A stretch of DNA of 64,000 nt from Pseudobdellovibrionaceae bacterium (GTDB taxonomy: Bacteria > Bdellovibrionota > Bdellovibrionia > Bdellovibrionales > Bdellovibrionaceae): positions 1-64,000 of the forward strand of contig JAKFYD010000001.1 in the NCBI GenBank assembly GCA_021731025.1. The letters are read 5' to 3'. The notes beneath the pieces were generated by a model that was given only the letters and a program-made list of their open reading frames with translations, searched no databases and was not told where the DNA came from. A program made the translations under genes and the position numbers. Shown here piece by piece: positions 1 through 64,000 of this stretch. The first letter of the stretch is position 1, and each line of letters begins with the position of its first letter.

Positions 1-2
1 GA

Positions 3-173
3 CAAAATGGCTTCGAGCTTTCCGCGATTTACGGTGCTGAATTTTTTCTGACCGGCCTTGAATCTTTAGCCTTAACTTTCGAGGGTGGGGCAGGGATGGC
101 TTCTTTGAAAGAAGTTCGCTTTCGCACCATTGCTGATCATCCTTTTCGCGCGGGAATCATTTTTTATTTTTAA
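3..173 (+). CDS. C-terminal fragment of an outer-membrane beta-barrel-like protein (5' truncated by the window edge)
   Basis: An open frame runs from the window edge to TAA at 171-173, encoding 56 residues. Alternating polar and hydrophobic stretches end in FRAGIIFYF; a terminal aromatic residue is typical of outer-membrane beta-barrel proteins recognised by BamA. The body of the protein lies outside the window, so no family can be named. The next gene (RidA) starts 23 bp downstream, so the two may be co-transcribed. The barrel call is inference from the C-terminal pattern alone. Confidence 0.5.
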   Translation, partial: QNGFELSAIYGAEFFLTGLESLALTFEGGAGMASLKEVRFRTIADHPFRAGIIFYF

Positions 174-196
174 AAAATCTCAACAAAGGAATGTTT

Positions 197-577
197 ATGT
201 CTAAAAAAATAATTTTAACTCAAGATGCTCCGGCTCCTATTGGGCCCTACTCTCAAGCCGTACAGATGGGAAATTTTGTTTTTTGCTCGGGCCAAATTGC
301 CTTGGATCCTGTTTCAGGTCAGGTTGTTGGCGGCGATGTGAAAGGCCAAGCGGTACAAGTGATGAAAAATATTGAGGCTGTGTTGAAAGCGGCTGACATG
401 AAATTTGAAAATGTCATTAAGACAACTATCTTTTTAACTAACATGAATGACTTTACAGCCGTGAACGAAATTTACGGTCAGTATTTTAAAACGCAACCGC
501 CAGCGCGTTCGACAGTTGCTGTCGCAGGTTTACCAAAAGGCGTTCAAGTTGAAATTGAGGTCATTGCTTGCCGCTAA
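197..577 (+). CDS. ridA: RidA family 2-iminobutanoate/2-iminopropanoate deaminase
   Basis: A 126-residue protein of normal RidA (YjgF/YER057c/UK114) length. These small trimeric cytosolic enzymes hydrolyse reactive enamine/imine intermediates released by PLP enzymes such as threonine dehydratase. Visible family features are the N-terminal APAPIGPYSQAV segment, FCSGQIALDP, the conserved Arg in PPARSTVAV and the C-terminal VEIEVIA. I chose ATG 197 over ATG 191 because AAAGGA at 185-190 is directly adjacent to the first ATG but correctly spaced (6 nt) from the second. Its end overlaps the possible TTG start of the next gene. Recognition is secure. Confidence 0.95.
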   Translation: MSKKIILTQDAPAPIGPYSQAVQMGNFVFCSGQIALDPVSGQVVGGDVKGQAVQVMKNIEAVLKAADMKFENVIKTTIFLTNMNDFTAVNEIYGQYFKTQPPARSTVAVAGLPKGVQVEIEVIACR

Positions 578-1167
578 GGCTTATTGATACCGGAGCTTTC
601 TTACGTCGCGTGGGGCGATCGCGTTTGCTTTGGGGGTTTTTGTTCCTGCTGATTGTATTTACCTTCTTTTTTATTCGCGAGTGGAATCGCATCCAAAATA
701 TCGAGATGACCTCGTGGGCTCAAGCCGTCTCCGCTGATTGCGGAGTCGTGCTGACGGGGGGACCTGGACGGATCCGCGAAGGCTTCGCGCTTTTGGAAAA
801 CAGCTCTATCAAAAAACTGGTTATCTCGGGTGTGCATTTGCAATCGCAGCTTCGGGATATATTTCCGATGTGGGCCTTTTATAGTCACGCCAGGGAATCC
901 GATGTGGTCCTTGAAAAAAAATCGCAGACGACTTACGGGAATGCTCAGCAGAGTTTGTCCTTGGTTGAGGCGCTTCAGTGCCGTGACCTTGTATTAATCA
1001 CTTCGAGATTACACATGTACCGTTCGTCAAAAACTTTTAAAGCCGTCATGCCTGAATCCATAGACATTCGTCTGCACCCCGTTGTTGCGGGATCTTTACG
1101 GGCGTCGTTTTGGGAGACAAGCATCGAAGTCATCAAATCCCTTTTCTATTCTTTGTGGGCTTACTAG
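568..1167 (+). CDS. DUF218 (YdcF/SanA/ElyC-like) membrane-anchored protein
   Basis: About 199 residues. One strongly hydrophobic N-terminal helix (residues ~18-37) is followed by a soluble DUF218-type alpha/beta domain: GVVLTGGPGRIREG near residue 60, a KLVISG strand, and LVLITSRLHMYRS near residue 143, matching the usual 'TS..H..R' DUF218 motif. Family members such as E. coli SanA and ElyC affect envelope integrity; their chemistry is unsettled. The open frame starts at TTG 568 overlapping ridA; GTG 610 is an alternative with GGAG upstream at a long spacing, so the start is uncertain. It probably shares a transcript with ridA. Confidence 0.75.
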   Translation: MPLRLIDTGAFLRRVGRSRLLWGFLFLLIVFTFFFIREWNRIQNIEMTSWAQAVSADCGVVLTGGPGRIREGFALLENSSIKKLVISGVHLQSQLRDIFPMWAFYSHARESDVVLEKKSQTTYGNAQQSLSLVEALQCRDLVLITSRLHMYRSSKTFKAVMPESIDIRLHPVVAGSLRASFWETSIEVIKSLFYSLWAY

Positions 1168-1250
1168 TAGAGCCCGTCTGAATAAGAACTCGTCCAAGAT
1201 CTAGTTCGCTATTTTCTAACTTTTGCCGAAGGGAATAAGGCAGAGGTTCC

Positions 1251-2075
1251 ATGGATTTTTTACTGACACGAATTGATCATCTCGGTCGGTCAGCGACCCG
1301 AAATATTTTGTACACCTTGCGTGTCTTGCTGATGGTTTACACTTCAGTGCGCGCAACTATTTTGGATCATGCTCAAGGTTTTCGCACCATCGTTCGTGTT
1401 TTAGCTGCACAAATTTATTTTACTGGTTGGCAAGCGCTGCCGCTGATTAGCACTTTAGCTTTGGCGACCGGGGGAATTTTAATTCTTCAAGGCATGGGAA
1501 ATCTGAACATGTTGGGGTGGACCCAGATGATTGGAAACTTCATGGTCGTTGTTCTGGTGCGTGAGGCCGGCCCCTTATTAACTGCACTGGTGGTGATTGC
1601 TCGATCAGGAACGGCTGTTGCAAGCGAAATTGGAAATATGCGCGCCAATCGAGAAATCGATGCTTTGGAAAGCATGGGAATTAACCCGCTCAGCTTTATT
1701 GTTTTTCCTCGGGTCATTGGCGGAGTCATTTCGGTATTGTGTTTGGCTTTTTATTTTATTGCCATTGGTCTTCTGGGCGGATTTTTTCTAACAAAATTTC
1801 TTCACAACATGACCTTAAGTTTCTATGTGGATTCTTTAACCAGCGCTTTTTCTAAAGACGATGTTTTGATTTTTCTTTTAAAAAATGGTTTTAGCGGAAT
1901 GATTATTTTCGTAGTGTGCTGTTATCAGGGGCTTTCCGTTAAAAAGAGTCCTCACGAAGTTCCTCAGGCCACCACCGATGCCGTCGTCAAAAGTATAATT
2001 TACGTCACTGTCTTTAATTTGGCCGTAACAGCCTTTGTTTACCTGGGCCAGCTTAAAAAAATTGGAGTCATCTAG
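1251..2075 (+). CDS. mlaE: MlaE-type ABC lipid transporter permease
   Basis: A 274-residue inner-membrane protein of the MlaE/YrbE family, the permease of the complex that moves phospholipids between the inner and outer membranes. It has five or so hydrophobic segments and the family signature around residues 120-160: EIGNMRANREIDALE followed by MGINPLSFIVFPRVIGG. The next two genes encode the matching ATPase-like and MCE subunits with no or minimal gaps (TAG at 2073-2075, ATG at 2076), so this is a clear operon. AAGGG around 1229 precedes the ATG by about 20 nt; the alternative AGAGG at 1242 fits better. Confidence 0.9.
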   Translation: MDFLLTRIDHLGRSATRNILYTLRVLLMVYTSVRATILDHAQGFRTIVRVLAAQIYFTGWQALPLISTLALATGGILILQGMGNLNMLGWTQMIGNFMVVVLVREAGPLLTALVVIARSGTAVASEIGNMRANREIDALESMGINPLSFIVFPRVIGGVISVLCLAFYFIAIGLLGGFFLTKFLHNMTLSFYVDSLTSAFSKDDVLIFLLKNGFSGMIIFVVCCYQGLSVKKSPHEVPQATTDAVVKSIIYVTVFNLAVTAFVYLGQLKKIGVI

Positions 2076-2807
2076 ATGGAAGCAAAATTTGAATCCGAAA
2101 AAATAAATAGCTTAAAATTTGAGAGTGTTACTTTTGCTCACGAAAGTCATGACTCAACTTTGTTTCAAGCGGACTTTGATTTTCCGATGAACGACATTGT
2201 CTGGGTTAAATCTTATGAAGGCGCAGGAAAGTCGACGGTGCTACAGATTCTTGCTGGTTTGCTGGCTCCTCAACATGGAAAGTATCTGATCAACGACGTG
2301 AATGTGACCGAACTTTCTTTTGAAGAATTTTTGCCTTACAGACTGTCGATTGGATTTTCATTCGATTATGGCGGTTTGATCAGCAATAGAACTGTTTTTG
2401 AGAATCTCATGTTGCCTCTCGAGTATCATAAGGTTTTGCCCTTCCGTGCGGCGAAAGACCGTATTGATAAAATCATCAAACGTTTTGAAATTGAAAAATA
2501 CAAAAATGAAAGACCGGCCCACATTCCTGGTCGAGTGCGAAAGCTCACTTGTTTGATCCGCTCGTTGATTATGTATCCCGAAGTTTTGCTTTTGGATGAT
2601 GCTTCTGTGGGATTAGGAACTGATAATGCGCAAATGTTATCGGATTTGATTTTAGAAATTAGAAAAGACGGTCACTTACGCCATGTTTTTATGACCTCTT
2701 ACGATGAAAAGTTCATGAGCCTTTTTGATTATAAAATTATTCAAATCGATCAGTCGCAATTGTTCAATCAAGCTCCTGATCTTGAAAAGAAGGCCGTCAA
2801 TTTATGA
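2076..2807 (+). CDS. mlaF: MlaF-like ABC ATPase subunit with degenerate catalytic motifs
   Basis: A 243-residue ABC-ATPase fold in the MlaF position between MlaE and MlaD. Most of Walker A is kept (YEGAGKST, but the first Gly of GxxxxGKS/T is Ser). The Q-loop Gln is absent (IGFSFDYGG), the ABC signature LSGGQ is replaced by HIPGRVRK, Walker B ends LLLDD with Asp instead of the catalytic Glu, and the H-loop His is replaced (TSYDE). The frame is intact and codon use resembles its neighbours, so this is not a simple pseudogene. It may bind ATP but hydrolyse it poorly, or act with another ATPase. Family assignment is strong from context; the activity conclusion is inference. Confidence 0.85.
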   Translation: MEAKFESEKINSLKFESVTFAHESHDSTLFQADFDFPMNDIVWVKSYEGAGKSTVLQILAGLLAPQHGKYLINDVNVTELSFEEFLPYRLSIGFSFDYGGLISNRTVFENLMLPLEYHKVLPFRAAKDRIDKIIKRFEIEKYKNERPAHIPGRVRKLTCLIRSLIMYPEVLLLDDASVGLGTDNAQMLSDLILEIRKDGHLRHVFMTSYDEKFMSLFDYKIIQIDQSQLFNQAPDLEKKAVNL

Positions 2808-3766
2808 TGAAGACCAAGTTCAATAAATTTGAAAGGGTCGCCGGAGTTTTTGTTCTGGCAGCCATTGTTGGAACCGGATTAGCGGCCATCAGCGTGGCAA
2901 TCAAACAAGGTTGGTTTGACCAAAAACTTCATTTCACCACGACTTTTATTGGTGCCGACGGAGTTCATTCGGGTACCGAAGTGCAAATCTCGGGTTTAAG
3001 AGCCGGCGCGGTTGAAGACGTTGAACTGCAAAAAGACAATCGTGTTAAATTAATTTTTTATGTGCACGGAAAATTTCGTGAAAGAGTCAAAGAAGACAGC
3101 GTGGCTCAATTGGTGAGACCTTTCATCATTGGTGATCGCGTCCTCGATGTCAGTGTGGGTACAGAAAATTCGGCGGTTTTAGCTGAACACTCAAATATGT
3201 CTTCCGTCGAATCTATGGATTTAATGGGCTTAATGAGTGGAAAACATCTTGGACCAACTCTTGAGCGTCTGGGCGATATGGTTTCCAATATTCAGCGACT
3301 GGCCAGTGCTTTTTTGAGTCGGGACCGAACTGATTCCATGGTCAATATCTTTGATAAGCTCGAGCCTTTGCTGATCAGCCTTGATGGAATGTCTCGAGAG
3401 GTCACTCGTCTTTCAAAGCAAGCCACGCGGGATGAGGGCTTACATAAACTTGTCAATCAAGCCGGAATTCTGACCAGTGAACTGAATACGATTATACCAG
3501 AAATGAATCGTCAGAACCCCGAGATGGCCAAACAGTTGGCTCAGTTGACTGGTAATCTCTCGGTGATGGCCGAAAATATGAAATCCATGACTCAGATTTT
3601 TAAAGATTTGGGACCCGAGCTTCCGGGGACTGCTCATCGAGCCATGGAAGCGCTGAACGAAGCAACGATTCTGATGAAAGCTCTGCAAAAGAGCTTCATG
3701 CTGCGCGGAAACGTGCGCGATGTGCGCGAAGAAGAAGAAAAGAAACGCCAACCTGCAGCCAATTAA
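2804..3766 (+). CDS. mlaD: MlaD-type MCE-domain lipid transport protein
   Basis: A 320-residue protein with an N-terminal membrane helix (residues ~10-30) and an MCE domain at ~38-120 (LHFTTTFIGADGVHSGTEV, then SGLRAGAVEDVEL and PFIIGDRVLDVSVG), followed by a long helical C-terminal region. MCE proteins form periplasm-facing hexamers that pass lipids to or from the permease. The start ATGATG at 2804 overlaps the ATPase stop (ATGA), indicating translational coupling. The C-terminal tail is acidic then basic (EEEEKKR). It is the substrate-binding partner of the two upstream genes. Confidence 0.9.
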   Translation: MMKTKFNKFERVAGVFVLAAIVGTGLAAISVAIKQGWFDQKLHFTTTFIGADGVHSGTEVQISGLRAGAVEDVELQKDNRVKLIFYVHGKFRERVKEDSVAQLVRPFIIGDRVLDVSVGTENSAVLAEHSNMSSVESMDLMGLMSGKHLGPTLERLGDMVSNIQRLASAFLSRDRTDSMVNIFDKLEPLLISLDGMSREVTRLSKQATRDEGLHKLVNQAGILTSELNTIIPEMNRQNPEMAKQLAQLTGNLSVMAENMKSMTQIFKDLGPELPGTAHRAMEALNEATILMKALQKSFMLRGNVRDVREEEEKKRQPAAN

Positions 3767-3789
3767 GTCTTGTCAAATCGGATTGGCTG
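3756..3789 (+). terminator. hairpin over the mlaD stop, possible weak terminator
   Basis: Arms CAGCCAAT (3756-3763) and ATTGGCTG (3782-3789) are perfectly complementary around an 18-nt loop that contains the mlaD stop region. There is no T-tract, so it may only attenuate or protect the 3' end rather than terminate. Confidence 0.3.
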
Positions 3790-3805
3790 AACCAAAAATA
3801 GAAGT

Positions 3806-5071
3806 ATGGTTTGGTATTTTTTCCGCCGTCTTATTTTTTCAGTTCGGGCCGGTGCCTTAGTTCGCCGAATTGCCTGGTTATCCTTGGTTTCTATCACCGT
3901 CAGCGTAACTGCTTTTCTTATTGTCATTTTTGTCATGGGCGGAATGAATGAAAGTATTCAGAAGCGGATCTTAGCTCTTGAGCCCCACTTAACACTGACC
4001 CAGAAAACGGCTGATAGAGTTCGGCTTGCTGAAGTTCTCGCACTTTTATCGCCGTTGAAAAATGATTATCCCGGAATGCGCAGTTCTGCTTTTGAAACTC
4101 AGGATGTTATTCTGCGAACTTTAGATGGCAAGTTTCGCGGCGCTGTCGCCCGAGGAAAAAGTAAAGAAAGCTTCGAAGATTTTATTGATCAGTTGAATCA
4201 GCTGCAGAGGCAAAATGAATTCGGAAGTGCTGCAGAGATTTGGAACAGCAGTGATGTTCCTGGTACTGGTGAAATCGTAATGGGTATTGATTTAGCTCGA
4301 AGTCTTGAATTGCTGGAAGGGGAATACATCACCGTTATTCCGCCCGAAGGTTTAATTCTAGCGCCGGGGGAAGCCCCGCCCTTTGAAAAAGTGAGAATCA
4401 AAAAAATTATCTCCACGAATCTGGCCGATGTTGATGCGCAGTTTGTTTTTTATCAAAAGGGAAGAGCGCTCAATAACTTTACAAAATCAGCCAGTCGTCA
4501 AACCGGTGTCGAGTGGTGGTTGCCCGATGGTTACAAGGCGGATCAATTAAAAAATAAAATTCTGAAAAGTTTGGATGAAACACAAAAAAATAATTTTCTC
4601 GTTGAGACTTGGCAAGAGCGCAACGGCGCGCTTTTCTATGCACTTCGTTTGGAAAAACTAATGATTGGTATTTTCCTGGCTCTTGCAGGACTAGTTGCGG
4701 GCACTTCGATTTTGACAGTGCTAGCGCTTTTAATGTCGCAGAAAAAAAGAGACATTGCTTTACTCATGACTTTAGGAATGTCGAAGGTCAAAACTTCACA
4801 GCTCTTCACAAAAATGGGGTTGTGTTTGTCAGGCACCGGCGTGGGGCTTGGACTTATTCTTGGAACAGCGATCAGCTACTACATTCAAGAAAATCCCATC
4901 AATGCCTTGCCGCAAATCTATTACGATTCTCGCATTCCAGCCCAGGTTGATCTGTGGGTTTTATTGGGAGTGCTGATCGTCGGCGGGGTGGTTGCTTTCT
5001 TGGGTTCATGGGTGCCGGCAAGAACGGCCTTGCAGATCGAACCTTCACAGGCGCTGAGGCAGAAGAATTAG
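3806..5071 (+). CDS. LolC/LolE-family (FtsX-type) lipoprotein-release permease
   Basis: A 421-residue permease with the LolC/E layout: one N-terminal membrane helix (residues ~20-45), a large periplasmic MacB-PCD-like domain, then three C-terminal helices (~290-315, 340-362, 385-405) with the FtsX pattern QKKRDIALLMTLGMSK and the final WVPARTALQIEPSQALR. LolCDE extracts lipoproteins from the inner membrane. Only one permease is present and no LolD ATPase is adjacent, so partners must be elsewhere or it forms a homodimer as in LolF-type systems. It follows the Mla operon after 39 bp. No clear Shine-Dalgarno precedes ATG 3806. Confidence 0.85.
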   Translation: MVWYFFRRLIFSVRAGALVRRIAWLSLVSITVSVTAFLIVIFVMGGMNESIQKRILALEPHLTLTQKTADRVRLAEVLALLSPLKNDYPGMRSSAFETQDVILRTLDGKFRGAVARGKSKESFEDFIDQLNQLQRQNEFGSAAEIWNSSDVPGTGEIVMGIDLARSLELLEGEYITVIPPEGLILAPGEAPPFEKVRIKKIISTNLADVDAQFVFYQKGRALNNFTKSASRQTGVEWWLPDGYKADQLKNKILKSLDETQKNNFLVETWQERNGALFYALRLEKLMIGIFLALAGLVAGTSILTVLALLMSQKKRDIALLMTLGMSKVKTSQLFTKMGLCLSGTGVGLGLILGTAISYYIQENPINALPQIYYDSRIPAQVDLWVLLGVLIVGGVVAFLGSWVPARTALQIEPSQALRQKN

Positions 5072-5072
5072 G

Positions 5073-6740
5073 TTATTTTGGTTTGAGGGCTACGAAAATT
5101 CGGCCATAAAGGTCTGTCGCATTTCTTCGTAAATACAAATTTCCTTCAGCTCCATAGGTATAAATAAAAGTTTTGAGATCTGATTTGAGTTCATTCGAAA
5201 TTTGAGTACGATTTGATTTGGTAATTGAAACTATATTTTCGAGGGTTGTAACAGTCTCTTTAATATTTTCAGTAGGATCCTCTAGAGCATCAAAATTAAC
5301 CGAAGAGAACAAAGGCTGATTGCGAAGTATCTGAATAATTTTTTTACGTCGAGGTAGCAGTCGCGCTAAGCGAGACTTTGCTCCTTCCATAACAGGTAAA
5401 TCTTGACCTACAATGGGTGAAAAGCTTTTATAGACATTTCTTGGCGTATAAACGCCAAGCTTATTTTTTTCAGCGACATCGTCACCAATAGCTTTATTAA
5501 TAACTTGAGCAATATAAGAAGCACAGTTTTTAGTTAAAATATTATAATTACCGTTAGAAGTATTATTAATATCCTTATTTAACATATAAACTAAAACTCG
5601 TTTTTGAAGTTGAGTCAGAGCTAAAATTCTTTCTGAAATATCACGTCCATGCAAAACCGTTGTTTCATTCCATTTCATCCGGTAACTGAGTCGTTGAACT
5701 TTAAGTTCCAGCAAACCCGAAGCTCCTTTTAAAACAAAACCAAGTCGAGACACTTTCATCTGCTCGGCCTGCGTTTGCTTTTGTTCCATTTCTTCAGGGG
5801 TTTCAAATCCGGTCAGTGCTGGCATATTGCTGATGTTGCCCGCTGCTTCAATAGCAAAGTCTTCAAAAGGATCTGGTTGATCCATATGAAGTCGAATAAG
5901 TGAATGACCAAAGATGCTTTCTGCATACTCATCGGTTGATGAAATAAAAATATAACCTACGTCTTTGACTTTGGCTGGATCAATGGGGGTGTTCATTTCA
6001 CTCGGACAGCTTGCAACCGTAGGAACTGCAGGTTGTCCAATCCAATAATAGAACCAAACATAGGACTGAGGATGCTTACATATATAATCGGCCTTAAAAA
6101 AGAAGCCTTCAGCTTGTGTGGCTAAATCTTCTTTGGGATTGTCACTTCCCTGTTCTCGATGAAAACCCTCGGCTGTTTCCTTTTCGTAAGATATAAAGCC
6201 AAATTTTCTTTTCCAGCCGTTAATATTTCTAAATTGGTCGCTGCCACTGTAATTATACTTTTTATCCAATTGATGAGTAAGCTCATGAGTGATCATTTTT
6301 TTGGAGAAGTTTTCTTTCATTTGCTTCAATTTTCCATCTTGCATATAACTGAAAACTCTATCTGTAAGAACAATGGCTTTAAAGACGTCTTGAGCTACTT
6401 CAAATGAAGGGTCATCTAAATTTTCGAATGTATCATTTTCAATTTTTGGATCTATAAGACATTTCTTTTCAAAGTGGAATTGGTTACCCATACTTGCATA
6501 AATTTCAGGGAGAGCTTGAAAAGTTTCAATCAGCAATTCGATCTCACGATCGGTAAAGTCACAACTTTCTTTTTTGATAGATTTGATAGAATAAGGAATT
6601 CCTGGAACTTTATATAAAATGGAAGCCGAATTTTCTTTGATGACTTGAGAATTGGTCGTAATTGACCAAGCTGTACTAAAAACCAGATTTAGAAATAGAA
6701 TGTTTAATAAAAGAGGAGCTACATTAAGTATTTTTAACAT
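5073..6740 (-). CDS. secreted protein with HExxH zincin-like motif and DUF4105 (Lnb N-terminal periplasmic) domain
   Basis: A 555-residue exported protein. I start it at ATG 6740 (MLKILNVAPLLL, signal peptide) because GAGGAG lies about 8 nt upstream; the longer open frame has no such support. The N-terminal half carries HELTH at residues ~152-156 and, about 50 residues later, KEDLATQAEGF, an arrangement like the HExxH...E site of gluzincin metallopeptidases. The C-terminal half is DUF4105-like: FGHSLIRL (~H279) and NCASYIAQV carry the His and Cys of a papain/NlpC-like fold. It could be a two-headed periplasmic or extracellular hydrolase. A small secreted protein gene lies 34 bp upstream in the same direction. 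Its activity is inferred, not shown. Confidence 0.8.
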   Translation of the reverse strand: MLKILNVAPLLLNILFLNLVFSTAWSITTNSQVIKENSASILYKVPGIPYSIKSIKKESCDFTDREIELLIETFQALPEIYASMGNQFHFEKKCLIDPKIENDTFENLDDPSFEVAQDVFKAIVLTDRVFSYMQDGKLKQMKENFSKKMITHELTHQLDKKYNYSGSDQFRNINGWKRKFGFISYEKETAEGFHREQGSDNPKEDLATQAEGFFFKADYICKHPQSYVWFYYWIGQPAVPTVASCPSEMNTPIDPAKVKDVGYIFISSTDEYAESIFGHSLIRLHMDQPDPFEDFAIEAAGNISNMPALTGFETPEEMEQKQTQAEQMKVSRLGFVLKGASGLLELKVQRLSYRMKWNETTVLHGRDISERILALTQLQKRVLVYMLNKDINNTSNGNYNILTKNCASYIAQVINKAIGDDVAEKNKLGVYTPRNVYKSFSPIVGQDLPVMEGAKSRLARLLPRRKKIIQILRNQPLFSSVNFDALEDPTENIKETVTTLENIVSITKSNRTQISNELKSDLKTFIYTYGAEGNLYLRRNATDLYGRIFVALKPK

Positions 6741-6774
6741 AAAGTGCTCCTCTGGTTGCGATTTCGACCTGTTT

Positions 6775-7140
6775 TTATTGAGCTGATTCAATTGATAAAA
6801 TTTGTGCAGCAGCATCTTCAAGAGACAAATTTTTCTCAAATGCATATTTACCTAATGACGAAGGAACATTAAGTTTTCCCTCTTCAAGAAGTCCGGTTGC
6901 TTCCTGCTTAAGAGTCTCACGCTTGATTTCAGCGCTGTTCACTCCAACGCAGATTACCCAAGCCGTTGTTCCTGTAGGAGCAAAAGTAGTGCTTAGAACC
7001 GCGGCTAAAGCTGTTTCACTCAAGTCTTGTTCTACGGTTTCCTCGATGCATCGGGTGATTCCTTTGCCAGCGCCTGCATATGAATTGACTGAAAAGCCCA
7101 TTACAGCAACTGCAGAAAATAATAATAATTTAGACTTCAT
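6775..7140 (-). CDS. small secreted protein of unknown function
   Basis: A 121-residue protein with a clear signal peptide (MKSKLLLFSAVAVMGFS, probable cleavage after NSYAGA). ATG 7140 is chosen because AAGGAA lies about 6 nt upstream. Two Cys in the mature part could form a disulfide. I do not recognise a family. It precedes the zincin/DUF4105 gene by 34 bp and is probably co-transcribed, so it could be a partner, substrate or inhibitor of that protein; this is inference from position only. Confidence 0.7.
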   Translation of the reverse strand: MKSKLLLFSAVAVMGFSVNSYAGAGKGITRCIEETVEQDLSETALAAVLSTTFAPTGTTAWVICVGVNSAEIKRETLKQEATGLLEEGKLNVPSSLGKYAFEKNLSLEDAAAQILSIESAQ

Positions 7141-7319
7141 AAGATTTCCTTTTAAATCGTTTCGATAGTTGTGGAATTGATTTTCCATAAGGCAACGGAA
7201 ACGATGATCCGGGCATATGAATACAAGATCTATTCCGATGCCTATTCCATTAAATTGATTGTTATGAAAAGTAGATGTTTAAGACTTAGACAAGCTGCCC
7301 TTAAAGGTACTGAGTTCAC

Positions 7320-7334
7320 CTGCCACCGTGGCAG
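7320..7334. repeat. palindrome CTGCCAC-C-GTGGCAG (copy 1)
   Basis: Perfect 7-bp arms around one base, just downstream of the dapD stop. A near-identical palindrome followed by the same TAAA occurs at 37028-37044 after another gene. It may act as a 3'-end hairpin for dapD. Confidence 0.5.
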
Positions 7335-7340
7335 TAAACT

Positions 7341-8168
7341 CTAAACCGAAACCTGAAAATCCCTAAGAGCCTGGGTCAGCGATGTTTTCACATCCGTAGA
7401 TTCTTTTCGCTGACCAATAATCAAGGCGCAAGGAACCCCGTACTCGCCCGCAGGGAATTGTTTATTCTGTGAACCAGGTATAACCACGCTGTTTTTTGGA
7501 ACCCGACCTTTTGTTTCGACAGGTGTTGCGCCAGTCACATCAATAATCTTTGTGCTCGCCGTAAGAATAACACCCGCACCCAGTACGGCGCCTTCTTCGA
7601 CGTGAACTCCTTCAACGACGATGCTTCGTGATCCTAGAAAAGCATTGTCTTCGATGATCACCGGTTGAGCTTGCACGGGTTCCAGCACGCCACCAATACC
7701 GACGCCGCCGGAAAGATGCACGTTCTTGCCAATCTGAGCGCAAGATCCAACAGTGGCCCAAGTGTCTACCATGGTGTTGGCACCAACGTACGCACCCAAA
7801 TTAACATACGAAGGCATCAGGATAGCGCCAGGTTCAACGAAGGCTCCTTGACGAACAAAGGCGGGGGGTACGACTCGCACTCCTTCTTTGCCGGTCCATT
7901 TTTTTATGGGGATTTTATCCCAGAAAACGAAATCGCCCGCGTGAAGTAAAGACATTTTCTGAATACGAAAGTAAACAAGAATCGCTTTCTTAATCCATTC
8001 ATGGGTGATCCACTTGGAGCCATTTCGAGTGGCAACCCGCAATTCACCGCGATCCAATTGCTGAATGACTTGATGAACGCAATCGGTTTCCGCAGAAGTT
8101 AGCTCTTCAATTTTTTTTCCGGACTGCAAGGCCTGATCTAAATTTAAAACTGAATTTTCAAGAGACAT
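7341..8168 (-). CDS. dapD: 2,3,4,5-tetrahydropyridine-2,6-dicarboxylate N-succinyltransferase
   Basis: A 275-residue enzyme of standard DapD length that succinylates tetrahydrodipicolinate in the DAP/lysine pathway, supplying diaminopimelate for peptidoglycan. The N-terminal helical domain leads to a left-handed beta-helix of hexapeptide repeats (VRQGAFVEPGAILMPSYVN, GAYVGANTMVDTWATVGSCA, GVGIGGVLEP, VEEGAVLGAGVIL). The MVDTWATVGSCAQIG segment is a DapD hallmark. Its start overlaps the end of the upstream M14 peptidase gene by 11 bp, so the two are one operon, divergent from lysA. Confidence 0.95.
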   Translation of the reverse strand: MSLENSVLNLDQALQSGKKIEELTSAETDCVHQVIQQLDRGELRVATRNGSKWITHEWIKKAILVYFRIQKMSLLHAGDFVFWDKIPIKKWTGKEGVRVVPPAFVRQGAFVEPGAILMPSYVNLGAYVGANTMVDTWATVGSCAQIGKNVHLSGGVGIGGVLEPVQAQPVIIEDNAFLGSRSIVVEGVHVEEGAVLGAGVILTASTKIIDVTGATPVETKGRVPKNSVVIPGSQNKQFPAGEYGVPCALIIGQRKESTDVKTSLTQALRDFQVSV

Positions 8169-8823
8169 GTTTTCCCTCGTAGGCTTTTAGCATTTTAAGT
8201 AAAGCAGGCACGTGAACTTTGACGACATCGCCAAGATTCATATCTCGCTGAATTTCGTAGGTGATGGTGGGAATATTTTGTTCAAGCCCAGCATAAGTTC
8301 CTAAAGAGCCCGGAGTCGGGTAGCCAATATCCTTTTCGACTTTGTAACCTGTTGCTGCAGCTAAGACTTGGGCTTCGGCTTCGCAATCTCCATTGATATT
8401 GATCATTGGTTCCCACGAATGAAGGCTGGTTATGAATTTGACTTTATAATCTTTCAAAAATTTCACTAAGCCCTGATTTTCCACTTCGCTCAACGGTTTT
8501 GGCCCGGGATTGTAGCGGGGAGTGCGAGCTTCGGGGGACCAGTCCTTGGTGGGAAGATTGCGATTCAAGTCGACTTGATTGGCATTCATTCGAGTTTTAT
8601 CTATGATGCCATCCAGATTAAATTCAGGAACTAAGGTTAAATTCAGTTTGTAATCAAATTTTCGCATCAGCTCATGGAGCAAACCCCACGCTGCAGTGAC
8701 ACCTTCAGGTTCGTCGCCATGAACTCCGCCGATAACCAGAATTTCTGGACCTTTATTTTCAAAACGATAACCTAAGACCGGTAATCCACGACTGGTAGAG
8801 CTAAATATAAAAGTCTTCATCAT
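8158..8823 (-). CDS. M14-family zinc carboxypeptidase, MpaA-like murein peptide amidase
   Basis: About 221 residues of the M14 peptidase fold. GGVHGDEPEG carries the zinc-binding H..E pair; VDLNRNLP has the substrate-binding N-R; SLHSWEPM holds the third zinc ligand; YEIQRD near the C terminus is consistent with the catalytic Glu. E. coli MpaA cleaves the gamma-D-Glu-meso-DAP bond in recycled murein peptides. Its position between dapD and lysA fits DAP salvage. No signal peptide is visible, so action is probably cytoplasmic. ATG 8829 is too close to AAAGGAA; ATG 8823 or 8820 is better spaced. The exact substrate is inferred. Confidence 0.8.
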   Translation of the reverse strand: MMKTFIFSSTSRGLPVLGYRFENKGPEILVIGGVHGDEPEGVTAAWGLLHELMRKFDYKLNLTLVPEFNLDGIIDKTRMNANQVDLNRNLPTKDWSPEARTPRYNPGPKPLSEVENQGLVKFLKDYKVKFITSLHSWEPMININGDCEAEAQVLAAATGYKVEKDIGYPTPGSLGTYAGLEQNIPTITYEIQRDMNLGDVVKVHVPALLKMLKAYEGKHVS

Positions 8824-8863
8824 TGTCATTTCCTTTGAGTCGGCGCTAGAATAGCTAAATGAT

Positions 8864-10093
8864 ATGAGCCAAACAAGTCTAAATTCTTTGCATTACGTGG
8901 ATGACATTCTTTATTGGGGAAATCGCTTCGATTTGTCCCCCTATGCGTCCAAAGCCAGTGAAGCCCCCGTTTTTCTCTACAATTTGCCTGGAATCAAAGA
9001 GCGCTATCAGCAGATGCGACAAGCTTGGGATAAAGTCAGCCCGAACTCGAAAATTTTCTATGCGATGAAAGCTAACTCTCATCCCGAGATTTTAAAACTT
9101 TTCAAAGCGTCAGGCTCGGGAATTGATGTGGTCTCTGCAGGGGAAATTCGCAGGGCCATCGAGTGTGGCTTTAGCAGCAAGGAAATTATTTTCAGCGGAG
9201 TCGGTAAAAGTAAAAGTGAAATCGAATTTGCCATTGACCAACAGATTTACCAAATCAATGTCGAAAGTCTGCCTGAACTTCAACGTTTGGCCCAGATCTC
9301 TGCGAAGAAGAAAAAATCAATTCCTGTTGTTCTAAGAGTTAATCCTAATGTCGATGTGAAAACTCATCCCTACATTGCCACGGGTCTCAGTGAAAATAAA
9401 TTTGGTCTCGAGATTTCGGCTTGGCCCGAGATTCGCGAAATTTTTAAAAGTAACAGTTCTTTGTCTCTTGCAGGAATCAGTTTGCATTTAGGATCACAGA
9501 TGATGGACTTTTCGGGCTTGGCTCAGGCTCTGCGCCTAGCTAAAGATTTTTTTCTGCAAATCAAAAAAGAATTTCCAGAGATTCGTCGTTTTGATGTGGG
9601 CGGGGGCTTGGGTGTCATTTACGAAAGACAAGATTTTTCAGCCGAAGAAAAAATGCTCAAAGACTATGTGAGTGTTGCACAAGACGAGCTTCGCGATCTT
9701 CTGAAAGATCCCAAGTTCGAAATCCAAAGTGAGCCGGGCCGATGGTTAGTCGCTCATTCGGGAATTTTACTGACTGAAGTTCAATACGTAAAAGAAACTC
9801 CTTACAAAAAATTTCTTATCGTGAATGCGGGAATGCATTTGCTGCTGCGGCCCGCACTTTATCAATCCTATCATCATATTTTACCAATGAAGCTTTACGA
9901 GCAAAGAAAAAATCAGCGCTACGATGTGGTCGGACCTATTTGCGAAAGCTCGGATTTTTTAGCGAAGAATCGGGAGCTCACAGAAAGTTTTCAAGATGAA
10001 GTTCTTTGCATTGCTGATGTTGGCGCCTACGGAGCAGTGATGTCTTCGGATTACAATCTTCAAACAAAACCCCAAGAGATTTGTATTTACTAA
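8864..10093 (+). CDS. lysA: diaminopimelate decarboxylase
   Basis: A 409-residue fold-type III PLP enzyme converting meso-DAP to L-lysine. The PLP lysine is in FYAMKANSHPEIL (~residue 68). Other landmarks are GSGIDVVSAGEI, the phosphate-binding DVGGGLGV, EPGRWLVAHSG, and the C-terminal GPICESSDFLA that contributes the active-site Cys-Glu-Ser. Divergent from the dapD unit with only about 40 bp between start codons, so promoters must be very close or overlapping. Its 3' end overlaps murI tail to tail by 4 bp. Confidence 0.95.
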   Translation: MSQTSLNSLHYVDDILYWGNRFDLSPYASKASEAPVFLYNLPGIKERYQQMRQAWDKVSPNSKIFYAMKANSHPEILKLFKASGSGIDVVSAGEIRRAIECGFSSKEIIFSGVGKSKSEIEFAIDQQIYQINVESLPELQRLAQISAKKKKSIPVVLRVNPNVDVKTHPYIATGLSENKFGLEISAWPEIREIFKSNSSLSLAGISLHLGSQMMDFSGLAQALRLAKDFFLQIKKEFPEIRRFDVGGGLGVIYERQDFSAEEKMLKDYVSVAQDELRDLLKDPKFEIQSEPGRWLVAHSGILLTEVQYVKETPYKKFLIVNAGMHLLLRPALYQSYHHILPMKLYEQRKNQRYDVVGPICESSDFLAKNRELTESFQDEVLCIADVGAYGAVMSSDYNLQTKPQEICIY

Positions 10094-10914
10094 AGATGAG
10101 CTAAGCTGAATTGGTGCGGAACCAAAGGCGCCAGAAGTTGTCGCGCCAAATTTTCGAAAAAATCAGAACGATCGGTGCTGGCGAAATGAATTTGGGTTGA
10201 AGGCTCGGTTAAAGTTTCTGGATTCGCTTGCCATCGGCCTAGCTCGAGATCTTTTTTTAAACTTAAGCTTAAAGCGTCTCCGGATTCAATCAATTGCACG
10301 GCTGATCCCACGGCTTTTTGAATCGCGTTTTTCAAAAAAGGATAATGGGTGCAACCTAAAATCAAAGTATCCAGTTGTTCGTCTGAATTTTTATTAAACA
10401 AAGATTGAATATAACGAAAGACAATCAAATTGGTGATGGGGTCGTCGTTCCACCCTTCTTCCACCAAAGGCACAAACATCGGGCAGGCCTGCGACAGCAC
10501 AGTGACTTCGGGTTCGAGCTCTTTAAGTTTTTTAACGTAACTTTGACTTTGAATCGTGGCTCGGGTTCCTAAAACTCCGATCACTTTTGTTTTGGAAACT
10601 TGCAAAGCCGCTTCACTGCCAGGGGCTATCATATTGTAAACAGGAATTCCTTGATAGTTATCGCCCTGAAAATGGCTCGAAGCTGTATTGCAAGCGATGA
10701 TGAGAACTTTGCTTTCCCGCTCAGCCAACCAACGTAAATTTTGTTCGGTGTATTGCTGAATGGTTTCCCCGGATTTCGATCCATAGGGAAGTCGGGCCGT
10801 ATCTCCTAAATAAACAAAGCTTTCATTAGGAAAATTTTCAGCGAGCACCTTAAGAACACTAATTCCACCAAGACCCGAATCAAAAACTCCAATCGGAGAT
10901 TTTTCGTTCGCCAT
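10090..10914 (-). CDS. murI: glutamate racemase
   Basis: A 274-residue enzyme that makes D-glutamate for peptidoglycan. The N-terminal IGVFDSGLGGISVLKVL, the first catalytic Cys in ACNTASSHF and the second in GCTHYPFLK are all present. ATG 10914 was chosen over the longer upstream frame because MANEKSPIGVFDSG is the normal N terminus. The start lies one base after the TAA of the upstream GMP reductase-like gene, so these genes are co-transcribed. Confidence 0.95.
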   Translation of the reverse strand: MANEKSPIGVFDSGLGGISVLKVLAENFPNESFVYLGDTARLPYGSKSGETIQQYTEQNLRWLAERESKVLIIACNTASSHFQGDNYQGIPVYNMIAPGSEAALQVSKTKVIGVLGTRATIQSQSYVKKLKELEPEVTVLSQACPMFVPLVEEGWNDDPITNLIVFRYIQSLFNKNSDEQLDTLILGCTHYPFLKNAIQKAVGSAVQLIESGDALSLSLKKDLELGRWQANPETLTEPSTQIHFASTDRSDFFENLARQLLAPLVPHQFSLAHL

Positions 10915-10915
10915 T

Positions 10916-11968
10916 TTAGTGACGGGCCAATCCGTGGGCGTGAGATTCATGAACTCCACTGGAAGACATTTCAATAAAATGAGCGCGATCTTTAATTTCT
11001 TCGATGCTGATGGCATTGATGTAGCTCATGCCACTGCGAATGCCACCCATGATTTCCAGAAGCACATCGCGAACATGTCCTTTGACATTGACCTGAGTCG
11101 ATTCGCCCTCGGGAGCCATGCCTTCGGGGACTCCGCCTCGCCATGAAACTTGGGCCGACTTCGAGGCCATGCCTCGGTATTGTTTGCGGCCATTTTTAAT
11201 CGAGCCCGGAGTTTCAATTGTTCCTGCGAGCATGCTTCCCAACATCACGGTGCTGGCACCAGCGGCGAAAGCTTTAACAATATCGCCCGAAGTTTTTATT
11301 CCACCATCGGCGATCACAGGAATTCCGTACTCATTGGCAATTTCGGCGCACAAAGCAACCGCTGTCAGTTGTGGGACCCCACACCCCGTAATGATTCGTG
11401 TGGTGCACATCGAGCCTGGACCAATTCCAATTTTCAAGGCATCCGCGCCGGCTTCAGCCAAGTCGCGCACGGCTTCAGGAGTCGCCAAGTTACCGACGAT
11501 GAGTTCGATTTGTGGGAATTGATCTTTCAACCATTTCATCGTTTCAATCATTTGAACGGAATGCCCGTGGGCAATATCAATCGTTAATAAATTGACTCCG
11601 GCTTCAGCTAAACTTTTTGAGCGTTGCTTGAAATCATCACTGACGCCAACACTGGCAGCGACGATGGCAGCACCACTTTCTTTCACTTTGCGAGCTTGGG
11701 AGGTTTGGTCTTCGATGGATAAAAAGCGATGAAGAATACCGACACCACCAAGTTGGTTCATAGCTAAAGCCATATCCGCTTCGGTCACTGTGTCCATGTT
11801 CGCTGAAAGAATAGGGGACTCGATCTTTTTTGTTTTCGTCAAAGAAGAGGTCAGTCCTGGATCGCGGCGTGATCGCACATCAGACCGTGCGGGCACAATC
11901 AAAACATCGTTAAAAGTTAAACCGCGGCCGCGATTTTTAATTTCTTTCCAATTGAAGATCAGGCTCAT
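10916..11968 (-). CDS. guaC: GMP reductase-like member of the IMPDH/GMPR family (no CBS domains)
   Basis: A 350-residue TIM-barrel enzyme. The loop [15 protein letters not shown] holds the catalytic Cys; SANMDTVTE and [14 protein letters not shown] bind substrate. There is no CBS insertion, and the flap from GMASKSAQ to the following KG has the GMPR length and pattern (GG..E....EG) with no Arg-Tyr dyad as used by IMP dehydrogenase. GMP reductase returns GMP to IMP. The C-terminal ESHAHG is IMPDH-like, so a CBS-less IMPDH remains possible. It overlaps the upstream membrane-protein gene by 32 bp and is followed one base later by murI. Confidence 0.75.
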
Positions 11969-12671
11969 TGAGGTGCTCCCGGTTAAGCAAACTAAAAAAA
12001 ATCAAAGTGATAATTTCAAAAAATAAAATATGAAAAACAGTATCGATTAAATGCAATCCCAAAGCAGGCAGGGGGGTAATCCAGATCAGTCGATACTCTT
12101 CAAAACCATCGGTTAAAATAAGCGGGATCAGAATGAAGAACACAACGAACATAAAAACCAAACGAAACCAGGCTTTGCGAAATAGGGTTGTGGATCTTTT
12201 TAAGGCATCGACTTCGCCGCGATCGTATTCGTGATCGAAGCAGACCACCCAAGGGACAAAGCTGTACTCTAAAAATTTCCACAGACCAGGGATGATCAAC
12301 AGAAGAGAATACATAATGCATTTTCCCCAGCCGCGAAGGGTTTCAATCAAACTCTGAGAGCCAAATTTTTGTGCAAATTCATTCCAAGCCGTGGGCCAAG
12401 GAGTTTTCGATGGAAATTTCTGACGTTGCCAGGTGAACAAAAGTAGTAAAGTCGTTATCCAGGGAAATATTAAAGAGTTAAGCAATGAACCCGAAGCCAA
12501 GTACCAAACTTTTGGACTGGCCCCTTGCGGGCTACGAAGCTCATTTTCCAAAGCCAAGGATATCAATTGATCGACAGTGCCCGAAAGCACAGTGATCAGA
12601 AAGACAGGCAAAATCATTTGTTTCAATAATTTGAAGTAACGTCTAAAAAAAAAATTCACGAAGCATTTCAA
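11937..12671 (-). CDS. hypothetical multi-pass membrane protein
   Basis: A 244-residue protein with about five to six hydrophobic helices (residues ~18-38, 60-80, 117-138, 170-190, 200-235) and the soluble stretch CFDHEYDRGEVDALKRSTTL between two of them. The last resembles the cytoplasmic loop of bacterial DUF975/YciC-type integral membrane proteins, but I cannot assign a family. The 3' end overlaps the GMP reductase-like gene by 32 bp, so it is the first gene of a three-gene unit ending in murI. Confidence 0.6.
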   Translation of the reverse strand: MKCFVNFFFRRYFKLLKQMILPVFLITVLSGTVDQLISLALENELRSPQGASPKVWYLASGSLLNSLIFPWITTLLLLFTWQRQKFPSKTPWPTAWNEFAQKFGSQSLIETLRGWGKCIMYSLLLIIPGLWKFLEYSFVPWVVCFDHEYDRGEVDALKRSTTLFRKAWFRLVFMFVVFFILIPLILTDGFEEYRLIWITPLPALGLHLIDTVFHILFFEIITLIFFSLLNREHLNEPDLQLERN

Positions 12672-12801
12672 CCTTGAATCGGGATAGAGTCAAAAAAGTC
12701 AGCGAGTTTGGCCCGCTTTGTCATTTGCAAAAGCTCAGTTGATTCGTGACTTTTGGTAAAATAAATGATCTTTTTGTTTCTCTTGTTAACCAAGCCTAAA
12801 T

Positions 12802-12893
12802 GCTCGAGTGGCGAAATTGGTAGACGCACAGGACTTAAAATCCTGGGCTTCCTTTACAGGGGCGTGCCGGTTCAATTCCGGCCTCGAGCACCA
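12802..12893 (+). tRNA. tRNA-Leu (anticodon UAA)
   Basis: Complete class II tRNA. Acceptor GCTCGAG (12802-12808) pairs with CTCGAGC (12883-12889). The anticodon stem CAGGA/TCCTG flanks loop CTTAAAA with anticodon TAA. A long variable arm follows, and the T-arm GCCGG-TTCAATT-CCGGC is intact. The discriminator is A and CCA is encoded. The 430-bp gene-free stretch 12672-13104 otherwise holds only the downstream inverted repeat and the leader of the REC-PAS gene. Confidence 0.97.
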
Positions 12894-12895
12894 CG

Positions 12896-12978
12896 TTTTT
12901 AAAGACCCACCCAAAAACTTCGGTCAGTCCTCGCGCCTTTGGCGCTGCGGAGCTTGCTTTTGGGTGGATCTTTAAAAA
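12896..12978. repeat. large inverted repeat downstream of tRNA-Leu
   Basis: The 21-nt arms 12896-12916 and 12958-12978 pair with a single mismatch (GACCCACCC against GGGTGGATC) around a GC-rich loop that contains its own small hairpin GCGCC-TTT-GGCGC (12934-12946). Both strands carry A/T runs at the ends, so it could be a bidirectional terminator for the tRNA. Its size and nested structure resemble the element at 51985-52107. Confidence 0.7.
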
Positions 12979-13104
12979 ATGGTTGGGGAAAATTGTTTTT
13001 TGTTTAGGTTACAGGATTTTAATTTTAGAGCTGCAACTCTTGTGAAAACCCTATATAAAAATATCTCGTATTAAGAACAAAAGAATTAAAATCGGGGAGG
13101 ACAA

Positions 13105-14001
13105 ATGTCCTACAAAAACCAGAAGCCGAAAGTCTTAGCGGTTGATGACTATGAACCGAATCTTATAGCTCTTCAGGCGGTTCTTGGATCAGATTATAGT
13201 TTAGTTTTTGCCAAATCAGGGGAAGAGGCCATCTCAACTGTCTTGTCCGAGCACGACATCGACGTGATTTTAATGGATATTCAAATGCCAGTGATGGATG
13301 GTTTTGAAGCCGCTGCTAAAATACGAACGATTGAATCGGCACGAGATATCCCAATTATTTTTATTACGGCCATCTACAAAGAAGAGCCTTTTATCAAGAA
13401 AGGTTATGCGGTTGGTGGAGTCGATTATTTCAGCAAACCCTTTGATCCTGAAATTCTAAAATTGAAAATCAATGTTTATTCATCCTTTCGTCACCGAACC
13501 AAAATCATTAAAGACCGCGAGCAACAAATCCGCGAAACCGAAGAACTTCTTCGCGTCGGTAAAAAGTTATCCGGGGTGCTCGAGAATCTTCCTGTTGGTG
13601 TTTTAATCTCTGATGTGGAAGGTCGCGTCTGCCAAGTGAATGAACAGGTCTCACTGATTTGCAGCAAGAAGCATGGCTCAGATTCTGATTCCTACGAAAA
13701 AATATTGGGTTGGTGGGATTCTGAAGGCAAGATGCTTGTTGATGGTGGACCGCTCTCTAAAGCGCTTCAACTTGGAATCAGTTCTCATAGTGAAATCGTT
13801 CAAATATCTTGTAAGAGCGGAAGCAAGAAAAGCGTTCTGTGTTCGGCTTCACCTTTGCTTGGGCTGGATGAGCACATCGTCGGTGCCGTTGTTGTCCTTC
13901 AAGATATAACAGAAACAAAAAAAATCGAAGCAGACCTTGAAGAGCGCATCACACGAATCGTTGCCACCGGAGTGCAGCTCGAGGAAACCGTTAGTCGGTG
14001 A
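13105..14001 (+). CDS. response regulator with receiver, PAS and coiled-coil regions
   Basis: A 298-residue cytosolic protein. A receiver domain (residues ~8-125) has the acidic pocket in AVDDYEPN, phospho-Asp in LMDIQMPVMDG, the switch Thr in FITA and Lys in SKPFDP. A helical linker (~130-150) leads to a PAS domain (~150-270) starting VLENLPVGVLISD and ending VVVLQDITETKKIEADLEE, and a short coiled-coil tail. There is no kinase, GGDEF or DNA-binding output, so it likely relays its state by protein contact. GGGGAGG sits 5-6 nt before the ATG. Three Cys lie in the PAS core; redox sensing is possible but untested. Confidence 0.85.
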   Translation: MSYKNQKPKVLAVDDYEPNLIALQAVLGSDYSLVFAKSGEEAISTVLSEHDIDVILMDIQMPVMDGFEAAAKIRTIESARDIPIIFITAIYKEEPFIKKGYAVGGVDYFSKPFDPEILKLKINVYSSFRHRTKIIKDREQQIRETEELLRVGKKLSGVLENLPVGVLISDVEGRVCQVNEQVSLICSKKHGSDSDSYEKILGWWDSEGKMLVDGGPLSKALQLGISSHSEIVQISCKSGSKKSVLCSASPLLGLDEHIVGAVVVLQDITETKKIEADLEERITRIVATGVQLEETVSR

Positions 14002-14013
14002 GGGATATGGAGT

Positions 14014-14039
14014 TCCACTGGTCAGGAAAGATCAGTGGA
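14014..14039. terminator. hairpin between convergent genes
   Basis: TCCACTGGTC (14014-14023) pairs with GATCAGTGGA (14030-14039) with one G-T wobble around AGGAAA. It lies 12 bp after the REC-PAS stop and could serve as a terminator, although no T-run follows directly. Confidence 0.4.
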
Positions 14040-14091
14040 GGTGAAGTGGTGGAGCTTAAAAAGAAGTGTTAAATGACAATATGATTCAGTT

Positions 14092-14658
14092 TTATTTCTT
14101 TGGTTCTAAACGAACGATCCCGTAATGTTGTGCATTGAATGACATGTATTTCACGCCGTTTTTCTCATAGTCACAATTAAAAGAAATCGAAACGCCATTG
14201 TGAGCAGACTCTTTATTAGCATACACAAAGACATCCATTGATTCTGGTTTATCGTAGTTTTTTGTTTGATTCTGGATTTGTTCACCCTGAAGAACGATCT
14301 CGTTATTGTACATGGTCGACTGAACAACATTTACGGGTATTAACAAACTTCCATCAATATAACCGAAAGTACAAATACCTTGAGCCATCTCTTGTTCACC
14401 GCTAAAAAGCATAAGGCTACCTGAAATACCACCGTATGCTGGGACATGAGATGTTGAATATACAAATGTGTTCATATTGGGAATTTTGATCGTTCTGGAC
14501 TCTTTTTTCGAATTCGAAAAAACATTAATTGAAACTTCCTTCATTTCTACTGTGCCCGTCTTACTTCCGTGAGGATATGACTGCCCAAAGCATACAGTGC
14601 TGACTAATGTTAATACAAACGCGACAAATTTTACTTGCGATCTGGTATTAAATGGCAT
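14092..14658 (-). CDS. secreted protein of unknown function
   Basis: A 188-residue protein with signal peptide MPFNTRSQVKFVAFVLTLV and probable cleavage after VCFGQS. ATG 14658 is preferred because TAGGAG lies 5 nt upstream. The mature part is beta-rich by composition with two Cys (GICTFGYIDG and SFNCDYEK). I recognise no family. It is monocistronic and divergent from the next gene. Confidence 0.65.
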   Translation of the reverse strand: MPFNTRSQVKFVAFVLTLVSTVCFGQSYPHGSKTGTVEMKEVSINVFSNSKKESRTIKIPNMNTFVYSTSHVPAYGGISGSLMLFSGEQEMAQGICTFGYIDGSLLIPVNVVQSTMYNNEIVLQGEQIQNQTKNYDKPESMDVFVYANKESAHNGVSISFNCDYEKNGVKYMSFNAQHYGIVRLEPKK

Positions 14659-14797
14659 TTTAACTCCTATATTTTTGTTCAAAAGATAGTGAAGCAATTA
14701 ATATACCGAAGGACATTTAAAAATGCGTGAGATCTAAAGCTAATCCTATTGGCTTGAATGCGCTACCTTTAGCCTGAACCCTTTGCTCATATCTACA

Positions 14798-16375
14798 ATG
14801 GTACAGAGAATGCTTTATAACCAATTTATGAAGTCATATCTTTCCTATTTTCTATTAATCATTATTAGCAGCGTTTCCTTGTCTAGCTTTTCGACACAGC
14901 TGATGCAAAATCCGTCATTGAGGGCTCGAATTCATTCGCAGCTTGCTCGTTTAAATCCTTCTCTGCGCTGTGAAACTGTTTTCAGTAAGACTTTACCGAT
15001 CACAACTAGCCCTAACCGCCGCAGCACCCGTGGTGCTCCACGAGGAATTGAATCTAAAAACTATTTAGAGGTAATGGTTCAGGAATACAGTCAGAAATTT
15101 TCTGAAGTTATTAAAATAGAATTTGATCTTCCTTATGGCCATGAATCAGATCCTAAATCATTTTACTTTTTGAAGAATGATCCTTACGAGGGGCCGGATA
15201 AAATAAAAATCTATAAAGAGTTGGGTGTCGATGGATCAGGCAAAAGTTCCCCGGATAAAATTTCGACTTGGATGGAATTTGCCAAGAATTATCGTTCAGC
15301 TTTAGATCGACGAAATATTAATCCCAAAGATTTCTTAGTCCCAAGTTTAGTCTTTTTTCGCATCACAGCGGAAGATAAAAAAGAATATAAAACCATTGAT
15401 CCTTTGAGTGAGAGTGAGAAACTTCCCCAGGGTGAAGGTTGGAAGCTTTTAAATAAGGACATCGAATTCAATCTCCCTTTCTCAGTCATATTAAGTATGA
15501 TGAGGGAAGGGAAGTTCCCTCTCTTGGATGCCCTTCATGACACCGCTCATTTTGTTTCCTTTTTACGATTTCCAGAATTTACGTATTATCTACGAGAGGG
15601 AATGGTAAAAAATGCTGATCCAGATATTTCCAGAGGCTTCAAGCGCAGAATGTATTGGTTAACTGAGGCCTTGTCCGTTCTAGATCCCGATGGAGCCACA
15701 AAAAATCAAGACTTTCTTTCTTCACAAAAGCGATCAACTGATGTTCGTAATATTAAAATTATTGAAAAAGAGTTGACGAAGATGGCACAGGATTCAGAGA
15801 GCAAGTTACTGGCCTATTCCTACAAATTGGCTCGTCATTTTGAATCTCAACTTCGTGACATCTCTGGTGGAGAATCAAACCCAGCAGAAAAATGGTATTA
15901 CCTGAGTGAAAACTTTAAAATGACCGCTAAAGATTTGTTATCTGAAGATCTCTCCAATGCAAGAGGATTGGGTATCATTGGGGAACTTTCAAAAACTTAC
16001 TTTGAAGATGGGCCCGTTACCTTGAAGGCGAATCCCAAACAGATGACTAATGAAACAAGCACATTTAGCTTCAATACTTTCGTTACCAGTCAAAAGCTTT
16101 TGGCTTTAATTTTAAAAAAAGACAAAGAACAAATTCTTACGGATTTAAATTCTATGAGCCGAGCTCAGGCTTTAAGTTATCTGATTAAATACACAAGCCG
16201 TCTCGAATATTTTTTGACTTTGCCACCTTTTACCTACCAGGTTTGGGCACAAGCCTTTTTAAAAGCCGATTTGAATCCGAGCGATCCACTTTCTGCGGCA
16301 CTCTTAACAGTCTTTGGAAGCAACATCGTTAAAAATTACTATTTAGGCATTGGGGACAAGCGGGTTGAGCCTTAG
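14798..16375 (+). CDS. large secreted protein of unknown function
   Basis: About 525 residues with a signal peptide (MKSYLSYFLLIIISSVSL) and no later membrane segments. The start is uncertain: ATG 14798, 14810 and 14828 are in frame and none has a convincing Shine-Dalgarno. A central HDTAHFVSFLRF segment (His-Asp...His) and a long, mostly helical C-terminal half are visible. I cannot place it in a family. Its length and export fit the secreted repertoire of this organism. Confidence 0.65.
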   Translation: MVQRMLYNQFMKSYLSYFLLIIISSVSLSSFSTQLMQNPSLRARIHSQLARLNPSLRCETVFSKTLPITTSPNRRSTRGAPRGIESKNYLEVMVQEYSQKFSEVIKIEFDLPYGHESDPKSFYFLKNDPYEGPDKIKIYKELGVDGSGKSSPDKISTWMEFAKNYRSALDRRNINPKDFLVPSLVFFRITAEDKKEYKTIDPLSESEKLPQGEGWKLLNKDIEFNLPFSVILSMMREGKFPLLDALHDTAHFVSFLRFPEFTYYLREGMVKNADPDISRGFKRRMYWLTEALSVLDPDGATKNQDFLSSQKRSTDVRNIKIIEKELTKMAQDSESKLLAYSYKLARHFESQLRDISGGESNPAEKWYYLSENFKMTAKDLLSEDLSNARGLGIIGELSKTYFEDGPVTLKANPKQMTNETSTFSFNTFVTSQKLLALILKKDKEQILTDLNSMSRAQALSYLIKYTSRLEYFLTLPPFTYQVWAQAFLKADLNPSDPLSAALLTVFGSNIVKNYYLGIGDKRVEP

Positions 16376-16471
16376 TGCTGATTGTAGTTGTTAGAAAATA
16401 AAAAGGTCATCACGGCTCTAAATTCTAATTATACTAATGACACCAATATCCAGCTGAATTAAACTTAGTCC

Positions 16472-17221
16472 ATGTCGATCAACTCTGAAAAAGATCTTGA
16501 AGCTCTTCGTAAAATCGGGCGAATTGTTGCTCGCTGTCTTCAATACATGCAATCACAACTTGAGCCTGGTATCACGACTCGGGAACTTGATCATCTTGGT
16601 GGTCAGTTTCTTTCTTCCCATGGTGCCCAATCAGCGCCGAAGCTCACTTATAACTTCCCCGGCTTCACTTGCATCAGCGTGAATGAAGAAGCCGCGCACG
16701 GTATTCCTGGCGCGAAAATTCTTAAGGCTGGAGATCTTGTTAACATCGATGTCTCGGCTGAGCTTGATGGCTATTTCGCCGATACTGGTGGGTCGGCGAT
16801 CATTCCACCTCGTTCGAAGCTTCATCAGCAAATTTGTGCCGTTGCCCAACGGGCTCTTGATAGTGCTATCCTTGAAGCTCGCGCTGGGGCTAAACTCAAT
16901 CGCATCGGTTATGCCATCGAGACTGAAGCTCACAGAAATGGATTCACTGTTATTGAAAATATTGGAAGTCATGGTGTCGGTCGCGCACTTCACGAAGATC
17001 CAGGTTTTATTCCGGGGTATTTCGATAAAAAAGATAAACGTGTTTTGAAGAAGAATCAGGTGATTACCATTGAGCCTTTTATTTCTTCGGGGGCTCGCGA
17101 AGTTGTCGAGAACGGTGACGGGTGGACTTTGGTTACCGACACGGGAATTTTTACGGCGCAGTATGAGCATACCATTGTCATTACTGAAGGGTTGCCACTG
17201 ATCATGACCTTGCCGGCTTAG
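16472..17221 (+). CDS. map: methionine aminopeptidase type I
   Basis: A 249-residue metallopeptidase removing N-terminal Met. The substrate-binding His and the metal ligands are visible in order: EEAAHGIPG, NIDVSAELDGYFADTGGS (Asp, Asp), GSHGVGRALHEDP (His), TIEPF (Glu) and QYEHTIVITE (Glu). Usual length for the cytosolic type I enzyme. There is no obvious Shine-Dalgarno before ATG 16472. Immediately downstream is a decayed receiver-domain fragment. Confidence 0.95.
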   Translation: MSINSEKDLEALRKIGRIVARCLQYMQSQLEPGITTRELDHLGGQFLSSHGAQSAPKLTYNFPGFTCISVNEEAAHGIPGAKILKAGDLVNIDVSAELDGYFADTGGSAIIPPRSKLHQQICAVAQRALDSAILEARAGAKLNRIGYAIETEAHRNGFTVIENIGSHGVGRALHEDPGFIPGYFDKKDKRVLKKNQVITIEPFISSGAREVVENGDGWTLVTDTGIFTAQYEHTIVITEGLPLIMTLPA

Positions 17222-17337
17222 TTATTCTTTGTAATTTAGGGCGCGCTGAAAAGTTGCGAGTGGGTGCGGTGGAAGCGCTTCGAAAACCAGCGGACATCGA
17301 CGAAATTTTGAGAATTATTAAGAAGATCACTCAGTAA
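17222..17337 (+). pseudogene. remnant of a response-regulator receiver domain (C-terminal end only)
   Basis: Directly after the map stop, the frame ending in TAA 17335-17337 reads GRAEKLRVGAVEALRKPADI and then DEILRIIKKITQ. This matches the last helix-strand-helix of a receiver domain: the GA...L.KP block with the conserved Lys-Pro followed by D..E.L..I. No start codon or upstream receiver part is present; the upstream sequence is the map gene in another frame. I interpret it as the tail of a deleted receiver gene. Confidence 0.5.
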
Positions 17338-17344
17338 AAAAAGT

Positions 17345-17366
17345 AAAGGGGGCGGTTGTCCCCTTT
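17345..17366. terminator. bidirectional terminator candidate
   Basis: AAAGGGG (17345-17351) pairs with CCCCTTT (17360-17366). On the minus strand an A-rich upstream run becomes a T-rich tail, so it can serve the leftward lipoprotein gene as well as the map side. Confidence 0.5.
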
Positions 17367-17402
17367 GCAGTTCGTAAGGGGAAAGAAAAACCTATACTGG
17401 TC

Positions 17403-18593
17403 TCACTCCCGCCCATGGTATATATAATCAGAGCCTAATTTTTCAAAAACTTCTCGCACTTTGGGACTGAGTTCATGGTGGTTGCAGCCAGGCCTAGAGG
17501 TGTTTGCGTCATCAGAGGTAGGAATCAATGAAGGCATCAAGCCGTTAAATGTCAAATTCTCTTCACTTAAAAAATGACGAGCTTTTCTCTTTAATGTTTG
17601 CATTTCTTTACTCAGGTCTTCGTATTTATTTAAGACCGATGTGAACTGGGAATTGTCCGTTGATTCAAGATCTGACTTATAGAGAGTCTGGAACTTTTCG
17701 ATTTCATTTTTCATTTCTTCCATCAGCCCTTCAGCAGTTTTTGCGGAAGTGAGAATGTAACCGGCTCCGTTGATTCTTTGTGCGGAATGAACGACTTTCA
17801 GTTGGCCATCATCCATAAGGTCTCCAAGAACTCCTTCGATCGCCATCTCTTCAAGAAAATAGACTTTTAAAATGTCGACGCCCATAACAGCAAGTTTGTG
17901 CAGTTTTTCTTTCGCAACTTTAACTTTATCCTTGCGATCTGAAGTTTGTTTATCGAGCTCTTTCTTTGCATTTTTATAATCTTTACTTGTGCGACCAAAA
18001 TCTCCTTGGAGATCGGATTCAAAATCGGGTCTGTCTTTGTCGAGCTGGCTGTGAAAGAGGTGATGCATGTATTCGTGAATTAAAATCCATTTATTGGAAT
18101 CAGCGCGAACAATAATGCTTGCATCGGGTGTCGTACTGGGGAGCCCTGGTGTATTGGCCCTGTTGTACAAACCGAGAACGCTCGCTTCTTTGGCAAATCT
18201 AGCAAAATTTTCTTCGAGATCTGTCGGAGCCGAGGGAAGAGAGTTTGCAAAACCACAAGAATCTGGTTGATAAGCTTTCGTCTTGTAAAAATGCACTCGA
18301 GTTTTACTTTCTGCGAATCTGACAAGCTCTGCAGCACTCGCGGCCAAAACCGGAGTCAAAAGTCCTTCATCGTACCTTTTTCCAAAATAACTATCCACGA
18401 CGCGTTTTGAGTCTGAAACCACAGCCGAGTCGCCCTCGCCGTATTCGTAGGCGCAAGACGCTTTGACGTATTCGGTGTAGTCATGAGTAACGTCCTCTAA
18501 TTTTTTTTCTGAACGTCCCGACGAACAAGAGAAAATGAATGCGGAAAGTGAAAAGACAAACAGCTTAAGAACAGTGGATTCAGAATGGAACAT
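17403..18593 (-). CDS. lipoprotein with HEYMH zinc-metallopeptidase-like motif
   Basis: A 396-residue exported protein. ATG 18593 has GAGGGG upstream. The signal sequence VLKLFVFSLSAFIFSC ends in a Cys followed by Ser-Ser, a plausible lipobox. WILIHEYMHHLFHSQ carries an HExxH motif, and about 70 residues later FLEEMAIEGVLG could give the third Glu ligand, as in gluzincins. Long charged helical segments surround the site. I do not recognise a named family; peptidase activity is inference from the motif. Confidence 0.7.
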   Translation of the reverse strand: MFHSESTVLKLFVFSLSAFIFSCSSGRSEKKLEDVTHDYTEYVKASCAYEYGEGDSAVVSDSKRVVDSYFGKRYDEGLLTPVLAASAAELVRFAESKTRVHFYKTKAYQPDSCGFANSLPSAPTDLEENFARFAKEASVLGLYNRANTPGLPSTTPDASIIVRADSNKWILIHEYMHHLFHSQLDKDRPDFESDLQGDFGRTSKDYKNAKKELDKQTSDRKDKVKVAKEKLHKLAVMGVDILKVYFLEEMAIEGVLGDLMDDGQLKVVHSAQRINGAGYILTSAKTAEGLMEEMKNEIEKFQTLYKSDLESTDNSQFTSVLNKYEDLSKEMQTLKRKARHFLSEENLTFNGLMPSLIPTSDDANTSRPGCNHHELSPKVREVFEKLGSDYIYHGRE

Positions 18594-18764
18594 AGACCCC
18601 TCATTTTCCGCCGATAGTAGCATCAGCTAACGAGGAGTTTCAAGTTTTCAAATCCGAAGAAAGAATTTACACGAAACGGCGCAAACATTGGCAGCTTTAG
18701 GAGAAGAATATCTGTCGATCTTTTAGTCATGCTTTATCTGGGTCATGTCTTCCAGCTCTGATGC

Positions 18765-19628
18765 TTATTTAATCACGGAGATTAAATTTTTAAAGTAAGC
18801 CGGCATTTCAGCGCGAGGGTACCAAGCTAAGGCTAAAGGATCTTTTAGGCTTCGGCCTTGGTTTAATTTGATCAACTGACCATTTTGTAAAAAAGGTTCA
18901 GCAATTTCTTTCGAAAGAAGACCAAAACCAACGCCTTCGACCAACAAAGTCGACAGCGCCTTGTTTTCATTCACAAATAAGCGTGGCCTTTTTAAATGCT
19001 TTAAAAGGTCGAGCTCTTTTAAATAATTTAAGCTGGTGTGATCATCTTTGTGAAATGCAAAGAGTCTTTCTTTGTGAAGAATATCAATTAACTCTCGGCC
19101 TTTCCATTTAGGATGGCCTAGAAGAAAATACTCATCGGGTTTAATCATTTTGCTATCGAGCTCTAAGGGCACCTGATGGGGGTAGAGCAAAACGATATCA
19201 ACAATTCCTTGTTTGATCAGGTCGAGTCGGTTTTCACGATCATCAATTACAAAATGAATATTTAAGCTTGGCCATTTCTTAAAAACCTGTTGGCACTGAG
19301 GCACAACACGGCCAGAGATGCAGCTGGTTGGACCTGCAATACGAAGCTCAATGTCTTCGCGTTGACCTGAGTTTTTTAACTCGGCAAGGGTTTCTCCTTC
19401 GAGCTCGCGAGCGCGAAGACAGTATTTCAGGAGCGACTTGCCTTCGGTAGTTAAGCTCATTCCCCTACGGCTGCGTACAAAGAGGGAAACGCCCATATCC
19501 TTTTCGAGGGCTTTGATTCTTTGGGTGATTCCTGTCTGGCCGATTCCGAGTTTGTCAGCGGCAGCGCTAACAGTGGAGTGTTCATGGACGGCTAGGAAGG
19601 CTTGAAGGTTGTGGCTTAGTAGTATCAT
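18765..19628 (-). CDS. LysR-family transcriptional regulator
   Basis: A 287-residue regulator of normal LysR length. The N-terminal winged helix-turn-helix is clear (LQAFLAVHEHSTVSAAADKL, then IGQTGITQRIKALEKDMGV and LFVRSRRGMSLT). The C-terminal half is the two-lobed effector-binding domain (ELRIAGPTSCISGRVVPQCQ). It is divergent from a small secreted-protein gene at 19740; the AT-rich gap with ATGATATATACATC near its start may hold the operator. The effector is unknown. Confidence 0.9.
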   Translation of the reverse strand: MILLSHNLQAFLAVHEHSTVSAAADKLGIGQTGITQRIKALEKDMGVSLFVRSRRGMSLTTEGKSLLKYCLRARELEGETLAELKNSGQREDIELRIAGPTSCISGRVVPQCQQVFKKWPSLNIHFVIDDRENRLDLIKQGIVDIVLLYPHQVPLELDSKMIKPDEYFLLGHPKWKGRELIDILHKERLFAFHKDDHTSLNYLKELDLLKHLKRPRLFVNENKALSTLLVEGVGFGLLSKEIAEPFLQNGQLIKLNQGRSLKDPLALAWYPRAEMPAYFKNLISVIK

Positions 19629-19739
19629 TAATTATGATATATACATCAAAAACATCAATTTTACAACAGGCATCGAAAGAGCTATTTTGCGCTGGCAGTT
19701 AATGACTGCATTTGAAACTTAAATCAGAAAGTGGTGTTT

Positions 19740-20114
19740 ATGGAAAAGTTAATTATACTCCTTATGTTTTTGATCCCAGCAGCTGCCTTTAGCCAATCGC
19801 CCGCGCGATGCTACAGTGTTGTTGCCAATAGGACTGGTCAATATATGGTGGATGTTAAGGATGTTAATGTTCGTTACCTATCAAACACCGACATGAGAAT
19901 TACAATCACTGGAGGAGGTCAACCTCGGGTCACGAACCTGCAAGCATTGCATGTGGCTTCAAAGACAAGTCCTTGGATCTTTTCTGATGATAGTTTTCAA
20001 TTAGCGATCGATCATCGTAGTAAACAAGCAAATGATATTTACCAGGGTGAGTTAGTAATCAAAGAGAGAACTCGAGTTAAATTGACGTGCAAAATTTTGA
20101 ACGGCTTGAGATAA
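19740..20114 (+). CDS. small secreted protein of unknown function
   Basis: 124 residues with signal peptide MEKLIILLMFLIPAAAFS and cleavage likely before QSPARCYS. Two Cys (PARCYS and KLTCKI) are placed to form a disulfide across a small beta-rich domain. ATG 19740 is preferred over GTG 19731. It is divergent from the LysR gene and may be its target; no family is recognised. Confidence 0.6.
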   Translation: MEKLIILLMFLIPAAAFSQSPARCYSVVANRTGQYMVDVKDVNVRYLSNTDMRITITGGGQPRVTNLQALHVASKTSPWIFSDDSFQLAIDHRSKQANDIYQGELVIKERTRVKLTCKILNGLR

Positions 20115-20141
20115 AAATATACTTTTGTTGATAGGAATGTT

Positions 20142-20168
20142 GGACGCTAATATATCGAATTAGCGTCC
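20142..20168. terminator. perfect 10-bp stem hairpin, bidirectional terminator candidate
   Basis: GGACGCTAAT (20142-20151) and ATTAGCGTCC (20159-20168) are perfectly complementary around a 7-nt loop. It lies between convergent genes, and its right arm overlaps the last codons of the leftward gene. Confidence 0.55.
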
Positions 20169-20681
20169 GGCATTGCCACGTTTTGTATGCCTATGTCGTG
20201 AACTGACTGGCGGTTGAGAAACTTTATCGCACGAATTCTTTTCCAGAGCCATCGTGAGTTCATTATCGATGGCCATTTTAACAGCGGCAATATTTACGTT
20301 CGTCGACAATAAAAACGAATCCGCATCAGCAGGTAGGCTCCCACTATTTTTTAGTTTACCTAACATCAGTATCATTTTTGTATAAACTTGTGTTGAATCA
20401 TCGATTAAAGACTGACTATCGGCACTTAAGCCTGACAGTTGTTGAATGCGTTGAATTCTTAATAAAACACCTCTGAAAGCATCACGCGAAACTTCAAATT
20501 TTTCATTTAAACTTAACGAATTATCCATTTTAAATTTTTGGAAATCAATTTTCCAAAGGATATGTTTTTCAGAGATTTCCTGAAGTTCTTTACATCTAGA
20601 TAGTTCCGGCAACATGGCAGTTCCGAATGCATGCTGAGTTTGCCCCAACAAAAGAAACATAAGTAATAAATGCTTAATCAT
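20160..20681 (-). CDS. secreted helical protein of unknown function
   Basis: 173 residues with signal peptide MIKHLLLMFLLLGQTQHAFG. ATG 20681 has AGAGGT about 6 nt upstream. The mature part is largely helical, with two Cys (SRCKEL near the N terminus and KNSCDK near the C terminus) and a basic tail. The terminal codons lie in the right arm of the hairpin at 20142-20168. No family is recognised. Confidence 0.6.
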   Translation of the reverse strand: MIKHLLLMFLLLGQTQHAFGTAMLPELSRCKELQEISEKHILWKIDFQKFKMDNSLSLNEKFEVSRDAFRGVLLRIQRIQQLSGLSADSQSLIDDSTQVYTKMILMLGKLKNSGSLPADADSFLLSTNVNIAAVKMAIDNELTMALEKNSCDKVSQPPVSSRHRHTKRGNAGR

Positions 20682-20814
20682 AAATACCTCTAGCCAAATA
20701 GGTGCAGTCATTGGACCACCCTAAATGCCGTAGAATAGTTTTCATCGTTTCATATTGAGACAAGCCCCGATTTGCGATGTTCAACTGTAAAAAGTATTGT
20801 CAGCTCTAAATGAG

Positions 20815-21687
20815 CTATGGTTTTCGTTCGATAAACACAAAGCGCAGGAAGTTTTGATCAACGATCATTTTTTGAAGGTACTTGGTGTAGGTGATACCGG
20901 TTTCAGAATAAAGATTTAGTGTTGCTGCAAGCTGAAGGGGATCTAAGGGAGTTTGTGAGGATCTAAACTCAGCTCGTCTTTTTCGAAAGAACTCGGAAGA
21001 TTTCTTTGTATTTAAGAACTGAATGTAATCGGAAACGCCTTCAACCCTTGAACTGTATTTTTTAATGCAAACCTTTTTATTATTAAGGGCAGTCAAGCAT
21101 TGATCTTTACCGAAAGATCCGTGGATACCAAAAAGATTGTTGCCTTGTATGGCTGCACGGCTTGTTCCCCATCCTGATTCAATGGCAGCCTGAGCGATAA
21201 TCAACGGGAGGGGAACAATGTCAACGCGAGCAAGGAGATCCTGCATGCTTGCCATGTCTTCTACTCCATAGTCACTTTTAATTCGGTCCAACCAGTTAGC
21301 TTCGTCGTTAGATAGAGCTGTAGAAAGAGATTTCACTTGAAGCGCCTGAACCTGTAATCTTTGTTTATAAACCTGTTTGCTCATGCGAATAGTGCCGGGG
21401 AGTAAGGCGCAAACAAAGTCTTTCTTTTTCGCCGTTGTAAATCCATTCAGATCATCCGAATTACAAAAGGATGCAACTAACTGTGCATCCTCTTCAGAAG
21501 GCTTATCGAGGTTTACAGCAAACTGTTCGGCCTCGAAGGGATTTGAGGTGGTCGGCGTGTTTGTATCGATAGTTTGGAACTGAGCTCCGCATGCCGTAAG
21601 AAACAAAGAGCCAAGCAAGTAGAACGCGACCAAACTGAAATTTAGCCTTAGAAAGTTAGAATGAATGGAACAAGTTTTCTTAGACAT
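20815..21687 (-). CDS. Bax-like glucosaminidase-domain lipoprotein
   Basis: A 290-residue lipoprotein: the signal ends LGSLFLTACGA, a good lipobox. The C-terminal half (residues ~145-285) matches the mannosyl-glycoprotein endo-beta-N-acetylglucosaminidase/FlgJ-Bax fold: PLPLIIAQAAIESGWGTSRA carries the catalytic Glu, followed by GNNLFGIHG and KYSSRVEGVSDYIQFLNT. Likely cleaves peptidoglycan glycan strands in the periplasm. ATG 21687 is used; GGGG lies about 9 nt upstream. Monocistronic. Confidence 0.85.
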   Translation of the reverse strand: MSKKTCSIHSNFLRLNFSLVAFYLLGSLFLTACGAQFQTIDTNTPTTSNPFEAEQFAVNLDKPSEEDAQLVASFCNSDDLNGFTTAKKKDFVCALLPGTIRMSKQVYKQRLQVQALQVKSLSTALSNDEANWLDRIKSDYGVEDMASMQDLLARVDIVPLPLIIAQAAIESGWGTSRAAIQGNNLFGIHGSFGKDQCLTALNNKKVCIKKYSSRVEGVSDYIQFLNTKKSSEFFRKRRAEFRSSQTPLDPLQLAATLNLYSETGITYTKYLQKMIVDQNFLRFVFIERKP

Positions 21688-21868
21688 CAGTCGTTTCCCC
21701 AAACTCCTCGCTCCTGTTACTTCAAAGATAAAGCCATTTGATTTTAGCTAAGGAATCAATAGGATGGCCTATTCCCAACTCAGGTGGATTCGATCTTGAA
21801 AATCTTACAGGAGTGTTCGGACTTTTGACAGGGCGATGCAATATATGCACATTTGGATGGATTGCATT

Positions 21869-22390
21869 TCACGCTAAGCCGTGCTGAAAGTACTTTTGCC
21901 ATTGTCGGCGGCTGCGAATGTAAATAACTTTATGTTTAAGGTCGTCGCGAGATAAAATTCTCACAAGTTCCGGGCGCATATTCCGGTGCATATTCAAAAG
22001 AGATTTTAATAATCTTTGGGTGTGCTCAAGGTTGAGTTCTTGGCATCCTGGTGGAAGCTCGGCGCGGGGAGACCAAAGATTTTTGATTTGTCTCTTGAGC
22101 GTCCACCAAATGTGAAGAGAGAGGGGCAGATCAATAAAGACAATTCTATCGGCCTGGCCTAAGCGGGACTCAAGCAAATCCAAAGGGCCATAGCCATCAA
22201 TAAGCCACGAATCCTGCTGCTCGATCATTTTTATCTGTGCAAGGCTTTCAGGAAGGGGGCGTCTCTTTAAGCCGGGTAAAAATTCGATAGCATCCACGTG
22301 CGCCAGGGGAAGATTGTGCAACTGGGATAAGCGGCGGCTCAGAAGCGTTTTGCCACCGCAAATATTACCAATCACAGCAACTTTTTTCAT
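21869..22390 (-). CDS. P-loop kinase-like protein (FlaR/adenylate-kinase-like)
   Basis: A 173-residue P-loop NTPase. Walker A is GNICGGKT (residues 8-15), followed by LAHVDAIEFLPG, SWLIDGYG and RIVFIDLPLSLHIWW. This matches the small AAA/adenylate-kinase-like group annotated as DNA topology modulation protein FlaR. The substrate is unknown. It starts 7 bp after the stop of the upstream secreted-protein gene, so they are probably co-transcribed. Confidence 0.75.
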   Translation of the reverse strand: MKKVAVIGNICGGKTLLSRRLSQLHNLPLAHVDAIEFLPGLKRRPLPESLAQIKMIEQQDSWLIDGYGPLDLLESRLGQADRIVFIDLPLSLHIWWTLKRQIKNLWSPRAELPPGCQELNLEHTQRLLKSLLNMHRNMRPELVRILSRDDLKHKVIYIRSRRQWQKYFQHGLA

Positions 22391-22397
22391 CCTAACC

Positions 22398-23399
22398 CTA
22401 TCTGACCGAAGGCATAACTTGAGTATCTACCGGGTTTTTCTTTTCGAAAAAGCCACGATGCTCTAGGCGTTGTGCGATTTCTTCGGGTTTGCATTCGTAA
22501 CATCTTTTTCCGACACTATAAAGAAGGGGTCCCATCGAGTTCCGGTAAATCTGAAATTGTTTTTTGTGGAACTCGAGAGCTTGAGGGTCAGTTACGGGTT
22601 CGCCATTAATATAAGTGCCTTCGAGCTTTGGCTCCATATTGTCTTTGCCCTGCATAAAGTTGTAAGTGATGTTTTGGGTTGGTTTGGAATCAACCACAAT
22701 AATTTGTACAAAGCCTTCTTGGCTCCCTGTTTTTTTCGAATAGACCACTTTAGCATTCTGACCTAATTTAAGACCTCGATCGACGAAATCAGCTTCAGCG
22801 CTTTCAGCATTGCATTTAAGACTTTTAGGAAGAATTTCGCGATTGTCAGTTTTTGCCTGTGTCTTAAGATTATCGCGGAAGAAATCAACCATTTCGTTAC
22901 AATCGTTGGCGACCGCCATTGAAGTTAATTGCGTTCCTATAATTGCGCCGACAACTGTTAAAAAAACCCATTTAAGTTGGGCCTGAGCCTCGGGCATAAA
23001 AGTTTTCCATAAACTGGTTTTTGTTTTCAAGGCCGTGTCGACCTTATGGATAATGCTAAGATAGCTATCTTGCCGTTCGACCACGACTTTTTGACCATTG
23101 AATTTGAATTCACCTTTCGACGCATCGATGACTTCAACAGTCATTCTTGCGCCTTTATCTTCTTTCAGTGTTAGAATGCCTTTTTCAAAGCTTGATTTAG
23201 GCAGTGCTCGAGTTGGGTGAACTTTCACCAGCTCTTTAAGTTCTTTTTGTCGAATTTTGTTAGGGACTGTTTTTTCAATGAATTCATCCATCGTCGAAGA
23301 CGTCGTTAGTGCTCGGGAAAAACCCTCGAGTGTGGTCGCGGACGCCGAAGTTGTCCAAAATAGATTAAAGGATAAAAATACACTCAAGCATTTCTTCAT
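22398..23399 (-). CDS. secreted or membrane-associated protein of unknown function
   Basis: A 333-residue protein with signal peptide MKKCLSVFLSFNLFWTTSAS; ATG 23399 has GAGGTG about 5 nt upstream. A second hydrophobic segment (WVFLTVVGAIIGTQLTSMAV, residues ~147-166) could anchor the C-terminal half. A CYECKPEE motif near the end may be a disulfide or metal site. No family is recognised. It is divergent from the SNF2 helicase and upstream of the P-loop gene. Confidence 0.6.
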   Translation of the reverse strand: MKKCLSVFLSFNLFWTTSASATTLEGFSRALTTSSTMDEFIEKTVPNKIRQKELKELVKVHPTRALPKSSFEKGILTLKEDKGARMTVEVIDASKGEFKFNGQKVVVERQDSYLSIIHKVDTALKTKTSLWKTFMPEAQAQLKWVFLTVVGAIIGTQLTSMAVANDCNEMVDFFRDNLKTQAKTDNREILPKSLKCNAESAEADFVDRGLKLGQNAKVVYSKKTGSQEGFVQIIVVDSKPTQNITYNFMQGKDNMEPKLEGTYINGEPVTDPQALEFHKKQFQIYRNSMGPLLYSVGKRCYECKPEEIAQRLEHRGFFEKKNPVDTQVMPSVR

Positions 23400-23484
23400 A
23401 TTCACCTCACAAAAAATGATAGGGGGTCCTTTTGGAATGCGCAAGCGCTCGAAAGCCTATTATTATAGCAATTCTACAAAAAAC

Positions 23485-23513
23485 TTGTGCTTGGACTTGG
23501 GATTGGCTAAGAT
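23485..23513 (+). promoter_or_regulatory. sigma70-like promoter candidate for the SNF2 helicase gene
   Basis: TTGTGC (23485-23490) and TAAGAT (23508-23513) are separated by 17 bp. If used, transcription would begin near 23520 and translation would have to start downstream of TTG 23432. Confidence 0.35.
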
Positions 23514-23551
23514 TTCCGGTCACTCTCTGGAGACCCCCGAACTTGGCGCTA

Positions 23552-26500
23552 TTGAAGCTTGATAAGTTTATTTTGCGATACCCTCATCCCCTTTTTCTAA
23601 AGAAGGGAAGTGGGTTAAAAAACCTTCGTCCGCTGAATTTGCAAAAGCCAAATGATTCGTATTCGAACACAACCCTTAAAACTCGGCTTTCTGACATTCC
23701 AACTACAATCTATTCGCGATGGCTGAACCGCATCACTTATCAAAGTTCGATGAAAGATGACTATTTCGAGTGCATCTATTTTGGTTATTCCGACGGGAAG
23801 ATGATCTCTTTGGGGAATTTGCCCTTAGCGCCGCCGGCCTATTTGGGCGTCTTACCGACGGGCTTGCGTTGGCCTGATCTGATTCAAGCCCTGCGGGCCA
23901 CCGATGAACTTGATGTCAATTATTCGTGGACCTCTTCGGGCCTAATTGATCCTCAAGCGCGACAGCGGCAAGCCCTTCGCCAAATCTTGAAAGCTGACAA
24001 TGCCACAAAGCCCTTTGATTCTTTGATGTCGATGGTGCTGAAGTTTTTTTCTGCAAAAACTTTTTTTCGTGATTTGGAAGTTGGAATCAGTTTCCCTGAA
24101 GAGGGACAGGACATCTATGTTCCGATCAGTCGAGTCGAGATGGGGGAGGATTCCTTTTTCAGTGCTCAGGCTCGACGCTTTATGGACGGCGATAAAGACA
24201 AATATGAAGTTCAATTTACTTTAAAAGAAACTTCGGCTGATCTGGTGACTCCGTTTTTTGATCTCAATTCAGAGACCGGTCTACTGCGAGTGCAATCCAA
24301 TGCACGAGCCCGCTGGACAAGTCTATTTTCTCTCTTTGATAAATTAGAAAGTGAAGGAAAAGAAACCACGAATGAAGATCAGTTCGAACAAATGACTTTC
24401 GAGACTTCTTCCTTGGAAGCTGTGGCTCGTGTTTTTGAAACAGACCCGAAAGTCTTGCAATCTTCTGTGTCTTTGGATGAAGTTTCTTCCAAAGTGGTCG
24501 TGGATTGCGGTAGCGATTTAAAAAGTTTTCAAGTCCGAATGGATTTGTTGAATCAAGGCGGAAGCCTTATTCATTTCGGTGGGCTCACGGCATGGATGCT
24601 GAATAACTGTGAAGAAGGTCTACGTACTTTTATTCCCGAGCAGGGAAAATTCTTTATCACCCAGCGGCGGGGACGACAACGCGATGAAGAAATGAAACTT
24701 TTGCGCCATCAAGGTGCCGCTCTATTGCTGATTTATGAAAGCAGTCTTTACATCTTAGGAAAAAATCAGACCACGGGCGAAAAAATAACTTCGTATTCAG
24801 AATTTCAGGCTTACATATTTCAACGTTGGCAAGTTTTGATCGGCAACAAAGGAGAAAAAAGAAATGTTCCTTTGTGGAATGCTGATCTGAACCAGGCTTT
24901 AAAAAAAATAATTCTCACTGTGGTGGAAACATACCGTCGCCGATTGCCCTGCTTTTCCCGAGAAGATGGAAAAGTCAGTGGGATGACCAAGGGTTGCGAG
25001 GTTTCCCTGACTTGCGCCTTGGTTGAGTTAGCTTTAAAGCTTCATGGCAATAGCATTTTGATTAAACAAAAAACAATGTCTTTGGAAAAGTTCTTCACGG
25101 TCAGCAGTGATCAAGATTTGCAGTGGGTGCCTGATCGTCGAGAAGCGAAAACGGATCACAGCTGTCAACTCAGTGAAGGTGTGGGCGGTTGGTATCTTAT
25201 TTCTTTTTTAAAAAATTATGGCTTCGAGATCGAATTCAATGGCGTTCCTATGGCCGAGTTGAACGAAGAAGATCTGCGTGGAGTTATTTCCATTCAATCG
25301 ACGCCATCCGCGGATGAATCTTATTTTTCATTGAACCCCAGCGTGTACTTTATGGGAAAAAAAATAAATCCGGAAGAGCTTAGCTTTGATGGCAGCGGCG
25401 AATTTTTAAAATACCGCAATGAAATTTATTTTGTGCCCCGAAAAAATTTGCCGGGGGTGCGCTCGTTGATGGCCTTCTGGCAAAGATTAGCCGTGGATAA
25501 AGAGAAGGAATCTTCATCTCTGGAAGGAAAATACATTCAGTTGCCTCGGCATGGAATGTTGGATGTCTTGGCTATGGCCAATCAGGGTGTCGAGCTCGAG
25601 TTAGATCCGGAATCACAAAAGCTTCTCGAGTACTATCGCCATCTGGGAAAACAATCGGCGGCGGCTTCAGAAATTCATTCACAAATTGAACTTAAGTCTT
25701 ATCAGTTGATCGGAGTGCAGTGGATCTGGGATCTTTACCAGATGGGGCTTGGGGGAATTCTCAGTGATGAAATGGGTTTGGGGAAGACGGCTCAGGTTCT
25801 TGGCTTTTTTGAACTCTTAAAAAGACGCCAAGCTGAAAGTAAATCTCCAAGTCTGATCATTGTGCCGACCTCTTTGCTTCACAATTGGACTTATGAAGCC
25901 AAACGATTTTTTCCGAATTTGAATTTGCAAATTTTAGGTTCGGGAAAAGATATTCGAGCTTATTTAGCTGCAGAAATTCAACCGCATACTCTATTTGTAT
26001 CGACTTATGGTTTAATGTACGAGCACCGTGATGTGTTTTTCACTCTGAAATGGAATGTGATTGTTTTTGATGAAGCTCATCAGTTGAAAAACATCACGGC
26101 CCAGCGAACAGGTGTAGCTCGGCAGCTTAAGGCACGATTTAAGTTAGCGATGACAGGAACGCCGCTGGAAAATAATTTAGTGGAATTTTATTCGCTCTTC
26201 GATTTGATTTTGCCCAGGGGTCTTGGCAGTTTGAGCAGTTTTCGTAAACTTTATGTTGATGAGCATTCGCTGTTTCGCGCAGCTCAGATGGAGCATCTGC
26301 GCTTAAGATCCCGACCCGTTTTGCTTCGACGAACCAAAGAATCTGTTCATCTGGAATTGCCTGAAAAAATTGAAACTCTGGTGCCGCTGGAAATGGAAAA
26401 GCGTCAAAAAGATTTGTATCGAAGTGTAGCGATGCAGTTTAACACTGAAGTTCTGTCGGTGATTGATAAAGAAGGTGAAGCTTCGGCTCAACTTCATATG

Positions 26501-27121
26501 TTGTCGGCTTTAATGAAGCTTCGACAAATTTGTTCTCATCCAGGAGTTCTTAAATCCGTTAATTACAATGGGATCCCACCCAAATTAGAATATTTGTCGA
26601 CGATGCTTCCTGACATTATCGAATCGGGTGAAAGCGTTTTGATTTTTACTCAGTTCCGTAAAACGATGGAATTGATTTTGCCTCATCTTAAAAAAGTAGC
26701 GCCGACCTTCTGTTTGCATGGGGGAATGTCTTCTGAAGAACGCAGAAAAACTCTGAATGATTTTTCAAATCTTGATAAGGCTGGCATTTTATTGATGACC
26801 TTAAAGACGGGTGGTGTGGGTTTAAATTTAACCAAAGCCAGTTACGTTTTTCATTTGGAACCATGGTGGAATCCCGCAGCAGAAGATCAGGCGACAGATC
26901 GGGCCCATCGCTTGGGGCAAACCAAGACTGTGAATGTGTACCGCCTTTTGATGCAAGACAGTTTGGAAGAGCGCATCCAAGAAATGAAGGCGCGTAAGCA
27001 AAAAATGTATGCGGCATTATTGAGTGAAGATTTTGGAGACGACCTCGACATTCAGGGAGGTCAAGGTTTAACAAAGGATGACTTTTCCTATTTAATTGGA
27101 AATTTACAGGAAAACGAGTAG
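23552..27121 (+). CDS. SNF2-family DEAD/DEAH helicase-like ATPase
   Basis: A large (about 1,190-residue) Swi2/Snf2 DNA translocase. The C-terminal ~480 residues hold the two RecA lobes: Walker A in DEMGLGKTAQV, box II in VFDEAHQLKN, motif III LAMTGTPLENN, then LMTLKTGGVGLNLTKAS and the final DQATDRAHRLGQTKTVNVY. The N-terminal ~700 residues are unassigned. The start is uncertain: the open frame extends to TTG 23432, which has AGGGGG 5 nt upstream, but a sigma70-like promoter at 23485-23513 and Cys/Trp-rich composition before 23550 favour a later TTG near 23552. Such proteins act in DNA repair or transcription recycling; the exact role is unknown. Confidence 0.88.
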   Translation: MKLDKFILRYPHPLFLKKGSGLKNLRPLNLQKPNDSYSNTTLKTRLSDIPTTIYSRWLNRITYQSSMKDDYFECIYFGYSDGKMISLGNLPLAPPAYLGVLPTGLRWPDLIQALRATDELDVNYSWTSSGLIDPQARQRQALRQILKADNATKPFDSLMSMVLKFFSAKTFFRDLEVGISFPEEGQDIYVPISRVEMGEDSFFSAQARRFMDGDKDKYEVQFTLKETSADLVTPFFDLNSETGLLRVQSNARARWTSLFSLFDKLESEGKETTNEDQFEQMTFETSSLEAVARVFETDPKVLQSSVSLDEVSSKVVVDCGSDLKSFQVRMDLLNQGGSLIHFGGLTAWMLNNCEEGLRTFIPEQGKFFITQRRGRQRDEEMKLLRHQGAALLLIYESSLYILGKNQTTGEKITSYSEFQAYIFQRWQVLIGNKGEKRNVPLWNADLNQALKKIILTVVETYRRRLPCFSREDGKVSGMTKGCEVSLTCALVELALKLHGNSILIKQKTMSLEKFFTVSSDQDLQWVPDRREAKTDHSCQLSEGVGGWYLISFLKNYGFEIEFNGVPMAELNEEDLRGVISIQSTPSADESYFSLNPSVYFMGKKINPEELSFDGSGEFLKYRNEIYFVPRKNLPGVRSLMAFWQRLAVDKEKESSSLEGKYIQLPRHGMLDVLAMANQGVELELDPESQKLLEYYRHLGKQSAAASEIHSQIELKSYQLIGVQWIWDLYQMGLGGILSDEMGLGKTAQVLGFFELLKRRQAESKSPSLIIVPTSLLHNWTYEAKRFFPNLNLQILGSGKDIRAYLAAEIQPHTLFVSTYGLMYEHRDVFFTLKWNVIVFDEAHQLKNITAQRTGVARQLKARFKLAMTGTPLENNLVEFYSLFDLILPRGLGSLSSFRKLYVDEHSLFRAAQMEHLRLRSRPVLLRRTKESVHLELPEKIETLVPLEMEKRQKDLYRSVAMQFNTEVLSVIDKEGEASAQLHMLSALMKLRQICSHPGVLKSVNYNGIPPKLEYLSTMLPDIIESGESVLIFTQFRKTMELILPHLKKVAPTFCLHGGMSSEERRKTLNDFSNLDKAGILLMTLKTGGVGLNLTKASYVFHLEPWWNPAAEDQATDRAHRLGQTKTVNVYRLLMQDSLEERIQEMKARKQKMYAALLSEDFGDDLDIQGGQGLTKDDFSYLIGNLQENE

Positions 27122-27136
27122 CATGGTTTTTAACTT

Positions 27137-28189
27137 ATGATTGAAGTGCTTATCGTTGCGAGTTGCTTGGTATTTAATTCGCTTTTATCTCTTGTTGAAA
27201 TGGCTTTTGTCAGTGTGAGCAAACCCGAACTGCGCCATTTGTCTCGCAGTGGTCACGCTCCAGCCACGCGCTTGTTGAAGTTGCGTGAAAATCCCGAAAG
27301 AACTTTGTCTGTTTTGCAAATTGGTATCACCATTGTCGGTGCCATTTCCGCGGCCGTTGGTGGCTCTGGTGCCAAGGCCAGTCTTGTTCCCTGGCTCATG
27401 GAAAATTATCATCTTTCCCAATATGTCGCCGGAACTTTGGCTATTGCCGTGGTTGTTTTGCCGATCACTTATTTGAGTGTCGTTGTTGGTGAGCTCGTTC
27501 CTAAAACCATTGCTTTAAGATACTCAATGAGAATTGCATTGGTGAGTGCCAGCTGGCTTTCACTAGGTGAAAAGGTTTTAAGCCCCTTTGTAAGGCTTTT
27601 GGAAAAATCAACTCAGTGGGTTCTAAAAATCTTATTTCCCACCTGGAAAAGAAAAGAATCGCCGGGGAGCGAAGAGGCTGAGTCAGTGAATATCGCAAGC
27701 CTGTCAGGAACTCACCGACAGTTTGTTATTAACCTAGTTCATATCGAAACAAAAAGAATCCGTGATATTATGTTGCCTTGGAGTCGAGTTGATCACGTTA
27801 AAGTGACTGATTCACTGAATGATGTTTTAAGTGTTGTCATTAAAAGTGGGCACACTCGCTTACCGGTTCTTGATGGTGAGGATGTGATTGGTCTTTTACA
27901 CTCGAAAGAATATCTTTCTTTTGTCTCTTCCGGAGATGATAACTGGAAAAAAATCATTCGCGAAGTGATTCGTTTGAATTCTTATGACGGAATTTTAAAA
28001 ACTTTGCGGATGATGCAAGAAAAGCGAACTCATTTAGGAGTTGTTGTTCAAGGGACCAGCATCGTGGGAATCGTTACCTTAGAAGACATCATTGAAGAAA
28101 TTGTTGGTGATATTTCCGATGAAGATGATGATGGAAAATTAAAACGCATTTTAGCAAATCGGGTCCTGCAAAGGACAAATAAAGTCTAA
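27137..28189 (+). CDS. CNNM (DUF21) and CBS-pair membrane protein
   Basis: A 350-residue protein. The N-terminal DUF21/CNNM transmembrane domain (residues ~1-175; LLSLVEMAFVSVSKPELRHL, ITIVGAISAAVGGSGA) is followed by a CBS pair (~205-330; RDIMLPWSRVDHVKVTDS, GHTRLPVLDGEDVIGLLH, GIVTLEDIIEEIVGDISDE). Relatives (CorB/YtfL) are linked to magnesium and sodium handling. It lacks the C-terminal CorC/HlyC domain common in longer homologues. It begins 15 bp after the helicase stop, so the two may be co-transcribed. Confidence 0.88.
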   Translation: MIEVLIVASCLVFNSLLSLVEMAFVSVSKPELRHLSRSGHAPATRLLKLRENPERTLSVLQIGITIVGAISAAVGGSGAKASLVPWLMENYHLSQYVAGTLAIAVVVLPITYLSVVVGELVPKTIALRYSMRIALVSASWLSLGEKVLSPFVRLLEKSTQWVLKILFPTWKRKESPGSEEAESVNIASLSGTHRQFVINLVHIETKRIRDIMLPWSRVDHVKVTDSLNDVLSVVIKSGHTRLPVLDGEDVIGLLHSKEYLSFVSSGDDNWKKIIREVIRLNSYDGILKTLRMMQEKRTHLGVVVQGTSIVGIVTLEDIIEEIVGDISDEDDDGKLKRILANRVLQRTNKV

Positions 28190-28194
28190 AGTCA

Positions 28195-28227
28195 GGCCAC
28201 TTGGATTTTTGAAAATCCTTAGTGGCC
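28195..28227. terminator. bidirectional terminator hairpin
   Basis: GGCCACT (28195-28201) pairs with AGTGGCC (28221-28227), and GGATTTT pairs with AAAATCC inside. It sits between convergent genes; a run of A follows on the plus side. Confidence 0.6.
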
Positions 28228-28243
28228 GTCCTTAAAAAAATCA

Positions 28244-29164
28244 TTATTGAGGTTTTAAATGAGCACACTGTTGTGCGCTCGCTTGAATTAAATTTCTTTG
28301 GTTCTGGAAATCGCTGATATGAATCGAATACCCTGTCAAAGGACAATTATGCTGGGCTAAAGCTTTTTTAATCCCTTCACTTTCACCAGCCGTCAATTCT
28401 AAACGCCAGATTAATTTCACGATCAACCAGTTGCGAAGATACTCACAGCGATAAGCCGGATTCGGTGGTAACCACTGATCAGGTGATTTATCGCTTTTAG
28501 CCATATTGGCTTTACCTTGAACGGAAATCAAATGGATCGGATTTCCCATGTAATTCGCGTAAAGACATCGTGTATAAAAGTTCCATTTCCATGCTCCTGA
28601 TTGGTAAGCATTTTTTAAAGGAACAAAGTGATCAATTTGGATGTCAGCTGACGAGTAATAAACATTTCGAGTGTAAGGATCCTTCCAAGTTCCGCGATCA
28701 ACTTCGCATTTTTTTCCTTGTTTAAAAGTCACCTTTGTTACCGAGTCACGAACGAGAACTTTGGCTCTGGTATTTTGGCAATTGTCATCGTCAGGTTCAT
28801 TGATCCAGGTTCCGAAATGTTTTCTTCGATCGTAATCTTGGAAAGCAACAGCACGAGTTTGTTTAAAAAAGGTCCAGTTCAATAAGCTTAAGGCCTTGCT
28901 GCCTAATCCTTGAGTTAAGGATTGAGCCACCATGGATTGAGGTGAAGCGAACTGCGCTGAAGATCCATTGTGACCCGGTTGTAGGGGTGTTTCATTAATA
29001 AGAAAGAACTCGGTTTGGGGCTTTTGAACACCCATCGCTGAGATTGATAATCCAGTTGCAAATATAAATGTAAGTGATTGAAAGCAAAGAGCAATAGTTA
29101 GAGCTAAGCGGGGTATTTCAGATCCCTGAGTCCCCGAGTTTTTAGGCGTATTAATTTGTAACAA
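28244..29164 (-). CDS. secreted HNH nuclease (DUF1524-like)
   Basis: A 306-residue exported nuclease. Translation starts at TTG 29164: AGGAGG lies 6 nt upstream, and the N terminus then contains a signal segment (LALTIALCFQSLTFIF, cleavage after SISAMG or nearby). The catalytic core (residues ~165-265) has DIQIDHFVPLKNAYQSGAW, then GNPIHLISV and NMAKSDKSPDQWLPPN, the H-N-H layout of DUF1524/GmrSD-type and secreted bacterial nucleases. Cys residues suggest disulfides, fitting an extracellular role such as DNA degradation. Its start touches the stop of a 60-codon basic open frame. Confidence 0.85.
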   Translation of the reverse strand: MLQINTPKNSGTQGSEIPRLALTIALCFQSLTFIFATGLSISAMGVQKPQTEFFLINETPLQPGHNGSSAQFASPQSMVAQSLTQGLGSKALSLLNWTFFKQTRAVAFQDYDRRKHFGTWINEPDDDNCQNTRAKVLVRDSVTKVTFKQGKKCEVDRGTWKDPYTRNVYYSSADIQIDHFVPLKNAYQSGAWKWNFYTRCLYANYMGNPIHLISVQGKANMAKSDKSPDQWLPPNPAYRCEYLRNWLIVKLIWRLELTAGESEGIKKALAQHNCPLTGYSIHISDFQNQRNLIQASAQQCAHLKPQ

Positions 29165-29347
29165 TCAAAACCTCCTGGCTGCGTTGTTGGGCCGATCAAA
29201 CCAACGCCGGGATCTTTGTTCAACGTTAAACGGCGTCTTTGAAATATGTCTAGAACGTGACTTTTTTCGCTGCACCCAACGGGTTTGACACCAAACAATA
29301 ATTGTCACGGCCCCTGTTTTAATTTCATTGCTTGAAATTAATTTCAT
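29165..29347 (-). CDS. candidate small basic protein or leader peptide upstream of the nuclease
   Basis: A 60-residue frame beginning at ATG 29347 with TTAGAGG upstream and ending in TGA at 29165-29167, immediately abutting the nuclease TTG. The middle is highly basic (WVQRKKSRSRHISK). Exact stop-start adjacency suggests coupled translation, or it may be a leader. Composition could also be chance; no family is recognised. Confidence 0.3.
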   Translation of the reverse strand: MKLISSNEIKTGAVTIIVWCQTRWVQRKKSRSRHISKTPFNVEQRSRRWFDRPNNAARRF

Positions 29348-29362
29348 ACTTAGCCTCTAAGG

Positions 29363-30805
29363 ATGCACATCAAGTACTGGCAGCTGGTTTTACTTATTGG
29401 ATTTAGCTCGTCTGCATTTTCAGCAACTCAAACAATGAATCTAGAACAATTTTTAGCTCATGTTCAAAATCGCAATAAGCTTTTTCAGATGAATCAAAGT
29501 TCTCGCGAAGCGGCTCAGGATAAAAAGATAGCTGGGGATCTCTCTTTAATTCCAGTGTTAAGTCTTTCAGGTTCTTATCTGAGTGATAAACGACAACCCA
29601 ATATGATGGGCAGCACAGAGTCCACAGTGACCCGATACAATTTAGGTCTTGCAAAAAAGTTTTCATCGGGCACGCAGGTTAAACTGACAGGTGATGTGGC
29701 CGAATATGCGAATAAAGACATCAGCAATCCCGCCTTCAATACACTTTATGGACAGTATGCGGGGGGAAGTCTTGGGCTGTCGCTCAGTCAATCTCTGTGG
29801 AAGGATGCATTTGGTCGTGGAACAAGTTTGCGGCAACAGCGGGAAACTCAAATTGCAGAATTAGAAATCAGCGCTGTTAATTTGCAAGAGAAGCAACTTT
29901 TAATCGACGCGGAATCGGCATTTTGGGATTACATTTATTTGCAAGAAGAGCGGCAAATTCGTGAATCTTCATTACAGCGAGCAAAGCGGATCGAAAATTG
30001 GGTCGCACGACGCTATCGTGATGGCATTGGGGATCGCGCTGATCTGATGAATGCGAAGGCTTTGGTGGCCTCACGACAAATGCAGCTGCTGATCACTCAG
30101 GATGAATATTTAGCTGTTCAGAAAAAAATATATGATTGGATCGAGGCCTCGTCCGATGAGCCCGCACCGACTTTGGTTGCTAACTTGGATCAACGTCGTT
30201 CGCTGAAATCTTTCATTTCGGGAGAAGGCGCTGTTGTGCGATTGGATTCTTACATGAGCTCTTTAGAAGCTAAGGTTAAAGACTTAGGGAGTTTGGAAGC
30301 GGAAGACAGTTTGCGCTCGGATCTGGTTTTATCAGCCAATTACAACACGAACACCTATGTAAACCAGGGTAAGCTCGCTGATGCCTCAAGAAATATTTCC
30401 CGCACCGATACGCCGACGACAGGTGTATCTTTGACCTGGACTTATCTGTTGGACACCTCTGTTAAGAAAGCGGCCTTAAGCCAAGTGCGAAAAGAGGCCG
30501 CTGCCGCTCGATTAAAAAGTGAACGTCGCTTATTAGAGAGTCAGTCTTCTTGGGCGGAAATCCAAAGACGTTACGACGAGTTAGGAAAAAAGGTTGAAGC
30601 AGCAAAGCAAATTGCAGAATTTCAAATGGAGAGAGCAAAAGCCGAGCAAGATAAGCTTTCGAAAGGTCGATCGATCACTTCGCAAGTGATCACTTCCGAA
30701 CAAGATGCTGCCGAAGCTGCTTTAAATTTGAGTAAACTTAAAGTTGAACACCGAAAGCTGGAAGCTCAAGGCCGAATGTTTATTCGCACTGGTGACAAGC
30801 CATGA
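29363..30805 (+). CDS. TolC-family outer-membrane efflux protein
   Basis: A 480-residue protein with a signal peptide (LVLLIGFSSSAFS) and two long coiled-coil repeats typical of TolC/OEP proteins (residues ~165-215 and ~365-470; for example NLQEKQLLIDAESAFWDYI and ERAKAEQDKLSKGR). These trimerise into an outer-membrane barrel with a periplasmic tunnel. Its stop overlaps the start of the RND pump (ATGA), so the two are coupled. No periplasmic adaptor gene lies next to them. Confidence 0.9.
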   Translation: MHIKYWQLVLLIGFSSSAFSATQTMNLEQFLAHVQNRNKLFQMNQSSREAAQDKKIAGDLSLIPVLSLSGSYLSDKRQPNMMGSTESTVTRYNLGLAKKFSSGTQVKLTGDVAEYANKDISNPAFNTLYGQYAGGSLGLSLSQSLWKDAFGRGTSLRQQRETQIAELEISAVNLQEKQLLIDAESAFWDYIYLQEERQIRESSLQRAKRIENWVARRYRDGIGDRADLMNAKALVASRQMQLLITQDEYLAVQKKIYDWIEASSDEPAPTLVANLDQRRSLKSFISGEGAVVRLDSYMSSLEAKVKDLGSLEAEDSLRSDLVLSANYNTNTYVNQGKLADASRNISRTDTPTTGVSLTWTYLLDTSVKKAALSQVRKEAAAARLKSERRLLESQSSWAEIQRRYDELGKKVEAAKQIAEFQMERAKAEQDKLSKGRSITSQVITSEQDAAEAALNLSKLKVEHRKLEAQGRMFIRTGDKP

Positions 30806-33800
30806 ATTTAGCGATGCTTTCGATCAAGCGACCGATTTTTATTATCTGCATTGTCAGCTTGATGTTGATTGTCGGAACAATGTCTCTTTTTAAAATGCCT
30901 GTTGATCTTTTTCCTGACGTCACTTTCCCAACCATTTTCGTAAATGTGGCTTATCCCGGAGCTTCTCCGGTCGATGTGGAAAAACAAATCTCGAAACCTT
31001 TAGAAGATGAACTCAGCAGTTTGTCAGGTTTAAAAACCATCACTTCGAACAATTTGGATTCAGTCGCGATTATAATTTTGCAATTCAGGCTGGGAACGGA
31101 TGTTAAAGAGGCCGAACAGCAAGTGCGAAATCGCATTAACAACGCTCGGAATAAATTACCCACAGATGCGAAAGCTCCTATCATTCGACGTTTCGATCCC
31201 GCGGATCAGGCTGTGATTACCTTGGCCGTTGTTTCAAAGATTGATCAGGGGAAACTGTTTGATATCGTCGATGAAAACGTGAAGCCCCAGATCGAGCGCA
31301 TTCCCGATGTGGGGCAAGTGAACATTGTGGGTGGACGAAAAAAAGAAATTCACGTCTTGGTGAACAAAAAGAAATTGGAAGATCGCAGTTTATCGATGCT
31401 GCAAATCGCGAAGCGTATTGAAGAGACTTCGAAAGATGTACCCATTGGTAAGATTGAAAATGAAAAAGACGAAACCGTTCTGCGAGCTTTGGGCGAGTTT
31501 AACACTTTAGATCAAATCCGTGATGTCAGTGTTAACTTTTTAGGTTCCGACAGGTCGATCAAACTCAGCGAAGTCGCGCGCATCGAAAGATCCTTGGAAG
31601 ATCAAAAAAGAATTTCATCCATCAACGGTGAAAACGCCATGTTTCTAGAGGTCTTCAAGCAATCGGGTTCAAATACGGTGGCCGTAACCAAAGCCGTGAA
31701 GACAACAATGGCTACGGTGAATAAATATCTGCAAGAGAAAAAAATCAACGCGAAATTGTTGCTCGTGCGCGACTCTTCGATTCCTATTCAGTTAAATATT
31801 AAGGATGTCACCGAGAGTATTCTGGTGGGTATCCTGTTGTGTGTGGTCGTTGTCTTTTTCTTTCTGGGATCGGCGCGATCGACCTTCATCACGGGAATGG
31901 CTTTACCAAACTCTTTATTGGGCGCTTTCATTATCATGTACATGATGGGTTTTTCGATCAACGTTATGACTTTGCTAGCACTCTCTTTGGCTGTGGGACT
32001 TTTAATCGATGATGCCATTGTTGTTCGGGAAAATATTTTTCGGCACATGGAGATGGGGAAGGATCCCATCAAAGCGGCTATTGAAGGAACTAAAGAAGTC
32101 ACCTTGGCTGTTATTGCCACAACATTTGTGGTCATCGCGGTTTTTGGACCTATTGCTTTCGTTTCGGGAATTGTGGGTCAATTCTTTCGTCAGTTTGGTT
32201 TGACCATGGTTTTTGCGATGCTGATTTCCCTGTTTGATGCTTTCACTATGGCGCCGATGATGTCAGCTTATTTGGCCTCACCCACCGAGCATAAAAAGGG
32301 AAAAGGTTTTATCGGTCGAATCTTAGGCGCTTTCGATCGCTTTCAAAGTCGACTTGAAGATCTTTACGAAAAAGCTCTGCGCTTTACGCTGGAACACAAG
32401 ATAGCGATTTTATTTGCGGCCTTTATATTGTTTATCGGCAGTTTGTTTTTATCAGCCTTTATTCCTAAAACTTTCCTGCCACCAAATGATATCGGTGAAT
32501 TTAAAATCCAAATTGAAATGCCCTTGGGAACATCCCTCCATGCGACCCAGATTTTTATGGATAAGGTCGAGAAAGATCTTAAAAATGAAACTGGAATTGA
32601 TTTGTTAGCAAAGACCATAGGTTCGGCCGAGGGAGAAGGAAATAAGGGTGACTTTTTTATTCGTTTAGTTCCACGAAAACATAGAAAAATGAGCACCACT
32701 CAGTTCCAAGAACATATGCGCAAATATTTATTGCGCTATAAGGACGAGGCCAACATCGCCGTCACCGACGTGGATATTTCTGGTGGCGGTATGAAGCCAC
32801 TGAATTTGTATTTGACGGGCGAGAATCTCGAAGAGCTTGCCAATTATGCCAATGCTCTGAAAGAAGAAGTGAAAAAGATTAAAGGTCTGGTCGATGTGGA
32901 TACTAATTTTCGCAGTGGAAAACCTGAATTTCATGTCGAGTTCGATCGTGACAAATCGGAATCCCTAGGGGTTTCGACGGCCACAGCCGGAGCTGAGTTG
33001 CGTTACCGCACGGAAGGTGTGGAAGCCGCCGTTATTCGGGAAAGTGGAATCGAATATAAAGTTCGCCTTCGTTTTGAAGAGCAAGATCGGGATCTCAGAA
33101 AGAACTTTGCAACGACGACAGTGCCCAACCAAAATTTCAATATGATTCCTTTAGCGAGAATTGCTGAAGGTAAATCCGCCGTGGGCTTTTCGCAGGTCAA
33201 CCGGCAAAACAAAGGGCGGTTTATTGCGATCATGGCTAATTTAGGTCCCGGTGGAAACTTGGGTGAAATCACCACGGGAATCGAAAATATCATTGCGACA
33301 AAGTTAAAGCCACCAACTGGAATCAGTTACGCTTTCGTCGGGCAGGCTGAGGACTTTAAAGAGTTAATTGCGAACATGATGATCGCCATGCTTTTAGGCG
33401 TGCTGTTTATTTATTTGGTTTTATCTTCGCTGTACGAAAGCTTTATCACTCCGCTAACCATATTGTTAGCCCTACCACTGGCCATTTCCGGAGCCATGGT
33501 GGCTTTGTTTATCACTGGCAAGTCCATCGATATTTTTTCGATGATTGGTTTAGTGATGCTCTTAGGTGTGGTTGCAAAAAATTCGATTTTGTTGGTCGAC
33601 TACACAGGGCAATTAATTCAAGAAGGATTTTCCCGCAATGATGCTTTGATTAAAGCTTGCCGGACGCGGCTAAGACCAATCTTAATGACATCTTTGGCTC
33701 TGATTGCAGGAACTTTGCCGATTGCGATTGGGATCACAGAACTTGGAAGTCAACGCATGTCCATGGGGATAGCTATTGTCGGTGGTGTGGTGTCATCAAC

Positions 33801-33897
33801 TTTATTGACCTTAGTTGTCGTGCCAGCAGCCTATGGTTATGTCGACAACTTCCGTTTGCGCATGGGGCGAGTTTTCGCTGGTAAAAAATCTCAGTAG
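30802..33897 (+). CDS. RND-family (AcrB/MdtC-like) efflux transporter
   Basis: A 1,031-residue inner-membrane proton-driven pump of standard HAE-RND length: two repeats, each with one helix, a periplasmic loop and further helices. Proton-relay residues are present: Asp-Asp in AVGLLIDDAIVVREN (~residue 400) and Lys in GVVAKNSILLVDY (~residue 930). The FPDVTFPTIFVNVAYPGASP segment after helix 1 is typical. It overlaps the TolC-like gene by 4 bp. The substrate cannot be read from the sequence. Confidence 0.93.
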   Translation: MNLAMLSIKRPIFIICIVSLMLIVGTMSLFKMPVDLFPDVTFPTIFVNVAYPGASPVDVEKQISKPLEDELSSLSGLKTITSNNLDSVAIIILQFRLGTDVKEAEQQVRNRINNARNKLPTDAKAPIIRRFDPADQAVITLAVVSKIDQGKLFDIVDENVKPQIERIPDVGQVNIVGGRKKEIHVLVNKKKLEDRSLSMLQIAKRIEETSKDVPIGKIENEKDETVLRALGEFNTLDQIRDVSVNFLGSDRSIKLSEVARIERSLEDQKRISSINGENAMFLEVFKQSGSNTVAVTKAVKTTMATVNKYLQEKKINAKLLLVRDSSIPIQLNIKDVTESILVGILLCVVVVFFFLGSARSTFITGMALPNSLLGAFIIMYMMGFSINVMTLLALSLAVGLLIDDAIVVRENIFRHMEMGKDPIKAAIEGTKEVTLAVIATTFVVIAVFGPIAFVSGIVGQFFRQFGLTMVFAMLISLFDAFTMAPMMSAYLASPTEHKKGKGFIGRILGAFDRFQSRLEDLYEKALRFTLEHKIAILFAAFILFIGSLFLSAFIPKTFLPPNDIGEFKIQIEMPLGTSLHATQIFMDKVEKDLKNETGIDLLAKTIGSAEGEGNKGDFFIRLVPRKHRKMSTTQFQEHMRKYLLRYKDEANIAVTDVDISGGGMKPLNLYLTGENLEELANYANALKEEVKKIKGLVDVDTNFRSGKPEFHVEFDRDKSESLGVSTATAGAELRYRTEGVEAAVIRESGIEYKVRLRFEEQDRDLRKNFATTTVPNQNFNMIPLARIAEGKSAVGFSQVNRQNKGRFIAIMANLGPGGNLGEITTGIENIIATKLKPPTGISYAFVGQAEDFKELIANMMIAMLLGVLFIYLVLSSLYESFITPLTILLALPLAISGAMVALFITGKSIDIFSMIGLVMLLGVVAKNSILLVDYTGQLIQEGFSRNDALIKACRTRLRPILMTSLALIAGTLPIAIGITELGSQRMSMGIAIVGGVVSSTLLTLVVVPAAYGYVDNFRLRMGRVFAGKKSQ

Positions 33898-34021
33898 GTT
33901 CCACGCAGGGCGCGAATCATAGGCACTTCTGTTTAACTTTGTGCGAAGAGGCTCAATAAGATTCCATTTGAAATCAGTTACAAATTGGGTCAAGGTTGGG
34001 AATCACGCATAAGGAGGATTT

Positions 34022-34483
34022 ATGTCCAGTTCATCTCAAGATATTTCTACAGGTCGTCGTCAGTTTTTTTCGAATTTAATAAAACTTTCTGGGGCTGTTT
34101 TATTAGCACCGGCAATTTTAAAGTCAGTTGCTGTTGGTCAAGAAAAGCGCCGTGGTGCAAAGCCTGATGCCGCAGCTGCTGGTGGAGCAAAAGAACTTTC
34201 ATGGCCCGTTGTTGAGCCAGGCAAAGATGCTGCTTTAGCCATGCATTATTACCACAGCCACGAAGAGGCCAAAGGGGACGCTCAGGTGAATAAAGCTGAA
34301 AAGGCTGGACTCCCTTGGGAAAAACAAACTTGCGCTAATTGCAATTTCTATAAAAAGGTCGGCACAAAAAAACTCAAAGTCGCTGGCAAAGAACAAGATG
34401 TAGAAGTGGGAAGTTGCACTATCTTTGCGCAAAAGTTGGTTGCGGGACCCGGTTACTGTAATTCTTGGGCTAAAAAAGTCTAA
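34022..34483 (+). CDS. Tat-exported high-potential iron-sulfur protein (HiPIP)
   Basis: A 153-residue periplasmic electron carrier. The N terminus is a Tat signal (GRRQFFSNLIKLSGAVLLAP). The mature domain has four Cys ligands in HiPIP order: CANC, GSCTIF and GYCNSW, with aromatic residues around the cluster (YYHSHEEAKG upstream). AAGGAGG lies 5 nt before the ATG. HiPIPs shuttle electrons between membrane complexes; the partner is not evident here. Confidence 0.9.
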   Translation: MSSSSQDISTGRRQFFSNLIKLSGAVLLAPAILKSVAVGQEKRRGAKPDAAAAGGAKELSWPVVEPGKDAALAMHYYHSHEEAKGDAQVNKAEKAGLPWEKQTCANCNFYKKVGTKKLKVAGKEQDVEVGSCTIFAQKLVAGPGYCNSWAKKV

Positions 34484-34500
34484 TTTGTTCTATTGAGTTA

Positions 34501-34525
34501 GTGGAGGCTGGGTGACAGCTTCCAC
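34501..34525. terminator. hairpin after the HiPIP gene
   Basis: GTGGAGGCT (34501-34509) pairs with AGCTTCCAC (34517-34525) with one G-T pair around GGGTGAC. There is no T-tract, so terminator function is uncertain. Confidence 0.35.
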
Positions 34526-34542
34526 CTCAAGTTAGGAAATTT

Positions 34543-35244
34543 TTGGAAGATCCAAATCTAACACCAAAAAACAACGAACGCTTAGAGCTTATTAAAAGCT
34601 TTGGCCTTACCGAATCCCTCAAAGATCAACGTTTTTCTGATATTGTTATGCTGGCTTCACAAATCTGTGAGGCTCCGGCAGCAGCTATTAACCTGATTGA
34701 TGATGAAAAACACGTTTATAAATTTAAAGTCGGTTTTCTTTCTGATGAGATTCCAAGAAATTCTTCGTTTTGTGAAAGTGTTTTGCAGACCAAAGCCCCA
34801 CTTATGGTTGAAAATATATCCCTGCAAGATGAAGCTCTTAGAAAAAACTTGCCTGAATTTTCATCGCTTCTTCAATTTTATGCTGGTTTTCCTTTAACAA
34901 TGCCGAATGGTTTTGTCCTGGGAACCTTGATGGTCGCAGATACCAAAGCGCGCGTTCTCTCCGAAGTTCAAAAAAATTGTCTGCTCAAGCTGTCTCAACA
35001 AGTTGTCTATCATGCTCAGAAAGAATTTGATCTGAATTCCTTGAAAATGAAAGCCCGCACGGTCATTCACGATGTTAATAATCATGCTGCTATAATAAGC
35101 GGCAGCTCTTATTTTCTGAAGGATGCGGCGGCGAAACCCGAGATCAATCCTCAACAACTGACGAGCAATGCAGATCGCATTCAAGCCGCCATTCATAAAA
35201 TTGTTCAGTCCATTAAAAATTTACGGGCTGTTATAATTTCTTAA
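34543..35244 (+). CDS. GAF-domain protein with an orphan H-box (DHp-like) helix pair
   Basis: A 233-residue cytosolic protein. A GAF domain (residues ~20-160; RFSDIVMLASQICEAPAAAI, FYAGFPLTMPNGFVLGTLMV) is followed by VIHDVNNHAAIISGSSYFL, which looks like the H-box of a histidine-kinase dimerisation domain, but the protein ends without a HATPase domain. It could be a phosphotransfer or kinase-binding protein. TTG 34543 is chosen because AGGA lies 5 nt upstream. Confidence 0.7.
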   Translation: MEDPNLTPKNNERLELIKSFGLTESLKDQRFSDIVMLASQICEAPAAAINLIDDEKHVYKFKVGFLSDEIPRNSSFCESVLQTKAPLMVENISLQDEALRKNLPEFSSLLQFYAGFPLTMPNGFVLGTLMVADTKARVLSEVQKNCLLKLSQQVVYHAQKEFDLNSLKMKARTVIHDVNNHAAIISGSSYFLKDAAAKPEINPQQLTSNADRIQAAIHKIVQSIKNLRAVIIS

Positions 35245-35350
35245 CAGCAGTCCCGTCGTGTCAAAGTCCATGAGTTTTTTCTTTTCAGTATAGATTTTGT
35301 GATGAACAATAGGCTCACAACCTTGCATTAAGCACAGAGGAGTTTCTTTT

Positions 35351-37018
35351 ATGACTAAACTAAAATTGGATTGGAGCGCGCGTTTGACCCTTGCAGGTCT
35401 TCTTGCGTTGGGAGTGAACACAGCAGTGGCGGCCGATGAGCCAGCGCCCTGTGCTTCAGCAAAAATTGTTTCTGGAGACAGCTGTAAGGATCTGAAAGTG
35501 AAATTCGATCTTTCCCAATGTAAAGGAAACGCATCGGTCGATGGGCAAGTGAAATGCGCCAGCGGAGTAGGAACAGTCATGGCCGAAGGTCCTGGCGGAA
35601 CGTACACAGCAGACTTAAAAGAAACTTGGGGCGGCACATGGGCTGTTTCAGGACCTGTGCGTTTAACTGCTGCTGCAGCACCAGCTGCTGCGGGAACCGC
35701 GAGTGCGCCTGCAGGTGCAGCACCAGCGGCTGGGATGGCAACACCTTCGGGAGCTGCGGTGACTTTTGGTGGAGCTGCGAGACTGCGATATGATGATAAT
35801 TTTGCGAAAACGCCGACAGGTGCGGTTCATACGAATTACACGAGTTTGAGAATTCGACCGACTTTAAATATTAAAGTGAATCCTGATGTGAATGTTTTTA
35901 TTGAGCCGCAATATAATAAAACTTTTGGTGCTGTGGGATGGCCACCAAGTGCTACAGGGGTAAATACAGCAACAGCTTCAGTGGGCGAAGGTTCATATAC
36001 AGGGTCAGCTGATACTCTAACTGTAAATCAAGCTTTCCTCGAAATGAAAATGGATTACGGCTTAAGCTTACAAGCGGGTCGAATAGCTTTACGTTACGGT
36101 GATCAGCTTATTTTAGGTTCTGCAGATTGGACTGATAATGGACGTAGCTTTGATGCTTTAAAACTTCGATACACTCAAGATAAGAGTTTTATCGATGTGA
36201 TCGCTTCTAAAGTCATCGAGAACAATAAGGTAGACAATACACCCACTACTGATGCTTTTCCAACTGATGATGATAAAGACATGAATGGTGTTTATGTCAG
36301 TTGGAATGTTAATGATACTTTGAAGGCGCTTGAAGCTTATTACCTATACATTTATGATGCTCGACAAGCTAGTGCTGCGCCAGTTTTAACTGGAACTGTA
36401 GCTCATCCGGCCTATTTTGCAGTTCAAGGCCTTCGTTTTGTAACGGCATTTGATAATATCGGATGGAAGGGCGAGTGGGCGCAAAACGTGGGTTCTGAAG
36501 GGACAGAGTTTGTTTCCACAGGTCAAAAGGATAAAAATGATATGATCGATACTGAGGTTTCGTACAATCTTAATGACTCTATGAAATCTCGTATTGGTTT
36601 ACAATATTACAGAGCTGGCCAAAATTGGAGAGACTTTTATCCAACGGCGGCGAAACAGTTAGGTATCGTGGATGTCGTTGGTCGACGTAACCTTTCAGGT
36701 TTTGCTCTTCGTTACACATCTACTTTCAGTGATCGTTATGCAATGGATGCTGACTGGTTTATGTTCAAACGCACATCGACAGATGCTACGGCTTTTGCAA
36801 TTAATAGTTTAACTGGTATTGGTTCGACGGCGACTTCATCATCCGATGATGTTGGTCAAGAAATCGATCTGGTTGGTCGTTTTATGCCGAGTAAAAGTTT
36901 AACTTGGTCTTTAGGCTTCAACGTCTTTATGCCAGGGACTTACATTAAGGAAAATCAAGGAACTGCCAGTGGCCGTGTTTCTCACTACGGTTACGTAGCG
37001 GCTGATGTGAAATTCTAA
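35351..37018 (+). CDS. outer-membrane porin-like protein (alginate-export-like barrel)
   Basis: A 555-residue protein with a signal peptide (cleavage after VNTAVAA), an N-terminal ~80-residue domain with paired Cys (DEPAPCASAK, SGDSCKDL, SQCKGN, QVKCASG), an Ala/Pro-rich linker (~115-140) and a large beta-barrel. QAFLEMKMDYGLSLQAGRI followed by ADWTDNGRSFDALKL resembles the alginate-export porin family. The terminal VAADVKF ends in Phe, as in BAM substrates. GAGGAG precedes the ATG. A strong terminator follows. Confidence 0.8.
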   Translation: MTKLKLDWSARLTLAGLLALGVNTAVAADEPAPCASAKIVSGDSCKDLKVKFDLSQCKGNASVDGQVKCASGVGTVMAEGPGGTYTADLKETWGGTWAVSGPVRLTAAAAPAAAGTASAPAGAAPAAGMATPSGAAVTFGGAARLRYDDNFAKTPTGAVHTNYTSLRIRPTLNIKVNPDVNVFIEPQYNKTFGAVGWPPSATGVNTATASVGEGSYTGSADTLTVNQAFLEMKMDYGLSLQAGRIALRYGDQLILGSADWTDNGRSFDALKLRYTQDKSFIDVIASKVIENNKVDNTPTTDAFPTDDDKDMNGVYVSWNVNDTLKALEAYYLYIYDARQASAAPVLTGTVAHPAYFAVQGLRFVTAFDNIGWKGEWAQNVGSEGTEFVSTGQKDKNDMIDTEVSYNLNDSMKSRIGLQYYRAGQNWRDFYPTAAKQLGIVDVVGRRNLSGFALRYTSTFSDRYAMDADWFMFKRTSTDATAFAINSLTGIGSTATSSSDDVGQEIDLVGRFMPSKSLTWSLGFNVFMPGTYIKENQGTASGRVSHYGYVAADVKF

Positions 37019-37027
37019 TTCTTGTGT

Positions 37028-37044
37028 ACTGCCACCATGGCAGT
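37028..37044. repeat. palindrome ACTGCCA-CCA-TGGCAGT (copy 2)
   Basis: Perfect 7-bp arms, 9 bp after the porin stop. Nineteen bases (CTGCCACC.TGGCAGTAAA) match the palindrome after dapD at 7320 with one difference. Confidence 0.5.
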
Positions 37045-37052
37045 AAAAAAAG

Positions 37053-37081
37053 AAAAGGCTGGTTCATCACCAGCCTTTTTT
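37053..37081. terminator. strong rho-independent terminator, bidirectional
   Basis: AAAAGGCTGG (37053-37062) pairs with CCAGCCTTTT (37070-37079), with T-runs on both strands. It serves the porin gene and the leftward carbonic anhydrase gene. Confidence 0.85.
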
Positions 37082-37102
37082 ATTTTAACTCTCAATAAAT
37101 TC

Positions 37103-38086
37103 TTAGTAAGAATCTTTGGATTTAGCTTTCCAAGGATTTTCGGCGGCTGATTTGTCAGCTTCTTTGTCTTTTTTCTTTTCTTTTTTCTCGGGCTTAGCTT
37201 CGGCTTTATGAGCCTCTGCTTTTTTCTCTTCAGGTTTAGCAGCAGGAGTAGCGGCTCCACCGTCTTTTTTCTCTTCGGATTCTTTATCCTTTTTTCTTTT
37301 CTTTTTCTTTTCTTTTTTTTCGCCGTCATCTTCAGAAGAAATTTTGCGAGAAGGGGATTCGGATTGGATCAGTTGCGCCATCATCGGACCAACGTCGTCT
37401 GAAAATTCAACTTTTCCGGAAGCCATATTGTAAACGCCTTGAACCAAAACAACTTCTTTCTTCTTTAAACGCTCGAAGATGATTTTTGATTCTTTCACCA
37501 AATGTTTTGCCACAGCAAAGACATTGGCTTTCACCGCAGAATGCAAAGTGCGATCAGATTCAGACACTTTCCTGAATTTTTCGATTCCAGGGCGAATAAA
37601 ACTTAATGTCTTATCCAAGTGAGGCGAACCCGCAGATTTTCCAGCAGGTACATCGTAAGCGGCGCGAACCGCATCACAACTGTCATGCCCCATCACGACG
37701 ATCAGTTTTGAACCCAAGTGGGCGACCGCGTGTTCAACGCTAGCAATTGCACTTGAGTCTAAAACTTCACCGGTTAAACGGATGGAATAAAGTTGACCAA
37801 AGCCTTGGTCAAAAATGTATTCCGGTGGAACTCGTGAGTCAGAACAAGAAATGACCACCGAGTGGGGAGACTGATTGTTCACCAACTGAGTTCGATAATC
37901 TTTTTTTGAATTGCTGTACTCGGACTTTTCCGAATAGAAGCGTTCGTTTCCTTTTTTGAGTAGGGCAAAGGCATCATTTCCTGACACTTTGCTTTCAGCC
38001 GCAGAAGCGATTGAAGTGAAACAAAAGCTCAATGTTATGGCCGAAGCCAAACAAGCTCTTCCTATCCCTTGGTTGTTTATTTTCAC
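37103..38086 (-). CDS. periplasmic beta-class carbonic anhydrase with Lys/Glu-rich tail
   Basis: 327 residues. GTG 38086 has AGGGGG upstream and opens a signal peptide (ASAITLSFCFTSIASAAES). The beta-carbonic anhydrase core (~residues 35-225) keeps the zinc site: Cys in VISCSDSRVPPEY and His/Cys in VVMGHDSCDAV. The last ~85 residues are a low-complexity tail dominated by Lys, Glu and Ala. Beta-CAs interconvert CO2 and bicarbonate. Only 9 bp separate it from cheW and then the MCP gene, suggesting one transcript. The tail function is unknown. Confidence 0.88.
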   Translation of the reverse strand: MKINNQGIGRACLASAITLSFCFTSIASAAESKVSGNDAFALLKKGNERFYSEKSEYSNSKKDYRTQLVNNQSPHSVVISCSDSRVPPEYIFDQGFGQLYSIRLTGEVLDSSAIASVEHAVAHLGSKLIVVMGHDSCDAVRAAYDVPAGKSAGSPHLDKTLSFIRPGIEKFRKVSESDRTLHSAVKANVFAVAKHLVKESKIIFERLKKKEVVLVQGVYNMASGKVEFSDDVGPMMAQLIQSESPSRKISSEDDGEKKEKKKKRKKDKESEEKKDGGAATPAAKPEEKKAEAHKAEAKPEKKEKKKDKEADKSAAENPWKAKSKDSY

Positions 38087-38095
38087 AAATCCCCC

Positions 38096-38596
38096 TTATG
38101 CTGCATGTTTTTCTGGAAGAGTTGCCAACTCGGCCAGTTGTGTATTTGAAAGAGCTTTAACGATATCGATTAAAATAATAACTGTATTTTCAAGTTTACC
38201 CATTCCTAAGACAAATTCAGTTTCCGCAGAATTTCCTAGATTAGGGGTTGGCTCGATTTGATTGGAAACCAACTCAATCACTCCACGAACGGAATCAACG
38301 ATCATCCCAACTTGTCCAACCACAGTTTCAATAACGATGATGCATGTTTCTTTGGTGTGTTGGGTTTGTTGAAAACCCAGCTTCGTTCGCAGATTAACAA
38401 CGGGGATCACTTTGCCACGTAAATTCATAACGCCGGCAACAAAGTGCGGCGTTTTGGGAACAGGAGTAATTTCACTGAGTCGGTTAATTTCACGAACGGT
38501 TCCAATCGGGACTCCGTAAAGCTGACTGTTCAGCACGAAGGTCAAATATTGTCCTGGTTTTGCAGTTTTTAATTCTGGTGTCGATGTTGCTGACAT
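38096..38596 (-). CDS. cheW: CheW chemotaxis coupling protein
   Basis: A 166-residue single-domain CheW: FVLNSQLYGVPIGTVREINR, VAGVMNLRGKVIPVVNLRTK and VGMIVDSVRGVIEL are hallmark segments. It links the chemoreceptor to the kinase CheA. AGGAG lies about 11 nt upstream of ATG. It sits 21 bp downstream of the MCP gene and 9 bp upstream of the carbonic anhydrase gene. Confidence 0.95.
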   Translation of the reverse strand: MSATSTPELKTAKPGQYLTFVLNSQLYGVPIGTVREINRLSEITPVPKTPHFVAGVMNLRGKVIPVVNLRTKLGFQQTQHTKETCIIVIETVVGQVGMIVDSVRGVIELVSNQIEPTPNLGNSAETEFVLGMGKLENTVIILIDIVKALSNTQLAELATLPEKHAA

Positions 38597-38617
38597 ATTA
38601 TTTTTTCTCCTCGTTAA

Positions 38618-40294
38618 TTAGAAACCGTCAGTTGTTCCAACTTTGCCCGTAGTCGGAGCATCGTCGTCGAAAGGGATCATGTCTGTTGCCGCGTTGGATT
38701 TCGAGCTAGCTTTGGATGGGCTGGCAGGAGTCGGAGCATAAGATGCGGAAGGCTTCGCCGGAGCCGCTTTCTTAATTGGAACAACATTGTAGCGAGGCTT
38801 TTCTGTTTTCGGAGTCGATTTTGGAGTTACTTTTAAGCTGTTGCTGCCATCGATGACAGAGCTCAACTGAGAAACAAGTCCTTGCAGCTCGACGGCTTGT
38901 GCTGACATTTCTTCAGACGAAGCTGCGGTCTCTTCTGCAGAAGCCGCGTTACGTTGAGTCGCTTGATCAAGTTCATTCATCGCTTTGCTGATTTGTGAAA
39001 TTCCGTTGGATTGCTCGGCACTGGCAGAAGCAATTTCATTGTTCAAATCAGAAACTTTTTTAACTGAAGTAACGATGTTTTTCAAAACTTCACCGCTTTG
39101 ATCAGCAATGCGACTTCCGTTAGAGATTTGTTGAACGCTATCTTTGATCAACACAGTGATATCTTTTGCAGCAGATGCACTTCGTTGAGCCAAGTTACGA
39201 ACGGCTTCCGCAACAACAGCGAAACCTTTACCTTGTTCACCGGCACGAGCAGCCTCAACTGCTGCGTTCAGTGCTAACAAGTTAGTTTGGAAAGCGATAT
39301 CATCGATCACATTAATGATCTCTTCGATTTTTTTAGAACTTTTTGAAATGTCTGTCATTGCGCCTATCAAGTTGCGAATTTCATTTTCACCATCTTCCGC
39401 AGATTTGCGGCTGGCCAATGATAATGAAGACGCTTCTTTGGCGTTATCAGCGTTCAACTTAACCATGCTCGACAATTCTTCCAAGGAAGAAACGGTTTCT
39501 TCCAGCGAACTGGCGGCCTCCGTTGCACCTGAAGATAAGGATTGGCTGGCTGTAGAAAGTTGTTGGCTGGCTGAACTGACCTGGGTTCCTGAATCGGAAA
39601 TACTTTGTGTTACATTGCCCAAAGTCAGTGCTAAACGAGAAGCCATGAAGATGCCTAAGATGAATAATGAAATCGTACATAAAATTCCTGTGATGGAAAG
39701 AATTGTTTGTTCGGCATGAGCGCTAGAGATTTCATTTTCAGCTTCAACTTTAGCCATTTTTAAACGAGCTTCATCCATGTCTGACAAAGCTTTGCCCATA
39801 GGGGCCACAGATTGACGCACTTTTGTCGTGATTAAAGTTTTCCCAGTTTCATCATCTTTGGGTGTGCCCTTAGAAAGGACGCTTAAAGTTTCCCCAACAG
39901 CTTCTTGAAAGCTTCTGTAGTTTTCATCAACAGGGCGAAACATTTCCTTCAATTTTTCAGGGCGAGGAAGTTTATTAAACTCTTCATAGGAAACTCTAAA
40001 AGAGTCTAAATTTTTTCTTGCATTCTCGATGGCGCGAGTTCTTTCCGCCATATTGCCTTCAGCTCCATGGGCTACCCATAACCAACGAATTGTTCCATTG
40101 ATCGATGAATCCATATCGCCGGAAAATTGGGCTAAAGGTAAGCGAACTAAATTTGCGCTTTCTAGGCTTTTCGTTAAATTGCTGATTTGAGTGTAAGACA
40201 CTGCGCTCAAAACCATAATTACAATTGCTGGTAATGACACCAAGAAGAGAAGTTTTCCCCGAATACCCCTAAGCCAGATCGCGAATGAACCCAC
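38618..40294 (-). CDS. methyl-accepting chemotaxis protein, no obvious HAMP domain
   Basis: A 558-residue chemoreceptor. GTG 40294 is preferred because GGAGG lies 3-4 nt upstream. Helix 1 ([20 protein letters not shown]) leads to a ~160-residue helical periplasmic domain (MCP four-helix-bundle type), helix 2 ([18 protein letters not shown]), and then directly Ser/Gln-rich signalling helices. The kinase-control tip is present ([20 protein letters not shown], then [19 protein letters not shown]). The usual HAMP pattern after helix 2 is not seen. A Pro/Ser/Ala-rich tail follows. It heads the unit with cheW and the carbonic anhydrase. Confidence 0.92.
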
Positions 40295-40475
40295 GTTGCC
40301 TCCATTTTCATAAGACTGCGAAAGATTTTTTGACTTCAACGTAGATTTTTTCGGAGAAAGTGAAAATTTCTTTAGGGCAGAATTGCGTGTTAAGAAAGAT
40401 TAATAAATTCTCACAAAAACGACGAAGGTCTGGTCGGTTATTATGTTCCAGCCCTATTTAAATTGAAATTAAGCC

Positions 40476-40509
40476 TAAATAAACAATTAAATTGTACCGA
40501 TTTAAATCG
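40476..40509 (+). promoter_or_regulatory. candidate sigma28-like promoter and palindrome upstream of cheR
   Basis: TAAA (40476-40479), 16 bp, then ACCGATTT (40496-40503) partly matches the flagellar sigma28 consensus TAAA-N15-GCCGATAA. It overlaps a perfect 12-bp palindrome CGATTTAAATCG (40498-40509). The 262-bp divergent region shows no other clear signal. Confidence 0.25.
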
Positions 40510-40556
40510 AGCAAGTTTCAAATTGGCTAATATTACGGAAACGAGATGGTATTGCT

Positions 40557-41450
40557 ATGAGTGCAGCTAAACAATTCTCTCCTAATCATTTTTCTGATTC
40601 ACAAAACTTTTTGGATAAACTTCAAAAAGACGAGCAAGGTTTTTTGAAACTTTCCACCATCTTAAAAAAGAATGCTGGCATCAATATGGTGTTGAACGAT
40701 AAAAACCTGACCTTAATGGCAAGTCGTTTGAACTCTTTATTGAAGGGTCTTCAGATCTCAGATTATAAACAGTATGCCGAGCTCCTTGATAAACCAAACT
40801 CAAAATATTTAGCTGATTTCATTGTAGCTTTGACGACGAACACAACGCAGTTTTTCAGAGAGCCATCTCATTTTAAATTCATGACTGAAAAGCTGGGCGA
40901 AATTTTTGCGCGTAAAGAAAAACAAAAAAACTATGACCTGCGTATTTGGTGTTCAGCGACCAGCACCGGCCAAGAAGTTTTCACCATCATGATGACTATT
41001 CTGAATCATCCTTTAATGTCGAAAAAATGGAATATTAAATTTTTAGCAACAGACATTGACTATGAAGTTCTGCAAAAAGCATCAAATGGTATCTATCAAG
41101 AGAGCGAAATGCAGGGAGTCCCTGATCACTGCCTTCAAAAATACTGCAATGTTTTCAAAGAAAAAGATGGAAAGAAATATCAGTTTAAAGATGAAATTCG
41201 TGAATCCATACGTTTTGCCACTTTTAATTTGTTAACAGACAAATATCCGTTCAAACATCCCTTCGATATCGTTTTCTGTCGAAATGTTTTGATTTATTTC
41301 GATCGTCCTACGGCAGAAGGCGTGATTGAAAAATTGGCACAAACTTTGGTTAAAGACGGCTTTTTGTTTTTAGGGCACTCAGAAACAGGAATGATGAAAA
41401 CAAAACTTTTAAAAACAGTCTCCAACGCGGCTTACACTAAAATAGGGTAA
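40557..41450 (+). CDS. cheR: CheR chemoreceptor methyltransferase
   Basis: A 297-residue SAM-dependent methyltransferase that methylates receptor glutamates. The N-terminal helical domain is followed by the SAM fold: RIWCSATSTGQEVFTI (motif I; Gln where GE is common), FLATDIDYEVLQKA, and FDIVFCRNVLIYFDRP. The last is the CheR hallmark. First gene of the rightward chemosensory unit, 12 bp before the CheA gene. Confidence 0.93.
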   Translation: MSAAKQFSPNHFSDSQNFLDKLQKDEQGFLKLSTILKKNAGINMVLNDKNLTLMASRLNSLLKGLQISDYKQYAELLDKPNSKYLADFIVALTTNTTQFFREPSHFKFMTEKLGEIFARKEKQKNYDLRIWCSATSTGQEVFTIMMTILNHPLMSKKWNIKFLATDIDYEVLQKASNGIYQESEMQGVPDHCLQKYCNVFKEKDGKKYQFKDEIRESIRFATFNLLTDKYPFKHPFDIVFCRNVLIYFDRPTAEGVIEKLAQTLVKDGFLFLGHSETGMMKTKLLKTVSNAAYTKIG

Positions 41451-41462
41451 TTGAGGTAGAGA

Positions 41463-43595
41463 ATGAGTAAAGACTATAGCAAATTTACAGAACCAGTTCT
41501 CATCGTTGATGATGAAGAAGGTATACGCAGCGACCTTAAATACTTGGCGGATAGCCTTGGTTTAAAATCAATCCTTGCGCCAGATGCTCAGACGGCTTTG
41601 GAATACATTAAGGACAATCCTTGCCTTATTATTTCAGACTTCCGCATGCCAGGAATGGATGGGGTGCAGTTCTGTGTCGAGGTTCGAAAAGTGCGATTGG
41701 ATATTCCTTTCCTCTTGCTGTCAGGATTTGTTGATAAAGATGTCGCTATTGCGGGTTTGCAATCGGGTGTGTCAGACGTCGTTGAAAAACCTTACGATCA
41801 TAACGTTCTTAAAAAACACATTGAAAAATTCGTTGATGCACGCATCACATATTTGGCGGCTGAAGAAAAAGAGATGGATGAAATCTTGATGTTGTTTGTC
41901 GAAGAGGCAACAACATTGCTTGAGGATCTTGAAAAACATATTCTTCGTTTAGAAGAAGAGGTCTTAGATCCTGCCGTTGTCGATTTGCTCTTCCGCGCAG
42001 TTCATTCAGTGAAGGGTGGCGCGGGCGCAATTCCGAATGGAAAATGGCTTGCGATGCTGGGACACTCTTTTGAATCTTGCCTATCCATGATTAAGAACGG
42101 TCAGTTAAAACTTGATGGCGACGGCATGGAAGTCTTTCTTCTAAGCTCGGACCTGTGTCAAAAGCTGATTCGACTGATTAAAGTTAAAGCCGAGCCTTCA
42201 GCAGAGTTAGCACAAACGATCGACACTTGCATTCAGTCTCTGGAGGCATTGAAGTCAGGGCAATCCAAGACTGCAACTTCAGCAGCTCCGGCGGCCAGCG
42301 CTGTTGTCAAAACAGATGCGACCGAGAAAAAAGATTCATCTCCCGAAAATGATGGCGTTTGGGTATCGAATGAAAAATTAGATTCCTTCATGAAGCTTTC
42401 CGGAGAGCTCATTGTTTTAAAAAACTATTTCCACGTTTTAAATCACGAGCCCGAGATGAGAAATCTATCGACACGGGTCACAACAAAAAATACAGATTTT
42501 TCGTATTCATTGAATAAAATCACCGACACTTTGCAAGAGCAAATCATGTCGATTCGTAAAGTGACTCTGGAAAGAGCACTCAGCAAGTTGCCGCGCATTT
42601 TCAGGCAGGTGACGAAAGAAGTGAATAAAAAAGTTAAATTAGAAACCGAAGGCTTTGAGCTTGGTGTTGATCGCACTATCGCCAATGCCTTAAGCACCTG
42701 TATGACTCATATGTTACGAAATGCCATCGATCACGGTATTGAAAAGGCTGAAGTTCGCGAGGCCGGTGGCAAACCTGCAGAAGGAACCATTAAGATAGTC
42801 ACTAAAGAAGAAAAAGGCATGATCTATTTAACCATCATTGATGACGGTGGTGGTATTGACCGTGAAAGAGTTATTTCTAAAGCGATCGAAAAAGGTTTGA
42901 TTGAAGAAAGTAAGCGCACGGGGCTTACTGATGAAGAAGCTTTTGATTTAATTTTCTTACCTGGATTTTCGACTGCAGAGAAAGTCACGGGAATTTCTGG
43001 TCGCGGTGTTGGTATGGACGTCGTTAAATCTGAAATTTTAAATCTCAAAGGAAAAGTAAGAATTCAATCCAAGTTAACTGTGGGAACAACTTTCAAGATT
43101 GAAGTTCCTGTTCCGAAGACAGTGATGGTTGAACAAACGGTTTTGGTTAAATCAGGGGAAACTTTAATTGCGGTTCCACTGAACGCCATCGCCCAGTTAA
43201 CTTCAAATGCCAAATTGACAACTTCAACGGTGGGTTTTCAGAAGACTTGCCAGTTTCAAGGCAGAACGGTGCCTTTGAAAACATTTATTGAAATCTCTGA
43301 ACAGATCAGCAGCGGTGACGAAGTGGTCAAAAGAAAACTTTCAACTGAAAACACAGATACGGCTTCCATTGTTATTCTTCAACACAAGAGCGAATACATG
43401 GGGCTTATGGTTGATAGTATCCATGATCAACTCGAGGCTGTTATTCGCCCATTTGATAAAGTGACCAATTCTTTCCCAGGGTTTAAGGGAACGACAGTTT
43501 TAGGAGATGACAGCATCGCCTACGTCGTGGCCCCGGAAGAATTTGTGATTTTAGGTTTAGGTCTCAACAAAGATAAAACGGTCGAGGCCGCTTAA
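41463..43595 (+). CDS. cheA: CheA-type kinase with N-terminal receiver (REC-HPt-P3-P4-P5)
   Basis: 710 residues. Receiver (~8-125; acidic pocket VDDEE, phospho-Asp59 in IISDFRMPG, Lys109 in EKPYD); HPt/P1 (~136-245; phospho-His181 in AVHSVKGGAGAIP); linker without a clear P2; dimerisation P3 (~295-360); HATPase P4 with N-box HMLRNAIDHGIE, G1 DDGGGID, GFSTAE and G2 GRGVGMDVVKS; and a C-terminal CheW-like P5. The N-terminal receiver is unusual and would let the kinase sense or sink phosphate in cis. Motifs look catalytically intact. Confidence 0.93.
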   Translation: MSKDYSKFTEPVLIVDDEEGIRSDLKYLADSLGLKSILAPDAQTALEYIKDNPCLIISDFRMPGMDGVQFCVEVRKVRLDIPFLLLSGFVDKDVAIAGLQSGVSDVVEKPYDHNVLKKHIEKFVDARITYLAAEEKEMDEILMLFVEEATTLLEDLEKHILRLEEEVLDPAVVDLLFRAVHSVKGGAGAIPNGKWLAMLGHSFESCLSMIKNGQLKLDGDGMEVFLLSSDLCQKLIRLIKVKAEPSAELAQTIDTCIQSLEALKSGQSKTATSAAPAASAVVKTDATEKKDSSPENDGVWVSNEKLDSFMKLSGELIVLKNYFHVLNHEPEMRNLSTRVTTKNTDFSYSLNKITDTLQEQIMSIRKVTLERALSKLPRIFRQVTKEVNKKVKLETEGFELGVDRTIANALSTCMTHMLRNAIDHGIEKAEVREAGGKPAEGTIKIVTKEEKGMIYLTIIDDGGGIDRERVISKAIEKGLIEESKRTGLTDEEAFDLIFLPGFSTAEKVTGISGRGVGMDVVKSEILNLKGKVRIQSKLTVGTTFKIEVPVPKTVMVEQTVLVKSGETLIAVPLNAIAQLTSNAKLTTSTVGFQKTCQFQGRTVPLKTFIEISEQISSGDEVVKRKLSTENTDTASIVILQHKSEYMGLMVDSIHDQLEAVIRPFDKVTNSFPGFKGTTVLGDDSIAYVVAPEEFVILGLGLNKDKTVEAA

Positions 43596-43605
43596 CGGAG
43601 CAAGC

Positions 43606-44940
43606 ATGAATCAAAGTGACAACGATTTTTTAAGAGAATTACAAGAAGCTTGTTTGAAAGAAGTCGATGATTATTTAAACGACTTTCGAGAAGTTCTTTG
43701 TGTCTTTAAAGATGACATAACCAAGGGAGTTGAACAGATTCAAAAAGTCATTCACTCCATGAAGGGCAATTTGCAAGCGGTGGGCTTTCTGCATTTTGGA
43801 AATTATGTTCATGAACTGGAATCCATTCTTGATCGGAAAACCAAAGAAGCAACGGCGCCGGAAGGAAAAGCACTTCCTGATTTTGAAGTCTTAGTTTTTG
43901 AATATTTGTTATCGAGTATCCTTGAAGGAATGGGAAGTTATGTCAATGAGCTGAAAGCGCTCTATCTTGATTCCGAAGAATTAGCGGCTGCGCGCCGAGA
44001 GCAACTCAGCGGTCTCGAGAAATGGGAACCTAAATTTGATGCGGGTGATATTCCTTTATTCACACCGGCAGAAAATTTGGTTTATGTTCAGCCCGATATC
44101 GACTCTTTGTTGTCTGCACCTAATGTTATCGCCCTCGTACCGAAGTCCAATGAAAATAAAAAAATCATCGAGCTCGAGATGCCTGATACTGGAGGATTTG
44201 AAATGAAAGATCAAAACATAGATATCGCCGAATTGGCTGCCGAGGCTTCTTCAGCTCCGGCAGAACCTGAAGTTGCAGTTGCAGAAGGCCCTTCCCCAAT
44301 GGAGTTAGCTATGCTTGAACATGAGATCCCTGAACTCAGCGTTGAAATGCCAGCTGAAGTTTCTTTACCGACTCCCGTCGAGGATGTCGCACCGGTAGCT
44401 ACGCCTGTCGCTCTGGAAACAACCTCGATTGAACCTTCTGCATCAGCAGGAAATGGTCAAGGTGGCAGCAGCAACGGGAGTCATGGAAATCCACAGTCGA
44501 AGCCGCCCCAAGAATGGCTTAACTATCGTGGGTCAGGATTATTCCTCCTTTTTCAAAATCATAAAAAATATTTTGCAATTGCCATTGAGCACATTGTGGA
44601 AGTGATCAAGTCACAACCTTTAAGCACTCCTCCGCACAAAAGAAAAAATTTGCGAGGCCTATTAAATCTTCGCGGCGAAGTTTTACCCATTTTAAATGTT
44701 GATGCGATCACGACAGAAGGTGATCCTAAACCGACCTACGTCGTTGTTTCCCAAGTGGATGACCTGAGATTCGGTTTCCAAGTCGAATCGGTTCATCAAG
44801 TTGTGACTTTGGATCCAAAAGTATTTCAAAGTGTTGACGGCCTCTCGGAGGACAATGGAACGGGGATTGTAACTCATTTCTGCCAAACCGAAGACAAAAC
44901 CATTTCCATATTAAAACTTAATGAATTGGTTGCGGCATGA
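43606..44940 (+). CDS. HPt-CheW fusion protein
   Basis: 444 residues. An N-terminal HPt domain (~1-115) keeps phospho-His50 in KVIHSMKGNLQAVG. An acidic, Ala/Pro/Glu-rich linker (~165-300) leads to a C-terminal CheW domain (~310-440; YFAIAIEHIVEVIKSQPLST, LRGLLNLRGEVLPILNVDA). There is no kinase domain. It could dock to the array through CheW and accept phosphate from another kinase via its HPt. GGAG lies 6 nt before the ATG. The end overlaps the next start (ATGA). Confidence 0.9.
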   Translation: MNQSDNDFLRELQEACLKEVDDYLNDFREVLCVFKDDITKGVEQIQKVIHSMKGNLQAVGFLHFGNYVHELESILDRKTKEATAPEGKALPDFEVLVFEYLLSSILEGMGSYVNELKALYLDSEELAAARREQLSGLEKWEPKFDAGDIPLFTPAENLVYVQPDIDSLLSAPNVIALVPKSNENKKIIELEMPDTGGFEMKDQNIDIAELAAEASSAPAEPEVAVAEGPSPMELAMLEHEIPELSVEMPAEVSLPTPVEDVAPVATPVALETTSIEPSASAGNGQGGSSNGSHGNPQSKPPQEWLNYRGSGLFLLFQNHKKYFAIAIEHIVEVIKSQPLSTPPHKRKNLRGLLNLRGEVLPILNVDAITTEGDPKPTYVVVSQVDDLRFGFQVESVHQVVTLDPKVFQSVDGLSEDNGTGIVTHFCQTEDKTISILKLNELVAA

Positions 44941-46502
44941 AGCAAATTTACATCTTTCCAGGGCAGTGGGCTTATTCCAGAGAACCTGCAGAGATTTCAA
45001 CCATTCTTGGTTCTTGTGTTGGCGTTGCCCTGTTTGATTACAAATTAAAACGGGGCGCTTTAAATCACTATTTACTTCCAGATCCGATGCCGAATGAAGC
45101 GCCATCAGGACGCTACGGAAGCATCGCGATTCCTGCGATCATCGATGCCATGATTCAAGACGGATCTGATAAAAGATCCCTTCAAGCAAAAATTTTCGGT
45201 GGTGGCAGTGTTCTTACTGGCGTCACTATTGGTGATGGAATCGGTAATCGCAATATCGAGCTCGCCCGTAAAATGTTGGGTGATCTGGGGATTCCCGTGC
45301 ATGAAGAAAACGTCGGCGGACTTAGGGGACGACGAATTTGTTTAAATACACAAACCTTTGAGGTCGTTCATAAGCTTCAAGGCAATGATAAAGAAGTTGT
45401 GGATATTACTGGTCTAGGTTTGTTTGATATGAAAAAAACGGTTCGCGTCGTTATCGTTGATGACTCGGCAACAGTGCGTAGTCTTTTTCAAAAGATTTTT
45501 ACGAAACACGGTATTGAAGTTGTTGGAACGGCAGCGAATCCCTACGAAGCCCGAGATATTATTGTTAAGACAAAACCCGATGCCATCACCTTGGATCTTG
45601 AAATGCCGAAGATGAATGGCGTCGTCTTTTTAGAAAAATTAATGAAGCATATGCCGACACCAGTGGTGGTGGTTTCCTCTTTGGGAAGTCAAGGGGCTGC
45701 GGCATTACGGACTTTAGAGCTCGGCGCTGTCGAGTTTATTCATAAGCCTTCTCAATTTGATCCCGCTGTTCTTCGACAGTTGGGTGAAATGCTGGTCGAG
45801 AAAGTGAAAGCGGCAGCTTCAGTGGATGTTGTTCGGGAAAGTCGTAAAAGAAATGCGGCGGCTGCATTAAAGCCCGCTTCCCCAGCGACTCAATCTTCAA
45901 GCTCTTTAAAGCCTCAAGCTGAACTCAAAACTTTACTGATTGGTGGCAATGCAGGATCAACAGAAAGTTTGCGGGTCTTACTTGAAAGTTTACCTGCCGA
46001 TACTCCTCCTGTGGTGATTGCAAATGCCACGATTGTTTCCTTTTTAGAAAATTATCTTGAAAAACTAAGACGTCGAGTGAAGTTGACCTTAACTGTGGCT
46101 AAGCAGGGAGACATTTTGAAAATGGGAAATGTTTATTTTGCGCCACAGGATATGCAAACTCGTATTGTTAATGCAGCGGCAGGATTGACGATTGATCTTA
46201 AGAAAGAAGCTCCTGTCTGTGGTCAAATGCCGTCAAGCAATGTTCTTTTTGAATCCGCAGCCAGCAGCGGGGGAGCAGGAACTATGGCTGTTCTCCTTGG
46301 CGGTTTCGGTGCCGACGGTGTCGAAGGTCTGCAAAAAATTCGCGCTGCTGGTGGCGTCACTTATGTGGAAGATCCAACAGAAGCGGCATTTCCACATGCT
46401 CCCCAAAAAGCGATCAGCTTGGGGATTGTTGATCAAGTCCTGAAAGCCACTGATATGTCTGATGCTATTACAGACTTACGTAACAAAAGGGTTGCTGCAT
46501 GA
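44937..46502 (+). CDS. CheD-CheB fusion: CheD deamidase, receiver and catalytically degenerate methylesterase domain
   Basis: 521 residues. Residues 1-160 are CheD with its catalytic set intact: STILGSCVGVALFD (Thr22, Cys27) and GALNHYLLP (His44). Residues ~168-290 are a receiver (VDDSATVRS, phospho-Asp220 in ITLDLEMPKMNG, Lys270). After a Ser/Ala linker, residues ~330-515 align with the CheB methylesterase, but the catalytic Ser is Asn338 (IGGNAGSTESL against the usual GASTGGTEAL) and the His is Ala364 (VVIANAT against VIVQHMP); only the Asp460 region (GFGADG) remains. The frame is open and coupled to both neighbours, so it is probably a working CheD with a regulatory, non-catalytic CheB module. 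Confidence 0.9.
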   Translation: MKQIYIFPGQWAYSREPAEISTILGSCVGVALFDYKLKRGALNHYLLPDPMPNEAPSGRYGSIAIPAIIDAMIQDGSDKRSLQAKIFGGGSVLTGVTIGDGIGNRNIELARKMLGDLGIPVHEENVGGLRGRRICLNTQTFEVVHKLQGNDKEVVDITGLGLFDMKKTVRVVIVDDSATVRSLFQKIFTKHGIEVVGTAANPYEARDIIVKTKPDAITLDLEMPKMNGVVFLEKLMKHMPTPVVVVSSLGSQGAAALRTLELGAVEFIHKPSQFDPAVLRQLGEMLVEKVKAAASVDVVRESRKRNAAAALKPASPATQSSSSLKPQAELKTLLIGGNAGSTESLRVLLESLPADTPPVVIANATIVSFLENYLEKLRRRVKLTLTVAKQGDILKMGNVYFAPQDMQTRIVNAAAGLTIDLKKEAPVCGQMPSSNVLFESAASSGGAGTMAVLLGGFGADGVEGLQKIRAAGGVTYVEDPTEAAFPHAPQKAISLGIVDQVLKATDMSDAITDLRNKRVAA

Positions 46503-47557
46503 GCAAAAAAATACGCGTCCTTATCGTTGATGACTCTTCAGTCATTCGCACCATGCTGACAAAGGTACTTTCCGACGATCCTGGAATTGAAGTCGTCGGA
46601 ATAGCCCCAGATCCTTATTTTGCTCGAGAAAAATTAGTGGCGCTTAAGCCTGATGTTATGACTTTGGATATTGAGATGCCAAAGATGGATGGAATTACTT
46701 TTTTAACAAAGGTGATGCAACATCATCCGGTGCGAACCATCGTCTTTAGCAGCTTGTCGACAAGAAATTCGGTTATGGCTTTGAAAGCAATGGAGGCCGG
46801 TGCGATTGACGTTATGGCCAAACCGGCTATTGATGTGACCAAAGGCCTTTCTTCTTTAGCTGCAGAAATTGTTGCGAAAGTTAAAATGGTTGCACGAGCA
46901 AATCTTTTAACTAGAAAAGTTCCTCCTCCTGATGCTGTTAAATCTAAGCTGGATATTTCAGCTTTGCAAAAGACAACTCACCAAATATTAGCGATTGCAT
47001 CGTCCACGGGAGGCACTGAAGCGCTTAAAGAAGTTTTGCCTTTTTTACCCGAGGATCTTCCTGGAACTGTGATCGTTCAGCATATGCCACCGGTATTTAC
47101 GAAAACTTATGCCGAATGTTTAAATAGAATGTGTCCCTTTGAAGTGAAAGAAGCGGAAGATGGGGATCGTGTTATTCCCGGAAGAGTGCTGTTGGCACCG
47201 GGTGATTATCATATGGAGCTGGCCCGCAGTGGAGCCAAATACTATGTCAAACTTCACCAGCAACCGTTAATTCATGGAGTTCGTCCTGCCGCTGATTATC
47301 TGATGAAATCTGTTGCTCAGTACGCGGGAGCCAACGCCATTGGCCTGATCCTGACGGGTATGGGTAAGGATGGTGCTGAGGGTTTGTTAGCTATGAAGAA
47401 TGCCGGAAGTTACAATGTGGCTCAGAGTGAAGAGACTTGCATTGTTTTTGGAATGCCAAAAGCGGCGATCGACATCAATGCCGTCCACCGCGTTTTACCC
47501 TTAGAGAAAATTGCTGCGGATCTCATTACCCAAATCAGAAACCGCGCCGTGGCTTGA
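46499..47557 (+). CDS. cheB: CheB protein-glutamate methylesterase/glutaminase
   Basis: 352 residues. N-terminal receiver (VDDSSVIRT, phospho-Asp57 in TLDIEMPKMDG, Lys108 in AKPAI) and C-terminal methylesterase with the full triad: Ser169 in IASSTGGTEAL, His195 in IVQHMPP and Asp291 in GMGKDGAEG. It demethylates and deamidates chemoreceptors. ATGA overlap with the CheD-CheB fusion. Its last 57 bp overlap the 3' end of the convergent CheR-like gene. Confidence 0.95.
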   Translation: MSKKIRVLIVDDSSVIRTMLTKVLSDDPGIEVVGIAPDPYFAREKLVALKPDVMTLDIEMPKMDGITFLTKVMQHHPVRTIVFSSLSTRNSVMALKAMEAGAIDVMAKPAIDVTKGLSSLAAEIVAKVKMVARANLLTRKVPPPDAVKSKLDISALQKTTHQILAIASSTGGTEALKEVLPFLPEDLPGTVIVQHMPPVFTKTYAECLNRMCPFEVKEAEDGDRVIPGRVLLAPGDYHMELARSGAKYYVKLHQQPLIHGVRPAADYLMKSVAQYAGANAIGLILTGMGKDGAEGLLAMKNAGSYNVAQSEETCIVFGMPKAAIDINAVHRVLPLEKIAADLITQIRNRAVA

Positions 47558-48214
47558 TGTTGCATCATAATTTTTAGTCAGTACGCCATGTCCCGATTGG
47601 GACCAAGAGCGTCGGAAGAAAAATTCCTGCATGTTTGGATTAACAATCAAAGCCGAATTGTTGTAGAGACATTTCTCGAGACGGGCGTGGAAACTTTTTT
47701 TAGCGACATCTATATTTTTAATTTTATCAGCATAAACAATATCAAATTTATATTTGAACGGCCACTCGGGATCGCTGAGGTTAACATTGGCGAATCGTAC
47801 CTTTTTAGCTAGGGGAGAAGCTGTCAGTTTTTCCAGGCGCTCGCTGTCGTGATCCGTCACAATCATTTTTAAATGAGCTCCGGCTTTCAGAGCCACTTGT
47901 TCCACTAAACGAACATAGGATTCAAAATCTTGGACACTTTGAATGTTGGCTCCCCAAACCCGAAGTTCTTTCTCGTTGATGCTAAAATTGAGGCTCAATA
48001 AATAAAAATAAATGTTGTCCCAATATTGGACTCGGGGATCAAATTTTATCTTCATTGGATTTGATTTGAGCCTTTGCAAACGGAGTCGAGAGATCAAAAG
48101 CACAAGAGACGAAGTCAAAATAAGGGCTGCAGCCCAGTTTTGATCAAAGGGACGTGTTAAAAAACCTAAGCCGAATGAAGTTGCAATGGCGATCAATAAA
48201 TAATTTTTTTTCAT
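47501..48214 (-). CDS. membrane-anchored, degenerate CheR-like protein
   Basis: 237 residues: two N-terminal hydrophobic segments (~5-20 and 28-42), then a soluble domain. Several stretches line up in order with the CheR encoded at 40557: ELRVWGANIQSVQDFESYV against DLRIWCSATSTGQEVFTIM; LKMIVTDHDSERLEKL against IKFLATDIDYEVLQKA; VRFANVNLSDPEWPFKYKFDIVYADKI against the region ending FDIVFCRNVLIYFD. The SAM-binding motif and the RNVLIYF hallmark are lost. The similarity is by eye. It converges on cheB with a 57-bp overlap. I suggest a non-catalytic scaffold; an unrelated methyltransferase fold is the alternative. Confidence 0.65.
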   Translation of the reverse strand: MKKNYLLIAIATSFGLGFLTRPFDQNWAAALILTSSLVLLISRLRLQRLKSNPMKIKFDPRVQYWDNIYFYLLSLNFSINEKELRVWGANIQSVQDFESYVRLVEQVALKAGAHLKMIVTDHDSERLEKLTASPLAKKVRFANVNLSDPEWPFKYKFDIVYADKIKNIDVAKKSFHARLEKCLYNNSALIVNPNMQEFFFRRSWSQSGHGVLTKNYDATSSHGAVSDLGNEIRSNFL

Positions 48215-48388
48215 AAGTTACAGCATAACATAATCGTTTTTTATTGAGCCACAATCTCTTGCCAAATGTGAATAACTTTAGACTTAGGTTCAAATTTAAA
48301 TGGAGTCGACCTAAGTCTTGAACGGGAATCACTGCAGGAATTCAGGCTTTGCTCCGATAAATAGTCTAGAGCTTTTGACAGGAAAAGA

Positions 48389-50557
48389 ATGTCGACATTT
48401 ACGGATTTAGAAATTGAAGCCGAGTTTGAGCTAGGACGTCGCCTGCGTTCCGGCAGTGTTTCGCATATTATTCTTGTTTTCGTCGTTTTGTTTTCGACAG
48501 ACCATTTGAAAGATCAACCTACTTTGATGATGATGATGTGTGCCTCTTTGGTGGGACTTAATCTTTTCCGTTTCTGGCTGAATGTGAAACAAGTTGCTTT
48601 TTATCCCTTGAAAAGAAAATTGTGGCTAAACCTATTCGATTTCTGCATGGTGAGTACGGGAATCCTGTGGGGATTTTTGTGTTTAGAAACAATTGCGGAC
48701 TACGGTCTTGTGAGCGAGTCAACGACAGTAGTATTTCTCGTTTGTAGTGGAATTTCTGCAGCAGCGGCGAACTCTCTCAATACTCACAGTCGACGAGCAA
48801 AAACATTTATTGGTCTTAGTTTGGGAATACCTTTTTTCCAAGTCCTATTCTTTAATGAAGAATCGGGATTTGTTTTCGAAACAATATTTTTAACTTATTT
48901 TGCATTCTTGTACGCGCAAATCAGCGGACAATCGACGATTTATTGGTTCTTACTGAGCGCAAAAAGAAATGCGGCAGATCAAAAGATTAAAATTGAAAAA
49001 GCCTTGCTGGAGGCTGAAGCCGCCACAAAAGCCAAGTCCGAATTCCTTGCAAACATCAGTCACGAGATTCGCACGCCGATGAATGGGATCATCGGGATGT
49101 CGAGCCTATTAAAAGATTCCAGACTGAGTGATATTCAAAAAGATCAACTGCGTATTATTCAAGAAAGTGCGCATTCGCTTTTAGAGCTTATCAATGGCAT
49201 TTTAGATTTTTCTAAGCTTGAAGCCGATAAGATGGCGATCGAAAGCAAACCTGTTCACGTCCAGCAAATGATTTTGGACGTCACCAAGTTGCTTAATGTG
49301 AAAGCCGAAGAAAAGGGCATCTCCATCGAGTGTGTTAATTGTGATGGCCAAGACTGGATTTATAGCGACGAGATGAGACTGCGACAAGTGCTGATCAATC
49401 TTATTGGAAATGGGATTAAGTTCACCGAAAAAGGTAAGGTCAGTATCAGCTTTGATTCGAAAAAGTTAAATGGATCGGACTGGGAATTTTGTTTCCGTAT
49501 CGCTGATACAGGGATTGGTATACCAATCGATCTTAAAGGCCGTTTGTTTAAATCCTTTTCGCAAATTGACAATGCCTCCACTCGCAAGTTTGGCGGCACT
49601 GGTCTTGGTCTTTCAATTTCGAAGGGTCTTTGCGAGCGCATGGGTGGAAAAATATGGTTAGAAAGCGAAGTGAATAAGGGGACGACTTTCTTTTTTACGA
49701 TCACGACCCAGATCGCAAATGTGGAAAAGAATGTTGCCGAGCCTTTAGTGAAAGCGGACGAGGATCTAGCTCGCAAACACCCTCTGAAAATTTTGGTGGT
49801 GGAAGACAATCAAATCAATCAACTGGTGATTAAAGGCTTTCTGGAGAAAATGGGTTACGCCTGTGACATGGCAATTGACGGAAAAAAGGCTGTGGATAAA
49901 GCGATGGACCAATTTTACGATCTGATTCTTATGGATTGTCACATGCCCAATATGGATGGATTTGAAGCAACCAAAATCATCCGTGAAAAGCAAAAATTAG
50001 GTTCAAGAAGTCGTATCGTGGCCGTAACAGCCAGTGCGATGGCTGATCAAATTAAGCGCTGTTTTGACGTGGGTATGGATGGTTATATTGGTAAACCTAT
50101 CGAGCTCAAAAACTTAGAGACCGAAATTATTAATACCTTCAGAATGCCGGGGGCTCATAAGCTGGTCACTACACCAGTCGAAGCCCCACTTTCAAATGTA
50201 AAATTGTTAAGAATTTTTAACGAGAAAGAATTCAAGGCCCGATTTCGTGATCATCAGGATGTCGCTGAAAATTTAATCAACCAATTCATTTCTATGGTCC
50301 CTGATATGATGAACAAAATAAAACAGGCCATTGAAGTTCAGAGTTTTTCTGAGCTTGAAATTTCGGCACACACATTAAAAGGTGTGGTTTCAAATTTTTA
50401 TTGTGAATCAGCCTTGAGATTATCAAATAAACTTGAGACTATGGGCCGAGAAAAGACTTTAGTGGATGCAGCGGATACGTATGCCGAGTTGGAATTCGTC
50501 GTTAAAAACTTAGTGGACGTGATTTCAAAAGTTGATGTTAAGAAACGGGTCGCTTGA
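48389..50557 (+). CDS. hybrid sensor histidine kinase (membrane-HisKA-HATPase-REC-HPt)
   Basis: 722 residues. About five to six hydrophobic N-terminal helices (~25-190) form a membrane sensor without a large loop. A coiled-coil leads to HisKA (FLANISHEIRTPMNGIIGMS), HATPase (N-box LINLIGNGIKFTEKG, G1 DTGIGI, G2 GGTGLGLSISKGL), a receiver (VVEDNQINQ, LMDCHMPNMDG) and a C-terminal HPt (HTLKGVVSNF). All phosphorelay residues are present. It overlaps the next gene by one base (TGATG) and is likely coupled to it. Confidence 0.95.
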   Translation: MSTFTDLEIEAEFELGRRLRSGSVSHIILVFVVLFSTDHLKDQPTLMMMMCASLVGLNLFRFWLNVKQVAFYPLKRKLWLNLFDFCMVSTGILWGFLCLETIADYGLVSESTTVVFLVCSGISAAAANSLNTHSRRAKTFIGLSLGIPFFQVLFFNEESGFVFETIFLTYFAFLYAQISGQSTIYWFLLSAKRNAADQKIKIEKALLEAEAATKAKSEFLANISHEIRTPMNGIIGMSSLLKDSRLSDIQKDQLRIIQESAHSLLELINGILDFSKLEADKMAIESKPVHVQQMILDVTKLLNVKAEEKGISIECVNCDGQDWIYSDEMRLRQVLINLIGNGIKFTEKGKVSISFDSKKLNGSDWEFCFRIADTGIGIPIDLKGRLFKSFSQIDNASTRKFGGTGLGLSISKGLCERMGGKIWLESEVNKGTTFFFTITTQIANVEKNVAEPLVKADEDLARKHPLKILVVEDNQINQLVIKGFLEKMGYACDMAIDGKKAVDKAMDQFYDLILMDCHMPNMDGFEATKIIREKQKLGSRSRIVAVTASAMADQIKRCFDVGMDGYIGKPIELKNLETEIINTFRMPGAHKLVTTPVEAPLSNVKLLRIFNEKEFKARFRDHQDVAENLINQFISMVPDMMNKIKQAIEVQSFSELEISAHTLKGVVSNFYCESALRLSNKLETMGREKTLVDAADTYAELEFVVKNLVDVISKVDVKKRVA

Positions 50558-51207
50558 TGGATGCAAAAACGAAAACAATCATGGTTGTGGACGATAGCGA
50601 AGTCGATAGAGGGACCCTAAGTTCAGTCCTTAAGAAACACCATTTCAATGTCGTTCTGGTTGAAGGCGGTGAAAAATGCATCGAGCTGGTTGGGAAGTCT
50701 AAACCTGATGTTATCTTGTTAGATACGGTCATGCCTCACGTCGACGGGAACGAAGTTCTTCGTCAATTACGAACTAAACACAATGCCATTGAGCTTCCTA
50801 TCCTCATGGTTACAATTAAATCGGGTTCAACGGATATTGTCCAATCCCTGTCATTAGGTGCGAACGACTATATCACCAAGCCCGTCGATTTTGATGTGGC
50901 CATCATGCGCGTTAACACGCAAATCAAAATTTCAGAGCTTTCACAAAGCTTAAGCAAACTGAAAGAGCTTGAAGCTGTAAATGCTATGATCGCGACCTAC
51001 AATCATGAAATTAATAATCCCTTATCTGTAGCATTAGGTGCCTTGAGACGTCTTGAAGGATTCGGCCCTGCCGAAGATTATGAAAAAATCGAACGCGCTT
51101 TATGGCGCATCACAAGCATTGTTAAGGCGATTAAAGATGTGGCGAAAAAAGGCCAGTTGGAATTTAACGCTTATACAGACAAATCAAAAATAATTAAAAT
51201 AGACTAG
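50557..51207 (+). CDS. response regulator with orphan H-box (DHp-like) domain
   Basis: 216 residues. Receiver domain (~5-125; VVDDSEVDR, phospho-Asp in ILLDTVMPHVDG, Thr/Lys in TKPVD). A coiled-coil linker is followed by TYNHEINNPLSVALGALRRL, an H-box with the His and Asn-Pro typical of HisKA, but no ATPase domain. It may receive phosphate at both Asp and His, or bind a kinase dimer. ATG 50557 overlaps the hybrid-kinase stop by one base. Confidence 0.85.
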   Translation: MDAKTKTIMVVDDSEVDRGTLSSVLKKHHFNVVLVEGGEKCIELVGKSKPDVILLDTVMPHVDGNEVLRQLRTKHNAIELPILMVTIKSGSTDIVQSLSLGANDYITKPVDFDVAIMRVNTQIKISELSQSLSKLKELEAVNAMIATYNHEINNPLSVALGALRRLEGFGPAEDYEKIERALWRITSIVKAIKDVAKKGQLEFNAYTDKSKIIKID

Positions 51208-51264
51208 TGATTCAGCTGCAAAAAAATGCTATCTCTCGCCGGAACTATTGATCGAGGTGGAGAT

Positions 51265-51999
51265 ATGAAATTTTACCTTTTGGCTTTGAGTCTGTTCGTC
51301 GGTGTCCAATCCGCAAGTGCAAAAAAATCAGAGATGGTCCTTATTGAGGCTAGCCCTTTTGTGATGGGTTGTAACAGCATCCAAGAACACAATATCAGTG
51401 TTGAACGTCGTGTTTATCTGGATTCATATTATATCGACCCCTACGAAGTGACGAACAGTGAATTTGAAAAAGAATTTCCCGAACACAAATTGCGTCGGCA
51501 CCCAACTTCGGCCTGCGACGACTGCCCCGTGACGAAAGTGAGTTGGTACGACGCTCAAGAGTACTGCAAAAAATTAGGAAAAAAATTGCCAACGGAAGCG
51601 CAATGGGAAAAAGCAGCCGCAGCCCATGGCTCGTGCGCTTACTCTTGGCCAGGAGCTTTGTTCGCTCATAAAAACGAAGCCCGCAATTCTGGGCTCGTGC
51701 GCGGTGGCTTCGAATTAGATGACGGGACTGCGGTTGTTGGAAGTTATCCTCCGAATCGTTATGGCGTTTATGATATGCTTGGCAATGTGTGGGAATGGAC
51801 TCAGGATTGGATGGGCGCTCAGATGAGCACTGAAGATCAGAGTAATCCCACGGGTGTTGCCCGAGGCCACTTCAAGGTTCGTCGTGGCGGTGCTTGGTCG
51901 GATGACATTCGGGGACTCATGGTCAGTTGGCGAGATTGGTCTGCGCCAGACACCACATTTTATGTCGACGTAGGTTTCCGTTGCTCGAAGCCTCTTTAA
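51265..51999 (+). CDS. secreted formylglycine-generating-enzyme-fold (SUMF1) protein lacking the FGE cysteines
   Basis: 244 residues with signal peptide MKFYLLALSLFVGVQSASA; GAGGTGGAG precedes ATG 51265. The FGE-sulfatase fold is evident: DSYYIDPYEVTNSEFEKEF, VSWYDAQEYCKKLGKKLPTE, QWEKAAAAHG, GVYDMLGNVWEWTQDW and RRGGAWSDD. The paired catalytic Cys of formylglycine-generating enzyme are absent after RRGGAW, so it is a different member of this fold (many bind or modify other substrates). Extra Cys (SACDDCP) may form disulfides. Its last codons (Ser-Lys-Pro-Leu) lie in the 23-bp inverted repeat shared with fadD. Confidence 0.85.
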   Translation: MKFYLLALSLFVGVQSASAKKSEMVLIEASPFVMGCNSIQEHNISVERRVYLDSYYIDPYEVTNSEFEKEFPEHKLRRHPTSACDDCPVTKVSWYDAQEYCKKLGKKLPTEAQWEKAAAAHGSCAYSWPGALFAHKNEARNSGLVRGGFELDDGTAVVGSYPPNRYGVYDMLGNVWEWTQDWMGAQMSTEDQSNPTGVARGHFKVRRGGAWSDDIRGLMVSWRDWSAPDTTFYVDVGFRCSKPL

Positions 52000-52107
52000 A
52001 GCTTCAATCTCTGCGTTCTCCTCCTGCGGCTCCCTGCGACGCCCATTAGGGCGCCTCAGTCGCCTTAGTCGTGCGGCCTTGATCTTGAAGCTTTAAAGAG
52101 GCTTCGA
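51985..52107. repeat. perfect 23-bp inverted repeat spanning the ends of two convergent genes
   Basis: Arms 51985-52007 and 52085-52107 are perfectly complementary, separated by a 77-nt GC-rich loop with its own hairpin around GACGCCCATTAGGGCGCC. Each arm contains the last codons and stop of one gene, so both proteins end in Ser-Lys-Pro-Leu. Likely a bidirectional terminator. Confidence 0.85.
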
Positions 52108-53781
52108 AGGATTGTCGCGGAGGGCTCGGCGTAGGATTTTTCCGACGTTGGTTTTTGGGAGTTCGGTGCGGAACTCGACGGTTTTGGGGATCTTGTAATT
52201 TGTTAAGGATTTTCGAGCGTGAGCGATGACGCTTTCTTCGGTCAGGGAAGGATCTTTTTTAACGATGACCACTTTGACCACTTCACCTGAATGTTCATTG
52301 GGAATACCGATGGCGGCCACTTCCAAAACGCCGGGGTGGGTGGCGATCGCATCTTCAACTTCATTGGGATAGACGTTAAATCCTGATACAAGAATCATAT
52401 CTTTTTTGCGATCAACAATTTTAAAAAATCCGTCGTTATCACAAATTGCAACGTCGCCCGTTTTTAACCAACCTTCATTGTCGAGAACTTTGGCGGTTTC
52501 ATCAGGTCTTTGCCAATAACCTTGCATGACCTGTGGACCTTTCACACAGAGCTCTCCAGATTCACCAAAGTTTAAAGTTTTTCCGTCATCATCAATGATT
52601 TTCACATCAGTGGCAGGAACTGGCAGTCCGATGGTGCCAGCGCGATCGGTGCCGTCGATAGGATTGACGCAAACAACGGGAGAGGTTTCGGTCAACCCGT
52701 AGCCTTCGATGACTCGGGTCTTCGTCATTTTTTCCCATTTTTCAGCGACAGCTTTTTGCAAAGCCATGGCGCCAGCGACACTCACTTTAAGTTTTGAAAA
52801 ATCAATGCTGGTGAAATCGGGATGGTTCATCAGTGCATTGTAAAGAGTGTTAACTCCAGACATGATGGTGAATGGAACGCTTTTCATGGTTTTGATAAAA
52901 GCCGGAATATCGCGAGGATTTGTAACCAAAATATTTTGAGCTCCATATTGCATGAAGGCCAGACAGTTTACCGTTAAAGAAAAAATGTGATACATCGGGA
53001 GAGGAGTGATGCAAATCTCTTCTCCTTCATTCAATCGCGGTCGTAACCAGCTGCAGATCTGTAGCATATTGCTTAAAATATTTCGATGAGTCAGAACCGC
53101 GCCTTTAGAGACACCCGTAGTTCCGCCCGTGTACTGAAGAAAAGCAATGTCGTCATTTTTTACGACAGCTACCTGATGAGATTTCATCGATCCTAATTCT
53201 AAAGCCCGTTTAAAAGTATAAGCCTGGGGAATTTTATAAGGAGGAACCATTTTCTTTACGTACTTAATCACAGAATTAACAATTAAACTTTTTGGAAAAG
53301 GAAACAGGTCGCCAATATCGGTAATCACAACAGATTCGATTTGAGTTTCACCGATGATCTGTTGAAGAAGGTGAGCGTAGTTGGATAAAATCACCACTGC
53401 TTTTGCTCCTGAATCCTTGAACTGATGTTGCATCTCTTTTGCCGTGTAAAGGGGATTTGTATTAACGACGATCAAGCCTGCTCGTAAGGCGCCAAAAACG
53501 GCGACGGGAAATTGTAAAAGATTTGGCATTTGAATAGCGATGCGATCGCCTTTTTTGAGATTGAGTTCATTCTGTAAAAACGAAGTGAAATCCCCGACCT
53601 TTCGATCAAGGTCTTGGTAAGTGAGATCGACACCCATATTTGTAAACGCAATTTGATTTCGGTATTTTTTCACGGCTTCGTCGAAAACATCCATGATTTG
53701 TTCATAACGATTAAAATCGATTTCTTTTTGGACCTGAGGTGGGTAATTTTTGATCCAAGGGCGTTGATTCGTGGTCGACAT
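52093..53781 (-). CDS. fadD: long-chain fatty acid-CoA ligase
   Basis: A 562-residue ANL-superfamily enzyme activating fatty acids with ATP and CoA. Motifs: P-loop-like LQYTGGTTGVSKGAVLTHRN, VIEGYGLTETSPVV, the hinge VDRKKDMILVSGFNVYPNEVE and the catalytic Lys near KTNVGKILRRAL. Length and the FadD-type fatty-acid gate region fit a long-chain enzyme. Its 3' end lies in the inverted repeat. It is divergent from the next gene. Confidence 0.93.
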   Translation of the reverse strand: MSTTNQRPWIKNYPPQVQKEIDFNRYEQIMDVFDEAVKKYRNQIAFTNMGVDLTYQDLDRKVGDFTSFLQNELNLKKGDRIAIQMPNLLQFPVAVFGALRAGLIVVNTNPLYTAKEMQHQFKDSGAKAVVILSNYAHLLQQIIGETQIESVVITDIGDLFPFPKSLIVNSVIKYVKKMVPPYKIPQAYTFKRALELGSMKSHQVAVVKNDDIAFLQYTGGTTGVSKGAVLTHRNILSNMLQICSWLRPRLNEGEEICITPLPMYHIFSLTVNCLAFMQYGAQNILVTNPRDIPAFIKTMKSVPFTIMSGVNTLYNALMNHPDFTSIDFSKLKVSVAGAMALQKAVAEKWEKMTKTRVIEGYGLTETSPVVCVNPIDGTDRAGTIGLPVPATDVKIIDDDGKTLNFGESGELCVKGPQVMQGYWQRPDETAKVLDNEGWLKTGDVAICDNDGFFKIVDRKKDMILVSGFNVYPNEVEDAIATHPGVLEVAAIGIPNEHSGEVVKVVIVKKDPSLTEESVIAHARKSLTNYKIPKTVEFRTELPKTNVGKILRRALRDNPSKPL

Positions 53782-53862
53782 AAAAGGCCTCCAAAATTTG
53801 AATGAACAAAGTCAAGTTTAGGGTGTAAGCTTAAAAAAGCAATATTTATCCCTGGGAATTCT

Positions 53863-54909
53863 ATGTTTTTTTGCTTGAAAACTTTGACCATGAAGATGAT
53901 GTTCTTACTTTGTTACGCCCTCTGCGCTTCTGCAGCACCAACGCCAGTCAGTAAAAAAACGCCTAAGAAGAAAACAGATGTCCATTGGTCTAGGTTGGTT
54001 ACGGTGACACGGCAATTGGATGCTATTGATCGTGAAGCTTGGTGGGTCCTTATTGAAAAAAGACCGCCGCTGACTCAATCCATTTTTGGAAAAATTCAAA
54101 GAGCCGCACAAAGTGAAGAGGGCCAAAAGCTGACTCAAAAAAATCTTTTTTCCTGCGACAAGTACAATCTGACGCGAAAGATATTAAGCCCCACGGGTTT
54201 TCCTCAGCAGATATCGGCTTATCATTCCTGCCGCAAAGACCAAGAGCTTTTTGCAGAAATACAGTGGAAACAAAAAGAGAAATTGGAATTTACTTTTTTG
54301 CCCGGTCCTCTTGTCGATGTTTTAGGATTGAACGCTTCTATCTTGGGAAGAAAAATTGTTTGTGAAGTGAACACGGACGCTGCAGGTATTGTGCAAAACT
54401 TTTCCTGTAAGAACATGACGAAAGACAGAAATTCTCAAGAGCTGGTTGAATTAGATGTTTACGAGTTTAAAAAACAGGATTCAAGCCAGCTCAGCCTTAA
54501 AGGAAAAGTCACCGAAAATTTAACGATCAAACGCAAAATTGAAAGTCTGGTTCCACTTGCAGGAAAAATCAAGGTAACCGAAACCGAAATACTTCCCCCA
54601 CCAGGTTATAAATTGAAATCTTCTCCGGGAAAGTCTTCGAAAGTATCACCAACAGCTCCACCTGCAGTGGCTGCTCCGTCGGTAAATCCACCCGAACCAA
54701 CTTTACCTCTAGAGAACCCGGATCAGTTGGTCAAAAAAATAGAGCAACAGCAAGAACGGGGTCCGATTTCCAACGAGGCTAATCCCTTTGTTCCCTTTAC
54801 CAATGAAGGACCGGTGCCTTTAGCAGAGCCAGAATATATCGAAGACACTACGCCTCCGGCCTCGCCACTTCCGCAAGGCCAGCCATCAAATCCCCCTTCG
54901 CGTCGGTAA
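53863..54909 (+). CDS. secreted Pro-rich-tailed protein of unknown function
   Basis: 348 residues with a signal peptide (MKMMFLLCYALCASAAP within the first 27 residues). ATG 53863 has GGGAA upstream, while ATG 53890 is an alternative. The middle is beta-rich with Cys pairs (LFSCDKYN, YHSCRKDQ, KIVCEVN, NFSCKNM). The last ~100 residues are Pro/Ser-rich and probably unstructured. No family is recognised. It is followed 19 bp later by the peroxiredoxin gene. Confidence 0.6.
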   Translation: MFFCLKTLTMKMMFLLCYALCASAAPTPVSKKTPKKKTDVHWSRLVTVTRQLDAIDREAWWVLIEKRPPLTQSIFGKIQRAAQSEEGQKLTQKNLFSCDKYNLTRKILSPTGFPQQISAYHSCRKDQELFAEIQWKQKEKLEFTFLPGPLVDVLGLNASILGRKIVCEVNTDAAGIVQNFSCKNMTKDRNSQELVELDVYEFKKQDSSQLSLKGKVTENLTIKRKIESLVPLAGKIKVTETEILPPPGYKLKSSPGKSSKVSPTAPPAVAAPSVNPPEPTLPLENPDQLVKKIEQQQERGPISNEANPFVPFTNEGPVPLAEPEYIEDTTPPASPLPQGQPSNPPSRR

Positions 54910-54928
54910 TTTTAAAAAAAGGAAATCT

Positions 54929-55441
54929 ATGAAAACCATTGAAAAGAAATCAGCTTCGAAAAAATCTACGGATCAGTTCAGTTTACTGAATAAAAAAGCT
55001 CCGTCCTTTACTTTGAAAAATTCAAAAGGCGAAAAAATAAGTCTTAAGGATTTAAAAGGACAAAAGGTGGTGCTTTACTTTTATCCTAAAGACGATACTC
55101 CGGGTTGCACGATGGAAGGCAAAGAGTTCAGTCAGTACGCTAAAAAATTTAAAGAACACAACACAGTTATTTTTGGAGTCTCGCGGGATTCCATTGAATC
55201 TCATGATAAATTTCGCTGCAAGTATGATTTTTCCATCGAACTATTATCCGACGAGGACGAAGATCTTTGCCAAAGCTTTGATGTGATCAAAGAAAAAAAT
55301 ATGTACGGACGCAAGTACATGGGAATCGAGCGCAGCACTTTTGTGATCGACGAGAATCAAAAGATCATTGCCGAATATCGCAAAGTAAAACCTGAAGGGC
55401 ATGCTGCGGAAGTTTTAAAATTTATTAAATCCCAAATCTGA
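54929..55441 (+). CDS. bcp: Bcp/PrxQ-type thiol peroxidase
   Basis: A 170-residue peroxiredoxin that reduces peroxides. The peroxidatic Cys60 is in FYPKDDTPGCTMEGKEF. The common resolving Cys five residues later is absent, so it is 1-Cys or uses a distant Cys (FRCKYDF or DLCQSF). Other landmarks are VILFGVSRDS-like FGVSRDSIESHDKF and GIERSTFVID. AAAGGAAA precedes the ATG. It may be co-transcribed with the upstream gene. Confidence 0.92.
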   Translation: MKTIEKKSASKKSTDQFSLLNKKAPSFTLKNSKGEKISLKDLKGQKVVLYFYPKDDTPGCTMEGKEFSQYAKKFKEHNTVIFGVSRDSIESHDKFRCKYDFSIELLSDEDEDLCQSFDVIKEKNMYGRKYMGIERSTFVIDENQKIIAEYRKVKPEGHAAEVLKFIKSQI

Positions 55442-55459
55442 TTTTTACGGGAGGATTTT

Positions 55460-55816
55460 TTAATCCAGAATTTTAATCTTGACGCCTTTTTTGCTGGGCC
55501 AAATCACCGCATCTAAAGGACACAGTTCCGAACCTGTCAGGTGAACCAACTTGTTTTGCGTTTCAGCTTTTTTCAAAATTTGGTTGAAGTTATATCCCAA
55601 GTACTGGGCCCAGCTTTTTTCACCGCAAAGTTGTGAAAGTACAACCTTGCCATCCAGTCGCATATTTAATCGAGCACTATTAACCCCAGTTTGACTTTGA
55701 ATTCTGAAGCTCAGACGGGTGGGTTCCAAGGTCATATTGTAGTCACGAAGGTGTCCTGATCCCATCAGAAAAAGAGCACTGAAAACAAAAAGCAATTTTT
55801 TAAAAACCGTCTGCAT
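55460..55816 (-). CDS. small secreted protein of unknown function
   Basis: 118 residues with signal peptide MQTVFKKLLFVFSALFLMGS; AAGGAG lies about 6 nt upstream of the ATG. Two Cys (QLCGEK and ELCPLD) probably form a disulfide in a small, beta-rich mature domain. It is the last gene of a leftward series, 46 bp after the tryptophan dioxygenase gene. No family is recognised. Confidence 0.6.
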   Translation of the reverse strand: MQTVFKKLLFVFSALFLMGSGHLRDYNMTLEPTRLSFRIQSQTGVNSARLNMRLDGKVVLSQLCGEKSWAQYLGYNFNQILKKAETQNKLVHLTGSELCPLDAVIWPSKKGVKIKILD

Positions 55817-55862
55817 AAGTAACTCCTTCGAATTCCTTAGGACTTATGCATGGCCCGTGCCG

Positions 55863-56948
55863 TTAAAAACTTGAACTGAAGTTCATCATTTTTTTAATGG
55901 AATCGGGAAGTGCAGGGACCCTTGAGCGGGGAATCAGATAACTGCTGAGATTGAAAAAATCCGTAAAAATTTTGTGTTTGTCAGCCGCATCCTTAAGGTA
56001 TTGACTGCCGCTGGAACCGCCCGTGCCGATCTTTCCCCCAAGCATACGGTGGGCTAAAAGAGCATGTCGATACCGCCATTGGGTCATGACCTCGTCCACA
56101 TCTAAAAGCCGAGAGATCAATTGAAAGGGACCCTGCATGATGGGTTCGTCCCGATAAAGTTGAATCATCAGAGCGGAACGCAGAGCTTTGTGTGACAGCC
56201 TAAAATGCCCCGTTGCCTTCAGCTCTGCGTACTTTTTTTCATCAAGTAAAGCATTAAAGCCCATCTCTAAAGCTTGCATCATCTTTAAGGATTTGGCTTT
56301 GTCGTCTTCGGAAAGTCGGGGGTTTTTCTGAATGACCTGACGATCATTTTCTAACATCTGTCGAACGGCCTCTTCGTAGAGTTTCCAAAAGTGAAAGTCT
56401 TTGGTTTCGACGAAAGGGGTTCTTTCCAGCCATCTTTCTACCAACGACAAAACAGATGGTTTAGAAATGACATCCTTCAGGAGCTCCTGCTGTTCTTGTT
56501 GAAGATGTGTATCAAAAGAACTTTGTAAAAACTGAAGACGGTCTTCGCGCTTTAAGCCCAAGGAAATTTCAACACAACGAAATTGGAAACTTTGAAATCC
56601 ACTGGCGGGATAAAGATAATCGCGAAATTCTAAAAAATCCAAGGGAGTCATGGTTTCTAAAACATCAATCTGACCGAAAAATAATTTCAGTATGGCAATA
56701 ATTCGCCCCAAGCGGTGATTAGCCATGGCTAATCCGGCATCGGGCACGGGAGCTTTGGAAAAAACTTCGACGATGGAATCAATTTCAAAACGAATTTGTT
56801 TGAACCACAATTCGAAAACTTGGTGAACAATGATAAACAACATTTCATCGTGAGCAGGATCGTTAAACTCTTCGCTTCTTCGAGATTGCGAGCTTAACAG
56901 TTGATCGAGTTTTAAATAATCATGATAATGGACGGGAGGATGTTTCAT
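55863..56948 (-). CDS. kynA: tryptophan 2,3-dioxygenase
   Basis: A 361-residue heme dioxygenase opening the tryptophan indole ring to N-formylkynurenine. Landmarks: HYHDYLKLDQLLSSQSRRS, DEMLFIIVHQVFELWFKQI (with the substrate-contacting His) and RYRHALLAHRMLGGKIGTGG followed by SSGSQYL near the C terminus (proximal heme His and GTGGSSG loop). The start overlaps the upstream PLP enzyme gene by 29 bp, so they are one operon. No formamidase or kynureninase gene is recognised nearby. Confidence 0.93.
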   Translation of the reverse strand: MKHPPVHYHDYLKLDQLLSSQSRRSEEFNDPAHDEMLFIIVHQVFELWFKQIRFEIDSIVEVFSKAPVPDAGLAMANHRLGRIIAILKLFFGQIDVLETMTPLDFLEFRDYLYPASGFQSFQFRCVEISLGLKREDRLQFLQSSFDTHLQQEQQELLKDVISKPSVLSLVERWLERTPFVETKDFHFWKLYEEAVRQMLENDRQVIQKNPRLSEDDKAKSLKMMQALEMGFNALLDEKKYAELKATGHFRLSHKALRSALMIQLYRDEPIMQGPFQLISRLLDVDEVMTQWRYRHALLAHRMLGGKIGTGGSSGSQYLKDAADKHKIFTDFFNLSSYLIPRSRVPALPDSIKKMMNFSSSF

Positions 56949-57969
56949 CAGCCAGCTCCTTCATTTTTCGTGTGAAATTCATAATGTCTTCAGGACGAGT
57001 ATCCCAAGTGGTCATCCAACGGCATTCCGTGGTTTTTTCGTCCCAAACATAAAAAAAATGTTCTTCGCGAAGCGCTTTAACCCAAGACTTAGGAATGATG
57101 GCAAAAACCACGTTGGATTCAGTGGCCTGGGTGATTTTGACTTGGGGAATTTTTGAAGCTTCCTGCAGCAGAAGTTGAGCCATGTTCAAGGAATGGCTCG
57201 CGATTTTTTTCCAAAGATCATTTGTGAGGTAAGCCGAAAACTGGGCCGCAAGCATGCGGCTTTTCGAAGGCAATTGCCCCAATTGCTTTCGGTAATATTT
57301 AATATCCTCTTTTAAACTAGGGTCAAACACAACAACAGCTTCCCCGAAGGCCAATCCATTTTTGGTTCCTCCAAAGGAAAGCGCATCAACGCCCAGATCG
57401 GTGATCAATTCTTGAAGGGAAATATTTAAATGAACAGCGGCATTGCACAAGCGCGCGCCATCAATATGAACTTTCATTCCTTCTTTGTGAGCCCAAGTGA
57501 TGATGGCTTTTAATTCTTGGAGTTGATAGACAGTTCCGTATTCAGTCGGTTGAGTTAGCGAGATCACTTTCATTTGTGAAAAGTGCTGATCGCCTCGACG
57601 GATGATAGCCGATTGAAGTTGTTCCAGCTTCAATTTTCCATCGGACGTGGGCAGGGGCCATAATTTACAGTGCGCTAAATTTTCGGGACTGGCACATTCA
57701 TCGACATTGATGTGACTGACATCAGAACACAAAACACTGTGATAGGATTTAGTCAGGGACTTTAGGCATAAAACGTTCGCCGCAGTTCCGTTGAAGACAA
57801 AAAAGACTTCGGCCTTGGGCCCAAAATGTTCTTTAAAAATTTGCAGAGCTGTTTCGCTGTAAGCATCAGTGCCATAACTGGGTTCATGATCCTGTTGGAC
57901 TCGCGTCAGGGCCTCGAGAATTTGGGGATGGGTTCCCGAATGATTATCGCTGCCGAAACCCCTCTTCAT
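56920..57969 (-). CDS. threonine aldolase-like fold-type I PLP enzyme
   Basis: A 349-residue enzyme of the beta-eliminating lyase/threonine aldolase family. FGSDNHSGTHPQILEAL, EVFFVFNGTAANVLCLK, the PLP-contacting Asp in HIDGARLCNA and the Schiff-base Lys in DALSFGGTKNGLAFGEAV are all visible. Typical members split threonine to glycine and acetaldehyde. It lies between a ureohydrolase gene (1-bp overlap) and kynA (29-bp overlap), which suggests an amino-acid breakdown operon; a kynurenine-related substrate is only a hypothesis. Confidence 0.85.
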   Translation of the reverse strand: MKRGFGSDNHSGTHPQILEALTRVQQDHEPSYGTDAYSETALQIFKEHFGPKAEVFFVFNGTAANVLCLKSLTKSYHSVLCSDVSHINVDECASPENLAHCKLWPLPTSDGKLKLEQLQSAIIRRGDQHFSQMKVISLTQPTEYGTVYQLQELKAIITWAHKEGMKVHIDGARLCNAAVHLNISLQELITDLGVDALSFGGTKNGLAFGEAVVVFDPSLKEDIKYYRKQLGQLPSKSRMLAAQFSAYLTNDLWKKIASHSLNMAQLLLQEASKIPQVKITQATESNVVFAIIPKSWVKALREEHFFYVWDEKTTECRWMTTWDTRPEDIMNFTRKMKELADETSSRPLS

Positions 57970-58949
57970 TAAATTTTTTTCCCAGTTTTGTTTTTAAGAG
58001 CTGCTTGGCTCAAAAATTCATAAGCGATCAATGCCGCTAATCTTTGAGTGTTTGAATTCACATCTAATGCGGGGGCAACTTCGTAAATTCCTAAACCGCG
58101 AACATTTAAATTTTGTAAGAGCCAGCGAAAAGAAGGAAAAAATTCGGAAGCCGTTAGGCCCCAAGGCCACGACTGCGAACAGCCAGGAGCTTCGGCGCTG
58201 CTAAAAACATCAATGTCCATACTGACGAAGCAAGGATTATTCGGATAGTTGGCTAAAAGCTGAGATAAAATATGAGTCAGTCCTTGCTCTTTGATGTCAT
58301 CGATAGGAATGACGTGCCCACCGTGATCAAGAACATACTGGTAATGATGTCGGCTGTTGCATTGTCCTTGAATGCCAATCTCAAAGAACAAGCATTGATC
58401 TGACCATTGCTCGAGCAAGCGATAGAAAGGAGTTCCCGAATTTAAACCTTGGTCTGTTTTTCTGACGTCGAGATGAGCATCAAAATTGAGCACGATGGGT
58501 TTTGGCCCTTGGCCATGGAAAGCCTCCACAAAGCCAGCAGAATCACAGTAGCCGTAATCGTGACCTCCGCCCAAAGACACCCAATGTTTATCGTGCTTGG
58601 CGAGATTGTAAACTAAACTGCGCGCTCGCTCGTGGCGCTCCTCCAGAGTTAATTCGCTTTTTAAATTTCCGAGATCACTGATTTTAAAATCCAATGGAAG
58701 AAAAGGTGAAGGAGTCATGCGATACAAAAAATGGCGAATTCCTTGCGGGCCTTTCTCGGCACCGCCGCGGCCTTTATTCAGTTGAATTCCTTCTTCATCG
58801 GGAAAACCCAGCACGCAGTATTTCTGAAGATCTTGCATCCAATTCAAAGATTCAGTTCTAACAAGATCAACTTTTTCACCCCAGCGAGGATCTTGAGGAT
58901 CATTTTTTGTGAAGAGGAGTTCGGCCGGGCATGGAGTTAACCAGGACAT
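57969..58949 (-). CDS. arginase/agmatinase/formimidoylglutamase-family ureohydrolase
   Basis: 326 residues with the manganese-binding motifs of ureohydrolases: SLGGGHDYGY, LNFDAHLDVR and SMDIDVFSSAEAPG. The long N-terminal part and GGAEKGPQGIRHFLYRM resemble formimidoylglutamase (HutG) more than arginase, but no other histidine-degradation gene is present. GAGG precedes the ATG by about 6 nt. First enzyme gene of the operon with the PLP enzyme and kynA. Confidence 0.85.
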   Translation of the reverse strand: MSWLTPCPAELLFTKNDPQDPRWGEKVDLVRTESLNWMQDLQKYCVLGFPDEEGIQLNKGRGGAEKGPQGIRHFLYRMTPSPFLPLDFKISDLGNLKSELTLEERHERARSLVYNLAKHDKHWVSLGGGHDYGYCDSAGFVEAFHGQGPKPIVLNFDAHLDVRKTDQGLNSGTPFYRLLEQWSDQCLFFEIGIQGQCNSRHHYQYVLDHGGHVIPIDDIKEQGLTHILSQLLANYPNNPCFVSMDIDVFSSAEAPGCSQSWPWGLTASEFFPSFRWLLQNLNVRGLGIYEVAPALDVNSNTQRLAALIAYEFLSQAALKNKTGKKI

Positions 58950-58959
58950 GTGAGCCTCT

Positions 58960-59565
58960 TTAAAAATTAATTCGAGTGAAATCGATGGTTTTCATCAAGA
59001 CGCCGGTTTCAGGATGGTACATTTTCATCTTGGCGGTATTTCCTTGGAAGTCCATGGACGTGTAATAAACCGTTTTTTCATCGGCTAAAAAGATCACCCA
59101 AGACGGACTCACGGTAGGACTAATGCTGTACTGATAGGACTTTTTAATGGTTGCATCTGTTTGTACCGAAGTGCTTTTCTCTAAATAAAAATTCATCTCG
59201 GAAAAAGTTTGAATATCTGCAAAGCCCATGTTGGTCCACCACATTCCCAACAGGCGTTTGAGTCCGATAAAATTTAAAGACTGCAAAGAGGCAACCTTAG
59301 AGCTATTATCAATTTGCCCAAAGCCTGAAACAAGATCTCCTTCTTCCAGTTTAGGTAAAGTCTCACTCACTTCGGCACTGTTCGAGATCAGTTTGTACAG
59401 ATGTCCACTTGATGTTTGTAAGCCTAACCAATTTTCAGGTGACGATTTTTTGATCAGTGTTCCTGCGATAGTCACTTGCCCAGATTCCTGAGCAGGCGCC
59501 TTTGCCAATGTGATAAGCATAAAAGCCACAGTAATACTTAAGAGGGTGAGTAATCGACGCAACAT
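58960..59565 (-). CDS. secreted protein of unknown function
   Basis: 201 residues with signal peptide MLRRLLTLLSITVAFMLITL and cleavage after APAQES or nearby. The N-terminal mature part (VTIAGTLIKKSS, LEEGDLVSGFGQ) resembles an OB-like beta-barrel. ATG 59565 has no clear Shine-Dalgarno, and TTG 59607 is in frame upstream, so the start is uncertain. It lies 10 bp upstream of the ureohydrolase gene and may share its transcript. Confidence 0.6.
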   Translation of the reverse strand: MLRRLLTLLSITVAFMLITLAKAPAQESGQVTIAGTLIKKSSPENWLGLQTSSGHLYKLISNSAEVSETLPKLEEGDLVSGFGQIDNSSKVASLQSLNFIGLKRLLGMWWTNMGFADIQTFSEMNFYLEKSTSVQTDATIKKSYQYSISPTVSPSWVIFLADEKTVYYTSMDFQGNTAKMKMYHPETGVLMKTIDFTRINF

Positions 59566-59695
59566 GTGAAAATAGGAAACACGATTTTTCTTTGGGGTCA
59601 AAAACAATTCGCTGGCGAAAAGCGTTAGGCTGAGTCTATAATTTGGGGGTACTGAGTCGAAAGACTAAAACACCACTATGAAAAAAGGAGTTCTC

Positions 59696-60304
59696 ATGAA
59701 AAAGTTTTTTAACCAGTCTGTGAAAATGGCACTGGCTATTTCCGCAGCAGTTCTAGTTTCCCAACAAGGTTTCGCACGCAGCAGTTCTGGCGACGGAGTT
59801 TTGTTAAGCTTGAATCCGATGTATAGCACTCAGAAAGCTGATACAACTGGAGTTTCTACATCCACCACCGAAACAAACAAGACCTTATTAGATTTAAACT
59901 TAGGCTACCAGATGGGCAATGGACTTTATTTAGGTCTTCTCTACCTTACTGACAGTATAGAAAGTAAGTCTGGAACTCCGACGACAACGACTAAATCAAC
60001 GGTCTCAGGTTATGGGCCATCAGTTGGTTATATGAAAAATGGTTGGTTTGGACATTTCCATTATATTTTATCTTCAGAGTATGACAACGATACGGCTGAT
60101 GCTGATAAATGGACCAAAGGAACTGGAATGCAGTTGGACTTTGGATACTTAATGCCGGTTTCTGGTCCTTTTGCATTAGGTGTTGAGATGTCCTACCGTT
60201 CAATCGAATACGGCACTTTCAACTTTGCAGGAACAGATGTCACAACAAGCAAAATAAAATTCACCGAAATGATGCCTCGATTGCGTTTCACTTTCATTTT
60301 CTAA
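59696..60304 (+). CDS. small outer-membrane beta-barrel protein
   Basis: 202 residues with signal peptide MKKFFNQSVKMALAISAAVL (cleavage after GFA). Alternating amphipathic strands with Gly/Tyr-rich turns (GYQMGNGLYLGLLYLTD, GPFALGVEMSYRSIEYG) and the terminal LRFTFIF fit an OmpW/OmpX-like eight-stranded barrel. ATG 59696 is chosen over ATG 59678 because AAAAGGAG lies 5 nt upstream. A strong terminator follows; monocistronic. Confidence 0.8.
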   Translation: MKKFFNQSVKMALAISAAVLVSQQGFARSSSGDGVLLSLNPMYSTQKADTTGVSTSTTETNKTLLDLNLGYQMGNGLYLGLLYLTDSIESKSGTPTTTTKSTVSGYGPSVGYMKNGWFGHFHYILSSEYDNDTADADKWTKGTGMQLDFGYLMPVSGPFALGVEMSYRSIEYGTFNFAGTDVTTSKIKFTEMMPRLRFTFIF

Positions 60305-60326
60305 TTTAACTTAGAAATTCAAAGAT

Positions 60327-60362
60327 AAAAAAAGAGAAGCCTTAACAGCTTCTCTTTTTTTT
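60327..60362. terminator. strong rho-independent terminator, bidirectional
   Basis: AAAAAGAGAAGC pairs with GCTTCTCTTTTT (around 60329-60340 and 60348-60359) with a 7-nt loop, and T-runs on both strands. It serves the barrel gene and the leftward HD-GYP gene. Confidence 0.85.
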
Positions 60363-60390
60363 ATGTGTCTTCAATTTTTAGAGTGGGTTC

Positions 60391-61317
60391 CTACAGAGTC
60401 TTCGCGATCTCGCTCAAGTATTGCAAATGAGTCAGAGGATAAGCGCCAACCTTTTCGATCATCAAAGTCTTCGCAGCTTCAGCGCGGGGGACACTCTCGA
60501 AAGTGATCATGCGGTCAAAAACATTGGCCGCTGAAACGATTAAGGCCAAAGGATCTAGTTGATTTTCGCGAAGGCCATTGGGGAAACCTTTTCCATCCAA
60601 AGATTCTTCGTGATCATTGATAATCTTAATTACAGTTTGATCGAAATGCTTTTTGTCGTGAACGCGAGTGGCGCCCGCCGTGGGATGATTTTTGTAAAGC
60701 TTCAAATCCTCGGGACTCATTTCGGTCAGTTTTCTTTGAATATTCAAGCCACTGTCGTGATGTCCCAGATCGTGAAGAAGCGCGCCCAAAGTTAACAGGG
60801 GAGTCAGTTTAGGATCGACTTTAAGTTTTTGGGCCAAGGCCACTGAAAGTGTGGCGACCGACACCCCGTGATGGGCCACATTCTTATCTGTGTTTTCAAT
60901 TTTTAGCACCGAAGTGACGGCATCGGTATTGGCCATCAAAAATTGCACGTACTCTTGTGCGGATTTCTTCGTTTCATTGTAGGCCGCTTGATCTTCGGGA
61001 TTTTCAAAAACCATTTCGGTGTTGGACTGCTGATGGCCTTGAATGATTTCGGAGCGGGTCTCGATGCTTTTGTTCGAGTTATTATCGTAAGCCACTTCAA
61101 TATTTTTCTTTAAGTAGTTTCGATAAAGATCTTCTCCGTCCTGGGTAATAAACATTTTTTTCAATTTTTTGTCTTTGAGACGCTTAAGTCGGGCGCCTTC
61201 GAAGCTGTCACCCTTGCGCAGAAAAAGAATGTATTTTTCATTGATTTTAACGTAGGCATCAAAATCGATCGGTTGATCACCGCGTAATGTGCTGACCCTA
61301 ATAGAAACATAATCCAT
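60391..61317 (-). CDS. HD-GYP domain protein (cyclic-di-GMP phosphodiesterase-like)
   Basis: 308 residues. An N-terminal ~140-residue region with VSIRVSTLRGDQPIDFDAYV and a poorly defined fold precedes an HD-GYP domain: HHGVSVATLSVALAQKL, the metal-binding LLHDLGHHDSG, KNHPTAGA, INDHEESLDGKGFP (the GYP motif is GFP) and VSAANVFDRM. Such enzymes degrade c-di-GMP; the G-F-P variant may alter activity. ATG 61317 is preferred (AGAGGA about 10 nt upstream), ATG 61326 being too close. It is divergent from the HPt-like gene by 37 bp. Confidence 0.85.
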   Translation of the reverse strand: MDYVSIRVSTLRGDQPIDFDAYVKINEKYILFLRKGDSFEGARLKRLKDKKLKKMFITQDGEDLYRNYLKKNIEVAYDNNSNKSIETRSEIIQGHQQSNTEMVFENPEDQAAYNETKKSAQEYVQFLMANTDAVTSVLKIENTDKNVAHHGVSVATLSVALAQKLKVDPKLTPLLTLGALLHDLGHHDSGLNIQRKLTEMSPEDLKLYKNHPTAGATRVHDKKHFDQTVIKIINDHEESLDGKGFPNGLRENQLDPLALIVSAANVFDRMITFESVPRAEAAKTLMIEKVGAYPLTHLQYLSEIAKTL

Positions 61318-61354
61318 TGATTTCATTTCCTCTCTGCGATTAAGATAATCACAT

Positions 61355-61903
61355 ATGTCAAACGATGATGATAATATACTAGCGGGGTTTATCTCCGAGT
61401 CCAAGAGCTTAATCGATGAACTCTTGGAAAAATTAGAGAACATCGAAGATATGGATGACGACAGAAATTCTCGTCAAACAAAATCTGATTTGCTTGCTGA
61501 TTGCGGAAATCAAGTCGATCGCATCATGGGGGGCGCGCAAAGTATGGCGATGGCTATCCCCAAAAACAAGACTTTGAGCCTGATCGGAGACATGGCCCAG
61601 CTGTGTAAAGCGGTTTCTTATCGCGCCTCGAAAGTGGGAGATAATGCTTCTCTGGTAAAAACTGCGGTGGCTTTGTTGTTAGATGTGACTGAAATTTTAG
61701 AAAATGCTGTCATCGAACTCGAAAGACCAACGCCGACAGCAAACCAAGTGAAGTTCACTCCCGCTTTGATCGAAAGATTGCGCTGGTTCTCGTCACAATT
61801 TGCTCAGGGAATCAGTGGAACTGTGGACACGAAAACAAAAACTGGTGCGCCTTCATTGGGCCAGACTGACATTGACGATCTGTTGAAGAAGTTGGGATTC
61901 TAG
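61355..61903 (+). CDS. HPt-like protein with Asp at the phospho-His position and CheZ-like C-terminal tail
   Basis: 182 residues, mostly helical. The start (FISESKSLIDELLEKLENIE) resembles the first helix of HPt/P1 domains, and NQVDRIMGGAQSMAMAIP aligns with the phosphorylation helix of the CheA in this window (AVHSVKGGAGAIP) but with Asp55 in place of His. The last residues, TDIDDLLKKLGF after a linker, match the CheY-binding end of CheZ (…DDLL.SLGF in E. coli). The CheZ catalytic QDLTGQ-type site is not seen. I suggest a phospho-regulator-binding protein; both similarities are by eye. Confidence 0.6.
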   Translation: MSNDDDNILAGFISESKSLIDELLEKLENIEDMDDDRNSRQTKSDLLADCGNQVDRIMGGAQSMAMAIPKNKTLSLIGDMAQLCKAVSYRASKVGDNASLVKTAVALLLDVTEILENAVIELERPTPTANQVKFTPALIERLRWFSSQFAQGISGTVDTKTKTGAPSLGQTDIDDLLKKLGF

Positions 61904-62082
61904 GTCTCTACAGAACCCCTGTTTTTTTACGATTAAGGCCTGATCACAGGACCAGTTTACTTCGTACAATCAAATGAAACACTTATATTTTAAGACTGGA
62001 TCTTTACAAAATTAAGATATCCTTATCTAATTAAATCAGAGCTCCAATTTCAGATGCAAGCATGCAAAGAGGTAGTTTGAAA

Positions 62083-62736
62083 ATGAAACAATTATTTCCA
62101 ATTCTGATGACTTTGTTTTTTTCCCATGTCGGATTTTCTCAAGACACTATAAATATTTACGATGAGGATCCAACCGCTGCTCGTAAGGCTGTTCAAATGG
62201 CGACTTGTATCCAGCTGGATTCTGGGAAGAAAAGTGTTATTCCAGGAAGCCATTGTAATGTTAATCCTCATTATGTTCTTGAGGAAGATTATGCGACTAT
62301 CAAAGCCGAAAACTTAAAACCGATATGCCCCGAAAAAGTAAAACTAGCAAAAAATCCTGAACCCCCCTCGCCAACTTCGACGATTGCGACTCAATATCCA
62401 GAGCTTTTAGACCGCCCTGTTAATTTAAGAGTAAGAAAGCTTCTTGTCATTGATGAGGATCCCTATGCTTTATACCATAAGGCTCCTTGTTATTTTCAAA
62501 CTAAGAATGGTAGAAAAATTCATGTGAAAAATTATTATTTAAAATGTACTTTCACGGGACTTAAAGAAAAAGGCATGGATGTAACCAAAATGTGGCGAGC
62601 TTATGATATAAATTTTGAAAAGCTCAGTGAATGTTACAACAGTGAGGAAAAACAAATGGCATATGAAGATATCTTTCAGCCAAGAGTATTGCCTACGAAA
62701 GCTTCAAGCCCTAAAGCGGGCGGCGGTGGAAGGTAA
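62083..62736 (+). CDS. secreted protein of unknown function
   Basis: 217 residues with signal peptide MKQLFPILMTLFFSHVGFS. The start is uncertain: ATG 62083 is favoured as the signal-peptide start, while ATG 62062 and TTG 62077 are in frame. Five Cys (MATCIQLD, GSHCNVN, KPICPEK, KAPCYFQ, LKCTFTG, plus ECYNSEE) imply disulfides. The tail is Gly-rich and basic. No family is recognised. The 180-bp gap upstream shows only AT-rich sequence. Confidence 0.6.
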   Translation: MKQLFPILMTLFFSHVGFSQDTINIYDEDPTAARKAVQMATCIQLDSGKKSVIPGSHCNVNPHYVLEEDYATIKAENLKPICPEKVKLAKNPEPPSPTSTIATQYPELLDRPVNLRVRKLLVIDEDPYALYHKAPCYFQTKNGRKIHVKNYYLKCTFTGLKEKGMDVTKMWRAYDINFEKLSECYNSEEKQMAYEDIFQPRVLPTKASSPKAGGGGR

Positions 62737-62751
62737 CTCATTGAGCCTCAT

Positions 62752-63804
62752 TTAGGTTGCGTCCAACTTTTCTAAAGTCCATTGAGCCAAATCGCCCAAG
62801 CGTTCATCTTTAGAAAGTTCTAAAACCTGTTCTCTTAAAGGGATCATTTTACGATTCGCAATCACGATCAAAGCATTTCTTCGCAAACCAAAACTGCCGG
62901 CGCGAGCCAAAGGAGTTCCCTGGGCCCAGCGAGCGATTTGTTTTCCGCTGGCTGTGAGTAAAAATAAAAGTTCATTCTTCAATTCTTCTGCTGATTCAGC
63001 GCTATGCTCCAGCAAAACTTCACTCGACAACAAGCCCTTATAAATTTTCTGATTCCATGGGCAGACATTTTGACAGATATCGCAGCCAAAAAGCCAATCA
63101 CCAAATTTTTCTCGCAGTTCAACCGGTGGAACTTCGCGGGATTCAATGGTCCAATAGGAAATGCACTTGGTGGCGTTCACAACTCGATCAGATTCAATCG
63201 CGCCCGTAGGACAAGTATCAATGCAGCGGGTGCAGGTGCCGCAGAAATCAGGTAAGGGGTTGGGCGCGGAATTAAAATCAAGACTGGTTAAGATTTCGCA
63301 CAATAAAAATAAACTTCCTTTTTTAGGATGGATCAGGCAGGTGTTTTTCCCGAACCAACCCAGACCAGCTTGCGCGGCGAAGTCTCTCTCCATCAATGGA
63401 AAGGAGTCAGTCACTGCTAAAAATTCTTCGCTGGGCCATTGTTGTTGTAATTCTTTGATCACCTCACCTAATTTTTCTTTCAAAGTAAAATGATAATCAT
63501 AGCCTTGGGCATAGCGAGCCACGCGGTTTGACTTCAGAGGAAATTTTTCTGAACCCGGCACCCCTGATCCATAAGGAAAAGCAAAGATCAGCAAAGACCG
63601 AGCCCGCGGCGCCACTAGCGAAGGATTTTCTTTAGCAGCGGCATGATCCTCCAAATATTTCATTTGGCCGTGGTGTTTTTGTTCCAACCAAATTCGATAA
63701 TGATCAAAGCTTTGAGGTTTCGCCAAAGGTTGAAGTCCCCAATGAGAAAACCCCAAGCTATGGATTAAGGGATCTAAAAGCTTTTGTGCGTCGGAAGGGC
63801 TCAT
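62752..63804 (-). CDS. queG: epoxyqueuosine reductase
   Basis: A 350-residue cobalamin-dependent iron-sulfur enzyme for the last step of queuosine synthesis in tRNA. Two [4Fe-4S] sites are seen (CGTCTRCIDTCPTGAI and CDICQNVCPWN), with the DUF1730-like N-terminal domain (YHFTLKEKLGEVIKEL, GWFGKNTCLIHPKKGS). The C-terminal part contains HEAT-like repeats. It is divergent from the nucleotidyltransferase gene with 14 bp between starts. Confidence 0.95.
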   Translation of the reverse strand: MSPSDAQKLLDPLIHSLGFSHWGLQPLAKPQSFDHYRIWLEQKHHGQMKYLEDHAAAKENPSLVAPRARSLLIFAFPYGSGVPGSEKFPLKSNRVARYAQGYDYHFTLKEKLGEVIKELQQQWPSEEFLAVTDSFPLMERDFAAQAGLGWFGKNTCLIHPKKGSLFLLCEILTSLDFNSAPNPLPDFCGTCTRCIDTCPTGAIESDRVVNATKCISYWTIESREVPPVELREKFGDWLFGCDICQNVCPWNQKIYKGLLSSEVLLEHSAESAEELKNELLFLLTASGKQIARWAQGTPLARAGSFGLRRNALIVIANRKMIPLREQVLELSKDERLGDLAQWTLEKLDAT

Positions 63805-63818
63805 GCTAACTTATTTTT

Positions 63819-64000
63819 ATGAAGTTTCAGTTGGAATGTCTGCAAAAATCCTCGCAATGGCCCGCTTTGATGAAAATTCAAAGTCAAATTGCAGCGGCTG
63901 GCTTTCAAGTTTGCCTCAACGGGGGGGCGGTTCGCGATGCTTTTCTAGGAGTTGAGCCTCATGATTTTGACCTGGTGACGAACGCTTCGTTGGAAGACCT
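63819..64000 (+). CDS. CCA-adding enzyme / poly(A) polymerase family nucleotidyltransferase (3' truncated by the window edge)
   Basis: The first ~60 codons are present. LNGGAVRDAFLGVEPHDFDL then VTNASLED shows the class II nucleotidyltransferase signature (GG..RD....G....D.D) with the catalytic Asp pair. It could be a tRNA CCA-adding enzyme or poly(A) polymerase I; the distinguishing C-terminal part lies outside the window. ATG 63819 lacks a clear Shine-Dalgarno. Confidence 0.85.
   Translation, partial: MKFQLECLQKSSQWPALMKIQSQIAAAGFQVCLNGGAVRDAFLGVEPHDFDLVTNASLED

Follow-up and report, generated by a model that had tools for sequence, protein, structure and literature searches.

A putative CheB pseudoenzyme fused to CheD and a receiver domain is conserved in Bdellovibrionota

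In Bacillus subtilis, CheC responds to CheY-P by removing CheD from the receptors to which CheD binds, and this binding of CheD is more important than its deamidation (PMC3513319). The methylesterase of CheB is stimulated when its receiver is phosphorylated (PMC7698151). Here, we describe a gene that joins CheD, a receiver (REC) and a CheB-type domain in one chain. It shares the deamidase Thr, Cys and His and the fold of T. maritima CheD (2f9z; PF03975), from which it differs by the addition of a C-terminal REC and pseudo-CheB. With canonical CheB (Salmonella 1a2o; PF01339 and PF00072) it has in common a REC, a methylesterase-fold domain, the Asp of the catalytic triad and the fold itself, whereas Ser is changed to Asn, His to Ala, Ser or Thr and the Met of TGMG to Phe, and the dead domain forms a separate clade and is joined behind CheD. 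Active CheD-REC-CheB fusions that also occur in Bdellovibrionota resemble it in domain order and length, but their triad is intact and they fall in separate clades of both the CheB and the CheD trees.

The fusion gene lies in a window of 64,000 nucleotides, the whole stretch of DNA analysed here, from a Pseudobdellovibrionaceae bacterium (GCA_021731025.1, contig JAKFYD010000001.1). The operon runs in the order CheR, REC-Hpt-CheA, Hpt-CheW, fusion and CheB, with CheW and a methyl-accepting chemotaxis protein (MCP) on the other strand:

38096..38596, minus strand: CheW (Pfam)
38618..40339, minus strand: MCP (Pfam)
40557..41450, plus strand: CheR methyltransferase (Pfam)
41463..43595, plus strand: REC-Hpt-CheA kinase (Pfam)
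43606..44940, plus strand: Hpt-CheW coupling protein (Pfam), overlapping the fusion start at 44937 in the ATGA manner
44937..46502, plus strand: CheD-REC-pseudoCheB fusion gene, 521 aa (ORF call and Pfam)
44937..45386, plus strand: CheD deamidase domain, residues 1-150 (Pfam PF03975; TM 0.87 to 2f9z_C)
45438..45806, plus strand: receiver domain (PF00072), residues 168-290 (Pfam; TM 0.90 to 3t8y)
45816..45926, plus strand: variable linker, residues 294-330 (dN/dS about 0.16 in genus Bdellovibrio)
45927..46499, plus strand: putative pseudo-methylesterase of CheB fold, residues 331-521 (alignment to CheB; predicted structure)
46499..47557, plus strand: intact CheB (REC-methylesterase) with S169, H195 and D291, overlapping the fusion by ATGA

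The MCP is a plausible substrate and has a Gln-Gln site in the methylation-type motif SASQQLST. Several other features of the neighbourhood were observed. The Hpt-CheW protein of the window carries an Hpt-type His motif (VIHSMKGN) that is also present in G015 and is absent in G140 and genus Bdellovibrio, where the gene encodes a 254-aa CheW-like chain. CheA of the window has an N-terminal receiver, while its orthologues in genus Bdellovibrio (about 576-588 aa) gave no receiver match. A 237-aa ORF (47501-48214, minus strand) without a Pfam match lies opposite cheB, whose 3' end it overlaps, and a 327-aa protein encoded at 37103-38086 (minus strand), when read by eye, has a secretion-type N-terminus, a carbonic-anhydrase-like sequence and a tail very rich in Lys and Glu. 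Elsewhere in the same genome, two more CheB domains (G000:C4:76386-76907 and G000:C27:15295-15825) lie in unusually long open frames of 1628 and 1898 aa, and a CheX-CheY gene pair is found just beyond the end of the window (G000:C14, about 65.1-66.1 kb; L240).

A preliminary description of the window had proposed a CheD-receiver-CheB fusion with CheD residues Thr22, Cys27 and His44, a complete receiver, Asn338 and Ala364 in place of the catalytic Ser and His with Asp460 kept, and a full CheB as the next gene, and Pfam searches, alignments and residue invariance bore out each of these points. All three domains were detected in the fusion (CheD 1.5e-23, Response_reg 2.1e-24, CheB_methylest 4.7e-36). 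The CheD part, to which T. maritima CheD aligned at 6.7e-20, has the Cys and His of a deamidase within a CheD fold (C27 at 45015 and H44 at 45066, together with T22 at 45000), and looks intact. The receiver, with its acidic pair (D175, D176), phospho-Asp (D220, at 45594), Ser (S247) and Lys (K270), likewise looks intact. Alignment of the CheB part to Salmonella CheB (1a2o; 1chd at 5.5e-23) placed N338 (45948) at the catalytic Ser and A364 (46026) at the His, leaving D460 (46314) as the sole residue of the Ser-His-Asp triad; further changes in the old active site replaced the neighbouring Thr by A339 and the TGMG Met by F457. By this triad loss, the domain is predicted to be a catalytically dead CheB. 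Scored with the NCBIfam CheB model PRK00742, the fusion reached 257 bits, below the curated cut-off of 293, compared to 418.6 for the downstream CheB.

Structure models agreed with a retained CheB fold. The full-length AlphaFold2 model had a mean pLDDT of 89.5 and a pTM of 0.50, and within it the dead domain superposed on CheB methylesterase domains with TM-scores of 0.89 (1chd) and 0.94 (3sft) and an rmsd of 1.7-1.8; CheD and REC matched 2f9z and 3t8y at 0.87 and 0.90. The arrangement of the domains was not fixed in this model (pTM 0.50), and REC plus the dead domain differed from CheB by an rmsd of 10. A separate model of REC-pseudoCheB (pTM 0.74) aligned to whole CheB with TM-scores of 0.75-0.82 and an rmsd of 4.5-5.5, a predicted pose that is roughly CheB-like but for which the canonical CheBs dominating the alignment could be responsible.

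Homologues of the fusion were present in 21 of 24 genomes of genus Bdellovibrio, in further genera and families of the same order, and in one genome of another class. The resulting 28 pseudo-domains span several families and two classes of Bdellovibrionota. Asn occupied the Ser site and the Asp was kept in all 28, while the His site held Ser, Ala or Thr and never His (0/28); in comparison CheBs, Ser, His and Asp were retained in 59/59, and the Thr, Gly-Gly and Met were likewise invariant. Because Asn is found in every homologue and Ser in every comparison CheB, Asn338 is not a chance substitution. The proposal that the domain is dead withstood the observations that would have spoken against it: no member of the family has Ser at the first or His at the second of these two sites, the alignment of pseudo-domain homologues revealed no conserved replacement nucleophile, and the modelled domain adopts the CheB fold. 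In 12 diverse full-length members, all three Pfam domains were detected, and T22, C27 and H44 of CheD, D175, D176, D220, S247 and K270 of REC, and N338, F457 and D460 of the dead domain were invariant (12/12). Among 16 diverse pseudo-domains, residues fixed or nearly fixed only in this type were N338, F457, P480, F485, Q430, P358 and V360. In a scan of genome contigs that covered at least 80 loci, the matches listed from outside Bdellovibrionota had cheD and cheB as genes of their own or CheB by itself, and none of these was a fusion. A CheD-REC-dead-CheB protein was not described in the literature searched, chiefly non-subscription journals, and the joining of CheD to a receiver and a conserved dead CheB appears to be previously undescribed.

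In genus Bdellovibrio, median dN/dS was lowest in REC (0.012), followed by CheD (0.037), the dead domain (0.046) and the linker (0.157), with dS above 1 in many pairs; in the least diverged pair, dead-domain dN/dS was 0.028 at a dS of 0.26. The pseudo-domains formed a single clade (100/100) apart from canonical CheBs and from the active CheD-REC-CheB fusions. Judged by sequence, the domain is a maintained pseudoenzyme under strong purifying selection, because it forms one clade, evolves under such selection and has fixed residues of its own. The CheD parts of the active fusions also fell outside the clade holding the pseudo-fused CheDs (96/89). Since both parts of the active fusions thus lie outside the pseudo-fusion clades, fusion of CheD with a CheB-type chain probably took place on two or more occasions. 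Fusions with an intact triad were observed at L041, L069, L072, L074, L075, L109, L111, L112 and L136-L144, mostly in CheA-CheW-MCP-CheR operons, and REC was missing from the active-type CheD/CheB fusions at L070, L073 and L108. We rejected the idea that the dead domain arose recently from the neighbouring CheB by tandem duplication, as the dead-domain clade lies away from the neighbour CheBs in a tree whose long branches mean that clade placement does not fix the deep origin.

The partners of the fusion differed in how closely they accompany it. Canonical CheB is adjacent or overlapping in the window, G015, G097, G098, G092 and G273, but in genus Bdellovibrio, G013 and G140 it belongs to a cheA-cheR-cheB locus elsewhere; CheBs of both kinds formed one clade (100/94). 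It accompanies the pseudo-CheB in nearly all genomes, the draft genomes G065 and G071 giving no match. An orthologue of the linked CheA was, among the genomes tested, restricted to those with the pseudo-CheB fusion, where matches had 38-73% identity at 1e-113 or better. In G060 and G064 of genus Bdellovibrio, the flanking genes are the same, and the locus has a lone CheD of 154-155 aa with cheA, the cheW-type gene and REC-pseudoCheB all absent; in G032, G029, G035 and G006 of a related genus, a lone CheD of the same clade occurs without linked cheA or cheW. No leftover REC-pseudoCheB was found beside the lone CheD genes, and no orthologue of the linked CheA anywhere in these six genomes, in which the best CheA matches had 28-32% identity at 1e-54 or weaker, or were absent at 1e-40. 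All six kept canonical CheB. Therefore, REC-pseudoCheB follows the linked CheA and not CheB. This link is suggestive rather than statistical, because the tree implies about three lineages of co-loss, and the co-loss could reflect loss of the entire pathway instead of a direct link to CheA. G273 departs from the pattern, with a non-orthologous, less related CheA beside the fusion locus. G098 agrees with it in lacking both the kinase and the REC of the fusion, and has a lone 174-aa receiver that resembles the N-terminus of the linked CheA (L107 3202-3726). The fusion of G098 is a CheD-pseudoCheB without REC (L107 5755-6894), followed by intact CheB; as the dead domain survives there without REC, phosphorylation is not its only role.

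In the reading that we favour, at a probability of roughly one half, CheD is governed in cis by the receiver and the dead CheB domain, under the linked CheA. The linked CheA, with which the module co-occurs, would phosphorylate the fused receiver at D220, which may alter the packing of the receiver on the CheB-fold domain as in ordinary CheB. Once exposed, the CheB-fold domain would bind the methylation helices of receptors without hydrolysis, and the receptor-bound dead domain would gate the access of CheD, as a docking arm or a brake. The outcome would be a kinase-dependent feedback on CheD akin to the Bacillus CheC/CheD/CheY-P loop (PMC3513319), with the regulator placed in the CheD chain. 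Both loops would have phosphorylation-dependent control of CheD in common, but the regulator proposed here would act in cis and derive from CheB. No CheC partner was found for CheD in the genome of the window, in which the sole PF04509 match was the CheX just past the window (PF13690, 69 bits). The persistence of a lone CheD without the kinase agrees with a control unit specific to CheA, attached to a CheD that can otherwise work by itself. A brake or receptor-docking arm was among the functions suggested in the preliminary description, and gains indirect support from the absence of the module where the linked CheA is absent; the partnership with CheB suggested alongside fared less well, as follows.

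The idea that the dead domain forms a heterodimer with the adjacent CheB, or serves it as a scaffold, draws on the overlap or adjacency of the two genes in the window and the five genomes named above, but it is disfavoured and quite improbable given that canonical CheB sits at a distant locus in genus Bdellovibrio and at another locus in G013 and G140, and is kept in genomes without the pseudo-CheB. Less probable again is a new catalytic activity through other residues: the former active-site motifs contain several newly fixed residues, and the His site is occupied by Ser in many homologues, yet the window protein has Asn363-Ala364 where Bdellovibrio has Cys-Ser, and thus no conserved replacement nucleophile. 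We give very little credence to a decaying relic of a formerly active CheD-REC-CheB fusion. Such active fusions do exist in the same phylum; however, low dN/dS on the dead domain led us to reject pseudogene decay, Asn is fixed across classes, and descent from the active fusions is unsupported, with their CheB and CheD parts both grouping elsewhere.

Two further explanations are unlikely to a similar degree, and both stand above those just considered. The receiver might act as a phosphate sink that drains the linked CheA, with the dead CheB as a structural platform only and CheD as a passive partner. This would agree with the receiver being the most conserved part of the protein and with the absence of the module where the linked CheA is absent, but a mere platform sits poorly with a dead domain that is under purifying selection with invariant residues of its own and that outlives the receiver in G098. 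Alternatively, the dead domain might be a decoy or protector that competes with intact CheB for methylated or amidated sites on receptors and keeps it away from them. A retained CheB fold, a pocket whose sequence is remodelled yet conserved, and the canonical CheB alongside in nearly all genomes speak for this, whereas the drafts G065 and G071 have no canonical CheB match, and the link to CheA rather than CheB is left unexplained.

Overall, control of CheD in cis under the linked CheA remains our preferred reading. More tentatively, and with the odds somewhat against it, the fusion may represent a phylum-specific device in which a CheB pseudoenzyme serves as a phosphorylation-gated reader of modification sites on receptors, steering the fused CheD, so that a switch within one molecule replaces control by CheC and CheY-P. 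Pseudoenzymes are well known among kinases; among the receptor-modifying enzymes of chemotaxis, we found none in the literature searched. The fusion occurs in genus Bdellovibrio, whose genetic tractability allows a direct test of the idea. Predatory Bdellovibrionota use chemotaxis for finding prey, and a CheB pseudoenzyme fixed across them and joined to CheD suggests that they close the adaptation loop in a different way.
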